This document shows, in pieces, positions 1 to 64,000 of a stretch of 64,000 bases of DNA. The translations under genes and the position numbers were made by a program. The notes beneath the pieces are model-generated. The model made no database searches, was not told where the DNA came from, and saw only the letters and a list, made by a program, of their open reading frames with translations. The stretch is from Hesseltinella vesiculosa. Lineage: Eukaryota > Mucoromycota > Mucoromycetes > Mucorales > Cunninghamellaceae. Positions within the stretch are counted from its first letter, which is position 1, and each line of letters opens with the position of its first letter. The stretch lies in assembly GCA_002104935.1 (NCBI GenBank), contig MCGT01000041.1, forward strand, positions 131,501-195,500, written 5' to 3'.

Positions 1-1567
1 CATGGCAACAGCAGCAGGACCAACACGATCGATGGGCGGCGCTTGGCCGGATCAACCAATTGCGATGTGCGCGCCAGCCTGTTTATGGTGCGGATTTGCT
101 GACGACCTGCCAAGACCTGTTTGCCACGCCTCACCATGAATTGCTCTTCCCCAGTGTCAACGACCCTGCCACTTACATGGATCGCTCCGACTCGCTCCGC
201 CGATGTGTGCTTGGCTACGAGGACCGTTTGGCCTGCTCGCTTGACACGATTGAACGGTATGCGTTTGTCACCCCGGCTGCCGTGGTCCAAGCCATCCATG
301 GGGTCCCTGTTTGCTCGGAGCTGATGGATCAAAATGACAGCCATGCCGACATGTTCGCCAAGGATATTCTGCATCCCATCGATACTCGACTCCGCATTGC
401 CTTTCCTGACAAACGCTTACTCCAATACGACTGTGGGAAACTGCAGCGGTTGGCATTGTTGCTTCAAGATCTTGCTGCAGGTGGCCATCGAGCGCTCATT
501 TTCACACAGATGACACGTGTTCTGGACATTCTGGAAGCCTTTCTCAACATGCATGGCTATCGGTACCTTCGACTGGATGGTGCCACCAAGGTTGAAAAAC
601 GCCAGCTGCTGACCGAACGTTTCAACAGTGACCCTCGCATCACCTGTTTCATTCTTTCGACACGAAGTGGTGGTCTTGGCATCAATTTAACGGGAGCCGA
701 CACCGTTATCTTTTATGATTCGGATTGGAATCCCTCCATGGTAAGAATATGAATCAGTAGAAAATGGCCATTCTGACTTTTTTTTTTTTTTTTTTTTGCA
801 TCCTTATTTGTTGTTAGGATAAACAATGTCAGGATCGTGCCCATCGTATAGGTCAAGTGCGAGATGTGCATATCTATCGATTTGTCACACAATTCACGGT
901 GGAGGAAAACATTTTCAAGAAAGCGAATCAGAAACGGTAAGAAAAGAAAACCCGCAACAAAGTAATAGGCTCATCCTTGGATGTCAACTGTAGAATGCTA
1001 GATAATATGGTAATCCATGAAGGTGGCTTTACCAATGATTACTTTCAAAAGATGGATTGGTGGCGTGATCTGCCCGAGGTCACTGGTCATGCAGCTGAAC
1101 AGCAACTCAGCAACAAGGATCTGGAGCAGGCGTTGCTGGATGCCGAAGAAGATGAGCAGGATGCACAGGCTGCCATTGAAGCTAGAAAAGAGCTGACTCT
1201 TGATGACAATGAATTTACCGAGACGGCCTCGAATGTGGCCACACCGTCCAAATTGACGCCTACACCTACGCCTGTGTCACCCTCCATGTCCCCATCGTCT
1301 CACGGATCAGCACAATCACCAGTCATCCATCCTTCCCTTGCAGGATCGACCAAGATGGTCCCACCGCATCTCAAGAAGTCTAGACACCATGATCGTCCAT
1401 CCCAAACCCCTGAAATGGACCATGAAGCAATGGCGGCGGAGCAAGAAGCCATGGACCTCGATGAGGAAGTCGGACATGTCGATCAATACATGTTGCGTTT
1501 CTGGGAGCGAGAAATCTTTGGCCATTACTTGGGCTTTGGTGGTTTGCCAGAGCCACAGACATCCTAG
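1..1567 (+). CDS. SWR1: SWR1-type chromatin-remodelling ATPase, C-terminal part (5' end outside window)
   Basis: This is the C-terminal helicase lobe of a Swr1/SRCAP-type Snf2 ATPase, the motor that exchanges H2A for H2A.Z in nucleosomes. Exons are 1-740, 818-936 and 994-1567, with the reading frame open to the window edge (codons start at position 3). Visible motifs are IFTQMTRVLDILE, YLRLDG, the motif V/VI stretch STRSGGLGINLTGADTVIFY, SDWNP and, after the first intron, DRAHRIGQ. The peptide RCARQPVYGADLL just upstream and NMVIHEGGFTNDYF after the second intron match the Swr1 subfamily rather than INO80 or ISWI. An acidic, proline/serine-rich linker follows, and the C-terminus (FWEREIFGHYLGF) resembles other Swr1 tails. 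Family assignment is strong; the N-terminal HSA and first helicase lobe are not in view. Confidence 0.9.
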
Positions 1568-3690
1568 AAAAATGCGGTTGGGGGTTGAACCAGTGACTTT
1601 TTTTTATGCACGTTCATTGTAGTTTTTTTTTTTTTTACCAATCCATTTTCACATGCATTAAAAGGCATTTCTTTTAATGATTTCTTTTTCAATTCGGGTT
1701 TGAGTTGTTTATGGTTGTCTACCGGACAGTATGATTTCCTACAAAATCATAGGTACATCACCCAAATTAATCAATGATCCGCACTTTTGCAGGCAAATTG
1801 ACCGGAAGGAAAAAATCCTTAGTTTTACAATCCACGTCAGCAAGGTAATACAAAATGCAGTGTTTAAAAATAAGTTTGGGGGTGGAGTGCAATCGATCCC
1901 CCCCCCCTTTTTTTTTGGTGGTGTGTTTGCGGGTTCCGATGTTTTGACGACGTTTTCAATGAGGTTGATTTCCACACCCCCCTTGTTTTTTTTTCGTTTA
2001 CTGAAAAAAAGTCGGTGCGTCTCTTCCACTGACCAAAACAGGTAATCGGCTCTTTACTCTTTACTAGAAGATAGCTTCAATTAACAACATCGCAAAAAGA
2101 AAAAGGTCGACTTTTCGATGTCGCTCTTTCGCGCGACGTATGAACGATGCTCATTACTTTTTAAAATCCCTCCAACCATGACGCGTTCATGAACACAAAA
2201 TAAAAAAACTCCCCATCTTCAGTGCTTGACCACCCTCTGACACTTGTAGAGTTCAACCCACCTTTTAAGCTTGTCAATCGGCCTGGACAATAGAGTTGTT
2301 TTGGATGTTTTTATTTTAGGCTGTCACATGAGCCAGCCAAAAAATCAAGCACAACTGAGAAATCTTGGCTGAGCGTTGCTATGGCAGGGAGGTTACACGT
2401 AAAAAAGCTTGGGTAGGCCATTCTTTTGTTCATTTTGTGTCGTAGACTCGCGCGAAGAAAAGTCATGAATCGGAATCTCTTTGTTTCTAGATTGCCAAGG
2501 CATTCCCTTCTTTGATGTCACGGCCATGATTTTTTTTTACACTAGTAGCTCTATCATGCATCGTATGTTTTAGGAGTGGGCGAGTCTGTAAAAAATCAAG
2601 GAGTTCAGGAGTTGATTACCATACTGATTACCTTGCAAAGAATTGTTGTTTTTTTACCTAATCTTTTTTCCTTCAGGCAAAAAAGGGGGGAGACAAAATA
2701 AAAAAGATTCCACTCATTGTTTGAAGTGTTGCCCTCGCCCGAAGGAAGTTTTTTTTCGCTCGCTTTTGTCTGGAATAAGGTTGCTTGGAATATTTTCTGG
2801 GTTTTGCTCCCCCCTTTTTTTGTTTGTACTGCTGACTCGCTCGCTCATCTTTATTGAAAATGGAAAGTACGGTAATGGTGGTAGCTTTTTTGTATCACCT
2901 CTCAAGCCTATCAAGTGCCAAGGCGATAAAAAACCGTCTAACCATCGATGACTACAAGTAAAAATCAATCTGGTCGAGGATGTGGTGTTGGTCATGTAGG
3001 GGAAACAGCAGCAAGGAACAATGGGTAACCGTGCTCAATTTATTACATCTTAAAAGGTAAAAGGTAAAAAGAAAAGGGGGGAGCTGGAACGGCGCGGAGA
3101 AAGCTTTCAGTTTTTTTTTTTGACCGAGATACTCTTTTGAGCTGATCAACTATCATCTTACCATGGATCAACATCAAGTTGAAAAAAAAGAACCTGCTTT
3201 TTTGTTGTAAGAGGAAAAATAACCCTTATTGACAAAAAAAAATTGCCTTTTCATGCACAGACTGCTTTATTCCATCGTTTGCATTGATTTTCCCAGTCCA
3301 TTGCATCTTTGTTTGATAATCCCCCTAATCAGTTCCCTGCTACCTTTTACTTTCCAAACGTGAAAACTCACAGATCCATTTTCTTTGTTTCTCTGTGTAA
3401 CTTTTCGGCTCGCTTGTCGAGGTCCCTCCCCCCCCCTCCCCTTCCCCTTTTTGGGATTGTCAGCCAACCTCCCTTTTCCCTCTCCCCCCTAAAAATCATC
3501 TGCTTGGAAGACCCAATCACCACCACTCACTTCACCTATTCCACATCGCACATACACCCCCAAAAAAAAACTTTTTTTCATATAAATAACCGTTTTCTTT
3601 TTCTCTTCTTGGTTTTTCCTCTTCACTCATTTTTCTTATTCCCCTGAAACACGTCTTTTCATTAACATATCATCATACACACAAAACATC
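1568..3690. other. Intergenic region, no convincing gene
   Basis: This region holds the SWR1 3' flank and the bHLH promoter and leader. The open frames here are short, rich in Phe/Lys from poly-T/A runs, and lack recognisable domains. From about 3400 to 3690 the plus strand is strongly C/T-rich, as in long fungal 5' leaders. Confidence 0.6.
3581..3590 (+). promoter_or_regulatory. Putative TATA box of the bHLH gene
   Basis: TATAAATAAC lies about 100 bp before the bHLH start codon, followed by a C/T-rich tract. Position and motif suggest a core promoter; there is no expression evidence. Confidence 0.4.
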
Positions 3691-4838
3691 ATGCCCTCGG
3701 ACAAGTTTAAGATTTCAAAGGCCAGCCGGTCCATTCGGCACGTTGCCCAAAACTTCTTTGGCACCTTCAGCATTTCTCCCAACGGCAGCACTCAATCCAC
3801 ATCCTACCCTATCAGTAGGTTTCTTGCCTCGCCTCTTTTTAATCATTGACTCACTTTTTTTTTTTTTTTTTATAAAACCAGTCGGTGGCAACATCCCTTC
3901 GGGCATTCATGAAGATCCCGAAACGCACCTTGACCGTCGATCTGCCCACAATGCTTTGGAACGTCAACGGCGAGAAACCCTCAACACCAAATTCCAAGAA
4001 CTGGCTCATGCCCTGCCTGCGCTTCAAACCGTCCGTCGTCCCAGCAAAACCCTGATCGTGTCCAAATCCTTGGAATATGGTAACTTACCAGCCTCGTCTT
4101 TTAGCCTGACCACTCACCTATTTTTTTCTTGCAGTCACCAAGACCATGCATCGCGAAAACACCTATGTTTCTCAAATCAAAGAACTTCGAAAGCAAAATG
4201 AACGTTTAAGAAAACAAGCCAAGGCTGCTAAATTGATGATGCTTAAGCAGCAGCAACAAATGGTCAAGAATCACCGCACCCCCTTGTCTCCTCCCTCCTC
4301 ATCCAACAACACAACCTCCACCGTCACTTCCGCCTCGTCCATGCAACGTTCCATCTCCACCGCCCAAACCTCCGTGACCTCGTCTTTGGATAACGTGGAT
4401 TGCCCCCACATGTCGCCTCCCTTGACCCCCGAAACGCCCAACAAGCCTCATCATCTCATCAAAGAAGAACCTTTGCCATCCAAGGTCGCTGGCATGCCAG
4501 CCACCTCGCCTGCCATCCATGACAAACTGTCTCCCTCTTCTCAGCCCTGGATGCCTTATCAACCTTCCAACTTGTATGACAATGTTCCAGCCAACATGAT
4601 GATGCCTCAATGGTCCACCTCCACCATCACCTCTCCTACTGACATGGTCATGGTCCCTAACAATGGCTACTACTTGTACTCCCCTCCCCAAACCGCCATG
4701 TATCCTCAGCCTTCGGCTCAAACCCCCAATGTGATATCCCATCCCGATACTATCAACCCCATGTTGTTCTCACCATATCAATGGCAAGATGGCCGATCCA
4801 CCTATGCCAAAGATACCAATGACGTCTTCTTACTATGA
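3691..4838 (+). CDS. bHLH transcription factor with MAX-like basic region
   Basis: Predicted 341-residue protein from exons 3691-3814, 3882-4079 and 4135-4838; the phases agree and the stop is TGA. The bHLH domain spans roughly residues 65 to 130, split by the second intron. Its basic region reads RRSAHNALERQRR, with the His-Glu-Arg triad that marks class B E-box binders such as MAX (CACGTG expected). Helix 2 runs on into a Lys/Gln-rich stretch (QIKELRKQNERLRKQ) that looks like a short coiled-coil dimerisation helix. The rest is a Ser/Thr/Pro-rich, probably disordered region with tyrosine- and methionine-rich segments near the C-terminus. It is likely a nuclear DNA-binding regulator; the target pathway cannot be read from the sequence. 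Confidence 0.85.
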
Positions 4839-7800
4839 TTCTATTGCCACTTGCAAAAAAAAAAAACGGGCCTGCCCTTTTTTTTTTCTCCCCTTTACCC
4901 CACCAACGTATTCCTCCATTTTTTTATAATTGGTCTCTTTTTTGTTTTTTTTTTATGTATCACTTTTTTATCTCTTTCTGTATTGATTACTAGAAAGGAT
5001 CTCATGTTTCTCCTCCCTTTTTTTTTCATGATACCTCTTTCCCTTTTGTAAATAGCTTATTTTTCTCCTCTCATGCATGGCTTCTATTCAAAAAATTGGG
5101 ACTTGTCCCTGGTTTTTTTCTTCCTCTCTTGTTTGGTCATTGTTTGATGAACCTGCTTTTATGATAGTTTTAATAAAAAAAAATTGTGCCTGAATATTTG
5201 GAACAGCCCAAGGCGTAGGTAAAATTCTTATTTTTGAGGCGGAGTCTAGGCCAGAAAAGGAGTCAGCCGCAAATTGTATGTTTCATAGAAGCACCTCTGC
5301 AGATTTCATTATAAAGCTCGATGCTACTTGATGATACTTTGCAGCAAGGAGTCATGCAAAAGAGTGTGAGAGAAAAATAATATAAAAAAAACAAAGGAGA
5401 CTCATCACCTGATTGCCTTTTGAAAGTCTTTGTCTCAACATGGCATGTTTTTTTTATCTCATTGAAAACAAGTCACTTTTTACAAAGTGGGGTAGACTGC
5501 CTTGGTCCTCCCCCCACTTTTTCTCCCTCATTTTGTATCGGAAATCTTGCGCGCGAAAGTGACATGCAAGTTCATGGAATCCAGAAAGTCAGCCGTGTCA
5601 CCTCGAAAAAAAGGGTCGATGACAACGAGGACAAAGTGCCTACCATATTTGGTATAAGATCGACAACTCATTTTGAGGTTTTTTTTTTACCATATTTCTT
5701 CCCTTGCTTTTTTACTCTATTCTTTTTGTTTGAAGCACATGAGAGAATGCTAACAAAAAGGAGAAGCTACCAATGGCCAGCTTTTTTTTTCTTTAGCTTT
5801 CGTCTCTTCAAGTCCGCGCCATTTGGGGGAGACAGTACCGAACCACCTCCCAGGCGCAGATCCATTCTTTTTTCATATTGGCAAGTTCCCGATTCTTTGA
5901 TCATCCTTAAACATCAGATATCCCTTTTTTCTAACGTTGTTGCAACAGTTTTCTTTTTTATAGTTGGTGCAACAATGACGAATCCCTGTTGTACGGACTC
6001 GAAACCAAAAAAAAAAGGGGGGGTGAGCTGATCACTCACCAAAAAACGTCAGAAACGATGAAAGGTGTTGCAAAGTGCAACCACTCAACAACCCAAGGGT
6101 TAATATCATTCCAATACTGTAAGACCAGGATCGACAATTGGTTTATTATTTTTGTGTTCTCTTTATGGTCCTAGGCGAAATTTCTTCTCATTGATGAAAT
6201 CCAAGCCAACAGTCAAAAAAAAAAAAAGATCCTTTCATATGTCATTCTTGCTGTGCATGAAGTCCATGATGGTTTCCTAAAATCGCACATTAAATCCGAG
6301 CTTATTCTTTGTAATAAGAAAAGAGGTGTTTTAATTCATTTGCGTTGTCGTCGTCATCATGTACGACACTTCTGGCCCGTTCGATCAGCCTTCTTGTCGC
6401 AAGCATATGAACAATGAAAAATAATACAATGGCATTTCTATGGGTACACCCCCCCTTTCTCCCACACTCATTCTCTACTCTCATTGCCTCTTACCATTCC
6501 AAAAAATTAAAGCCGCAAAAAATCCCACTTGCCAGATTTGGCAGAGGCTTTGACTTTTTTCGTTTCGGGAGCGAAAGGACTTGGCAAACGAATTACGCCA
6601 AGGCTGCCATTGGTTTATGGAGGGAGGATTCAGGGATGGCAGACACATCCAGTTTTTTTTCTTGACCATGTGCACTCTTACAACTGGTTCCCAGCATCAA
6701 GGCCATTTTTATGACATTCGTTGCCTAGTCATTGCAACATGACCACCACTCCAAAGATGCATATGCAGCCAAGGGCGGTCCACCAAAAAAAAAAAAATTG
6801 TAAGCTGGGAAATTCGATATGCGAGTGCATACGTTGGCTTCTTTGATTGTGTCTCCAGGTAAAACTGGCAGGAATCCAAAAGTCTGGCGGTTCCAAGTGA
6901 GAGAAAGACAAAGAGGAATGCATCATAGCGGTTTCTTTTTTTGGAAATCCATCCTCGTCAATGCACTGCAACTTCAATTATTTTTTTATCAAGGTTTGCT
7001 ATATGAGTATCAGGTTGCATGAAAGTGTGAGAAAATACCCCCCCTCCTTTTTTTTCTGTACTTCAAAGGACATAGCGCGGATTTATTGTTTGGCGGTAGG
7101 AAGTTTCCAAGATGGCACAAAGAAAAGTTGTTTGGCAACGCTCGTTTTTCTAAACCAGGTTCATGCATGGTACTTTGGCACAGGGGCTCCGTTATTTGAA
7201 ACACAAACATTTTTTTACCAATCCCCCCATAAAAAATAAAGGCGGCAATGCGTAAACATCCATGTGTTTTTTGTGGCCATGATCCATCTACTGTGTATTC
7301 CAGTGCATCGTACAAGGAGATCAAAACACTCGGGTGGAACCCCCTCTTCCCCCCCAAAAAAAAAGCTTTTTGGAGAAAAAGAAAAGGAGGTCTTGGAACA
7401 ACCATGACACAAGTTTTTCATGTCACATCCATACGAAACAGTTGCCTGCCCACCACGAAACTCTAATGGCTAAAAAAAAAATCGTGGGTATCTGAATGTT
7501 TGACTTGGGCGAAATCAATGGCGCCCAAAAAAAAACCACCAAGGTCATTGGATTGTCTCTTCTTTCGCGCCTCATTGCCAAAACTGGAACAGTGACAATG
7601 TCTTTTTTTTTATTTCTACCCAATCGCACGGCATTTCCAGCTATCCACCGTGTCCCACACCTTCGTTGCGGGTATTTGACACTTGGGAGAAAGGGAAACG
7701 AGCAGTCGAGGACGGCAAGGTAGCTACGCATCAAGCATCAAGCAAGACATAGCAAAATGCAGCACAACCAAAGACAAGATACGGCTAGACAAGCACTGTT

Positions 7801-8399
7801 GCCTGTAAAAGAGAACTTTGCCGTCATTCCATGATCTCGGCGGCCACTCAAAATAGGTCACATGTTGCGGCTGAATGAAAAAAAAAACGTGAACAAGATA
7901 GTTAATGATGCACTTCTCGTGGTTGACTAGGCACAGTAGCCATTCTTCGTGAGGGATGATCATCTCGATGGCATCTAGAACAAGGGGCCACAATATTGGG
8001 TAAGATAGAGTGGCGGGCGATGGCTGCATCAACGTGAGCGTCTGCGATCCGGCGTCCATTCAGCTTGGGCTTTTTTCATCGCGTTCGCGCGGTTCTTTTT
8101 CGTTTTCTTAGACCCGCTCTATCAGAGATACTTAGTCAGGCAGAAAGCGTGCGGACATGGTCGAGCGCAGAGATGGGCAGAGGAAGGTAGGATGTTCACG
8201 TTGCCGTTGCTATTTCCAGCTTGGTAGATGTAGTGGAATCCAACGACATGGCTGATCGTGCCAAACGAGCCAGGGAGTCTGCAAGTGAAAGTTGGGGTAC
8301 AACACCTTTGCTGCCTTCAGGCTAGTCGGCGGCCAACACGGAGAGAAGGGGGGGGGGGGTTCAGAGACATTGTCGAACATAAAGGCAGTGCTGCAAGCT
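4839..8399. other. Long gene-poor region
   Basis: About 3.5 kb with many poly-A/T runs. Frames of up to about 200 codons exist but are low-complexity, Phe-rich and cross homopolymers; none shows a domain or a consistent exon structure. At 7724-8059 the minus strand holds one less random-looking stretch (SYPILWPLVLDAIEMIIP and onward). It may be a degraded downstream part of the broken gene at 8400-9339. Confidence 0.5.
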
Positions 8400-9339
8400 T
8401 TCAGAGGCAGCAGAAAGAGGGTATACAATGCACTAGAATTCCGTCTTGCATAGATGGTTGCAATGTTTCCTGGGTATCTGTGACCATGGGTTCACGCAGC
8501 GTAAAATTTTCGGACCCAAAAGCCCAGATCTATAAGAAAAATAAATAAATAAATTAAAGCAACATCCATTTTTCCCGGCCGGTTTCTTACTGGAAGACCA
8601 AGAAACTGCCTACAAACCTTTAAGGTCTTGATCTGCGAATCAAAGTGTTCTTTTCCATTGGTCACGTAAGAGGTCTCTTCGACTTACTGTAACATGGTGG
8701 TGTGCTGGTATCGACATGTCAGCTGGCGACCTGAATCAAATCCATTCTGCTTAATGAGCGATTGATCAACATCGTCGAGACTGGCAAGGATATAGCTGCT
8801 GACAAACAACTGCAGTCTCACGACGACTTCACGAAGGTGGTTCGATTTCTGCCGCACAACTGCCAGCACAGGGGCTTGGAACGGTCTTGGTCAAATTCGA
8901 GAGGTTGCGGGCGACAAAGTGTTCTGATTCGTCGTGTCGATCTGGTGTTGGCGTCTGCCTGCAGTTCGGCCACGGGCGTGATTGCCGGCTATATCCAGGC
9001 TGGAGGGAGTGACGGAGGATGAGACTAGTGATAATAATAGTAATACAAGGCAGTAAGCTGGGTGATTTCCCACGAACACACAAAGGCAACGAAGCAATAA
9101 TATAATACGATTTACCCCTTGGTTCATGGAAGGGGCAGAGCTGGCTGTGTGAATGATGAGAGGCACCAGAGAAAATACAGGTCAGGTAAAAGATGCCATG
9201 CAATGAAGTAGAAAGGGCTTACTATCCATATATTCCACGGCTTGAGAGAGGACCAGTAACATCTCATCGTCGTTGAAGCCGAGACGAGCTTGAAAATACT
9301 CGCGAGATGGAAGGACTTGGTCAAGTTGATCGCTCGTCA
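8400..9339 (-). pseudogene. Broken unrecognised gene (frameshift and in-frame stop)
   Basis: Protein-like reading on the minus strand starts with ATG at 9339 (MTSDQLDQVLPSREYFQARL) and reaches a GTAAGC donor near 9226. A second short exon (SSAPSMNQG) ends at a GTAAAT. Further pieces follow: one near 8980-8850 containing LCRPQPLEFDQDRSKPLCWQ, one near 8870-8690 containing SNHLREVVVRLQLFVSSYIL, and one at 8680-8590 containing NGKEHFDSQIKTLKVCRQFL. That last piece splices with GTAAGA and TTATAG borders to IWAFGSENFTLREPMVTD. A frame change near 8850 and an in-frame TAA near 8684 break the chain. I do not recognise the family. It could also be a functional gene whose introns I have misplaced, or carry an assembly error. 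Confidence 0.35.
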
Positions 9340-10595
9340 TTGTAGCGAGAGATCAGTAAACACTGTCAGTTGCTGAAGCTTGCCACCCAGTCTGGGTATT
9401 ATGTATACAGGTGGAGGAGGCAGATCCCTGATGCATTTAAAGCAGTTCGAAACTATCAGACGAGAAAAAAGAGCGAGAGAAAAAAGTGTCGGCAGCGAAA
9501 CCCCCCCTCCCGCCTTTTGAACAGCCACGGTCGACGATTGTAATAATTGGTGTCGACTTTTTCAATGGTTTTTATCCCTTACATGATAACTCGAGTGTCT
9601 GATATGCTTGTTGTGATGATGTAAATTTATGCGCAGCTTTCTTGCTGTGGCATAGAAGATTTCCGCTTCATAAGCGAGGAAGGGAAGAAGGCACTATGCG
9701 GTGATTGAATTGTCTTTTTCTTCGTTTTGAAAAAAAAAAAGCAATAGCTACACAGCGTTTTTGAGAGATGGGAACTGTGTGAAATTTTGTAAGAGTGCGC
9801 AAATGTATGAATGATACTAATGCTGAAAAAGTCAGGTCAATTGATGAAGGTCGCCCAGCCAACTTTTGAGCAGTTTCGTTTTGGCGTCTCCGATCCCTCA
9901 GCTAAAAAAAATGAAAAATCGGCCATTTTTGCCAGGGGACCCCCAGGCAATTGGCGGATTGCGGACTTTGGATTTTCGAGTGTCGCACAAGCCATGACAA
10001 ATTTGGCGCAGCTTTTTTTTTTTTTGTCGTAGATATTTATCCTGCGCGCCAACCATCACTAAAAATACTACAGTGCAAAATTGCTGTAAATCAACTCACA
10101 CCAAATTTTGCATACCTATAAATAATGATGAGAGATGACCTTGATTTAAATTTCAACTCCTTCAGGAAGCGGAAGAGGGAGCTAGAGACAAATTACTTTT
10201 TCATCTTCAATATGGACTCGCGCAGCCAGCTCCAAAAGGCGACACTCCCAATTCGGAACTGGCACCAAAGAGTGCCCAAATTCTTCGACATTGGGATTCT
10301 TAATTAGAAGCACCACACTCCGGAAGGACTTTGGAGAAAAAAAAATATGGGATGTGTGAAAACCAAAAGCTAAAGTGGTCAACTGTTTTCACTGGAAGTG
10401 ACGACGACACGGCGGTCGGCTCCCAAAATGGAAAGTGCCCCCCGTCCCCTTTTTCATAGGAAGAAGTGCTTCCGTTCAATTGGGCCCTGTTTGGTGTTAC
10501 ACAGAAAGTGCAATTTATTGAAAACTTTTTTGTTTTCTTTCTTTGTTTGCCCCCTTTTCGCTCTTTTTTTTTATGCCTATTTTATAGTCCAAATC
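9340..10595. other. Intergenic region holding repeat copy A
   Basis: Apart from the repeat at about 9730-10190, I see only short random frames and homopolymer runs before the Kelch gene. Confidence 0.5.
9730..10190 (+). repeat. Dispersed repeat family, copy A
   Basis: About 450 bp sharing long similar stretches with 25530-25890, 36780-37010 (both inverted), 39540-39722 and, more weakly, 49860-50150. Shared blocks include CCCAGCCAACTTTTGA, CAGTTTCGTTTTG, AAAATGAAAAATCGGCCATT, GGGGACCCCCAGG, CCAAATTTTGCAT and ATGACCTTGATT. Compared with copy B it carries roughly 100 extra bases after the GGGGACCCC block. There is no coding capacity. It could be a MITE, a solo LTR or a fragment of a larger element. 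Confidence 0.75.
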
Positions 10596-12233
10596 ATGGG
10601 TCTTCATCTTGCATTTGTATTATTTATTTCATGTTTGATCTCACTGGTGAGATCTGATGCCCTGCCGAATGTTTACAAGCATGGTAAAGATAGTCTAAAA
10701 ACATGAATAGCCGTGTTGGATCGATGTTAACACTGGTCCGTTTCTTCGTCAGGCTGTGTGTTGTTGGGTGATCAGCACATTTATTGTCACGGAGGTGCAA
10801 GCCGGTCTGCATCCTCGTCGCCCCTGGATGTTTATAACGACGAACAAATGTACAGTCAGCTGATGCGCTTGGATGTGAGTCAGCCCTTGACACCAAGCCA
10901 AGCAAGCTCACAGTGGCAGTCGATCAGCAGCGGAGGCGACTACACCGTCGAGAGCCGAAGTGATTTTGCCATGGCTGCTTATAATGGGACCAATTTCATG
11001 GTGGTCGGTGGCATGGGTCCAAGCGCAGCCAACAGCAGCGGGATCGCCACCGTCGCGGCTCGTTACAACGCCAATTTGAATCAGTGGTTCCCTTTGGCTG
11101 CTGTCAATCCATCATCAGCAACCATCAATACGACACTCAATACGCTGACATTTGGTGTCAGGGCCACGCAAATCTCTGCTGACGAACTTCTGATTTTGGG
11201 AGGCACATTGTAAGCTCGGTAGACAAAAATGATGGCTTTGGTTGTCATTAAACTTTTTGTTGTTGTTTTCTTGTCAGACCAAACAATCACACTGTGTTAC
11301 CGGGCTGGACCCAAAACGTGGACGTCATGGCCAGCAATGGTAGCTGGAACCAATTTGTCGCCGAAGGCTTTTCACTGACCGGGGCAGCTGGTCCAATGCG
11401 GCTTCTGCACCATGCTATGGCTACGGGGTCGGATGGCCAGGCATATTCCTTTGGAGGTATCTCGCCTGCAAACGCATCCACCAACGACTACCTCGACGCA
11501 CCCTATATCAACTTGAACTCAACCGTTGTTTATCACAACTCATCCATCATGGCCGTCAACATCTCGGGTCAAGCACCCACTGTCCGCCAGATGCACACCG
11601 CCACGGCCCTACCCACCAGCCAAATCTTGATTTATGGAGGATTCAATGACCAAAACCGTAAGCCTCGACTGGGATGCTAAAAAAAAAAAAAGACAGGGGA
11701 CCGTTTCTCACAGGCAACTTTTTCACGGGCGTCAGAGGTGGTGAGTGACACAAGCTACTTGTACAACATCAAGAGTCAAAGCTGGGAGGCTGTCAACCTT
11801 AATGGCACTGGCCCAGGCCCACGTTATGGCCATTCGGCTGTGCTTGTTAATGACACTCTATACATTATTGGTGGTGTGGACAGTTCTGGTCAAGCTCGCA
11901 ATGATGTGTCGCTCTTGAACGTGACCTCCTGGACATGGGTGCAAAACTCCGGCAGCGACACCAACTCAAGCAACGATAATGGCAGCCACTCGCTTCATGG
12001 AGGCGCCGTAGCTGGGGTTGTGATTGGTGTTCTTGTCGCAGTAAGTTCATTAGCCACTGAAAAAAAAAAAAAAAAGAAAAGCCAAGAACTCAACTACTTT
12101 TCCATAGGTGGGCTTGATTGCTGGAGGTGCCTTTTACTTTATCCGTAGACGAAGACTGGCTTCGGAAAAAACGCGATTCAATTCTTGGTCCAACACGGAC
12201 GTTGATTCCCAAACAAAGGAAATCAGATATTAA
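10596..12233 (+). CDS. Secreted/membrane Kelch-repeat protein
   Basis: Predicted 451-residue single-pass protein. Exons are 10596-10683, 10753-11209, 11278-11657, 11736-12040 and 12108-12233. The N-terminus (MGLHLAFVLFISCLISLVRS) is a signal peptide. The lumenal part is a beta-propeller of Kelch-type repeats, seen as repeated Gly-Gly turns (FMVVGGM, LLILGGT, AYSFGGI, ILIYGGF, LYIIGGV) with conserved downstream Trp and Tyr. A Ser/Asn-rich linker leads to a transmembrane helix (about residues 400 to 425, spanning the last intron) followed by RRRR as stop-transfer and a short cytosolic tail. Several N-x-S/T sites suggest glycosylation. The exon 4 acceptor (11735) is the least certain; 11713 is the alternative. 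It is likely a cell-surface or endomembrane protein; ligand unknown. Confidence 0.8.
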
Positions 12234-12324
12234 TTGGATTAAAATGTACCAAATTACACGTCAGAAGAGTCAACTTTTAATTCTGACTGCAAGGGAGGGG
12301 TATCTAATCGGGCTGCTTACGGAT

Positions 12325-15300
12325 CTACATAAAGCCTGAGACGATTTTCTTCTTTTTCTTCTTTTTCTTTGCATCTGAGACGCCACGCGAACCGTGTAGA
12401 CCGGCTGATGGCTGGGTGGAAGCCATGACGATGTCATCGCTTGTGGGTTGGGTGGGCGAGTGGGTGCCTGTGAGAAGGAGGTCAGGGATGGATCGAGATT
12501 GCCATTGATGTTCGTCTACGTCCAGTGAAGAAGGTTCAGGGAGGTCAGGGAGGTCAGGTTTGATGTAATCAAACATAGGTGCAGTGTTGTCAAGTTGATT
12601 GAGAGGCTTGGCCAGGGTCGGTGGGTTGGTTTTTAGACTGTCCAGTTTACCAGGAATCCAGTCTCGACTCAACATGATCGATGCCGTCGTGGGCACGAAT
12701 GGGCTCCTGAGCTTGACATAGAAAGGTTGGTGCTGTGCATTGGTGCTAGGCTCTTGGGGTACAGGTAGGTAGAATTTCGATTGGCAGTAGAGGTCCTTGG
12801 CACAGGCATCCATGCAAATGCTGCGTCGCGACTGCTGCGTCTTTGACAGATGTGCTAATAATGTTCGTTTGAATCAAAGGAGGTGGATTGAGTTCCGGCC
12901 GTCTTCTATGTTGCTGGATCTTACCTGTCGCATTTCCAACCATCGCCTTGACATCATCGACGATCTGGTCATAAGCATCCATCTGGCCAGGCACTGGGAA
13001 CCACGGGCCGGAGGTCGTGTTATTCTCCTTGATTTGACATTGCGGTTCAAAGTACGAATGGCGATAGATCATACGATCAATTTTGTCCAGGGCATCCTTG
13101 GGTAGTTGGTATAGATGATCATTTTTGTCGGCCATTAAATCTTGCCTGTAAAAGAGAAAATAAGGGGGGGGGGTTAATGGCGCCGCCCGATGAGCTGGAA
13201 CGTATTTTTGTTGAGGTCTACACTGACATGCTACCGGCAACCATGGGTTCTGAAGGCTCCCATTCCGAGTAATTCTGCTTCTTTGCAGCATTGTCGTCAA
13301 GAGTAGCTACACTATCACGTATGAGCTCTGACAGGATAAAAAAAAAAGGAGAACGTTAGCAAGAGCTTTTTTTGGTTCATTTCGAGGCATACTCTTCATG
13401 ACGGCGCCTGCATCCCAAAGGAGATTTCGTTTCTTGCGCTTGTGATTAGTATCTGCGAGTTCGCGCACGGCCATCATGCGAGAGCGAATGAAGATAGGTT
13501 TGTTGGGATCCAGTTCCCAGTTATCGGATGAGTTGGAAGAGATAAATAGACGCGTCCATACAGAGCCATCGGCAAACAATTGCCATGTTTGGAGACAATC
13601 CTTTGTGGTACCAGAATGATCAGTGACAGTCGTAGGAAAGACAGTCATGCCTAAAGTCGTGGTAGGGTAGCGATCGGCAAGAGATTCTGTGAATTGTTGG
13701 TGTAGAGGCAAAAAGACCAAGCGAGAGTACGCTGCTGGCGATACATTTGGGTAGCCGTCCGCAGTGCTAATTGGTAACAATGAAAAAGGAAGCCAGTCAA
13801 CTAAAGCCTTCGATTCAGTAGGCAGCACTTACTCTAGTTGAAGAGATCCATCAAACTGATATTGAGCGTAGAGCATTTCCGTGTGGACAGTTGACCAAGC
13901 ATACAGGTGTACTTTGAAAATGGTTAGAAAATGATCCTCTTGCCGAGAAGGGGGGCTTTCTCACCTTTTTTGGGTTGGTGTTGGTCTGGGGTCATCTGTA
14001 GGAAAAGAGGAGGGCGATCCACAGACGCGTGATCCCACGCCAGCACAGGTTGGCAGGGGTACCGGAGGTCAAAGAGCAAGATGGATTCGTCTGTTGAAGC
14101 ACAGATTTGAAAGGAGAAGGGCTGATCGAGGGCTGCCAAAGTGAAGACGCGAGTTTTTATGGGGCATTTGTAAATCAAGGTGCGCATCGGTTGATCCGGT
14201 TCCTATAGTAATCATAGTTGAAAGTGTGCGGATCATTCAAAGAACTTACTCTAAAATTCACGAGCTCAATGCCTCTGGGTGAAGCCAGCACCAAGCTTCG
14301 TGAGTTGGGTCCATACACGCAGGTCTTCCATCTTTCGCTAACATGTTGTTTCGATGTTGTGCTTGTTAAGAGTCCCTGGTTGATTTGCCCTTTGAATAAA
14401 TACGTGTCCGATCTGAGACATTGGGAATGATATTAATAAAATAAAAAAGTCGGGGGCGCGTTTGGAAGGACGAATACTTACTGCAAGAGTGGTTGATTCA
14501 TGGATGACAGATCTGCGACCATGAATTCACCATTTTCCAGCACAAAAGTAAAGTGTTGATAGGTGTAAGGACTGAGACAAAGGTGAACAAGCTGCATCGA
14601 TCCGGAAGAGGTTTCAAAGTTGTCAAACTGATACAGCTGGTCATATCCGAGTGTACCTGTGGCTGAACGTTTGATGCCGTATATCATTAATCGACTGATG
14701 GTTCGCACACCAACAATGACTATGGATAGAAAGGTAAGTGTTTGACGTCCCTTGCATGCATGATCTCTTACTGGTATTTTTAGGTAAATCTGGTGCATTG
14801 GAAACGACAATTTGTTGTATAGGGCCGACGTGGATCGACAGGCGCTGAGCAACATCCGACACAGGCAAAGGGTCGGTGGTCCACGAGGAAGATTTATCGG
14901 TCAAGAGCACGGAATCGTATGAAAAGGATGTCACATCTATCGCAAAAAGCAAAAGGCGTAAGAAAAAAAAATTGAGGCGGTTGTCACCTACTTAGGACGT
15001 GCAGATTTTTCGACGACGGCGTCAAAAGATAAGGTTGATTTTTGATATAACCAAAGCCCAGACAGTTGCCACGGAATGGGTTGTAGATATAGCGCTGGGT
15101 CTTGTCAAGGAGAGAAAGCATGGGGGTGACATTCTTGAAGGGAGAGTATATGTCAGACCATTGATCGACCATGTCCAGAGTAGAGGCGTCGGTTGATTGC
15201 TATGGCAGTAAAAAAAAAAAAGTATATCAGTCTTTTTTCAACCTGCTGTCGACTGTATTTATTACTTTCTTTTTGCTGTAGTTGATAGTAGGTCGAATGT

Positions 15301-15512
15301 ATTCATTGGAAGGCTCAATCACTTGACGATCATTCGATTTTTCTAGGCTATGCCACTGAGCTGGTTGTGTCACAAAAAAAATAACAGTGAATAGTCCTGT
15401 CATATAGATAAAGATTTTGCAATAATGCTTTACTAATATCAATGGAGGCCGTGTCCCCAAAACTGATCTGTTTGATTTTCAGCTGCCTTTGATCAAAATC
15501 AGTAAACGGCAT
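12325..15512 (-). CDS. RRN6-like RNA polymerase I core-factor subunit
   Basis: A 12-exon gene of about 825 codons. Exons, 5' to 3': 15512-15434, 15360-15266, 15199-14992, 14936-14772, 14719-14482, 14412-14250, 14202-13965, 13911-13833, 13766-13393, 13327-13235, 13140-12925, 12854-12325. All phases close. The junction around 13235/13140 has a second in-frame solution. The protein begins MPFTDFDQRQLKIKQISFGD. Its first two thirds read like a divergent beta-propeller (ASTDESILLFDLRYP, LAWDHASVD). The extreme C-terminus is a Lys-rich run ending IVSGFM, reminiscent of the basic tail ending in Gly-Phe of Rrn6/TAF1C proteins. If correct, it acts in the nucleolus, recruiting Pol I to rDNA promoters. 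Assignment rests on architecture and tail; another WD-like protein is possible. It converges on the Kelch gene, with 91 bp between stops. Confidence 0.6.
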
Positions 15513-15569
15513 GGGGACATCAAAATAAAATAAAGAAAAAAAGAGGAGAGAAACATCGAGCTGTCCGAA

Positions 15570-15983
15570 GTGAAGAAGGCTTTTTTAAGGACCGCCGCGT
15601 CCTGCCTCAGGGCTTTGGTGTTCTCCACGTTCATTAGAAAATTTATTTGGAAGCGATTCATACACTTCACCGGAATTTTTTTGGAATCAGGTTATTTTTT
15701 TGGCACCATCATCGCCAAATTGCTATTGCTACAACGAAATTGCACTTTCAAGAACGCCAGAACTATTCACGTCGCCGTCATTCCTGCTTTGGACAGGATG
15801 GTGAAGAGCGATGGCTTGACCATGGAGGAAGCTGTTCAGCGTCTAGAAGAAATCCGCCTGGATAGAAAGCTGACATTAAGCGGCTTGATCATCCTCCTCA
15901 TGCAGCAAATGGCTATGCCTGATCGTCGTGATGAAGCGGCCTCACCCTGCTTTCTTTTTTTTTTTTTCCTTTCGTTCTTGTGA
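15570..15983 (+). other. Possible coding relic, unrecognised
   Basis: An open frame whose central part (IPALDRMVKSDGLTMEEAVQ, then RLEEIRLDRKLTLSGLI) has a natural, amphipathic-helix-like composition. The start is unclear (no good upstream ATG) and the end runs into a poly-T. It starts 57 bp from the divergent RRN6-like start codon and abuts the deleted histidine kinase copy. It may be an exon of an unidentified gene or a fragment carried in with the duplication. Confidence 0.25.
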
Positions 15984-16009
15984 CAGAGTGTAAGCGAGGC
16001 GTCGATACC

Positions 16010-16560
16010 CACACAGTACAAATCATTCATTAAAGTAAAGGAGAAATGGTGATATGAGAGCAGGGAAATAGCGAGGAATATAGAGGTATGCAATGAATTT
16101 AATGGGAGAAGAATAATCACAAAGAAATGTATTGGTATGAGCAGAGGCAAAGAGACAAAATAGGAATCATCACAGATTCAGACGGATCTTTGGCTTTGAC
16201 CATTTTCTTGTTACAGGTTTGCAAGGGATTTTTCATTCCTGCATCGTTAACGGCTTGCCAATGAAATTGTTCATACAAATTTGTCGATCTTGCTGCGAGG
16301 TATAGGCTGTCAGAGCAATGATATAGATATCTTGAACGCATTTTAAGTCGAATATGGGATTAGTACGTTGGTTTACAATTTATCTTGTTGTCAACAATCG
16401 CATACAATTAGTAGGTCCAATGGTTGGCCAGTAGATAGGGCAAGACGGTTGCTAACCACCGAGCGAGGTACAATCAACGTCAGTTCAGCTGAGTCGTGTC
16501 TGGAGTACTATCGGCCAGCCTCCAGCGCTTGAATATGGCGATTTTCCCTACGAAAAAAAA
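16010..16560 (-). pseudogene. Internally deleted copy of the hybrid histidine kinase
   Basis: Positions about 16010-16380 align with 20450-20890 (3' flank and receiver-domain exon of the intact kinase). Positions about 16395-16560 align with 23281-23490 (GAF-like region and first intron edge). The intervening kinase, H-box and ATPase parts are absent, so about 2.4 kb has been deleted. Recognisable receiver residues remain (YIIALTA, SQQDRQIC, FIGKPLTMQE), with small indels and stops. Orientation is the same as the parent gene 4 kb downstream, which fits tandem duplication followed by deletion and decay. Confidence 0.8.
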
Positions 16561-16939
16561 AAAATAATAATAACGCAAAGAGGGTCTTTCTTACCTTAAT
16601 TAAAACCTGGAGAAATACAGAGTTTGCCACGTAGCATGCATAAGGAAAACATCCGGAACCCATCAAGGCTAGACGCCAAGTCTGCATGCTACTTCCTCTT
16701 GAATTATTTCATGGTTTCTCCTGTAGTCCTAAGCCCACCTTGTCCCAAGACAAGTGATGTTCCCCGCGAGCGTACTACAGGTCTACTACATGATGGTATC
16801 TTCAAGAGGCACAAACAAAAAATAAGAAAAGAAAAAAATAAAACTGGGGTGGGGTGTTTTTTGAACCCTTTTTTTCTTTTCTTCGCTGACTACTTATTTC
16901 CTTATTGGTTCACAGGTTCCTTTTTTTTCTTTCTTCCCA

Positions 16940-18608
16940 ATGTCAGTGCCACCCCAACCTCATGGGTTGCAGCACGATGTAACTATCTCTTGTCAACAAG
17001 CAGATGCGTGGGAAATGGATCATACACTTGTGGGAATGCCCATTGTGGATTGGCCCAATGTAAACAAAGTGGCAAAGCGCGCATTGCAAGTCAATCCAAA
17101 TATCACAAAACCATGCAAGGCGTTGTCATCGGTGACGTTATCTCTGAAAATCATTGCAGAGAAGTCATTTGATGCATCCTTGGTCCTGTATTGCGAGCGG
17201 TGCAAGACATTCTTGAGCAAGAAAAGCGTGAAGGATGCATTCGCAAAGGCGTACGAGGGACTTGTTAAAAATGCTTTGGAGCGAAAATTGGCAGCAACAG
17301 GACAATCGATCGAACTCAAGTCCAAGATCGTTGGCAATCTGTTGGTCGATGACGCACTTGACGAGCGTATCAATAATTTGGAAAGCAAGAGCAAGAACAC
17401 GTTGCCATATGTGTCCGAATCGTCAACTACGGCCTCCTCGTCGCTATCATCTTCACCGAAAGTAAACCTGCTCACATCCGCCTCAACAGTGTCTCCTTCT
17501 TCACCTTCCTCATCAATGTTGGACACCACCAAAGCTACTGGACTCGAAAAGCTCGATGCTTACAAGATAGGACGGTTGACATTGGCACCTGACCGCGCAG
17601 TCATGACTTCGAGCTTGTCAAGCATCGTCGATCTCGTCAGCGCAGGGGACCAAGGACAACGTGCTCTATTTGATGATGACAAGTGGACTGACATGGAACG
17701 TACATGCTTCTCAAAGTGGAAATGGCCAGAAACAAAACTCCCACCAACGTTGGAAAATGTATTTGCTCAAGTGGTCGAGCTTGTTGAGCATGGGGAACGC
17801 GCGTGGTGCTCGAAGTTACTTGTGCCGAGCTTTGTATCAAACCTATGACGATGACGATACGAGCGTTGGTATTGCACTCTTGTATGAAGTCCTTGTCGCG
17901 CTACATCGTCATGAATTACTGCTGGACCCGCTCAATCTTGAACACCGCCCAACCGAGTATGATTACACCTTCAAGTTCTGGCTGCCTTTGCTGGATTGCC
18001 TCTTTGCAAAGAATCCCTACATCTGCACTCGAATTGGTGAATCAATCAATCGGTACACAGCTGCTGAAAAGCGTGCGCAGTACCATGATGCAAAGAAAGT
18101 CACAGCCTTCAAGATTGACATCCGGGTAACATGTCACTGCCGGCGGTCGCGAAAAGTTCTGGATATCGCTGCTGTCGAAGCAGCTGCCACCAACGACTTC
18201 GAAGACAAAATCACCACGGATCACGCCAAACTCATTCGTGAAGGCAAAGACATTTTGGATCATCTGCTGAAGTCAATGGTTGAGGAAGGAGCAGCAGCTT
18301 CTATGACAGCCATTTTTTTGCAGCTGGTTGGACTCCAAGGTCGGTTTTCAACAATGCATCTGACAGATGATGGCGTTTATGCAACCGTTCCCCAACAACC
18401 CCTTTTATACCCCACATCAGCTATGTCAATCAAACGTTTTGAAGGCACGTTGAAAACACTCCTTTATTTCCGACGCCAACTGCTTATCATCGGAACAAAG
18501 ATCAACCAACAACAAGACCTCCTGCATGACAAAAAGAACTCGTTTGGTTCTGTCCATGGCCGCCCATCCGCAACTTTACCCCCTCACTGTGGCATGCGCC
18601 CTAGCTAA
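16940..18608 (+). pseudogene. Unrecognised gene split by a frameshift
   Basis: The first frame (16940-17848, starting MSVPPQPHGLQ) encodes a 302-residue stretch with a CxxC (YCERCKTF), a helical region and a Ser-rich linker. The second frame continues from about 17800 to 18608 with RSYLCRALYQTYDDDDTS, LLYEVLVALHRHELLLDPLN and EYDYTFKFWLPLLDCLF. The two overlap near 17790-17850, where a one-base shift joins them; no splice pair fits well. The second part has the look of a family that is multi-copy in Mucoromycota (Trp/Leu-rich block followed by GESINRYT), but I cannot name a function. It could be a frameshifted pseudogene, a base error, or two exons. It sits between relics and is probably part of the accessory fraction. 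Confidence 0.45.
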
Positions 18609-20630
18609 GACGTGAACGGTGTATAGAATGCCTTGCTCTTTCGTGCGTATTAGCGTCAGGAAGAAAGAAATATGCAAGCTGAGGGAGATCCACTGTGCGG
18701 AGACTTGTTCTAGAATTAGACAAGTGCACGAGTAAACTCCGCACCTAGTCGTATTGCTTAAATCCTTTTTTTCTTTTTCTTCTTCATTCGAATTTTCGAA
18801 GTACTAATAAACCTGAAAAGATTCTAATTGAATTACTTGCTGTGTTTATTAGCCCAAAGTTTACACTCACAGCTACCGGGAAAACAAGCACCCACCTGGT
18901 ACTCACCGCCACATGATGATCCTTCTCTCGCCACACGACCCCATGAAATCTAACCTTCCTTTTTTTATGAGTATGAACCTCTTTTTATCTTTTCTATGCC
19001 AAACGTAATAAACGGTGCTTGTCATATCCACTACTGAAAAAAAAAGACTAAGAAAAGTCATGCCAGCGTCAAAAAAAAAATAAGAAGGTTCTACATTTTT
19101 TTCTTACCTTTCCATTGAGCTTTGGTCCTGGGCCCAACCTAACTCTGCCAGGATTTTTCTTTACAATACTCAGAATATATTATACAAGCTAGCGACCCTA
19201 GTTGGACATGTGAAAAACAGCCTTTTAGATTTCAGAAATAAAAAGTATTTTTTCGGTCTCGCTCAGTCTGATGAAGTTTTAAAAAAACTGTTTTTCACAA
19301 AACATGGTGCCGTTAATACCATGGCTGTCGCATTGGCTTCTGCAAGTGATAGTTCTCTATGAGCGGATTAAAAAATAAGTTGGGGAAAGTAAGACTCATA
19401 TACAAATATACCCCAGGCAAGTTGCACATACAAGTCTAACGCGCTGAGTCGGTAGCTTTGAGTTGGTTGAGTTTTCAGCGGTTTGTCGAGGGACAGTCTG
19501 TGCGGCAGACGAAGCAAAAAGAGTTTTAATTTGTGCTTTCGCCAGTGGTTCACCCTTGGCTTCAGCACCTGATTTTTTCCCACATTGGTGAGGCGCTAAT
19601 CACACGAGTTTGCACGGTGGTCGCATTGTTGAACCTCCTTTTACGAGGTCGACAAGAAATACATGACTCGTTACTTTGCGTATTTTGCACATACTTCGTT
19701 GTGGTTCAATGCCGATGGTGCATTAATACAACAGGAATGGCATTTGGAGCATAGTTTTAGCTGGAGAAAAAAGCTCATGCACCTGTTCGAATTCTGGAGA
19801 TGCCAGGCTGCGCTACTACGCCTTGCTTCAGCTCCAGGTCGCCGTTAAATCAAGTAATAGACAATGGAGAAAATACAGGATTTTTGCCGTAGTCATTCCT
19901 CCTCATGTACTTTGTGCATCAAGTTTGTAGGGTGGAGATCGCTTTTGGCTTGGTTTTTGGCTGCAGAATGTTTTTTTTATTGAATCGTCGTCGTCCAAGG
20001 CTAGGAACTCATCCATATGACTTTTATGGACTGTTCGAGTGGCGGTAATCCTTGAAATGAGTCAGCTTTGGTTACTGTCAATGACATATTTGCAGCCGTG
20101 GCACCTTACACTGGCGTTTTGGCAATTTTTCTCCGCAGCAGCCGACTTGGCCTACTTTGTATCAGGAAGGGCAGTGAAGCGATGAGTGCACATGTGTTTT
20201 ATTTATGATTTGAAGTGTCGATACAGTACCGGTGTTGAGTTTTCCCCCTATTCCCGCCCTTTTCCCCCGTTCATGGTTTTTCCCTCTTTCCTTTTCCCTT
20301 TCTTTTTTCTTCTTTCTTTTTCCCTCTTTTTATTCCCTCTTTTTATTTCCCATTGCACGTATACAAAAAAACCACTCGATCAAAGTGGTTTTATTATACT
20401 GTTTCCTTTTTTTTCTCAAAAATTGCCCAGACAAATCACCAGTACGGTACTGTACAATATTCATTAAAGTAAAAGAGAGATAGTGATACAAGAGCAGGAA
20501 AATAGCAAGGAACATTGAGGGATGAAATGATCTAATTGAACAGAATAAACACAAAAAATGTAATGGTATGAGAAGAGGCAACGAGGCAAAATAGGAATCT
20601 TCATAGAATGACGTTGGCACGTTTGGAACG
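18609..20630. other. Intergenic region, nothing recognisable
   Basis: About 2 kb without a supported gene. A strong C/T-rich stretch lies at 20240-20360. The last 190 bp are the histidine kinase 3' flank, which is also present in the decayed copy. Confidence 0.5.
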
Positions 20631-23600
20631 TTATTCCATAGTCATATCTTCAGCCGGGTCTTTGACTTTGACCAGTTTCCTGCTGCAGGTTTGCAAGGAG
20701 TTTTTCATTTCCTGCATCGTGAAGGGCTTGCCAATGAAATCGTTCATGCCTGCGTCAATGCAAATTTGTCGATCTTGCTGCGAGGCAGAGGCTGTCAGAG
20801 CAATGATGTAGATATCTTGCACGTTTTTAAGCGTCGCCGAGGCTGGGTCCAATATGGCACTAGTTCGCTGATTTACGATTTCTTTTGTGGCCTCCAACCC
20901 GTCCATTTCTGGCATGTACAAGTCCATCTGTTACAAGCAAACAAAAATAATAGGGTGAGAACGGACTCTAAAAATCTGTGGCAGGTGGCAACGTACAAAT
21001 ATGACATCAAACATTTGACTACGCATTCGCTCGAGCACCTCCTTGCCGTTGTTAACAACGGTGACATCCTGGTATCCTAGCCGCTTGAGTATGCTGACAG
21101 CAATTTTCTGGTTCACTATAAAAAGAGAGGGAACATCAACCCACCGCTAATCTCAGGGAAAACGAACGAAAATAAAATAAACGAAAAAAACCTTACAAAT
21201 GTTATCCTCAGCCAAGATAATTTTGATAGGTAAGGGCTGCGACGTGTCCTCGGTTTGGCTGGTGCTGAGCTTGGGACGATGGCGGCGAGAGTTTGTTCGT
21301 TTTGCACCGGTAGCTGTAGGAGGGTGATTTAGTAAGCTTGGGGAGGCTTCGCCTCGCCGAAGCAATGGTCGAATGGGTTTTGATTCTGTCGCAGTGGGAA
21401 TGGGCGCAGACGTGAACAGTTGACCAGCAGAAGAGGGTGGTAACACAGAGGCAAAGACCTGGGTCGGTGAAGGTAACGTGCTAGCGGGTAATGAGGTGAT
21501 TAATGGGTGCATTGTAGGTTGTTGTTGTGAGGAGCAAGGTTGCTCGACGGATGTTGCAGGGTGATAATCCAAAGAAGACGACGAACGACGGGGGTTGTAT
21601 GTGCACCAGGACGCTGGTTGGCGATTGCGGGCATACATGAATGGCTGCTGGGGTGACGTTGTGGAAGTGTTTTGGAAATAAGGAGTCGTTGCTCCGGTCA
21701 AGGAGGCGGGGGAGGCCAAAGAATGTCCTCCGGCACTGGTATTGGTATTGTAAGAGTCGATGGCTGTTCGTTCAAAGTAGCCAGAGTGTACACTGCCACC
21801 GCCATCCGAGGCAGAGGAGGTTGGAGACGGAGGCGAGATCATGAGACTACTGGCGGTGGTGCTTTCAGAGCCATAGCTGCGTTCATAGCGTCCATATGCA
21901 ACAGAAAGCGGGATTGTCAGTGCAAATTTGGAGCCAATGTTTTCCTCGGATTCGACCCAGAGCCCACCTCCCATCCTGTTGGCCAGGGTGCTCGAGATCG
22001 CCAGACCCAAGCCGGTGCCACCATATCGGCGTGCGGTCGAGATGTCGATTTGTGAAAAGGATTTGAATAGCTTGGGTAGGCGGTCGGGGGGAATGCCAAT
22101 GCCAGTGTCGGTGACACTGAATTCCAGAATAGCACGCTCAGTATTGCTATTGGCTGGATCATCGATGTCCATGTCTACCAAGTCCACATCCCTGCCTTGT
22201 TGTTGCTGCATCGCTCGTGTATACATGTCCTCCAGCTTGGCCTCATACCGCTGCTTTAGCTTGGATGTTCCTCGAGAGTGGTGTTGTTGCATCGGTGTTG
22301 GCACATATCGTTTGACGTGCACTCGGATCCCACCAGTTTTGGTGAACTGTGTAAAAAAAAAAAAAAAAAAAGTGGTCAGTGACTCTCCATGATTTGATTT
22401 TCTTAGCTACCTTGACCGCATTGGAGCAAAGGTTGACAATGATCTGGGTCAAGCGCATGGTATCACCCATCAGATGATCTGGGACGTCGGGTTCAACGTA
22501 CCAAATCAGAGGCAAGACGATTTTGTCTCGAGAATGGACACGTGATGTCAGTCCAAGGTTGGCGATCGTTTGTTGTACAGAAATGTGGTCGTCCATCGCC
22601 ATAGGGTATTCAACGATGTACATCATCTTTCCCAGCTGGGTGGTAGATGCCTGGTGCCGGGCCATGTTCAGAGCGTCTTTTAAAAAACGTAGCGAATAAA
22701 AATTCATGTTCAAAATGACAGCTCTCCCGATCTCGCCTTCTTACCTTTGATACATTTGCGCAGGCAAAACCGACGTTGCTCAAGTTTAAATTCTGGATCT
22801 TGATTGACTTTGGTGATGTCCAAGATATCGTTGATCACCTACGGCGGAAACAAAAATAGGGAGTGAAAGAATATATCGACAAATCTGAATGGATGAGGAC
22901 TTACTGTCAAAAGATGATGGCCGCTGGTCTGAATCACTTCCAAATGTTCAATTTGTTCCAGATTCAGAGACGATCGCTCTTGTAAAAGGAGGTCGGTCAG
23001 AGCAATGACAGCATTCATGGGGGTTCTTAGTAGGATATCGTAGACGTGGTTAGATGAGCACAATAGTAAAGCAGAACAGTGAAATTACCTGATTTCATGG
23101 CTCATGTCGGCCAGGAATTTGATCTTGTTCTCAGCGTCTTGAAGAGCAGCATTTTTGGCCATGGTCAGTCGCTCTTTGTCCCTGACATTGTCGAGTTCAA
23201 GTGCAGCTCGCTCCTGGACAGCCAAAAGCAAGTGTTGCGCCCTTCTCAGCCAAGAGACATCCCTGATTTGATCGGCATATACGGTCAGTAGACCCAACGG
23301 TTGGCCAGTAGATAGTGAAAGGCGGATGCTAACCACCGAGCGAGGTACAGTCAATGGCAGTTCAGCTGAGCCGTGGATGGTCATTGTGTTTGTTCCCTCC
23401 ACCAGACCAGCCTCCAGTGCTTTGGATTGAGGCGTATCTTTCATTAGCTCCATAGACAGAATATGGCGGCTTTCCCTGTGGGAAAAAAAAAAAGGAAAAA
23501 CAATTGAGACGGGTCGTTTTCGCAGACGAGAACGAACCATGAGGTATTGTCAAGTTGATTCGATTTGAAGCAGGCCCTCGTATACAAGTATTGATAAGCA

Positions 23601-24022
23601 TAGGGAGACGCGGACGTAGAGGAGGAGGAAGAGGAGGAGGAGCTACAAGTGGAGGACGAACTATTGATATCGTCAGGTGCAAGGCAGCGTAGATATTGTA
23701 GATACTGAAGGTCTTGATTGGAGGTATCGTCACGTGTAAGGAGGGTAACGTCTGTGGTGGGCTGGGTTTGGAGACGGCGGGCAATGTTTTCAGCTTCTTC
23801 GGTGGAGACCAGTTGCTGAATCCATACGGTGGATGCTTGCGTAGTCGAGAGTAGGTGCTCGGCCAGGTGTTCCAAGTAAACAAGACCAGTATAAGGATAA
23901 GTGCTGACGAGAAGATCGGCAGTGAGCCGAGACAAATCAGGGGAATCAGTTGTAGTAAAGTCAGGAACGACCGTTGGTATAGAGGTGCAGGGTAACGTAT
24001 CGGTGTTGGTTGCAATGTTCAT
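20631..24022 (-). CDS. Hybrid histidine kinase with C-terminal receiver
   Basis: Predicted 972-residue sensor kinase. Exons, 5' to 3': 24022-23538, 23475-23089, 23025-22905, 22838-22745, 22676-22411, 22346-21197, 21115-20997, 20927-20631. The N-terminal ~260 residues are soluble and contain a Ser-rich run and a GAF-like segment (VSIRLSLSTGQPLGLLTVYA). The H-box is FLADMSHEIRTP (His about 288, spanning an intron). The ATPase domain has the N-box NLCSNAVKFT, G1 DTGIGI (about 531), the F-box FKSFSQ and G2 GGTGLGL. A long Ser/Pro-rich linker leads to the receiver, with AEDN, the phosphoacceptor Asp in MDLYMPEMDG (about 876) and the Lys in FIGKPF. All catalytic residues are present, so His-to-Asp phosphorelay should work. 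No membrane segment is seen, suggesting a cytosolic sensor. A deleted copy lies at 16010-16560. Confidence 0.93.
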
Positions 24023-24569
24023 ACTGTTGAGAATAGGTTCTTGTCATCAAAATGTCACCCCTTTTGTGTCCAAGTAGGCAAGGAAAGACAAAAGAGAAAG
24101 AATGAAATGAAAAAAAGAAAAGTGCAAGAGGGCAATAAAATAACAAAGAGAAAGAGAATTAGGAAAGTAAAAATAGAAAAAATAAGAGTGACGACCCTGT
24201 GTATGGTTTGTACGTTTTTCTTTGTTGAATGTGTTTGAGGAGGTGCCGTATGTACAGTAAAAAGAGGAGAGCAAGGAGGAGTTTTTTTAATTTTTTTTTT
24301 TCCTCAGTCAAATGCAAAAAAAAAAAAAAAAAAAAAAAAAACACGTTGTCATACTGTATTGATTCTCTTTGTCATGATATTCCAATAGACATGTCTCGTT
24401 CCAAACTGTTTGGCGTTACGAGTGCTTCAAAAAAATTATATGAGTGAGGTTGGGAAGCATTTAGGACCAAAAGAATAGCACTCAGAGCATCTTAAATGGA
24501 CTCCCTCAACACCTCACTTCATTTCTGGTACTTACCAGGTATGACGGGATGGGCAGTGGTCTAGCCAAG

Positions 24570-24641
24570 CAGCGCACGGGTTAGTACGAGATGGTATGAG
24601 TTGGTACGGGTTGGCACGGGTTGGTACGAGTTGGCACTATC
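24570..24641. repeat. Short tandem repeat, unit about GGTACGAGTT/GGCACGGGTT
   Basis: Imperfect decamer repeats alternate GGTACGAGTT, GGTACGGGTT and GGCACGGGTT for about six units. It is a minisatellite in intergenic DNA. Confidence 0.75.
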
Positions 24642-25529
24642 GTTAGGTATTTTGATTTACATACCCATGTACGGTGACCACCGGAAGAGAGACATTGTAA
24701 TTGAGGTGACGGGCAAGCGATGCCTTTTTTACAGAGGGAGATGGAGCAAGATAACATGATGAGATTGATGAATTATGATCAGGAGGATCTGCGACAAAAA
24801 AGAAGGCAGTTGTTGAATTTGGTAAAATAAACGCAAAGCAAGTCAGTCGAGATGGAATACAGTATAGGAAAAAAGCACTGGCAGTGCAGTGAAAGGCACA
24901 GAAGTGTTCTTTGTCTGATGAGTTCGACGACTGAGAGGTGGGGGCTAAAAAGAGCGAGCACAGGGTGGAAAACAAAAAAGCAGAGAGGGAGAGGTTATGA
25001 AAGAGGAGGAGGATTGTGTAGGTGATGTAGGAGTGAGTGGGTTTTTAGATCCAGAACAAGGGTGGATGGTGGGCATACGTGGCGGTTGGGTAAGTGTGTA
25101 GTGTCCAGCTGGCGAAGGAAGGGAACCAGGCCAAGTCACGAGCTTGCAATGGCACCTTTTTGTGGTTGAGGTGGGTGTAGTGGGAGGTGGCTGAGGGAAA
25201 AAAATAAGTGGGCTGGTGGTGGACGAGCTCAGCTTCAGGCGAGCAAGGGCATGGAGGCAATTGATGGCGTAGCGGCAGGAACGGATTGAGTGGCCACAAT
25301 AGGGACAAGAGCGACGGCAATCGACGGGAAATCGCGTTGTTGCAGTGTTTGGAGACGCAGACGGAAAGGATGTAAGTGAAGCTGTCGGCAGGGTGCAATT
25401 AGTTGCGGCGGTGGTGACGAATTTCATTGTTGGGAGTTGGGTAAGGCGTTGGCGGGATTGCCATATTTAGCTTCCGCAAAGTACATTCGATGCGTGGCCA
25501 GTGCACGCACGGAAACTGTATTCCACCTT

Positions 25530-25890
25530 CTAACACTTCCCTCCGCTGTCTGAGAGTCATGTGATTTCAATCAAGGTCATTTCTGACCATTTTGAACTGA
25601 CATGCAAAATTTGGGGTGAATTTATTTAGAGCAATTTTTCACTGTGATTTTTTATCAGATCGCCTGGGGGGTCCCCTGGTGAAAATGGCCGATTTTTCAT
25701 TTTTTTAAGCTGGGGAACCGGAAGTGTCAAAACGAACCTGATCAAAAGCCGGCTGGGTAACCTTCACCAATGGACCTGTTTTTTTCAGCATCATCATCAT
25801 TCATACATTTGCGCACTTGTGCAACATTTCACACCGATCCCATCAATCAAAAGTGCTGTACAGCGATTATTTTTTTTTTTCAAATTGGAG
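25530..25890 (-). repeat. Dispersed repeat family, copy B
   Basis: The reverse complement matches copy A nearly end to end: CAAATGTATGAATGATGATG, CCCAGCCGGCTTTTGATCAG, AAAATGAAAAATCGGCCATT, CCAGGGGACCCCCCAGG, CCAAATTTTGCAT and ATGACCTTGATTGAAAT. It extends about 60 bp further at the end containing CAGACAGCGGAGGGAAGTG, a block also found at 34082-34130. Confidence 0.75.
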
Positions 25891-26039
25891 AAAAAATCGG
25901 ATCGCTGTGTTTAACTTCCGCACGGTGCCTATCGACCTCAGGCTGGTACAAGCAGGCACTACCAAATCAGTTCGAAGGTCCAACCATTTCCAAAATCGAA
26001 AATTCAAATTTGACGATGAAATACTGTCACTGCCTTGAT

Positions 26040-27000
26040 CATGCCGCACTTGACAAATAGCGCAGGCTTTCACTACTTATCAATTACCGTGTGTGTCAAC
26101 TTGAAGCTATCTAGCCGCCCTCACATAGCTTGTGCAACTATCAAGTCCCTGTCGGTAACACGGCCAGAGCACTTTATTATTATTTTTCTCTTTTTCTCCC
26201 TCAATCAATGCCTTGATTAAATCACCACTTTTGAATCTCGCATTATTACAGTGTGTGCACCAGCCTTAAATGAAAGGCGCTGGGCGGAGACTGCGCATGA
26301 CGATCCGATTAATGCGGTGAGCAAAAAAAAAAAAAAGGACCAACTTGGCTCATTCTTTCTTTCACGTTCTTTTTTCTCTTTTCACTTTTATATTCGTACA
26401 GCATACTTCACCCGGACAGCTTGTGCTCTGGTAATGTCAGCTCAGTTAGGCTATTCTCAGAGGCAAAATGATGATCGACCTAATCACAAAGAGCCTCTTG
26501 GACATTCCTGCTAACACATATACCACGGAGGACAAAGAATAGCCTGATCGAAAATGGTGCAACCGTACTTTATGTACAAAGACTCGCGGTTCAATCGTCA
26601 CTGCCACCGATATTGATTGTACTCCAGCAGATCGTCAACGGTGATTTTTAGCAACCTGCTTTTCGATATGCTATGGACATTATCGACAAGCATCCAACGA
26701 AGCTTTGGCCATTGAAAAAACCTGCTTTCCAGCTCTGGGCGAAAGACTGCCTGATGCTGGCGTGAACTTGAAGCCAGCTAGCCACGTTCACAGAGCTTGA
26801 GACCCTCACAGTATTTAGCAGTTACAGTCAGACTACCACATCATTATTTTCTTCTCCCTGATCCTCATTTTTTATTTTATTATAAACCGTTCCACTGTGG
26901 TTCTCGCATGTTACAGATGACCCCTTTCAACTTCTCCCATGAAAATCACAGACCTACCGGATCTGTCGTCGGTATTGTCAGCTACTTTCTGTGATGCCAC
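26040..27000. other. Degenerate internal duplication, origin unknown
   Basis: AACTTGAAGCTATCTAGCC at about 26098 and AACTTGAAGCCAGCTAGCC at about 26768 head two similar stretches. Each continues with a shared ACAxAGCTTG block and ends with TCTCGCATT/TCTCGCATG followed by TTACAG. This may be two decayed exon copies of a lost gene or element. No reading frame survives. Confidence 0.3.
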
Positions 27001-27751
27001 AGCTCTCGCCTATCATGAGCACTACAACGACACCACAGTGCAAAGATATATGCCGTAGCAAAGGCTTTTCCCACGTGCCATGGGGGATCACCAACAGAAC
27101 TTTTGTACCACCGTGGAGGCATTTTCCATGGCCAGTGATTGCTTTGGGAGAGTTCACTGCTTCATGTCAGTAACATCCCAGGCAATAATAAAAGGGCCAA
27201 AAATGAAATCAAGCGCCAGCGATCCCAAATGATAGACAACGACAACGCCAGCGTGGCCTCTTTAAGATGTAAGACAGCTACGAATGCCTTCGTGGCCAAG
27301 CTGCCAAGTACAAGAATAAATCCGAATGTTTTTTTTTTCGCTTTGGAGTCTCCATTATTGTGCGTGTACAGTACGACTTTCTTGGTAGGAGTTGACTTGT
27401 GTAGCAATCAAAGAGATAATGAACGGAGAGAGAGGACCGATGCTGTGAGACGTGCCAATGACTGACGGATACCTTTTTTTGTATTTACCAAGAGCGCTGT
27501 GCCGGAACAGGACTGGAATGGCACCGTACAATTTTACTGAAAGTATTTATGATTTTGTCTAGTAGCATACAAACAATCATTCATGACATTTATTTCTTCA
27601 GGAGTTTGTTCACCATCAACAAACACGCTGGGCTTTAGATCACTCCCACTGCAATTGGTTTCTTTGAAACCGCGCAAATCCAAAGTCAGCAAAGTCAACT
27701 GATCGTCATTTTCTTTTTTTTTTCGACTTTTTCCTCTCTTCATTTTCCTTG

Positions 27752-30700
27752 ATGCATCATGTTATAATTACAGACATCGGTCAATTTGTTACCGTAGAAA
27801 CTGATAGGTAAGTTTCTTGTATATGTCTCAGTTCTGCCTACTATTTTTTTTATGACTGGACTAACCGCTTTTTCGAACAGTCTGTCTGACCTACAGCAAC
27901 AGCTGGCCGATCTTACACACATTCCCGTTGACAATCAGATCTTGCTACTACCTAATGGCGTTCAAGTCAAGGCCCAGCACATACCCGACAATGATGCCTG
28001 TGTTCTTTTTAATCGGCAGCTCCTGGAGACAAAAGATTCTCACCTAGTCATCAACGATCAAGCCCTCCCCACGCTACCTGCTCTCCCTACTACTCTGCTT
28101 ACCACCCTGGCCCCAGATCAGTCGCAGTGGACCATGCAATGTGAACAGACATTTCAGGTATTCCGTATTTGCTGCAACTCCTGCCGTATCTCAGTAATTT
28201 ATTTTTCTTCTCGCATGTTAGACATTAGCTCCTATTTTAGCCACCAACAATCAAGTAGCTTTGAGCCTTGTAGATGATTCAGACACGTTACACGTTGCTT
28301 GGAAAGCTGCTATTGCCAATTTAGATCATCATATCAAGTATGGCAAAAAAAAAAAAAGATAATTGGACTTGCTGAGCGTTGAAAGGGATGAGAGGCCCAT
28401 GACAGGCGACTGATTTTGCTTTACTACTTGGTTGTTAGAACTACCTACGATGTGCAGGACCAATTTGATCGCATGGCTCAGCGGGAACTGGCCAAAGCAG
28501 AACAAACACTTCATGACTTGGAAAGGGACTGGGTCCTATTTATGCAACGCTGGCCCGTGCACCCACTCATTCAAACTCAGAAACTGCATTCACTTGCTTC
28601 TTCCTTGGTTGAATCCTCACCGCCCAATTCGGCTGCTTCCTCCCCTATCGCAACCAGATCACCCCTTCCAGGATCAAGCCCTGTACAGACCTCCCACTCT
28701 CATCTACCACTTGCACCACTGACCACTGCGCTCGATCTCTCACCGTTGCACCAACAGCGACAGCAACTTTCACAGCAGCTTCAGCGACTAGACGCGAAAC
28801 GAAAAAAACTGCTAGATCGTCTAGATAATATTCGCCAGCAAGCCACCCAGCTGCATAAGAGAGAAACTACCGCACACACCAAAGCCAGCAAGGAGCTCTC
28901 ATCCACCATGACGCAGGTCGACCACGTCGCTACCTTGTTCAGTCACCTTCAGTCAAACGTTCCACCATCGCCTTCATCCGGTACTGCTCTTCCAAGCACC
29001 CACCCTTACCCTTCAAGTCCAACATCACCTGCTGACTGGATTTCGCTTCTCGATCAAGTTGCAAACGCCAATATTGCCGAGCCCACTTTTTCCACGACCC
29101 TGTCACATGAGCAGTTCCACCAAAGTCTGCTCGCCTGTGAAGCCCATACTCGCGAAGGCGTGGCTGCGATGATCCATCTTAAACGTAGCACTATGCGCCA
29201 GCTCTTCCGATCCTTGCGTGTCATCAGCTCCTTGCAAGAAGCCATTGCTAATTTATTTGCCACTCTTCGACATATCAGCCAAGAAGTCAAGAAATTGGGC
29301 CAGAAACTCGATGATCTTAACCAAGTTACCCAGGACATCCTCAAAGGTTATGTAAGCCATCCCTTCTCACACAGACAGATCAAAAAAATAATACGAAAAC
29401 AATTGGACGAAGCTTGTTTAAACGCCCTTCACCTAAAAACAAACAATAATACCAAGGACACTCATTGCTGTTTTTATAATCGATGCAGGGGATGGCACTC
29501 ATTGAACTATGGCGCAGATCTCAATATAACGCGGTAAATGAATCAGTAGTAGAGATGGAAAGGCGACTCATCTATTTTTTTTTTTTTTGAATCGAAAAAG
29601 TCTATCCTCGACCATGCCAAGAAACTAGCAGACTGGTACACACATGTTCTCTCGTCAGAGCAAGACTATCGGCGGAATTTCCTTTCAAATGTGACGATAG
29701 TTGACCAATTAGAGTCCCTGTTTGCTCCCAATGCTCTCAAATACAACGTGTGCATGATACCATTTGCTAGCAAAGGTACAAAAAAAAATAAGTGATGCAG
29801 CCATGCATGCAATTATGCTTATATTTTTTACTTAATTTTTATTTTTAGATCTTGCTCTGCTCACCCCATCCACAAAGATGCACTTGACCGTCACTTCGGA
29901 TCGCAAGGCCGGAGATCAACTTTCTGTTGAAAAGGAAGATGTCCAAGGTATGTTTGCAAAAAAAAAAAAAAAAAAAGGTAAATGCTAGAGGATTTGACTT
30001 CTCGTCCTTTTTATAGATTACATTGAAGCCTTGAAAGACCATTACCAGCACGACCACTCGGATATTGTCACTTGTTTATTGACGTCACTGACAGAGGCCA
30101 CGCATTATATCTACGATGGGTTAACTGACAAGGTAAGTATAGAGAAGGAACAAAATAACTGGGTCAAAAAAGGAAAAACATCACTTGAGCATGGACGGGC
30201 AAAACCAAAACAAAATTATTGCATGGAAAAAAAAATTCAGGAGGTGGCGAGGATCAATGGCAAAAAGAATGAAGATGGTGGCAGATCATGTGCGCCAAGA
30301 TTGTTCCCTCATATTTTATTTTTAAAACATAGTTGCAACACGAACCCTTCTCTTCCATACTTCATCCTATTCCAAACATGCAAGTCCAAACTGTTGCACC
30401 TTTGCCTTTGAAGCAGGACTGGCCATCTTTGAACAATGTAACCGTCCAGCATGATATAGAAAAACATCGACGTAGACTGATCTCCTCTTGTACTGGATCT
30501 ATCTCGCCCTCTTTTTTTTATAGGTAATGACACAGCTTCAAGATCTGCAGTCCAAGTACGATGCTCTCGAGCGACAACACGAAGACGGAAAAAAACTATT
30601 TCACCAGCAGCGACAGACGGTATTGAGAGAAGGATTGCGGTCGTCAAACACGTGGGCGCTCATTTTTTTTTCCTTTCCTAGCTCTTGCAAGATATCAAAA

Positions 30701-31851
30701 ATAAAGATCAGCTGCTTGCAGAAAAAGAAGATCAGATTCAAGCACAGTGGGCTTCCAAGGTAACAGCGGCGTTGCATGGTGTAGACCAGGACAAGGCGTG
30801 AACAAATATGGTCATTGTTTAGGGGTGTGAAGTCCATTTATGGACTGAACTTTATTTGAATAATAGGTGCAGGCTTTGGAAGATCAGCTTGTCCAAGAAA
30901 AACGTGATCACGACCAAGACGTGCTGGAATGGCAGCAGCGCTATGACCAGTCCATGGAATTAGAGCAGCGCAAGAGCAGCCGTCGGCTAATCGAGTTCCA
31001 TGAACGCCTTGAAGCCAAGTCATGCTGCCAACAGTGCGGCAACAAATTCCGTTTGCAATCCCATAGCGCTCCCTCCAGCCCAGCTCGCCGACCATCCTCG
31101 CTTGCATCATCCTCTCCTTCTTTGACCTCTGCTTTATCAACATCGTCGCCTGATACACACTCACGCCGTCGATACTCGCTGCAGTCCGTTGAAGAAGTGC
31201 AGACAACATTCAAATTGGAGCTGCTGACACGCGAGATCCAAGACTCAGCCCTCCGACACCAGGCACACATAGATAATCTTGTGGCCGAGCACGATCAGAA
31301 TATTCAAGATCTAAAAGATCAGCATCAGCAAGCCCTGCAGCTGTATCACATCCAGCATGAATGCCAACTGGACGAAAAAGATCACCAACTCCGCCATAAT
31401 CTTGCTCAAGCCAAAACCTCTTTGAACCTTTCCCACTCGAAAGCCATAACCAAACTCAATAAGCGAGTGAATTGGCTGAAATGCGAACTGGATCTGGTAC
31501 GCCATACAAACAACAATTCCTGTTTTTTATTGTCATACTGATTCTTCAACTCTTTTCGCAAAAAGGTACAAGAAGAGCAAGCATCTGCCTTGCAACTGGC
31601 CAAGTCTCTCAACAAACAGCTGGATCCTGCCTTGGACTTGGATGACATGAAGTATACGCTTGTTAGCCTGCTTCAAAAAGCCATCAGCGGTGTGTCAAAA
31701 TCGGATGCTTTGCATTACATCAAGAATTGCCAGGTAACGACCGCAAGCTCTCCCCCATTGCTTTCTCTTCCTCTCTATAGTTGAAACAGCCTGGTCTCAC
31801 TTTTTCTTATTATAGCAGGAGGAGGAGCAACCTTCAAGCTGGTACTGCTAA
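27752..31851 (+). CDS. ATG11: ATG11-like selective-autophagy scaffold
   Basis: Predicted 969 residues from 14 exons: 27752-27807, 27881-28157, 28222-28337, 28439-29351, 29489-29533, 29601-29775, 29849-29947, 30017-30132, 30333-30437, 30524-30619, 30682-30759, 30867-31496, 31566-31733, 31816-31851. All phases close. The N-terminus (GQFVTVETDSLSDLQQQLAD, then HIPVDNQILLLPNGVQ) is the ubiquitin-like start of Atg11/FIP200-family proteins. A central helical region with Ser/Pro-rich inserts follows, then long coiled coils (residues about 590 to 930, for example QALEDQLVQEKRDHDQDVLE). One CxxC (CCQQCGN) interrupts them. In yeast, Atg11 tethers cargo receptors to the Atg1 kinase. I do not see the conserved C-terminal ATG11 domain; the gene ends soon after the coiled coil (EEEQPSSWYC). 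Alternative: an Atg11-related coiled-coil protein without that domain. Confidence 0.65.
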
Positions 31852-32262
31852 CACTTTGTATAAATTACAGCACTTGATAATATACACGACATTCAATATG
31901 TAATCAGCGTAGAAAATGGACTTTCATTCATACCACCTTAAAATAAGGAGATGCCTTCCTCTCGCCTTCGGTGACGACAAAAGTGCTAGTCACCTGCAAC
32001 ATCTAGGGTCACCTGATCTGTTGGTCCTCAGGTTATGCCTTCATGAAAAATAAAAAAAAAATGTCGCACTCAGCTTCAGCGATTGCCAATCGACGTAGAG
32101 TGTTGTATAGTTACGGAGACTCATGGACGATGATGCTGGATATATTATATCGACCGGTCACTCCAGCCAACTTATTTCATCACTCAACTGGCCCTCAACC
32201 CCGCAACTGTATTCCCGCTGAGCTGAAGAAAAAAAAAGTTTTTCTTCATCCTCATTGATTCA
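31852..32262. other. Intergenic region between ATG11-like and MFAP1
   Basis: About 410 bp holding the 3' flank of one gene and the promoter of the next. It is A/T-rich, with no gene and no clear TATA element. Confidence 0.5.
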
Positions 32263-33969
32263 ATGTCTCACCGACCAGGTCAGCAGCGGCAGCAAAGACC
32301 TACAGCCCAAGCGAAGCGATACCGCGCTGGGGCTCCTAAAGATTACGTATCCGATTCGTCTGATTCATCTGAGGATGAAGCCCCTCTTCAACAGCAGAAA
32401 AAGCAAGCGGCATCCTCATCGCATCGCACGCAGCCGGCTTCGGTCCAGATCGCTCAAAAGGATGTCAAGACCGGAATCCAACAAGAAGCTGTCTCTGAGC
32501 AAGTCATGGCGACCGATCGACGTATGCAGCGATTACAAATGGCACAGCAACGAGCCAAAGCCCAGAGAAAACAGTCCAGCGATGACGAGGAGGATGAAGA
32601 CGAGCAGGACGACGAGCAGCTAGCCCGAGATCGCCAGCGCATGAAGCAGCGAGCCTTACAGCGAGCACAAGAAGAAGAAATGACAAATGATGCACTTGAG
32701 GAGTCCGAAGATGGCGAGGTACGACAACGTGATCATACAAAGATCAAAAACATCTCATTCTCCTTTTTTTTTTTTTTTTTTCTTCCTGCTGATAGAGCTC
32801 TAGCGAATACGAGACTGACAGCGACGATTCTGAAGAACAAGACACACTACGAAGCATGCCGAAGCCTATGTTTATACCAAAGTAAGTGATGAAGGAGACC
32901 CCAACCTAAGTTGAACCAACGCTGATTGACGCTCGCCCTTTCTATTAATTTCAATCAGAAACCATCGAGCCACAGTACTTCAGCAAGAACAGCAGAAACT
33001 TGAAGAAGAAGATCGTGAAAAACGCCTGGCAGAAGAATTGGAATCTCAGCGTCTGCAATCGCATCAGCTTTTGGAAGAGGAGCTGAAAAAGGAGCATATC
33101 AAGCGTAAGCTAGTTTTCTCTAGGATGCCCGTTGGAGCTCACCCCTTTTCCTTCTTCACTACAGCCGTTGATCTAGAAGTGGAGGAAGATGTCGATGACA
33201 CGGATGGCCTGGATGAGCAAGCTGAATTTGAAGCATGGAAGGTCCGTGAATTGTTACGTATCAAGCGGGATCGAGAACGTCGTATTGCGTATGTCATCAT
33301 CTATTTATTTCATGCTGTTTGTTGCTGAGTCTAATCTGTTGTATGATATCGTTCTCATGTAGCCAAGAAAAGGAACAAGAAGAGCTAGAACGACGCCGTG
33401 AAATGCCTGAGGAAGAGCGCCTCAAAGAAGATATGGAACATGCTGCCAAAACCCGCGAAAAGGACAAAGGTGAATTCACCTTTATGCAAAAGTACTACCA
33501 CAAGGGTGCCTTTTATCAGGTAGAGTCAGCGATCTGCAACTGCCCATCCATGTATGCCGTGTGCTAACGTTTTTTTTTCTGGCTGTAGGACATGGCTGGC
33601 AAGGAAGAGATCTTCCAACGTGACTATTCTGCGCCTACGATGAACGACGTGCGAAAACGTGAAATCCTCCCCGAGATCATGCAAGTCAAAAATTTTGGCC
33701 TGGCTGGTCGAACAAAATATACCCATCTGAAGGATCAAGACACAACCGACAGATCCTCACCCTGGGCCCAGCCTCCTTCCAAACGAAGCAAGCACCATGG
33801 CTTTAGTGACCGTGACCGTGACCGTGATTATGAGCATGGCCGTGAACGAGATCGTGACCGCCAATATGAACGTGAACGCGACCGAGATCATGATCGCCAT
33901 CATGAAAGGGATCGTGATCATCACTATGACCGTGAACGCGGGCGGGATCGATATCGGCGTAGGGATTAG
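32263..33969 (+). CDS. MFAP1: MFAP1 family spliceosomal protein
   Basis: Predicted 449 residues; exons 32263-32718, 32796-32881, 32959-33104, 33165-33288, 33363-33519, 33589-33969. The N-terminus is charged and disordered ([12 protein letters not shown]; acidic run near residue 110). The conserved MFAP1 core follows: [68 protein letters not shown] and [24 protein letters not shown]1 is a component of the activated spliceosome (B complex), so a nuclear role in pre-mRNA splicing is expected, consistent with this intron-rich genome. The last ~50 residues are an Arg-Asp/Arg-Glu dipeptide tail like that of other splicing factors. Identification is firm. Confidence 0.92.
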
Positions 33970-34081
33970 TCACTGTAGAAATAAAATGATTGAAATGAAA
34001 GGTCTCGCTAAATCTTTTTTTCAAGTGTGCGAGAAACTAAGATCAAGTGTGTGCGACCAATCTTTTAGAGTATGCTTTCTA

Positions 34082-34130
34082 GCCTCCAGCACTCCCCTCC
34101 GCTACCTGAGAGACATGCAGCTACAGTCAA
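34082..34130 (-). repeat. Fragment of the dispersed repeat end
   Basis: CACTCCCCTCCGCTACCTGA and GAGACATG here resemble CACTTCCCTCCGCTGTCTGA and GAGTCATG at 25537-25562, the outer end of copy B, in the same orientation. Confidence 0.5.
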
Positions 34131-34194
34131 TATCATTTAAACTTATAAAAATGGATTTGGGATTTTCGAAAAAATAAAAGTTATTAGTTTTGGC

Positions 34195-35170
34195 TTAATG
34201 CTTTGTATGGTATTTCCGTGTAACATACATGACCAAAAAGAGTGACACAGTGCCGTTTTTATTTTGGCTCGGCTTCGATCTGCTTCTGATGCTTGACTCT
34301 AGCTCTGAGGCAACTTTGCCCAATATAATAGATAGTTCCATTTCAGTTTCAGTGTTGAATGGAATTGCATTCATAGTGTTGTTGACAAGCATGGCAAAGT
34401 GATGAAGGTCCTTGATTGATGCCTCATCGTCCGTGCCAGCGACTTCTTCCAATTGCTTATTTTCTGTGTTCATGTCAAAACCATGGCTGATACCATCAGC
34501 ATTGTCGTTCTCCAAGTTGAATAAGAACATCAAATTGTTAACTGTAACATCTTTGCCAGTATCCCAGTGCACTCGGAAGGCTAAGCTGTCATGGTCAATT
34601 TCACAGGCAGAGGCAATATCGTCCATGATGCCTTTCGGGAGACCGGCACTTCTGAGTCTTGCGATAGTGGCGTCCGTTGACTGAGTCATGCTTTCAGTGC
34701 TGGCCATTTCTTCGCGTTCTAGTGATCTTAGCACCGTCAGAGGAGGCTCCAAAAATTCCCGCTTTTACGAAGCAGTCCTTAATGGCCGCGGACGTGTCAT
34801 CGTTCCACGCCATTATTGCAATGAAAATTGCTGTCTTTGCATTGATTTTTTATACGGTAGGTCACTCCCTTTCATATTCTTGCTGAGGGGGCTTTCTGCA
34901 GCGCGAAGGATATGCTAGTACTGACTGGCCGTGTTACTGTAAGAGGTAAAAATATTTATTTCTACATTTCCAAGGCACTTTTTCAGCTCATCATCGATTT
35001 TTTGAGTTGGAGCATTGTCCAAGACGAGGAAGCATTTTTGACCACGGTGTCTTTTGTCAATTTTTGAACATATTTCCACAATGCAGTGCCGGAACACATC
35101 ACTAGTAATCCAGGCTTTTTGTTTTCCGTAAACCCAGTTACCAGTATGTCCATAGGGCTGACGGTAGCAA
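34195..35170 (-). pseudogene. Remnant of a pogo/Tigger-type DDE transposase
   Basis: Minus-strand pieces in more than one frame carry the order expected for the C-terminal half of a pogo-type transposase. They are GKQKAWITSDVFRHC, then CFLVLDNAPTQ (second catalytic Asp region), then KTAIFIAIMAWNDDTSAAIK and DCFVKAGIF (the conserved region after the third acidic residue), and an acidic tail to a TAA at 34195. Stops and frame changes near 34780-34930 and 35130 show it is inactive. Its 5' side runs into the palindrome at 35168. No intact N-terminal CENPB/HTH domain is visible. Confidence 0.7.
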
Positions 35171-36152
35171 TTTTAACATCGGTGTTTAAAAACCAAAATT
35201 GATGCCAGATCGTAAGACCATCTCATCTAGTCAACCACTGTACCACTGTACCTGCGCGCAGAAAAAAAACATGGCGATGGTATAAAAAGGTACAGAAGAT
35301 TTTGAAGGTGTAAATACTCTCCTAGAAAAAATCTGAAAGGAAAAACGACGCACAAAAAAAAAACTGCTCTAGTTCACTTGGATTAAGCTTGTGAATGTTG
35401 TTTTGAGGACAGAGTGCGCTCATCTCGAAAAAAAAATTGGTCTCCAGGACACGCGTGAAAACCGTCAAAGTCTGAAAAAGCAATTGCGGGGACGGGAACC
35501 AAGTCATCCCGGGTTCGAAAAAAAACCCATATTTAGACATGGCAAGAAAAGTATAATGTTTAAGCAAATACTTGCCCTCAAAGGGAATGAAAATAATTGT
35601 GAGCGATATATTTTTCTTTATATGGGTGATGGATTTTTTGAAAATATACTTTCCTAAAAAGTATAATTGCTACTTTTTTAGAAAGTATATTTTCAAAAAA
35701 TCCATCACCCATATAAAGAAAAATATATCGCTCACAATTATTTTCATTCCCTTTGAGGGCAAGTATTTGCTTAAACATTATACTTTTCTTGCCATGTCTA
35801 AATATGGGTTTTTTTTCGAACCCGGGATGACTTGGTTCCCGTCCCCGCAATTGCTTTTTCAGACTTTGACGGTTTTCACGCGTGTCCTGGAGACCTTTTC
35901 GAGATGAGCGCACTCTGTCCTCAAAACAACATTCACAAGCTTAATCCAAGTGAACTAGAACAGTTTTTTTTTTGTATATCATTTTTCCATTCAGATTTTT
36001 TCTGGGAGAGTATAGTATATTTTGCGCCTTCAATTTTTTTTTTCGAAACCTTCTGTACCTTGTATACCATCACCATGTTTTTTTTTCTGCGCGTGAGTAG
36101 TTCATAGATCTGACATCTTTTTTTGGGGGTTTTAAACACCGATGTTAAAATT
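35168..36152. repeat. Palindrome of about 1 kb (inverted repeat with 7-bp loop)
   Basis: Left arm 35168-35663 and right arm 35671-36152 are reverse complements around a 7-bp centre (TAATTGC). The inner ~295 bp of each arm (35365-35663 and 35671-35964) are almost identical, differing mainly in homopolymer lengths. The outer parts are diverged but clear, for example CAATTTTAACATCGGTGTTT at 35168 against AAACACCGATGTTAAAATTG at 36133. The outer tips overlap transposase-like sequence. It could extrude as a cruciform or be transcribed as a hairpin. Confidence 0.92.
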
Positions 36153-36779
36153 GTCATCGCAGCCAATTCTGCCTGCGGATATTTGCCGAGCTCTGTTTTA
36201 TTTGTTTTACCATAAAAACCACAAGAAATGAAAAAAGGGGCAAAAGAAAGCTACGACTCAAAAAAAACTTTTTTTTTTTTTTTTTGAGGACGATCGGGTC
36301 AGTCCAAAAATTTTATTTGCCGAAGACGTTTATCAGGGAGAAATGCTAAAGAGGTCATGACAGGGGAAATGGTGGGAGGAGCCGTCGCTTAGGAGGTTGG
36401 ATGGGAGGGGAATTCGAGTAGGAGGGTAGATATGTTACGAGTTACGGACGATATTACACAATGTGGAAGGAAAGGAGAGGAGTCGAAAATTGCTGCCCAG
36501 TGGGCTCGCCAGAGGGAGACTATGATTGTGCTGACAACCAGGGAAGGGGGGACGGACGTCAATTGAGCGTTGAGAGGTGGCCAATTAAAGGAAAGAACTG
36601 AGGACTCAAAAAAAAAAAGTTACAAGTTTTTTTTTCACTATCGGCTGAGCGTAACCATGTTTAAGCCCTGTGCAACGTCTCAGTGTCAGCAAAAATGCAA
36701 GTTATAACTTTATCAGACTATAAGTTTAAATGATATTGACTGTATAGGCATGGTCAGTTCTCCTCATTTTGTGCTTATG

Positions 36780-37010
36780 TGCTAAAGTAGGGGTGATCAA
36801 TTTTGCCCTGAGATTTTTGATCAGATGGCCTGGGGGTTCCCTGGTCAAAACGACCAATTTTTTCATTTTTTTAGCTGGTGGATCAGTGATGTCAAAACGA
36901 AAGTGATCAAAAGTTGGCTGAGCGATCTTTTGGGCACACTTTTGCATAATTGCACATGAATCTGATCACCCAAAATTGCCGTGCAGTGTTTGTGTTGGTT
37001 TTTTTTTACG
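36780..37010 (-). repeat. Dispersed repeat family, copy C
   Basis: It shares GATCAGATxGCCTGGGGG, TTTTTTCATTTTTTTAGCT, GTCAAAACGAA and GATCAAAAGxxGGCTG with copy B in the same orientation, and ends at a poly-T after GCCGTGCAGTG. It is more diverged than A and B. Confidence 0.7.
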
Positions 37011-37109
37011 AAACGACGAAGACTTTGCCTAGCTGCTTGCTATTTTATTTTTATTCTGGGCCTTGTCTTTTCCCATGGGCACTTATCTACCGCTTTTTTT
37101 CTTTTCATC

Positions 37110-37330
37110 CAACCACCAGTGTCTTCAAGCGATCTGTGAAAAGGCACATGAAAAGCCTCACTTACGATTCATATCACATTACTACTCACAAACCGCAAGG
37201 ACACCAGCGCCAAACGCAAGGATGCAGTCCAACTTTGGCTGAAGACTGGTGTCGACTTTATGCATAACTACGTCTTCGTTGATAAGTCAATGGCCTAGAC
37301 TCCTACTCTCCATCCCATAGAAACAGAGAA
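37110..37330 (+). pseudogene. Tc1/mariner-type transposase relic
   Basis: Across frames the plus strand reads KRHMKSLTY, NRKDTSAKRKDAVQLWLKTG and VDFMHNYVFVDKS, the order seen around the first catalytic Asp (VFVDE) of Tc1-type transposases in Mucoromycota. The residue after Asp has changed, and a TAG follows within a few codons. About 200 bp of decayed sequence remain. Confidence 0.5.
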
Positions 37331-37488
37331 TGAGCATTTTTTGTTCACGAGTCTGGCTTCCCTTTGACCCGATAGATCATTGGTTTTATTTAATTCAATA
37401 ACAGGCCCTTAAATCTGAGAACGACAGGAGAACGATAGATATTGATAAGAAAGGTGGCAAGGCGAGGAAGGTTTGTAAGCTACAAAGG

Positions 37489-38517
37489 TTAGAATGACCA
37501 AACCTTTCTGAAAAAACGGGAGAATAAATTCGGCTCAACCAAATTACGAAGCGGTGGTGATCTGCTCTGTTGGCGATCAAAAGGATAAAGAGTGGTATGC
37601 ACACTGTTGGTTCTGTAGGGGGAGGGAGGCACAGAAGTAGCATGGCATGTATATTGTGAGACGCTGTCCCGGGAAGTAGAATTGGTCTGGCGGTACTCAT
37701 AAAGTGTTTGGGCTGAAATGTTGGCAGATGCTAAGTGCTGGCTGCTTCGCTTATTCAAGGGGGGCGTGAGCGACACTTTGCTGTCCCGCTTGCTCGACAG
37801 CATCAATGACAGACGGCGCTTATTGTTAACCACCAATTTGCAGAGCTGCTGACGTGGAGAAGTGCTTCTAAGATTCTTAGGACATTTCGGAAGGGGTTGA
37901 GTAAGATGACTTGCATTACTGTCACACCGCTTGGCAGAGGGGTAAGCACGAGGGTGCAGGCGGGAATACAATCGCTGGGGCGTGACCCCTCGAGAGTGCT
38001 GCTGGTGGATTGAAGTAGAATACGCCGAGGCAGCAGTGCTGGAAGACTGGATCTCTTCATATAAAGACTGTGTGCTCGCGCTGTCGTATCGCGTCCTTCC
38101 CGTTTCGACTGTCGGGAGAAAAGTACAATCGTTGTGGTAGGGGAACGGTAGAGGGTGGGCATCAATGGCCGTCGTTTTGGCATGGATATTGACCGGGATC
38201 GCCCGAGCTTCAGTAGGTCGGTCGGTGTCGAGTGATGCTTGCGGAAAACAGGCGCCACTGTGTTCCTGGGTCCCAATACTGTTTTTTCTGGCAGATTGGT
38301 ACCGAACCATGATGTCCTGTTTGCCATTGCCGACGCCCTGTGTGGAATCGTGCCGGCGCATATTTTCTGCTGTTAATGGTTGTCCTGGGCTGCTTTCGCC
38401 TGACTCCAACGCATCCAATGCGTCAAGCGTTGCCTCGCCCCACGCTGATGGTGCCTCCCAAGTCATCTGACATAAAGCAGCCAAGGGATTGTTGGAATAG
38501 TCAACCAGTGTCTCCAT
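37489..38517 (-). CDS. Orphan basic, Ser-rich protein
   Basis: An uninterrupted 342-codon frame starting METLVDYSNNPLAALCQMTW and ending FSRFFRKVWSF. The middle is Ser/Thr/Pro/Arg-rich and probably disordered. The two termini look ordered: an acidic/Trp-containing N-terminal segment, and a short amphipathic C-terminal helix that could bind a membrane or partner. A basic patch (VVNNKRRLSLMLSSKRDSK) could be a nuclear signal or a phosphosite cluster. I recognise no domain. Clean coding composition over 1 kb in a relic-rich neighbourhood argues that it is a real, lineage-specific gene. Confidence 0.65.
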   Translation of the reverse strand: METLVDYSNNPLAALCQMTWEAPSAWGEATLDALDALESGESSPGQPLTAENMRRHDSTQGVGNGKQDIMVRYQSARKNSIGTQEHSGACFPQASLDTDRPTEARAIPVNIHAKTTAIDAHPLPFPYHNDCTFLPTVETGRTRYDSASTQSLYEEIQSSSTAASAYSTSIHQQHSRGVTPQRLYSRLHPRAYPSAKRCDSNASHLTQPLPKCPKNLRSTSPRQQLCKLVVNNKRRLSLMLSSKRDSKVSLTPPLNKRSSQHLASANISAQTLYEYRQTNSTSRDSVSQYTCHATSVPPSPYRTNSVHTTLYPFDRQQSRSPPLRNLVEPNLFSRFFRKVWSF

Positions 38518-38949
38518 TTTCTGTTGCTAGAGAGAGCAAAGAGCAAAAAAAAAAAAAAGCGTTCAAACCCACTGTCATAAAGATATTCACCGAAGGACCT
38601 TGGCCAGCGTCGTAAGAGAATAAATGCACATGGGAATCCGTGCTATTCCACCGTATGGGTTACACCACGATACCATTTTGTTGCCATCCACTGTTGCAGC
38701 TGTTTGACCTGGTGATTTATGCATTATTGACTTTGGCGCTCAAACACTCGTATGGCATCAATGGATCTTGGAGCATAACGTAGGATTGAGCTACTTTGCC
38801 GATGGCCATCACAGCGAGGCTCAAAAATGTCCACCTATTCAATCCTTCAAAAACAACAGCCCATGATAAGCTTGGATTTTGTCATCCTACCCACGCGACA
38901 TTCTTCTGTACCACCAAACGAACACAAGTTGCTTGTGACACAAAAAACA

Positions 38950-39345
38950 TGTTTCAAACATGGTAAACTTTGATCAGGCAGCGGAGCCTATGGACGACTG
39001 GACTGTTGAAAGATTGAAAACGATTCTCACCTATTATCGTTGTGGCGTAAAACTAATTTGCTCATAAAGTTGCCACCCGGTCAATATCGCACTGGCAATG
39101 ATAAGGATAAAACGACGAGAGGATCTATAGATGTATTAAATAAGTATGTTGTAAGCAGCAACAAAAGAAACGTAACAAGTTTACCAGTAGACTTTCTTGT
39201 GCGTGCAAGTCAATCAATGGTTACAGAAAAAAAAAGGTGCCTGACCGACATTCTTGAGCTGCTTGCGCCATTGAGACACGTAAAAACGACATTGAACAGG
39301 CAAGACATCGAACGAAGAAATCGGCATCATTGGAATAGTTTGTAA
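38950..39345 (+). pseudogene. Fragment of an unrecognised, possibly SAP-domain protein
   Basis: FDQAAEPMDDWTVERLKTIL followed by TYYRCGVKL resembles the first helix of SAP-type DNA-binding domains (W-x-V-x-x-L-K). A frame change leads to KLPPGQYRTGNDKDK, TTRGSIDVLNKYV and then a helical stretch (EKKRCLTDILELLAPLRHVK) ending at a stop. SAP-like domains are common in transposon-encoded proteins, so a mobile-element origin is plausible. The match is weak. Confidence 0.3.
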
Positions 39346-39539
39346 ACGATGGGTTGGACTTTGGACTTTTAAATTGCTTTTTAATGTCGAAAGTAGCTTT
39401 CGTTGATTACCAGCACATGAATAGAAGGCATAGTGGTGATGTTTTGAAGTGAAAAGGGGGGAGAAAGATGATTTTGTTTTCGATTTTTTGTACGCAAGTA
39501 GCGCTACGCGGAGGTTGAAGATGGTAATGCAAATCCTTC

Positions 39540-39722
39540 TCATTTTGAAAAAAAAAAAAAGGAATGCCACAAAGCACTTTTCAGCGATCGGATCAGTATG
39601 AAATTTTTCATGAGTGAGCAAATGCGTGAATGATGATGACACTGGAAATATTACATCGATTGGTGAAGATCACCCAGCCAACTTTTGATCAGTTTCGTTT
39701 TGACACCTCCGATTCTCCAGCA
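39540..39722 (+). repeat. Dispersed repeat family, copy D (truncated)
   Basis: It matches copy A from its poly-A through GTGAATGATGATG, CACCCAGCCAACTTTTGATC, AGTTTCGTTTTGACACCTCC and GATTCTCCAGC. It stops abruptly where the others continue with AAAATGAAAAATCGG. The sequence after it leads straight into the Fanzor 5' flank. Confidence 0.75.
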
Positions 39723-39813
39723 ATGGAGTGGGGAAATGGCGGAGTGAAAATGTAACTCGCGTTTCACCTTTTTTTTTTTTGTTCTTTCTTCTTGTTTTCC
39801 TTCATCACGAAAA

Positions 39814-42800
39814 ATGGCCCGTACCAAGCAGGGTAGAAAAAGAAGACAAAATACGCCCGAGGTGGAGTCGGATAGAACTCAGTTAGTGCCAATTGAAGAA
39901 GAAGCTGGCCCTTCTACGTCACGTATGACCAAGCATGATACATATGAATTGTCTTTTCGATAGCGCCGTTATCTAATCACTTTTCTCATCAGGCCCTGTC
40001 AAGCGACAAAGACGAAACAAAACAAGGAATGTAACAAAAAGAAGACAGAATGCTGATGAAAAAGCAGCAAAGCGTACCGGGAGAGATGAGCGTAGCCTTG
40101 CCATCGATCGACAGCGACGATCTCGACGTCCCTGCCCAACTTGCATAAAGAATGGAAACATAGAATCGTCATTGACCCATTCAAGATCATCAAGTCGCCT
40201 ATGTCCCTACCGCATACCCTCTCAACGTGCACAAGGGAACCAATTGCTTGGTGGAAAGAAGACCAAGACACTCACGATCAAGCATGGACTGTACCCATTA
40301 TTGAAATCGCTACGCAATGCCGAGAAAGAAATTCTTATGGGTGGCCTTCAAGCAGTTGTTGATTTTAATCGTCGTGTGTTGATTTGCAGTCACCTGTTTA
40401 TCCTGGATTACTTCAACTCCCGCCTCACCAATGGCCTGGATATCCCTCTAGTGTTCCTGGACTATCGGTTTGTCAATGGTGTGTTTCAGCTTGTCATTGG
40501 CCGATCTTGGTCGAACAACTCACTCTTTACTGAAGAGGTCCGTCAACACATTGAAGAATCGTTTGCCACATTTCTGATTCAGCATCCTAATGTCCACTGT
40601 CCACTGGTCCCGTCTGCTGTGCGAGGGAAACGCCCTATTGGCTTTTCCAAGATTTTAACTTCCACGGCCCGCACGTACGCCTCCAGCATGGTGAATCACG
40701 TGGTCGAGGGCTTCGACCAAGCCTACATTGGTTATTTGCAAGCTCGCCTTGCTCGTTCTATTCCAGTAAGTAACTCAAAAAAACCTCCACCATTAACAGC
40801 TCACCTTTTTTTTTTTTCCAAATAGGAACTTAATCGCTTTCAAGTTGGAGCCCTTGCGGATTTCGTGTTTGACACGTGTGCACAAAACCAAGACTTTGAA
40901 CCAGTTTGGCCGACGATCAATGTTGAAGATTCTATCGACCATGCTATGGTGGATGCCAAGGTCGACACTGCTTTGAACGAATTGATAGACGAGACTTGGG
41001 ACAGATGGACACAACTCGCCATTCGTATTGAACAAGAAGGACCCTTGCCACAGCAAGACGCGGATGAGGACAACCAAGACGACGAGAGTGACAACCTCTC
41101 GGTCAGCACAGCCACAGCCATGTCCATCGACACTATCTCAACCCTTGGCATCTCGCGCCTTGATGTTGCTACTGGCCCTTATACCTTGCCTCCGTTAGCT
41201 GATCCATCTCTCTCAACTGACAACGCTATTCGTAGCCAGGCTCCTCCATCTGTGTCTATTACAACGACAACGATCACCCGGTATCCGCACCTGTTTATCA
41301 AGATTCTATTTGATGTCTTGTGCAGCTTGGAGCGCCTAAATGAAGATCAACACACGGCACCGGCGCCACAAACCTCCGTTCATTGGAATTGGACACATCA
41401 CCAGCTCTCTGGAATGCATGACTGGAGTTATCTGAACCATCACCAGCGGTCAAAGCTCGTCCGTGGTATATCCAAATCCATCAACAACAACACTCCAGTG
41501 GACATTGAACGACTGCCTCGTGTCTTTTCTCAGCAATCCCGCCAACAAGTGACCACGCTTGTGGCCGAAACGCAACGAGCTATTGCTGCTGGCACATTCT
41601 CATCCGAAGCATACCTTGTGTCACCAAAAGTGCGTCTTTTCTCGGTCCTTCCCACACCGTCTCTCACTCGAAAATTCATTCAAGTCTCCCACGATTCTCT
41701 TGGTGAAATCATGCGCCATTTCGGATTAGAACACTACGTCGTACCTCAAGCGATTCGCCCAGTTGCTGGACAAGTGCATGACAATTTCAAGATCCTGAAC
41801 TTGAAAAGGATCCATAGTGGGTAAGTGGGAAACAAAGAGATAAAAAAAAAATAGGTGAGAGCATTGCCGGAAAAAGATATCTCACTTTTCATTTTCTAGT
41901 CGCGGAATCTTCCTCAATCAGCTGTACACTGATGGCTATTCCGTTTGCGTTCCATTCAAAAAGATGTCTGGTGCATCGAGCGACCAACCTCTTCGACTGA
42001 CCGACATTAGCCCTGTGGCCATGCAGCAAATGGACGTTTGGGGTAAAGATCCTGGCGTCACCGACATCTTTGTAGCATCAAACTCCTCCGATCCCCGTGC
42101 TTACCTCTCCCCAGCGGACCTTCCAGGTGAACCATTGCTAGCCACACCGCCGAACCCAAGGCATCAGATCCGCCGCTTTTCCAGTGCTGAATATTATGTC
42201 AAAGCTGGCTATCGAAAAACCGTCGCAAATATCAAAGCCTGGAAGCAGCAGCACGGCATCACTGAAATTGAGTCGTCCTTTGGGTCGCCAAAAACAACAG
42301 TGCGCCAAAACATCACTGCCTACATCACTGAAAAGCTACGCCATTTGGATCGCTTGCTCTTATTTTATGGCCAAGACATTCAGCAGCTCCGCTTCTTGAA
42401 CTACAGGGGCGCGCAGCTCGTTAACCACGACCTGGTCAAGATATTTGTCGACGGTGGTCGCAAGTACGGATCCCATGCCTCCAACTACAACAGCCACGAC
42501 ACATACATGAGCCGGCTAAATGAAGATGGCAGTTTTAAGAGTCGTCGGCGTCAGCATGCCCATCCCTCCCCTCCTCAGTCAAGGTAATGTCAAAATCAAA
42601 ACCAACAAAAAAAAAACTGACTTCTTTTTTATTCAGCGAGACAAGAAATGGAAAGTGGCGTCCCTTGCCTTTCCAACCATCCACCCAGATACCCCTTCTG
42701 TGCATTGGTGATGGAAGATTTGGCAGGCGACGCTTCAACAAAAAGCCACTTGGTCTTGCAAATCGCTTCAAGAAAGTGGTTCGATTGGCCCAGCGGCAAT

Positions 42801-43108
42801 TCCCCATTTTGGTGGTCGATGCAGACGAAGCCTTTTCGTCCAAAGTTTGCAGCAAATGTGGGAAGAAGACTTTGACCAACGTGACGGTGGATGGTGGCGA
42901 ATCAAAGTTGCATGCAGTGCAATGTTGCGAAACATGTAGCACTGTGTGGCAACGAGATTGCAACGCCTCCCGAAACATCCATGCGCTCTCCCATTTTGCT
43001 GCTCTTGGTGTGAAGCCTCTTGTTTTCACCCCCCGAGACCAAGATCAGGCCGACCCTTCCACAACCTCGCCACCAGACGCGCAACCGAACCAACCAACCC
43101 CAACTTAA
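39814..43108 (+). CDS. Fanzor (eukaryotic TnpB-like RNA-guided nuclease), apparently intact
   Basis: Predicted 974 residues; exons 39814-39922, 39993-40765, 40826-41820, 41900-42583, 42637-43108, all phases closed. The N-terminus is very basic (KRQRR, KRRQ; likely nuclear signals). A CCHC knuckle follows (C84, C87, H99, C107; THSRSSSRLCP). A long region without recognised domains leads to LYTDGYSVCVPF, a block typical of Fanzor proteins just before the nuclease. The RuvC-like nuclease has its first Asp in WGKDPGV (about 640). IGDGRFG (about 841) stands where TnpB would have its glutamate. VDADEAFSSKVCSKCG follows (alternative Glu about 882, zinc ligands 889 and 892), then CCETC (914-918) and RDCNASRNI (last Asp about 925). 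This matches the published Fanzor pattern of D, [ST][ST]xx plus C4 finger, then RD. Related nucleases cut DNA guided by an RNA made from the gene's 3' flank. It lies next to transposon relics. Confidence 0.93.
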
Positions 43109-43490
43109 TCCAGGTATCAAAAACCTGTACGACGTATAAGCTGTAAGTCAAAAAAAAGCAACTGTGCAGTAATCTGATCAGACTTCGCATCCACTCAGGC
43201 AAAATGACCTGTTAGTTCTTTGAACGTCTTGTCTGGCTGTAAGTAGCAAAAAAGAAGGTGCCAAATTCTATTTTTCAAAGGGTGAGTGGAAAAGATAAAA
43301 AGATGCCTAGCTTTTGCTAAACTAACCACTTCATTTTCCTTTTTCGTAGCTGACTTTTTTCTTGCTTTGCGACTTTTTTTTTTTGGAACACAGTACCAAA
43401 AGCAGAATCAACCCCCTCCCTCTCTGTGGTAGAGTGCTTTTTTTCATTTTTATTTTTTTTTTTGCTCAGATTTACGCACCTTGCTGCAAT
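43109..43490 (+). other. Fanzor 3' flank, candidate guide-RNA region
   Basis: In Fanzor and TnpB loci the guide RNA usually derives from the end of the gene and its 3' flank. Here a short stem (CAGGT, loop ATCAAAA, ACCTG) lies at about 43112-43130, a few bases after the stop. Further CAGACT/AGGCAAAATGACCT segments follow at 43180-43215. I cannot fold or align it, so boundaries are unknown. From about 43330 the sequence is the T-rich leader of the next gene. Confidence 0.3.
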
Positions 43491-43810
43491 ATGGCACGAC
43501 GCTCTGGTCTTCAGCAGCAGATCATCAACCTTTATAGAGAATGCTTTCGAGCAGCAAAGGAAAAACCGGTCGTGAGTAACCATGACCATCAGCAGAGATC
43601 GCAGTCGCATCAACAGCCTTTTTTTTTTTTTTTTTTTTTTGACAATTTAAATAGGATGCTCGTCCACGATTCCAGGCATTTATTCGGCAGGAATTCAGAA
43701 AACATGATATTCGCAAGAACGATTTCGCCACCATTGAATACATGCTAAGAAAGGGCGAACGACAACTGAAAACTTACCGCAAACCCACCATGAAGGATAT
43801 CCACGTTTAA
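43491..43810 (+). CDS. SDHAF1: SDHAF1 (Sdh6), succinate dehydrogenase assembly factor
   Basis: Predicted 78 residues; exons 43491-43571 and 43655-43810. It is a LYR-motif protein: SGLQQQIINLYRECFRAAKE carries the Leu-Tyr-Arg motif, followed by FQAFIRQEFRKHDIRKNDF, FATIEYMLRKGERQLKTY and a C-terminal IHV. Order and length match SDHAF1/Sdh6, which helps insert iron-sulfur clusters into the Sdh2 subunit of complex II in the mitochondrial matrix. The small size and short intron are normal for the family. The 84-bp intron contains a poly-T of about 22 bases. Confidence is high, since the spacing between LYR and the IEYxLR block is characteristic. Confidence 0.92.
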
Positions 43811-44039
43811 CCAGGGCCTGGTACTAGCCTCCGCCAATTTTGCAACTGTAAATAGACTCAATAAACGCCATTTTAGCTGTTTTGACAGAATTTGTAAGAG
43901 TTCAGGCTTTTAATAATGGTGAAAGGCAAAATCTAAATGTGTGTATATATATAGGAGTGGTGGAAAGGTGGAAAGGTGGGATGTCAAGGGTGCTAAGATA
44001 AACAGGGCAAGAAAGAGCAATCTTGTCAAGATCGAGAGC

Positions 44040-44438
44040 TTAGCTGTCACTTTTAACTTCTTCGGCAGAAGTCTTTTGTTGCTCACGATAGGCATTGGCT
44101 GTGGCTTCAGTACATGCGTGAAGGTCTTTGAGTGCTTGAATACATCTTTCGGGCTCGTCTGGATTGGCAGTAAGGCACTGATCGTAGGCTTCGATGGGTT
44201 TAATGCATTGCTGCTTGACATATTTGAGAATGCCGACACTGATCAAAGAAAAGGTGAACAACAGGAGAGAGGGACAAGAGTTGCAATAGGCTTACTTGTC
44301 ATCTGAGCATTTGGTGAGGGCTCGCTTTTGCTGGAGACAGGCCTTGTCCCAGTTATTGGGGTAATTCTCGATGCACTTTTGGTACATTTCTAATTGCAGA
44401 GCACACTTTTCACGTACTTGTCTCAATGTGTCGTCCAT
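44040..44438 (-). CDS. MIX14: Twin CX9C protein of the MIX14/CHCHD5 type
   Basis: Predicted 113 residues; exons 44438-44296 and 44238-44040. It contains two pairs of CX9C motifs: CALQLEMYQKC and CLQQKRALTKC, then CIKPIEAYDQC and CIQALKDLHAC. This four-motif arrangement is that of CHCHD5/Mix14, small proteins imported into the mitochondrial intermembrane space by the Mia40 disulfide relay. No presequence is present, as expected for that route. The first residues are MDDTLRQVREK. It is divergent from the gene at 44696, sharing a 257-bp promoter region. The family is clear; the exact orthologue name is slightly less so. Confidence 0.85.
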
Positions 44439-44695
44439 GGTGGTCAAAGGAGTAGCGAAGGATCTACAGTGTATGTGACTGGAAGAAAAAAGAGACGAAG
44501 TGAAAAAAAAAAAACTTAGGGCCGCATGACCTTCGCCTTTGAAACGCAGCCCACTGGCCTGCAAAAAAAGCTGCTTGGACCAGGATTTCTTACTTTTCTT
44601 TCCACTTTGTTTAATCCCCCTTTGTCTTTTGTTTGTGATTGAATTGACCGATTGATTAGCTGAACATTATCTCAATAACTGGCTACTAATCTACG

Positions 44696-45838
44696 ATGCT
44701 AAGGCCAGCAAAACTGTTCCAGAATGTGCATCAACTTCGCTTTTTTGTCCAGCGCAAACTAGCCGAGTTGATGGTCCAACATCCTCCACCCCTCTCGCTT
44801 GCGAATGCATTACCACCCTTACGACCTCCACCTCCAGCCACATCCTTGCCTACACCATTGGTGCATGGCTTCCAGCAGCAATTTGCCCTGATTTCCAAGG
44901 CATGCACGCCTTATGTTCGAGCCACCCAGCCGGCTTGGCGACCAGGCATGCGTCCGTTTGTCTATCCCACTGGAACGCCTCTACGCATTGGTGCCTATCG
45001 TAGCTATGCCACTGGACCTACCTCGATTTCCTCCACTTGTATGCATCAGCAAGGATCTGTTTTCAACCATTTGTCCTACGGTATGTTCTCATCCGTCCAT
45101 GCCAAGCAACCGGTGTTTCCTGTCGCCGACAACCAACCAAAGAAAAGCTTGGCAGTACCTTCTCACCAAGTCTCCACAAACAACGACGACAACAAAAAGG
45201 CGACCCGCCTGGGCCGTCCTGCCTGTCCAATGTCTCCTCAACCTCTGTCCTCTTCCTCCCTTTCCGATATCCAAACCAGCGACGATACCTCTTTCATCCA
45301 CCACACCACCGTTGCCACCACCATGACCCGCTTTTTCGTCACAGTTGACTTCTTTCCCATGGAATTGGAGCCTGAAGTGTTTGCTAACTCGTCGCAGAAC
45401 AATGCTTCGATCCCGTGGACACGCCATGTTTGGATGTTGCTGATGACGTGGAAGAAAAACCAAGATCTGTTCCACAAGGATCTTATGCACATACTCCAGC
45501 GCTGCCTCGACCAGGGTTACGAAATTCAGTGGATGCCTAGGGCGGGTGCCGATCACCTTGCCACGCTTGACTCGCCATCTCCGCCACCAGGTGCTCCTCG
45601 CTTGCGACTGTACTTACCTAACCGTATCACCCAACGTGAGCAAGCTTTGGCTCAATTAGCCTCGGTACAAGCGTTCATGTCCGGTCCTGTGCGGTGGCAA
45701 TTGGAGGAAGAGCAGGTGCCTGTGCAAGAGCCACTCCTTCCCCTGGGCCCGGATTACTTTCAAGGTGTGCATCTCTTTTTGGACCACATTGACGATTTGA
45801 TTCACCACGGGCCTGCATTTGCAAGGCCGTCGTCCTGA
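44696..45838 (+). CDS. Orphan 380-residue protein, possibly mitochondrial
   Basis: A single uninterrupted frame starting MLRPAKLFQNVHQLRFFVQR. The first ~30 residues are basic and amphipathic without acids until a Glu, resembling a mitochondrial presequence. A Pro-rich segment, a Tyr/Arg-containing region (RPGMRPFVYP), a Ser-rich linker and an ordered C-terminal domain follow. In the last, MTRFFVTVDFFPMELEPEVF begins a block with WTRHVWMLLMTWKKNQDLFH and VQAFMSGPVRWQLEEE. The FFVTVDF block loosely recalls uncharacterised fungal proteins, but I cannot assign a family. Clean coding composition and a shared promoter with the mitochondrial MIX14 gene make a real gene likely. Confidence 0.65.
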   Translation: MLRPAKLFQNVHQLRFFVQRKLAELMVQHPPPLSLANALPPLRPPPPATSLPTPLVHGFQQQFALISKACTPYVRATQPAWRPGMRPFVYPTGTPLRIGAYRSYATGPTSISSTCMHQQGSVFNHLSYGMFSSVHAKQPVFPVADNQPKKSLAVPSHQVSTNNDDNKKATRLGRPACPMSPQPLSSSSLSDIQTSDDTSFIHHTTVATTMTRFFVTVDFFPMELEPEVFANSSQNNASIPWTRHVWMLLMTWKKNQDLFHKDLMHILQRCLDQGYEIQWMPRAGADHLATLDSPSPPPGAPRLRLYLPNRITQREQALAQLASVQAFMSGPVRWQLEEEQVPVQEPLLPLGPDYFQGVHLFLDHIDDLIHHGPAFARPSS

Positions 45839-46127
45839 TAGCCTGATCTCAGTATTCGCTCATTTTTGTTTTTGCCCTGACCCTTTTATGATAACTTCTT
45901 TAAATTTCTATGCTCTTATCTTATCTTATTATCATTAAACTTAAAGGTTTATTAAGTCGAGAAGGGGTTGGTATAAGAAAAAATAAGGAGAGGCAGGGGG
46001 GGCAAAAAAAAAAAATCGGAGGCTCCGACCGAGGTCGATCCTTTTTTTTTTTTTTTTTTTGATTTTGTCTTTGATCTTTTCTAAAAATACAAGGGTGATA
46101 TTATGACAAGAAGGGGGTAGGCCAATA

Positions 46128-46220
46128 TTACATGGAAACTTGACCACAGGAATAAGCGTAGCGATGTTCATAAAATTGGATGGAAGCTTGGTAATGGAAC
46201 TGTTGCAAAAAAAAAGAGTC

Positions 46221-46251
<31 letters not shown>

Positions 46252-47529
46252 GCGCGTACATAAATACCAAAGCAAACAAAGACGTGCCAAATTGCATGAC
46301 TTGTCATACCAGCAAAATCAAAGCGACCAGGGAACATTTTTTCAGGGAATCGGTGGGCGTCTGCGGTTTAGGAAATGAAAAGGGTTAGCCAACGAGAAGA
46401 GCAAGGGTGGACAGGCGCGATCGCTTACAGATAAAGACCCCAGTGATGTACATCATGACACTGACGGTGGCCATTTGGAAAAATTCTTTGGAAGCAGACA
46501 AGCCATGGGTGAAGAGTAAGTGAAAGACAGGGACGGCGCTGGAAAAACCCATGGTCAAGAAGACAGCGATGCGTAGTGGGCGGTATTCCTTGGTATCCCA
46601 GCATTTGAAAAAGGGCGAGATGGTACCGACACAGCCCATCAAACCAGTGAAGATCATGTATCGGTTGGCAATGTCGGGCTGGCAGTAGAAACCAAAATGC
46701 TCGACGACCATCACGCTGGCTGTGATCAAAAAGGCAATGCCGATGTAATCCAAGGTGGCGGTGAAGGATTTGATGGTGTGATGCGAGTGACAAATAAAAG
46801 TGTGGTAGATGCATGAGCAAAACAGGCAGTTCAAAGCAGCAAAGCAAAAAGTGACAAAAATGGCAAAGTCCTTCAAGCTTGCATTGGGGAATTGGTACTG
46901 TAAGAAGAAAAGGTGAGCAATTGGGAGGGGGATCATTGTAGAGAACAGAGCTTACATTGACCATGTAAATGGACAAGGCCAAGAAGAAAATGAAGCCAAT
47001 CAAATGACTATGGATGTTCATTGTTTCGTTGTGAAGCATAAAAATAGACTTCAAACAGTCTTGACTTCGATGATAGAAGCGATACCTAAAAAAAAAAAAT
47101 AAGGTTTGAAAGGGACACATGCACAATGTAGAAAATGTAGGTTGATCCCAACGTTCTTTCTGCTCCTGATTTTTTTTTGTAGGCTTACCCTGATAAAACA
47201 TATTCATTTTCCTGCCATTCAACAGGTAATTCGTGGAGGTATAAGAGTCGGCGGTGAGCGTCCTTGACGGCTGCATTCCATGATTCATGCACTTGGTCGT
47301 CGACGTAGTGCAAGAAGCCTGAGCTGTCTTTGTCTTCGATCTCTTTGATCTTCAGTTTAGCCGAGGCGACAATGCGGGCAGCCAAGGGTGGGGGACAGGA
47401 GGCCGAAGATTCTGAACAGGTCGAAGCCGAGCGATGGCGCTGCACAGGCACAGTCAAGGATGGGGCAGTGTCTTTGGCGGTCAAGGTCATTGTACTGGAG
47501 GAACGACGTTCAGTGACGTTTTTGGTCAT
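46128..47529 (-). CDS. IZH/adiponectin-receptor (PAQR) family membrane protein
   Basis: Predicted 370 residues; exons, 5' to 3': 47529-47189, 47085-46956, 46897-46429, 46360-46260, 46199-46128. A cytosolic Ser-rich N-terminus and the stretch LYLHELPVEWQENEYVLSGY precede seven membrane helices. The family's zinc-site motifs are present: ETMNIHSHLIGF in the first, SCIYHTFICHS in the second, and PGRFDFAGMTSHAIWHVFV before the last helix. Yeast Izh proteins act in zinc homeostasis and lipid signalling; animal relatives are ceramidase-like hormone receptors. The last intron (60 bp) consists largely of a 28-base poly-T (plus strand 46224-46251). A TATATA element lies 25-30 bp upstream of the start codon. 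Confidence 0.92.
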
Positions 47530-47552
47530 GATCGAATAATAAACAAGGGGTG

Positions 47553-47560
47553 GTATATAA
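47553..47560 (-). promoter_or_regulatory. Putative TATA box of the IZH-like gene
   Basis: TTATATAC on the minus strand lies about 25-30 bp before the ATG at 47529. The spacing implies a very short leader or use of a downstream start site. Confidence 0.4.
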
Positions 47561-50351
47561 GATGAAATAGGTTAAGCCGTAGACAAGAGGAGAGAGGTGG
47601 GGTAAGCAAACTACAGAATGAAACAAAAAAAAAGCTAGACTTCGAAGGAGCAGCTGAGAACGGTTTAATCTATATTCAAAATAAAAATAAAAGAAGATAG
47701 GATGGCCACCAAACCAGAAAAAGAAAAGCTGTAGATCAAGACAAAACGAAGAAAGAAAGGAAAAAGAGGAGAAAGAGGAGGGGGAGATTGGCCTTGTAAA
47801 AGAACTGCCCAATTAAGCTTTTTATTTCATTTTTTGAATACCAGCAGAGAGACAATCGGACCCTGTGGCAGCAGGGTCATTTTCTGCTGAGGTCTCCTCA
47901 CTCTTAAAAAATGGCCCAACTTTATCAGAATGGACATCCAAAGTCATTTTCCTTCTTTTCCACTGCCAAGCCAATCTCCTTGGTCATCGTTCTTTTGTTG
48001 TTTCTTTCGTTTTTATTCTTAGCTCTTGGTTCATTCTGTGCTGAACGGAGTTTTTGTCTCCAGCCAACAAAACCCCCAAACATCATCCTCCGTAAAAAAA
48101 ATTTTTATTTAGCGCAAAGCTTCGCCAAAAAGAACTCATGTTTGCTTTGGTTGGTGAGTGACATAAAAAAGGTGTTTTAGCCCCATGAGCACGGAGCCAT
48201 TTTTGGATATGACGAAAAATTATTTTTCTGATCCACATGGAGCATTAGAATAAAAAAGGTTCCGAGTTTTTTCAACCTTGGCTCCAAATTGGGTCTAGCT
48301 TGACCTTGGATCAGGAAATGCTCTCTAGCATCCAAAAAGACTCTTTTTATTTCTCACCCACAAATCCCTGTTGCTGACAACTTATTTATCAATCTGCTTG
48401 GACGCCAGGAACTGAGCTGACAGACTAGGGAGCCCGACCGAGCAAAATTCAGGAGAGGCAAAAGGAGGTTTTTTTTTTTTTTTTTTTTTTCGAAGCCCTA
48501 TTATTTTCGTGTTCCATGAAAGTAAAGTGCACAAAAAAAAAGATGTCTTGAGGTTGTTTGTTTGGTCTTTTGATGACGTAAACTCATTGGTATTGTTTGT
48601 GAGCCATCGTTTCCAGAGCCAATCGACTTGTCCACGGTCGAGCCCGTGCACAGATGGGCTCCATCCCTGGTAGCTTCGTTTCTCTTCATCTGACTCGTTT
48701 TTGTTTTCCCTCTGAACCTGACCGACAAACTTGCCCCAACGAGATGTTTCATCTGGTCCATGTTGCATGTGGAATCATCTGCCTTGGCGTCTATGAAAGC
48801 CACATGATGCTGTCAGCCAAAGAAAAGTACCAGGTGCAAAGGGCAGATCAAACGTGTTTGATCGAATGGCTCACGGTGTCACAGTGCCAGTTTGTGCATG
48901 GACATTTCCTGAGGTTTTTTTTAGGGTTACGGTCTGGCCGACATAACATCACGACGCCCTGTTAGCTCTAGCTTTTGTGCCACGCCTTAACAAAGAACGA
49001 CTTTCATCCCCTTTTTCCTGGTGACACTTTTATAGTTCGCAGTGAAAAAAAAAAAAAGGCAAGGGAGAGTCCTGTCGATGGCACGCGAGATTGCAGCAGG
49101 TAGAGCCCTCGTTATAAGCAGCAAAAAAAGGAAAGAGAGGAACTGAACTTTAGCCGGAAGAAAAAACTCTCAAGGTAAGGCCGTTGGGGTTCATATCCCA
49201 ACAAGGTACAAAGCATTTCCACGTGCCAAACGGCTCTATGCTTTTGCTCCGCTTCTTTCAGCCAAGGGCAATTTGATCCTTTGGTTTTTTAAGCCAGGCT
49301 ATCTCATTGCACCCTCCGTGATGTGTTTTACTGTATGTTACATCAGACTGGACAGCCATAGACACGTACACTGGCATGTCCATAATCAGCGCATCGTGCA
49401 TGACGACAAATTTGGCTGCTGCATTTCAAACCCAGCCAGCTGAGCAGTGGGGGCATTGGAGTGCCAGATCCTCCACTTTTGCAGGAATCCTTGCTGCAGT
49501 CTTTTAGCCAGGGACTCTTCTCATCCTTTGATGTTTGCTTGAAAAGTGGCAAGATGTGTCTAAACCAGATAGTTTCGATCTCCGCAGACGTTGGCCCACC
49601 GTGGTTTGCAATCCGTACAAAGGAAGGATGGCGAGGGAGGTCTAATTCATTCGAATTTTGTAAACACTGAGAGCATGATAAGTTGTAGTGGTGGGTGAAA
49701 GCACAAAGATCCAGGTCGAGATATCGAAGAGTTACGGCTGTCGACATGGGTGATCAACCAGGTAAAAAAGGCATGGCAATTAAGCTCGTGTTGCTTCTAG
49801 CTTAGTGGGACGTACGATACATACCGGTACAAGGCTTATTCTTTCTATTGCCCCGTCATGTGCTATATCTGTGCAAAATTTAGGGTGAATCGCTAAAGCT
49901 ATGCAAATTGATGATTTTTTTTCTTTTTTGCCACATCTCATAAGGACACCCGTTTGCTCCCGATTGTAATTAGAAAGCTCTCTAACGCTTTTGAGCCTCT
50001 AGATCATTATAAAATTTTGCATGGGAACAAATTCTCATCAAAGGCGGTGATGTTGAAAAAATCAGATCAATCTGTGAAGGTTGCCCAGCCAACTGGATGC
50101 ACATTGAATTTTGGGATCTCAGTTTTCTCAGCAAAAATGACAAAAAAGGAAGAATGGCGGTCGATTTTAAACGCAGCCCGCTGACAGCGTTGGTGAAGGA
50201 GGCTAAAAATCGAGCACTACTTTAATGTATTTGTGTATCTTGGTAAGATGCATTAGGTATTACAATTGCGCTGGGAAAAAGGATAAAATAATATAAAAGG
50301 GAGAGGGTAAAAACCAAGCGACTAGGAGCGAGAGAGAAGGACAGGCTGGGT
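47561..50351. other. Long intergenic region with a diverged repeat copy
   Basis: About 2.8 kb without a supported gene. Frames at 47911-48180 (one hydrophobic segment), 48654-48965 and, on the minus strand, 49343-49747 lack domains and splice logic. Repeat copy E lies at 49860-50150. Confidence 0.5.
49860..50150. repeat. Dispersed repeat family, copy E (diverged, partly inverted)
   Basis: TGCAAAATTTAGGGTGAATC at 49872 matches the outer part of copy B in one orientation. AAAATTTTGCAT at 50010 and GTTGAAAAAATCAGATCAAT plus GAAGGTTGCCCAGCCAACTG at 50052-50096 match copies A and D in the other. The copy looks folded back or rearranged. Confidence 0.5.
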
Positions 50352-51265
50352 TTAATAACGTTTGCCCTGGGTTTGGTGGATTTGAGGTGAGGGTGGTGCA
50401 GTGTCGTATTCATAGTTGACCGAGGTGGCGTCTCTGGACCAGCGCGTGGAGCCGGGCACAACGTCCTCGGCGGATGGCTTGAATTCTTCGAAATCGTTGG
50501 CTTCTTCACGTTCACGGTCGCGTCGTCTACACCAAAAGATCAGTCCGGCAAGGAGGGCAGCGCCAGCGACACCCCCGACGACGCCTCCAATGATGGAAAC
50601 TTGTTGATCTGACAGGCCATTGTGGTTGCTGGCGGACGTAGGGCCAGATGCGTTGTCAGTGGCTGTGATACCAGAATCACTTGGGATTGTCAGCATGGTG
50701 ACAGAGGACGATTGGGACAAACTGGAAGGGTAAGAGGCTGACGATGTCAAGTTGGCGGACAGGGAAGAAGGCATGCTCACGCCACTAGAAGAGAGTGTTG
50801 GGGGTGGGGTTGTTTGAGCAGGAGGGGAATTGGGTGAGTTGGTTGGAGTAGGTTGTTGTGTGGTGGGTGGGGGTGGAGGTGGAGGTGCCTCAGTGGTGGT
50901 GGGCGGTGGATTGGTATGAGGAGGCTCGGTGGTACTAGGAGGAGGGGGTGGAGGAGGAGCCTGCGTTGTTGTGGGGCAAGTATTAAACAGCGAGCAGAAA
51001 AAGCCTATTTGAAAAAGAGAGATAAATCAAAGGGATCCCAGGCAAAGAACAGGGATGGATCTTACCGCCAATATCTCGCTGTTCAAGGTGAGCTGATCTC
51101 GGCTGTGGAGTGACTAACAAAAAAAAAAAAAGGTAAAATAAAGGTGCAAAAATGCACATGAATGAATTTACTTGGAAGGGGCGTGGGACGTATGGTTTCA
51201 GCACTGGCACAGACCATGCTTAAGAAAACAAGGAGCACAGCTGCTTGCCAAGGTGGAAGGTGCAT
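50352..51265 (-). CDS. Mucin-like single-pass cell-surface protein
   Basis: Predicted 264 residues; exons, 5' to 3': 51265-51172, 51113-51066, 51004-50352. The signal peptide (MHLPPWQAAVLLVFLSMVCA) is followed by a short linker, a Cys pair (FFCSLFNTC), a Pro/Thr-rich stretch of about 65 residues (repeated TTTEAPPPPP-like units) and a Ser-rich region with N-glycosylation sites. A transmembrane helix (VSIIGGVVGGVAGAALLAGL) follows, stopped by CRRRDREREE, and then a 50-residue cytosolic tail. This layout matches fungal wall-stress sensors and mucins (Mid2/Wsc type) but no sensor head domain is recognised. It would sit in the plasma membrane with the Pro/Ser/Thr stalk in the wall. Confidence 0.75.
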
Positions 51266-52056
51266 CGTAAAAGGAGAGAGAGGGGAAGAAGGAAAAAAAA
51301 AAAAAGAATTTTGGGGTTTCAATTTTGATTGTGATCGTCCAAAAGGGACTGACCAACCAGGAGCCTTTCGAGGAGGGTGACACAAAAATAATGATTGGAT
51401 CTGGCGTCAAAGAATGGTGACACAAGCCTTGGAACAAAAATAGGCCCAGGTCCAGGTTCACGCTTTTCTTGGAAGACGGCACGCCTTGTCAGGCCTGAAA
51501 AAGTAAAATGAAAAAATAAATAGAATGGGTGGTGCTGAGAAGAAGAAAAAAAAACGAGGTTGAAACTGCGATTCAAGGGGAAAGTGGCTCATGACGGAAC
51601 TGACCTTTTTTTTTTCATTCATCGACCCGAGGTGCTACTGCTTCCATTTTAATGTGAGCTTCCACTCCCCCTTGTCACTGGAGTGTTGAGATTTGCACCA
51701 AAGGGAAACAATGCACCTCATGCAAAGCTCAGTATTTTACTTGCATTGGTTTGGCCATGTGGCACTACAGTGACTTGGCTCCATATGGTTGTCATGGCAA
51801 CAAACTCCGTTTCACGTTCGCAAGAAAAAAAGGAGACCCCTTTCCTTTTTTTTTTCTTTTCTTTTCTTTATCTTTTTCTTGTATTTGATTATACAGGATA
51901 AACCCACTCCAGTTCATTCATACCACTTTTTTTTTTTTTATTATCCCCTCCTTCTAGGATAGTGCATTGCATCCTTGTTTTTTTTGTCCTCGTTGTCTCA
52001 ACCGGCTTTTTTTTTTTCATTTGTTACACTCCAACGTTTCTTGAACATTGTCCTTG
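51266..52056. other. Divergent promoter region
   Basis: Shared upstream region of the mucin-like gene (minus) and the acidic orphan (plus). The right part is strongly T/C-rich with four poly-T tracts, typical of leaders here. Confidence 0.5.
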
Positions 52057-52506
52057 ATGAATCCAACCGTTGACTATCAGCATGACTATATGCTTGACTA
52101 TCAGCATGAAGAATATCAACCTGAACATTTGAAAGAGATGGACGTGTGTTTCTTGAGCTTAAGTGATCAAGAACTAGCAATGAACGACGCCATGTATCTA
52201 GCCAACTATGACCAGACTATGGAAATGGAGGCTGAATACTTTGACCAATGCGTCGAGGACCAGCACCACATGGTGCCTCCTGAACAAGAATATCGTGCCG
52301 ACAACGATGACACCTACCACTATGAGAACGACGCCTTGTTAAAGCTGATTGTCGGCGTGCAATCCTATTTGACCGACGCTGCCTGTGATGGTATGGATCG
52401 ACAAGATTCTCCTTTACTGGACTTGCAATACAAAATGTACATGTATCTCAAGCAGCGTGCCTCTGATATGGGTGTAGATCTCCATGCGCTCGACCAGCCT
52501 CTTTAA
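52057..52506 (+). CDS. Small acidic orphan protein
   Basis: A 149-codon frame without introns, starting MNPTVDYQHDYMLDYQHEEY, where a DYQHDYMLDYQHE repeat is visible. The protein is strongly acidic and rich in Tyr, Met, Gln and His; the C-terminal half contains a predicted helix pair (DALLKLIVGVQSYLTDAACD and LLDLQYKMYMYLKQRASDMG). No known domain. It has a long T/C-rich leader and an A/T-rich 3' region, so it is probably transcribed. It might be a regulatory partner protein, but the sequence gives no specific role. Confidence 0.6.
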   Translation: MNPTVDYQHDYMLDYQHEEYQPEHLKEMDVCFLSLSDQELAMNDAMYLANYDQTMEMEAEYFDQCVEDQHHMVPPEQEYRADNDDTYHYENDALLKLIVGVQSYLTDAACDGMDRQDSPLLDLQYKMYMYLKQRASDMGVDLHALDQPL

Positions 52507-53040
52507 ACACCACTGTTCTCTTCCTCCTTTTTCATCACGCCGTTTTGAACCCGCTCTTTCTCCTCTTTTTTTCTCGCTCACCCTTCACATTCCCTACACC
52601 AACACTTTCCCTAATTTTCCCCTTTTCAAAGATATGAAAATATCGAAAAAAAAAATATGTATACTTACCCATGCCAGAAACAAAAAAACCTCATGCCAAA
52701 AAAATGTCAAAAAGTGAATTTTTAAAAAAACCCACCCGCCAACATTTTTCTTTACCCCTTTTTACCATTATTATTTTTTTTTTAAAAAAAAGAAACAAAA
52801 CAATTGCAGTAAAACTTCAAATAAAAAAACTCGATTTTCTTCTTTTCTTTCATTTCTACATGAACAAACCTTGCTAAAAACATCGCTGTCTTCGGCGGAG
52901 CTGAACCAATGAAACGCTCGATCGGCCTCCGGGCTGGGGTTCATTCTTCTTTTTTCACCAAACGAGATTCTTTTTTTCTTGTTTTCTTTCTTCTATTTTT
53001 TGCCTGGTAATTTTATAAAAAGGGACAGTCCTTTACCTGA
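52507..53040. other. Intergenic, A/T-rich
   Basis: Poly-A/T-rich 3' flank of the acidic orphan and promoter of the kinase-like gene. No gene is seen. Confidence 0.6.
53010..53020 (+). promoter_or_regulatory. Putative TATA box of the kinase-like gene
   Basis: TTTTATAAAAAG lies about 25 bp before the ATG at 53041, following a T-rich tract. This spacing suggests a very short leader. Confidence 0.4.
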
Positions 53041-54755
53041 ATGGATGATCAAGAATTGGATCTGCTATATGCACAGCAGTTGAACGAAGAACTACAGCTA
53101 CAGTCCCGCAATGCCATCGCTCGACTCATTGAAGAGCTGCCTCTCGACTTTGGGTTGGAAAACCTAGTCCCAGTCAAAACCAATGGCGTTGGTACCATGG
53201 TAGAGAAGATGGCCATGCTATATCAAGAAGTGTGCGAATATTATAACGCCAATGGCATACCATTTGATCACGCCTGGGTAAGTTTCTCATCCAACTGCTT
53301 GACCCTATTTTTTTTGTTCATATTCCTATTATTCATATTATGGCCGTGTCTAGCATTGGTCATTTGTATGGCGGCAACAGCTATCCTACAAGGCTCTAGG
53401 AAGTCATTATGGTGTGGATCAGGTAGTCAGCGCTACCAACCCACGTGGGCGCAAGGCGGTCAAGCAAATCTATTTAGAAAACCTGGACAGCTACATGCAA
53501 TGGTTCCCATGGTCCTGGTTCTCTAATATGCAATTCATTGGTGCCGGTGGCTTCTCAGCTGTCTATGCTGCATTGATGATCCCTCCCTATGATGCCCAGC
53601 CTACTCGTGTTGCTTTGAAAATCGTGGATGACAAGATCTTGAACGAGGCAAGTCCAGCACGAAAAAAAAAAAAACTGTAAGTAACCAATTTTTCCAGATC
53701 TCGGTGCAATCAAAAGCCTTTTTACCACTCCTCTTCCAAGGCCTGACTGTGTGCGAAAGTACGGGTGATTTGATGATGGTGATGAAAATGAGCAATGACG
53801 GTAACCTAGAGGATCATATGCAACAACTTCCATTGGGTGATTTGGATCTCAAGACAATCACCGGTACCATCTTACGGCTGGCCCAAAACCTGACGGATCT
53901 CCACAAAGTGGTAAGTGGAAAGCAAAAGAAGTAATGGCTCACCCCCTTTTTTTTTCTTGTGCTGCAGCAAATGAATCATCGGAACGTTCATCCTCGAAAC
54001 ATCATGTGCACGGACAGTGATTATTTTTTGGTGGATTATCGATACGCCACCCCTTCAAAGGAATCTTCAGCAGTGACTTCATTGACCAAGGCTGTTTACG
54101 GACGTTTACCTTACATTGCTCCTGAAGTTCGTCGGGGTGTATATACCGAGAAGTCAGATATGTATAGCCTAGGCATCATCATTTGGTAATCCCCAACAAA
54201 AAAGAGAGAGAGAGACAACTCATCCACCATGGTTTTGTTAGGCAACTGGTGAGCAAGGTGATCTTTCCGTCTCCAGACGTGCTGTTAGATGGCGCCAACG
54301 CAGCGGGTGGCAACGTCGAGGATAATCCCTACCGAATTGAGCATGTGGAAGGAGTACCAGACTGGTACAAGAAACTCTATGTCAGCTGCTTGGAGCCACG
54401 ACCGGAGAATCGACCTGAAGCGGCCGAGCTATGCGTGGTGTTGCAGGCGATTCACGACAAGCTGGACTACTCTGTACCATTGAATCGACGCGTCACTGAA
54501 TACATCGTGGCCAGGCGAGCCGAAGTGGCCGACCACCAGCGAACTTATGCCAAGGTCAAGGGCATGGTCTCAGCTTCTACTTCTCGCCTTTATACCCTTT
54601 CCAACCTACCGAGCACGGAACACTTTTTTTCCCTCCCATTTCGTCATATTCCTTTTGCCATGGCGATGGCTGACGCCTCCGCCTCCATTCCTTCTTCCTC
54701 TCCTTCTTTTACTTCTCCTTCCCCTCCTGCCCAAAGCGTCTCGACTCCTATCTAA
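53041..54755 (+). CDS. Kinase-fold protein with HRN motif, predicted pseudokinase
   Basis: Predicted 491 residues; exons 53041-53277, 53354-53647, 53698-53910, 53968-54185, 54242-54755. The second intron uses a GC donor (GCAAGT). A helical N-terminal region (~120 residues) precedes the kinase domain, with glycine loop IGAGGFSAVYAA, Lys in VALKIV, the catalytic loop NHRNVHPRNIM, VDYRYA in place of DFG-x-A, YGRLPYIAPEV with the APE motif, SDMYSLGIIIW, and CLEPRPENRP in subdomain XI. The HRD aspartate is Asn, and DFG has become DYR (metal-binding Asp kept). It may therefore bind nucleotide but catalyse poorly. The tail is Ser/Pro-rich. It resembles the tyrosine-kinase-like families expanded in early-diverging fungi. 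The partner is unknown. Confidence 0.8.
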
Positions 54756-54974
54756 TCAACACTCCTAGCCTTTTTCTCTTTGTTCAAGAGAAACCTTTAT
54801 CATGTTTTCAAAAAGTAAAGTGAACAAAGAAAAATTAAGATTAAGGGGTTAGATTTTTTTTTTTACCTTTTGGCACCGAGCGGAGACACAAAGTTTCCAT
54901 TGTTTTTTTTTTTTTTTTTTCTTCTTTTTCTTCCTCTTCCTGATCAAACTAAAAAAAAGCCCACAAAAAAAAAC

Positions 54975-58112
<3,138 letters not shown>

Positions 58113-58588
58113 ATGCATTCCAAAGTACGGCCCTGTGGCCATTCACAAGAACACGATTTTTACCCTTCGTAAAACAAAAAATTTATCATTTCCTTTTTTT
58201 TTTTCTTATTGAATCTCCATCGTTTTATCACTTCTCCCTCTCTCTTCCACATCGTGTATTTCCTAATCGTTGTTTTCTTATTTTTTTTTTCTTTTTAAAA
58301 TGAACGAAAAAACCTGGATTAAAAAATATGAAAAGAGTGTTACTTTCACTTTGTTTTACGGGAATTCCCTTCATTGCTTCAATCGATCGCGCTTGCCGAC
58401 AAAAAAAAAAAAATGCAAAATGCACGAGAAAGTAACTGCAGCGTGCGCGAAGCCGTCAAGAAGTGATCCATCCCCACTTGCGAAAAGAGAACGACACCGA
58501 CGTATTGCTTCTCCGCTTTTCATCGCACTGGGCGCGCGTTTCATAATTTTTCTCACTTTCTTGCTTTTCTCCTTCATTTTTTTGGAAT
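58113..58588. other. Intergenic region between helicase and kaptin genes
   Basis: T/A-rich 3' flank and promoter region; no gene. Confidence 0.6.
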
Positions 58589-60739
58589 ATGGCAAACGTG
58601 GACGATGATTTATATCAAGAAACGCATTATGCACGCTTTGGCTATGAGCGGACGTAAGCATGACGAGTCCTCTTTTTACTGAACGAAAAGTGGCAAACCT
58701 CTTTTTTTTTTTTGAATAGGAATATCTACGGGGTTGCTTCATTTCAATCAAGCTTACCGACCTACATGGAAAAACCTGTGGATTTCCCTTCCAGTCAACA
58801 TGAAAAAGTAACTGACACTGATTTACCATTGGAACCAAAGGGTAAACAGGAATCGCATAATGTGGATGGTTGCTAACGTCCTTCTCACTCTTTTAGAACG
58901 ACTCTCCAAACCACGACAACATTTGATTACAGCATCTGCATCCGAGCTGACTGTGTTTATTTCCAACGATGGCCATTGGAATTGCCTTTGTTTAGACTTG
59001 GGATTGTTTGCTGGTACGATGGGTTTGACAGCGTGGTTGGGATGTGAAGCTCCTGGGTGTGGTTTGTCCTGTAGTCTAACCCCTGCTTTTTTTTTATCAG
59101 GCAAATCCGAGGTGATCTCGATCGACGCTTTTGAAACGGAAGACCCCGACCAAGATGACCAATATCTCATTTTTGGCATGGCTGTTGCAGAGGTAACATC
59201 CGTTCGATTTTTGTAACGTGGCTGTGGGAGGCGCGTGTGGAAAAAAAGTAGAGCGCTGACACTCATTTTTTTTCTTCTTGTTTGGCGTTTTGTAGAAGGC
59301 AGACGCAGAGAGTGAAAATGGCTCACCGTCATTCACCTTACGATTGTATGGACATGATACCCCTGTCAAAGGATATTTGGAAACCTCGATAGCAAGCATC
59401 ACAGGTATGAAAAAAGGCAGGCTGACATCCAAGTAAGCTCACGGCTGGATATTCTAGAATCCTCTCAGATCATCCCTTTGGAATATGCACCCATGCAGCT
59501 CACACATACAAGGTAGTGCACAGGCCACAAGAAGTGACATTTGGCTCACGTTTCTTCTTTACAACCCTCAGGATTCGATACAAGGGCGAATCTCGGCCCG
59601 CGTTCCTGTTAGCGCTGATTGACGGCTCGATTCAGATGTATGTCCAGGACCAAGGATCTCGACAGTTTGAACGAATCATTGACGACTGCCCTATCCCTCT
59701 CTTCCAAAAGATCTACGACCAACGTGCGGGTGTCTCGTTTATGCATATCTATGACCGACCGGATGGTGGACGAGTGATTTGCACAGGCGGACAGCGTGGC
59801 GAGCTGTTTTTGGCGTTTTACGACCCAGGTAGGTACAATATGAACGTGTCGTGCTGTTCTCACTGTCTGCTTTCCCGATTCTCTGTCCAGATGGCAACGA
59901 GAAGAAATTATACCAATCGCGCGTTTTCTCACCTGTGACGTCTGTGCAGATCTTCCAACCTCGAGCACCGAATACGAGCAAGTCTGGAGCAGGCAATGGG
60001 CTCGATCCAAGAAACGCTCACACTTTTTTTTTTTGTTGTAGTTGACGAGGATGATCTTTCCTTGGTAGTCACCAGTGCTATTGAGAGAGCAACTGTGTAC
60101 AGGTGAGGGCTCCTTTTCATTGCCAAAATCAAAAAGAAAGCATTGACCTCCTTTTTTTAAAAAAATCCGCCATGGCCAGGTCGATTTGTACGCATGGCCT
60201 ATCGAATTCGCGTGTGTTGCCTCAATCTTCTCAATTTGATAGTGTGCTGTGCTCGCATGTTGCTGATGTGGATTGGGACGGGGAACGTGAAATCCTCATT
60301 GGAACCTATGGACGACAATTGATTATTTACAAACAAGGTAAAAAAAAAAAAAAAAAAAAGCCTTCACGGGAATCGACTATTGACACGCAGCCCTTTTCCA
60401 GTGGCCGGCACGCAGGAATACAATATCCTTTGGCGACGACAATTTGCCTATCCATTGTATCGAATTATGCATTTGGATCTTAACTGCGATGGTTTGGATG
60501 AGTTGCTGGTGATGACAATGTATGGTGTTCATATCCTGCAGGTAATTTAAAAAAGGAGCAAGGAGCGTGCATCGCATGACTTGCATTTTTTTCCCGTTTA
60601 GCCCAACCTACAAAAAGCAAAGGCCAAGTTACTCGATGCCATCCAATATATCGAAGGAAGCAAGAAACAAAAACTCGACATGATGAATGAATTCAGGGAG
60701 CAGCAGGAATTAGAAGAAGCTATTGTGTTTGAGCAGTGA
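58589..60739 (+). CDS. KPTN: Kaptin-like protein (KICSTOR subunit)
   Basis: Predicted 466 residues from 12 exons: 58589-58653, 58720-58841, 58897-59013, 59101-59192, 59296-59404, 59458-59512, 59572-59828, 59891-59977, 60042-60102, 60180-60337, 60402-60541, 60602-60739. Intron 8 uses a GC donor (GCAAGT at 59978), the only choice that keeps frame. The protein reads as a beta-propeller with FG-GAP-like turns: SNIYGV-type start (ERTNIYGVASF), HVADVDWDGEREILIGTYG, and DLNCDGLDELLVMTMYGVHI, ending in a coiled coil (KAKAKLLDAIQYIEGSKKQK). The order and length match kaptin, a subunit of the KICSTOR complex that anchors GATOR1 at lysosomes and dampens TORC1 when nutrients are scarce. Kaptin is absent from baker's yeast. 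Confidence 0.82.
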
Positions 60740-60995
60740 GTCGTAAAAGAAAAACAGCTTTGATTTTATATATAAAAAAAAGGGGGGATATGAAAAAAGT
60801 GAGTGACTAAAGATTGTAATGAACATGGTACATAGAGATTAATAGTAGAGGAGAGCGAGAAACTGAAGGGGAAGACGACGAAACCAAAAAGAAAAAAAAG
60901 TACAAGAGAGCAAGTGATGAGTGTGCGTGTGTGTACGTTGTCTACAACTAATGAAGGAAACGTCGAGGGAATGGAAGGGGAAAGGAGGATGGGGT

Positions 60996-62029
60996 TTAGA
61001 TGGCTGGCGAGACTGGCACACTGACGTTCATAGGATCATCTTCTTGGACAGGGTTGGTATTCATGGTCCCAGCCATGCCGCTGGTGTATGATTTCATTGC
61101 TTCTTCATATTCTTCCAGTTCCTTTTGATACATGTCTTGATATACCTGTGGAGGCGAAGAAGGGTGTCAGCATCAAGAACCCATTTTACTATGGTCAGCC
61201 AGGCTTTACCTGTTTTTCTTCCTTGCTTAGGCCTTTCCATTTGGCACTGAGTAGTTTGGTGACCTCGCCCAGGCTTCGTTCCTCTGGATGTTCGTCCTTG
61301 ATCTTGTCTCGTTGTAAGCGGCAGAATAAAAAGAAGACATTGCCTGGGCCTTTGGGAGCATTGGGATCCTTCTTCTTTTTTGGTTTGGGGGTCTTTTGTT
61401 GGCTGCCGTGATGATACTGTCATTAAAAAAAAAGTGACGGTCAGTGATCTTTTGTTAGACAATGGATAGGCAGTGTATCGCTCGTTATCGTGTCATTGCC
61501 GAATATACTCCTCGTTTTTTAGGAGAAATCTTTAGCGGGGCTTACATTTAATGGTGTGTCTTGATCAGAAGTGGCAAGGACTTCGTCTTCTGAGTCGTCA
61601 AAGGACAGTTGGCCGTTGATTTTTTCGATTCGATCCAATAAAAAGCTAATAGGGAATGAGTCCAAGTGGGTGGATTTGACGTTTGGCTTACGTTCGTTCC
61701 AGGCGTAGTCGGCGTATACTTTTCTGAGCTTTATGTACGCGGATATGAAGAAAGTCATTTTGCTGCAAGAAAAATAAATGGATGAGTCTTGGATGTCCTT
61801 TTTTTTATTTTTTAATTTTTTTTCGTATTTTCGCGTCAACGCTCCCATTTGCGCCATGTCGCCAATGGCATGTGCTGGTCACTCTCACCCCAGATGTCTC
61901 TGCTTACTCTTTCAATATCACGGATGCGTTTCTTTAAATTGGTGTATTTTTCCTTATGATCGTCATCTACAACATGGTTGAGTTCCTTGTTACTTGTTTT
62001 GGATCCTGTGGTCTTTTACCTGGAGTCAT
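60996..62029 (-). CDS. HMG-box protein resembling Nhp10 (INO80 complex)
   Basis: Predicted 198 residues; exons, 5' to 3': 62029-62020, 61966-61908, 61762-61692, 61645-61546, 61416-61210, 61145-60996. The first exon is 10 bp. An N-terminal coiled coil (KYTNLKKRIRDIERQNDFLH and KAQKSIRRLRLERTFLLDRI), an acidic linker (FDDSEDEVLA) and a Lys-rich patch precede one HMG box. The box runs from KKKKDPNAPKGPGNVFFLFC through EEEKQVYQ-like helix 3 (SKEEKQVYQDMYQKELEEYE). A coiled coil followed by a single HMG box is the layout of fungal Nhp10, a DNA-binding subunit of INO80. A generic HMG-box protein is the alternative. It converges on the kaptin gene with 256 bp between stops. Confidence 0.75.
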
Positions 62030-62434
62030 GGTAAAGTAAAAAGTAATGGTAAAACGATAAAAAAAAAAGGTTGGATGAAAAAAGAAAAAGAAAAAGAAAG
62101 GAAAAAAAAAATTAAAGGAAAAAAAAAACAACCCCAATAAACAGAGAAAAGCAAGTCCCTCCTTTCCACTCCGGCGGTCTCAAACGGAACACAGTTTTTC
62201 AACAGCAAACGAGAAAATGAACACACACACACAAATGGGGGTCAAACAAGTGGTTTTCGGAAACACAAAACTGGAAATGGCGTGGCCCACACTTTTGTTC
62301 AGGGTTTCTAATTGGTCATTGGTCAACTGGAAATGCAAACCCCCCTCCCCTCATTTCGTTTAAAGGCCGAGGGTTCCGCAAGAGGATGCCTTTTTTTTTC
62401 TTTTTGCATTTTTTTTTTAGCGAGTCCTTGTACG
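62030..62434. other. Divergent promoter region
   Basis: About 400 bp between the HMG-box gene (minus) and a small orphan (plus), with A-rich and T-rich tracts and a short CA repeat at 62221-62232. Confidence 0.6.
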
Positions 62435-62743
62435 ATGCAAAATTCCTCCAACTCTGAAGGTCAGCCTCCCAAGCCTGCCAGGTAAAATCAAAACGAAATT
62501 GTTCTTGCCTTGTCGAGGAGCCTGACCTAATTTTTTTTCCTTGGGCTTAGTGACATTTTGCCTGCAAGCCTACGCCATAAATTGCAGTCTGATGTTCAAA
62601 AATGGCAGCATCGAATCAATGAAATGGCTCAAAAAGAACTTGCCAATCAAGACAAGCAAGATGCCAATAAGGAATTTGGACTTTTCAAGCAAGAAGAGGA
62701 GTCTGCCGAACCAACCTCTTCTTCCGACGCAGACAAGCACTAA
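62435..62743 (+). CDS. Small orphan protein with one helix
   Basis: Predicted 79 residues; exons 62435-62481 and 62551-62743, split by a 69-bp intron with GTAAAA and CTTAG borders. The N-terminus is polar (MQNSSNSEGQPPKPARSDIL). A charged helix follows (ASLRHKLQSDVQKWQHRINE, then MAQKELANQDKQ), with an acidic Ser-rich end. No Cys, signal peptide or membrane segment. The clean intron and the helix periodicity support a real gene, but I do not recognise it. Its stop lies 99 bp from that of the converging NBR1-like gene. Confidence 0.55.
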
Positions 62744-62842
62744 ATAAAAACCTTTTTTTTTTTTTTTTTATTTGTCTTTTTTTGCACAAACGGATTTGGA
62801 AATACGGAAGGTTCGATATGAAGAATATAAAAAAAAACTATT

Positions 62843-64000
62843 TCATTTGGGATAGAGAGAGAGGTCCAGAAGTAAAGGAATCACCAAATCCAATTTACCA
62901 TCGTGGTCATTCAATAAATCTTTGGCCAGCTCATCGCAGTAGGTTATGCCCTATTAAAACGCCAAGCAAAGAAATAAAAAGGATGAGTGCCAAGCATCTT
63001 CTTTTTCTTTTTTAAGCAGTTACCATTTCATGCAACTGAGCAAGTTGAGGACCATACCTTTCTTGCTTCGAGTCCGAACCATCTTTCTCATTGGGCACAG
63101 ACAGAGGCTCTTGGGAAGCCAAGGGTTCGTTCACCAAGATGAAATCATTGGCAAGCAGGTGCATCAAACAAGGGGCACTGGTGGGGCTGTTGCACAAGGA
63201 TACATCTTGTTCATCATCCGTGTCGTCCTGCTGCAGAGTGAACGGCTCAACAGATGCCACGTTGGGTTGCTGTGTATCGGTCGTATTCAGTGAAGCCAAG
63301 GATGGCGACGAGAGCGGGTCATTGTCCAATTCAAAACGATCCTCCTCCTCCTCCTCCTCTTCATCGCCAGTGATCGACAGAGTGACGACGCTGCCAGCCG
63401 AGACCGAGGCCACAGTGTGAGTGTCTTGGGTCTTGCTTTCATCGTCATCGCCAGTGGCAAGGGTGGGGTACATGATTTTATAGTCCGAGGATGTCGTAGC
63501 CATCGTGGGCTCTGGTGAGGTTGTAGGTGGGCTGTTGTCATTGCTGCTGACGTTGTTGTTGGTGGCAGCAGCAGAAGCAGTGTTGTAGGCGGTGATATCG
63601 CACCAGAGCTGGTCACCAAAACGCTTACCATCGGCAGTCGTCAGCCGAAAGTAGGACACATGGCGACCAGGGCTGTGAGGGGCAAGCAGCTCGATGGCCA
63701 CTTGGACCTCTTCGCCGGGCAAGCAGGCTGGCACGACTCCCGAGCGCTGCGAGGTGGGACGGTAGGGGCGAGGGATGTCACCGCCGTGGAAGATCAGAGA
63801 AGTGCCTTGCGGCCAGGGAACCTGGCCAACATTCTTCAGTTTCCACACCTTGATGAATTGCTGCCCAACTGGCATCATGGCGCCATCAGGCACGTTGATG
63901 TCTTCAACAAAAGAGGCAGCCAGCAAGGACAGATCGGGACGCGCACTGGAAGGAGGGTGCGGCAGAGTGATGGACGTCGAAGGGTGGACAAATGTTTGAA
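62843..64000 (-). CDS. NBR1-like selective-autophagy receptor, C-terminal part (5' end outside window)
   Basis: Two exons are visible: the window edge at 64000 to 63024, and 62950-62843. The first contains the NBR1-specific FW (four-tryptophan) domain: ASFVEDINVPDGAMMPVGQQ, KVWKLKNVGQVPWPQGTSLI, FHGGD and, later, GRHVSYFRLTTADGKRFGDQ with LWCDITAY. A long acidic, Ser/Thr-rich linker with a Glu run carries possible Atg8-binding sites. The last exon completes a UBA-like domain (LHEMGITYCDELAKDLLNDH, then DGKLDLVIPLLLDLS). The FW and UBA order is that of NBR1-type cargo receptors, which bring ubiquitinated or specific cargo to autophagosomes. The PB1 and ZZ domains would be beyond the window. 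Confidence 0.87.

Follow-up and report, generated by a model that had tools for sequence, protein, structure and literature searches.

Fanzor1 genes carried by Tc/mariner elements were described by Bao and Jurka (2013, PMC3627910), the available part of which names PGv-1, PUl-1 and PUl-4. These elements, from a Phaeocystis virus and Pythium, combine a Fanzor1 gene with short inverted repeats and a TA target duplication, and PUl-4 encodes Fanzor alone. SpuFz1 of Spizellomyces punctatus, as presented in the accessible portion of PMC10432273, occupies a multi-copy locus of ~2.1 kb with a single ORF, inverted-repeat flanks (30-nt repeats) and no transposase found inside; its catalytic glutamate is relocated, and its guide RNA comes from the right end and runs on into the flank. 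Parasitella parasitica PpFz1, a Fanzor1 from Mucorales, the order that also includes Hesseltinella, carries a cyclophilin-binding RuvC insertion (FRI), according to the excerpted text of PMC11423790. As far as these excerpts extend, both settings of Fanzor1 are already published, mariner elements in 2013 and Mucorales in 2013 and 2024 (PMC3627910, PMC11423790).

The locus considered here lies in a stretch of 64,000 nucleotides from Hesseltinella vesiculosa, hereafter the window. It is very probable that it holds a Fanzor1 (Fz1) nuclease gene belonging to a transposon family of the Tc1/mariner type in this fungus, in which no other gene is recognised. Like PGv-1, PUl-1 and PUl-4, as far as the source describes them, the Hesseltinella element combines Fanzor1 with short inverted repeats and a TA duplication, and like PUl-4 it encodes Fanzor alone; it differs from them in its mucoralean host, its five coding exons and a product of 1010 amino acids. 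With SpuFz1 it shares the multiple copies, the inverted-repeat flanks, the lack of a transposase inside and the relocated glutamate, whereas it is longer (~4.5 kb), contains introns and displays no detectable RNA structure. PpFz1 is distinguished by its FRI; the Hesseltinella protein has a proline-rich loop after D676. In the literature on H. vesiculosa transposons, no Fanzor is mentioned in a title or at the start of an abstract.

The Fanzor1 gene and its product

The gene extends from start to stop codon at 39814-43108 on the plus strand, and its assignment is based on the spliced frame, a PF07282 match and sequence motifs. Five predicted exons separated by four GT-AG introns form a single open frame of 1010 amino acids: exon 1 (39814-39922) encodes a basic N-terminus, exon 2 (39993-40765) a set of Cys and His residues, exon 3 (40826-41820) a region that includes an acidic linker, exon 4 (41900-42583) the TDGY block, the RuvC-I residue Asp676 (42048-42050) and the region aligned with SpuFz1, and exon 5 (42637-43108) Glu918 (42827-42829), a C4 zinc ribbon and Asp961 (42956-42958). 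Eight of the splice combinations tried keep the frame, and the one with the best splice signals was chosen. The preliminary description had proposed five in-frame exons over the same interval; its coordinates, exon number and motifs hold, while its length of 974 residues falls 36 short, which corresponds to exon 1. A public H. vesiculosa gene model for this locus (P0001, DM01DRAFT_1377999; its UniRef name starts 'Cas12f1-like TNB domai') comprises 859 amino acids identical to residues 152-1010, so that introns 2-4 agree between the two, P0001 being a gene model rather than a transcript. Moreover, exons 1 and 2, predicted from splice signals, appear credible because residues 40-336 are matched by a Gongronella butleri protein (BC940DRAFT_24084, P0005; E 1e-38, two sequences compared).

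The product contains TDGY at position 636, DPGV at 676, IGDGRFG at 877, Glu918, the cysteines C925, C928, C951 and C954, and Asp961. We take IGDGRFG to occupy the place that the canonical glutamate has in TnpB. The rearranged active site is recognised by a glutamate located six residues before the first CxxC, as stated in the available part of PMC10711439; with DPG at 676 and E918 six residues before the first CxxC, the window protein fits this spacing. It also matches the Fanzor1 pattern D-X(125,275)-[TS][TS]XX-C4 zinc finger-X(5,50)-RD, as given in the accessible text of PMC3627910: 244 residues (by subtraction) separate D676 from S921, followed by C925/C928/C951/C954 and R960-D961. The first match to this pattern started at D654, and the 244-residue distance is counted from D676. 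The Fanzor motifs of the preliminary description, together with the three catalytic acids (D676/E918/D961) and the zinc ribbon, were all found, in a mucoralean genome.

The Pfam match to PF07282 (E 2.6e-9; 37.5 bits, the cut-off being 26.3) indicates that the frame is not open by chance. The classical CCHC knuckle has the spacing CX2CX4HX4C. The N-terminal residues that had been described as such a knuckle are spaced C84-X2-C87-X11-H99-X7-C107 and coincide with no Pfam knuckle, which rules out the classical type; C84, C87, H99 and C107 align, however, with residues of Gongronella P0005.

When the PDB was searched with a family profile made from four mucoralean proteins, Spizellomyces SpuFz1 was the top match (E 8.9e-5) among 18 at E up to 10, the match spanning one RuvC helical stretch with the catalytic residues outside it; GtFz1 was found in the same search at E 0.089. 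The window sequence alone gave five matches at E up to 1, none of them a Fanzor, the best being an unrelated oxidoreductase (0.53) followed by a TnpB-like protein, L79 (0.59); exon 5 alone placed L79 first (0.033) and likewise retrieved no Fanzor. An AlphaFold model based on six sequences was too poor (pLDDT 44.7, pTM 0.26) for a comparison with the SpuFz1 structure. The sequence supports assigning the window protein to the Fanzor1 type, complete in its three catalytic acids and its zinc ribbon.

Relatives also occur within the genome. The 27-Mb H. vesiculosa assembly yields 46 PF07282 matches at E <= 0.001, and a pattern check of 26 Fanzor-like sequences located the relocated glutamate in 16, the window included. 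Six others (L063-L068) have F or S at this position, and the remaining four (L069, L070, L071 and L073) do not fit the pattern. The relocated glutamate is therefore not universal among the TNB-domain loci of this genome, and the proposition that every Fanzor family of the genome has it was abandoned; L063-L068 are possibly inactive relatives or fragments. L001, L003, L007 and L008 carry VGNG or LGDG at the position of IGDGRFG and DE[RK]WTS ahead of the first CxxC. Beyond the genome, protein searches, two of the three scoring only the ~8000 best word-sharing candidates, found six proteins: three belong to H. vesiculosa, while Mucor saturninus, Gongronella butleri and an Apophysomyces contribute one each. 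The nearest retrieved relatives outside Hesseltinella with RuvC-region sequence are Mucor INT47_007518 (P0004) and Gongronella P0005, at 31-36% identity. P0004 keeps the relocated glutamate, as does the window protein, but is shorter; unlike the window protein, the P0005 gene model lacks the zinc ribbon.

The transposon family

At least three Fanzor families have a common right terminus: A, which includes the window copy; B, comprising L003 and its relatives; and C, comprising L071 and L073. A 7-kb query against the 27-Mb assembly recovered eight other near-full-length copies of family A at 97-98%, as well as several partial ones. Their right ends stop at one and the same base before differing flanks, and TA follows the right end in eight of nine copies, the window included (the exception is L015). 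Copies other than that of the window extend ~840 bp further left, to a TA-flanked end; six of nine (L010-L014 and L017) begin at TA on the left, while the left end of L016 is altered, the L015 locus stops short and the window copy has no left end. L014 measures 4531 bases from end to end, and its ends form short inverted repeats (TACWGTGTTT..) with GTCGCA further inward on both sides. Judged from these inverted ends and TA target duplications, the Fanzor element is of the Tc1/mariner type.

No transposase was detected inside the element: the left 840 bp of L014 contain no stop-free stretch longer than 66 amino acids, and among the DDE_3 matches listed (164 in the genome), none lies inside L014. 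The element is therefore classed as a non-autonomous mariner-type element rather than a full mariner. The 164 DDE_3 matches mean that potential helper transposases are abundant, and, as no transposase was found inside it, the element would presumably be mobilised in trans by one of the many Tc1/mariner transposases of the genome. Some of the DDE_3 matches listed are close to copies of the Fanzor element, on C34, C3 and C33. A Tc1-like transposase gene on C49 (DDE_3 3.1e-15, HTH_Tnp_Tc3_2 4.3e-12), situated 0.7 kb before a right end that has 22 nt in common with the Fanzor element, was considered as the transposase source and set aside, as the left end was not found.

Fanzor elements also abut other mariner-like ends with one TA in common, on the left in L010, L012, L013 and L018, where the mariner-like end directly adjoins the Fanzor left end, and in the flanks of L012, L016 and L019; an insertion preference or joint movement is a possible explanation. 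The right ends of L012 and L016 adjoin related repeats. Inspection by eye of the L010/L011 deletion as an empty site revealed no clear duplication. Of a subfamily comprising L018, L019, L051 and L052, the first three match the window no further than ~42725 and have a different 3' part beyond the IGDGRFG block; L052 is cut by a contig end.

Among 36 copy pairs, dN/dS ranges from 0.19 to 0.48, a sign of selection during spread. When the exon borders of the window are applied, the frame is open in four of nine copies (that of the window, L010, L011 and L017), and the other five have 2-33 stops in the joined frame, or frameshifts. The window copy and L010 have GT-AG borders at every intron; in L011 and L017 intron 4 starts with a GC donor, and in L017 the acceptor of intron 2 is also non-AG in the alignment.

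The right end and its predicted 3' UTR intron

Downstream of the stop codon, a 68-nt intron is predicted in the 3' UTR (43282-43349, plus strand) from splice and branch signals conserved in the three Fanzor families. It is followed by the right end of the transposon as a terminal exon (43350-43393, plus strand) consisting of GCGAC, a T run and GGAACACAG, which is putatively the 3' part of the guide-RNA scaffold, and by the TA target-site duplication (43394-43395, plus strand), identified by copy comparison. The flank just beyond (43396-43415, plus strand) would serve as the guide segment if the arrangement were that of SpuFz1, in which a comparable place at the right end gives rise to a guide RNA that has a 75-nt scaffold, according to the available text of PMC10432273.

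The right ends of 15 copies were aligned (7 of family A, 6 of B and 2 of C; L011, L013, L015, L004, L006, L008 and L056 were among those left out). The intron-like module occurs in all 15, each carrying CTAARCT[AGT]AC and TAG, and the GGTGAGTG donor is present in every one except L073; the overall pattern, GGTGAGTG..CTRAC..TAG, is of the spliceosomal type. Outside the window, the module is also found at the right ends of L003, L005, L057, L058, L060, L061, L071 and L073. The introns are 63-69 nt long, and the distance from intron to element end, TA included, is 44-56 nt in the seven ends measured. When one end each of A, B and C were compared with the terminal 12 columns excluded, 19 of 22 splice and branch columns were identical, against 35 of 114 other ungapped columns (Fisher p 1.4e-6, a value that is descriptive only, since the motif was picked after the alignment had been seen). 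We read this conserved module as a true intron. Among the papers listed on Fanzor and splicing, no title or start of an abstract reports a terminal intron in a Fanzor 3' UTR.

The terminal sequence TTTTTGGAAAYACAGTA occurs with at most one mismatch at 24 genome sites, against one for a reversed control. Some of these sites do not adjoin a known Fanzor, and the window end is not among them because of a 1-nt change.

Folding of four stretches at the right end gave structures no better than those of shuffled sequences (z +1.35 to -1.33), 21 folds of spliced and unspliced right ends gave z values from -1.81 to +1.92 and thus no support for a structured RNA, the alignment of the three families revealed no structure beyond chance, and Rfam returned 0 matches at the right end. 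With neither a fold signal nor an Rfam match, the guide RNA was not located. It is conceivable, though unlikely, that splicing in the 3' UTR decides between nuclease mRNA and guide-RNA precursor, the spliceosome making or switching the guide RNA.

Two further genes lie beyond the element. An LYR-family gene occupies 43491-43810 (PF05347, 4.8e-14), with its start codon slightly less than 100 bp past the right end of the Fanzor element, and the putative guide would match the region upstream of this gene. A gene for a twin CX9C (CHCH-like) protein is located at 44040-44440 on the minus strand (PF16860, 6.9e-19).

State of the window copy and competing explanations

The broken 5' side of the window copy is joined at 39721 to a dispersed repeat (39502-39721, no strand assigned; at least 30 matches at 66-83%). 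Only a remnant of the element's 5' region persists next to it (39722-39813, plus strand), with a junction, CAATG|GAGTGG, common to L010 and L011. The repeat had been considered as a MITE ending at 39721, an idea that was rejected because most of the other copies examined extend beyond the matching point. It also occurs at 9718-9894, at 25709-25892 and at ~30 more places in the genome, sometimes as inverted pairs, and the left part of L012 contains a weakly related sequence (75% over 77 bases).

With its left end lost, the window copy should be unable to transpose itself and is probably immobile despite its open frame; it may continue to provide nuclease and guide RNA. A reading compatible with the Fanzor family assignment, and only slightly short of an even chance, is that it is a decaying fragment, truncated at the 5' side, that owes its open frame to youth alone and has no present activity. 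Such decay would be consistent with the loss of ~840 bp including the left end, with the fusion to the repeat and with two changes private to this copy: an in-frame deletion of 15 nt after 41088 in exon 3, which removes five residues of the acidic linker and is absent from all eight other copies, and a 1-nt change in the terminus, GGAACACAG instead of the GGAAA[CT]ACAG of the other 14 aligned ends, in all of which the terminus is full length. Stops or frameshifts, moreover, have already arisen in five of the nine copies. In the window copy the frame, the catalytic residues and the borders of all four introns are nevertheless intact, and the deletion falls in a linker whose length also differs between the copies P0001 and P0002.

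A nuclease-dead or repurposed protein of the TnpB family, such as a repressor or a regulator of transposition, is improbable: the product is long (1010 amino acids, against the usual 600-700 of Fz1 in the available text of PMC11423790), Pfam recognises only its C-terminal domain above the cut-off and six other TNB-domain loci lack the relocated glutamate, yet the window protein has the D, E and D, and the glutamate is retained in 16 of 26 sequences checked and in Mucor P0004. Less probable still is membership in a different family of RuvC proteins or transposases (Cas12, IS200/IS605 TnpB or DDE). NCBIfam models for TnpB and Cas12f2 are indeed listed, none of them near its cut-off (best 22.6 bits, where 100 is required), but DPG together with the relocated glutamate, the introns and the eukaryotic host argue against such an origin, as do SpuFz1 as the top PDB match of the family profile and the six proteins found, all from Mucorales fungi (two of the searches having scored only the ~8000 best candidates).

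By analogy with TnpB and SpuFz1, the Fanzor1 protein should bind an RNA transcribed from the element's right end, the flanking DNA acting as guide, and cleave the corresponding empty site next to a motif containing TA; the ensuing repair would favour the element being retained or copied. In the part of the Fanzor literature that was available, biochemical tests cover a handful of Fanzors only. A multi-copy family of recent spread, whose copies are nearly identical and in part intact and whose ends are mapped, would provide a natural set of guides in the form of its right flanks, and the mapped copies also offer a TA-centred motif to test. The Hesseltinella element is a known kind of Fanzor1 element with one conserved, unexplained feature in addition, the terminal 3' UTR intron, which makes testable how a eukaryotic cell derives a guide RNA from a transcript that must also be an mRNA.
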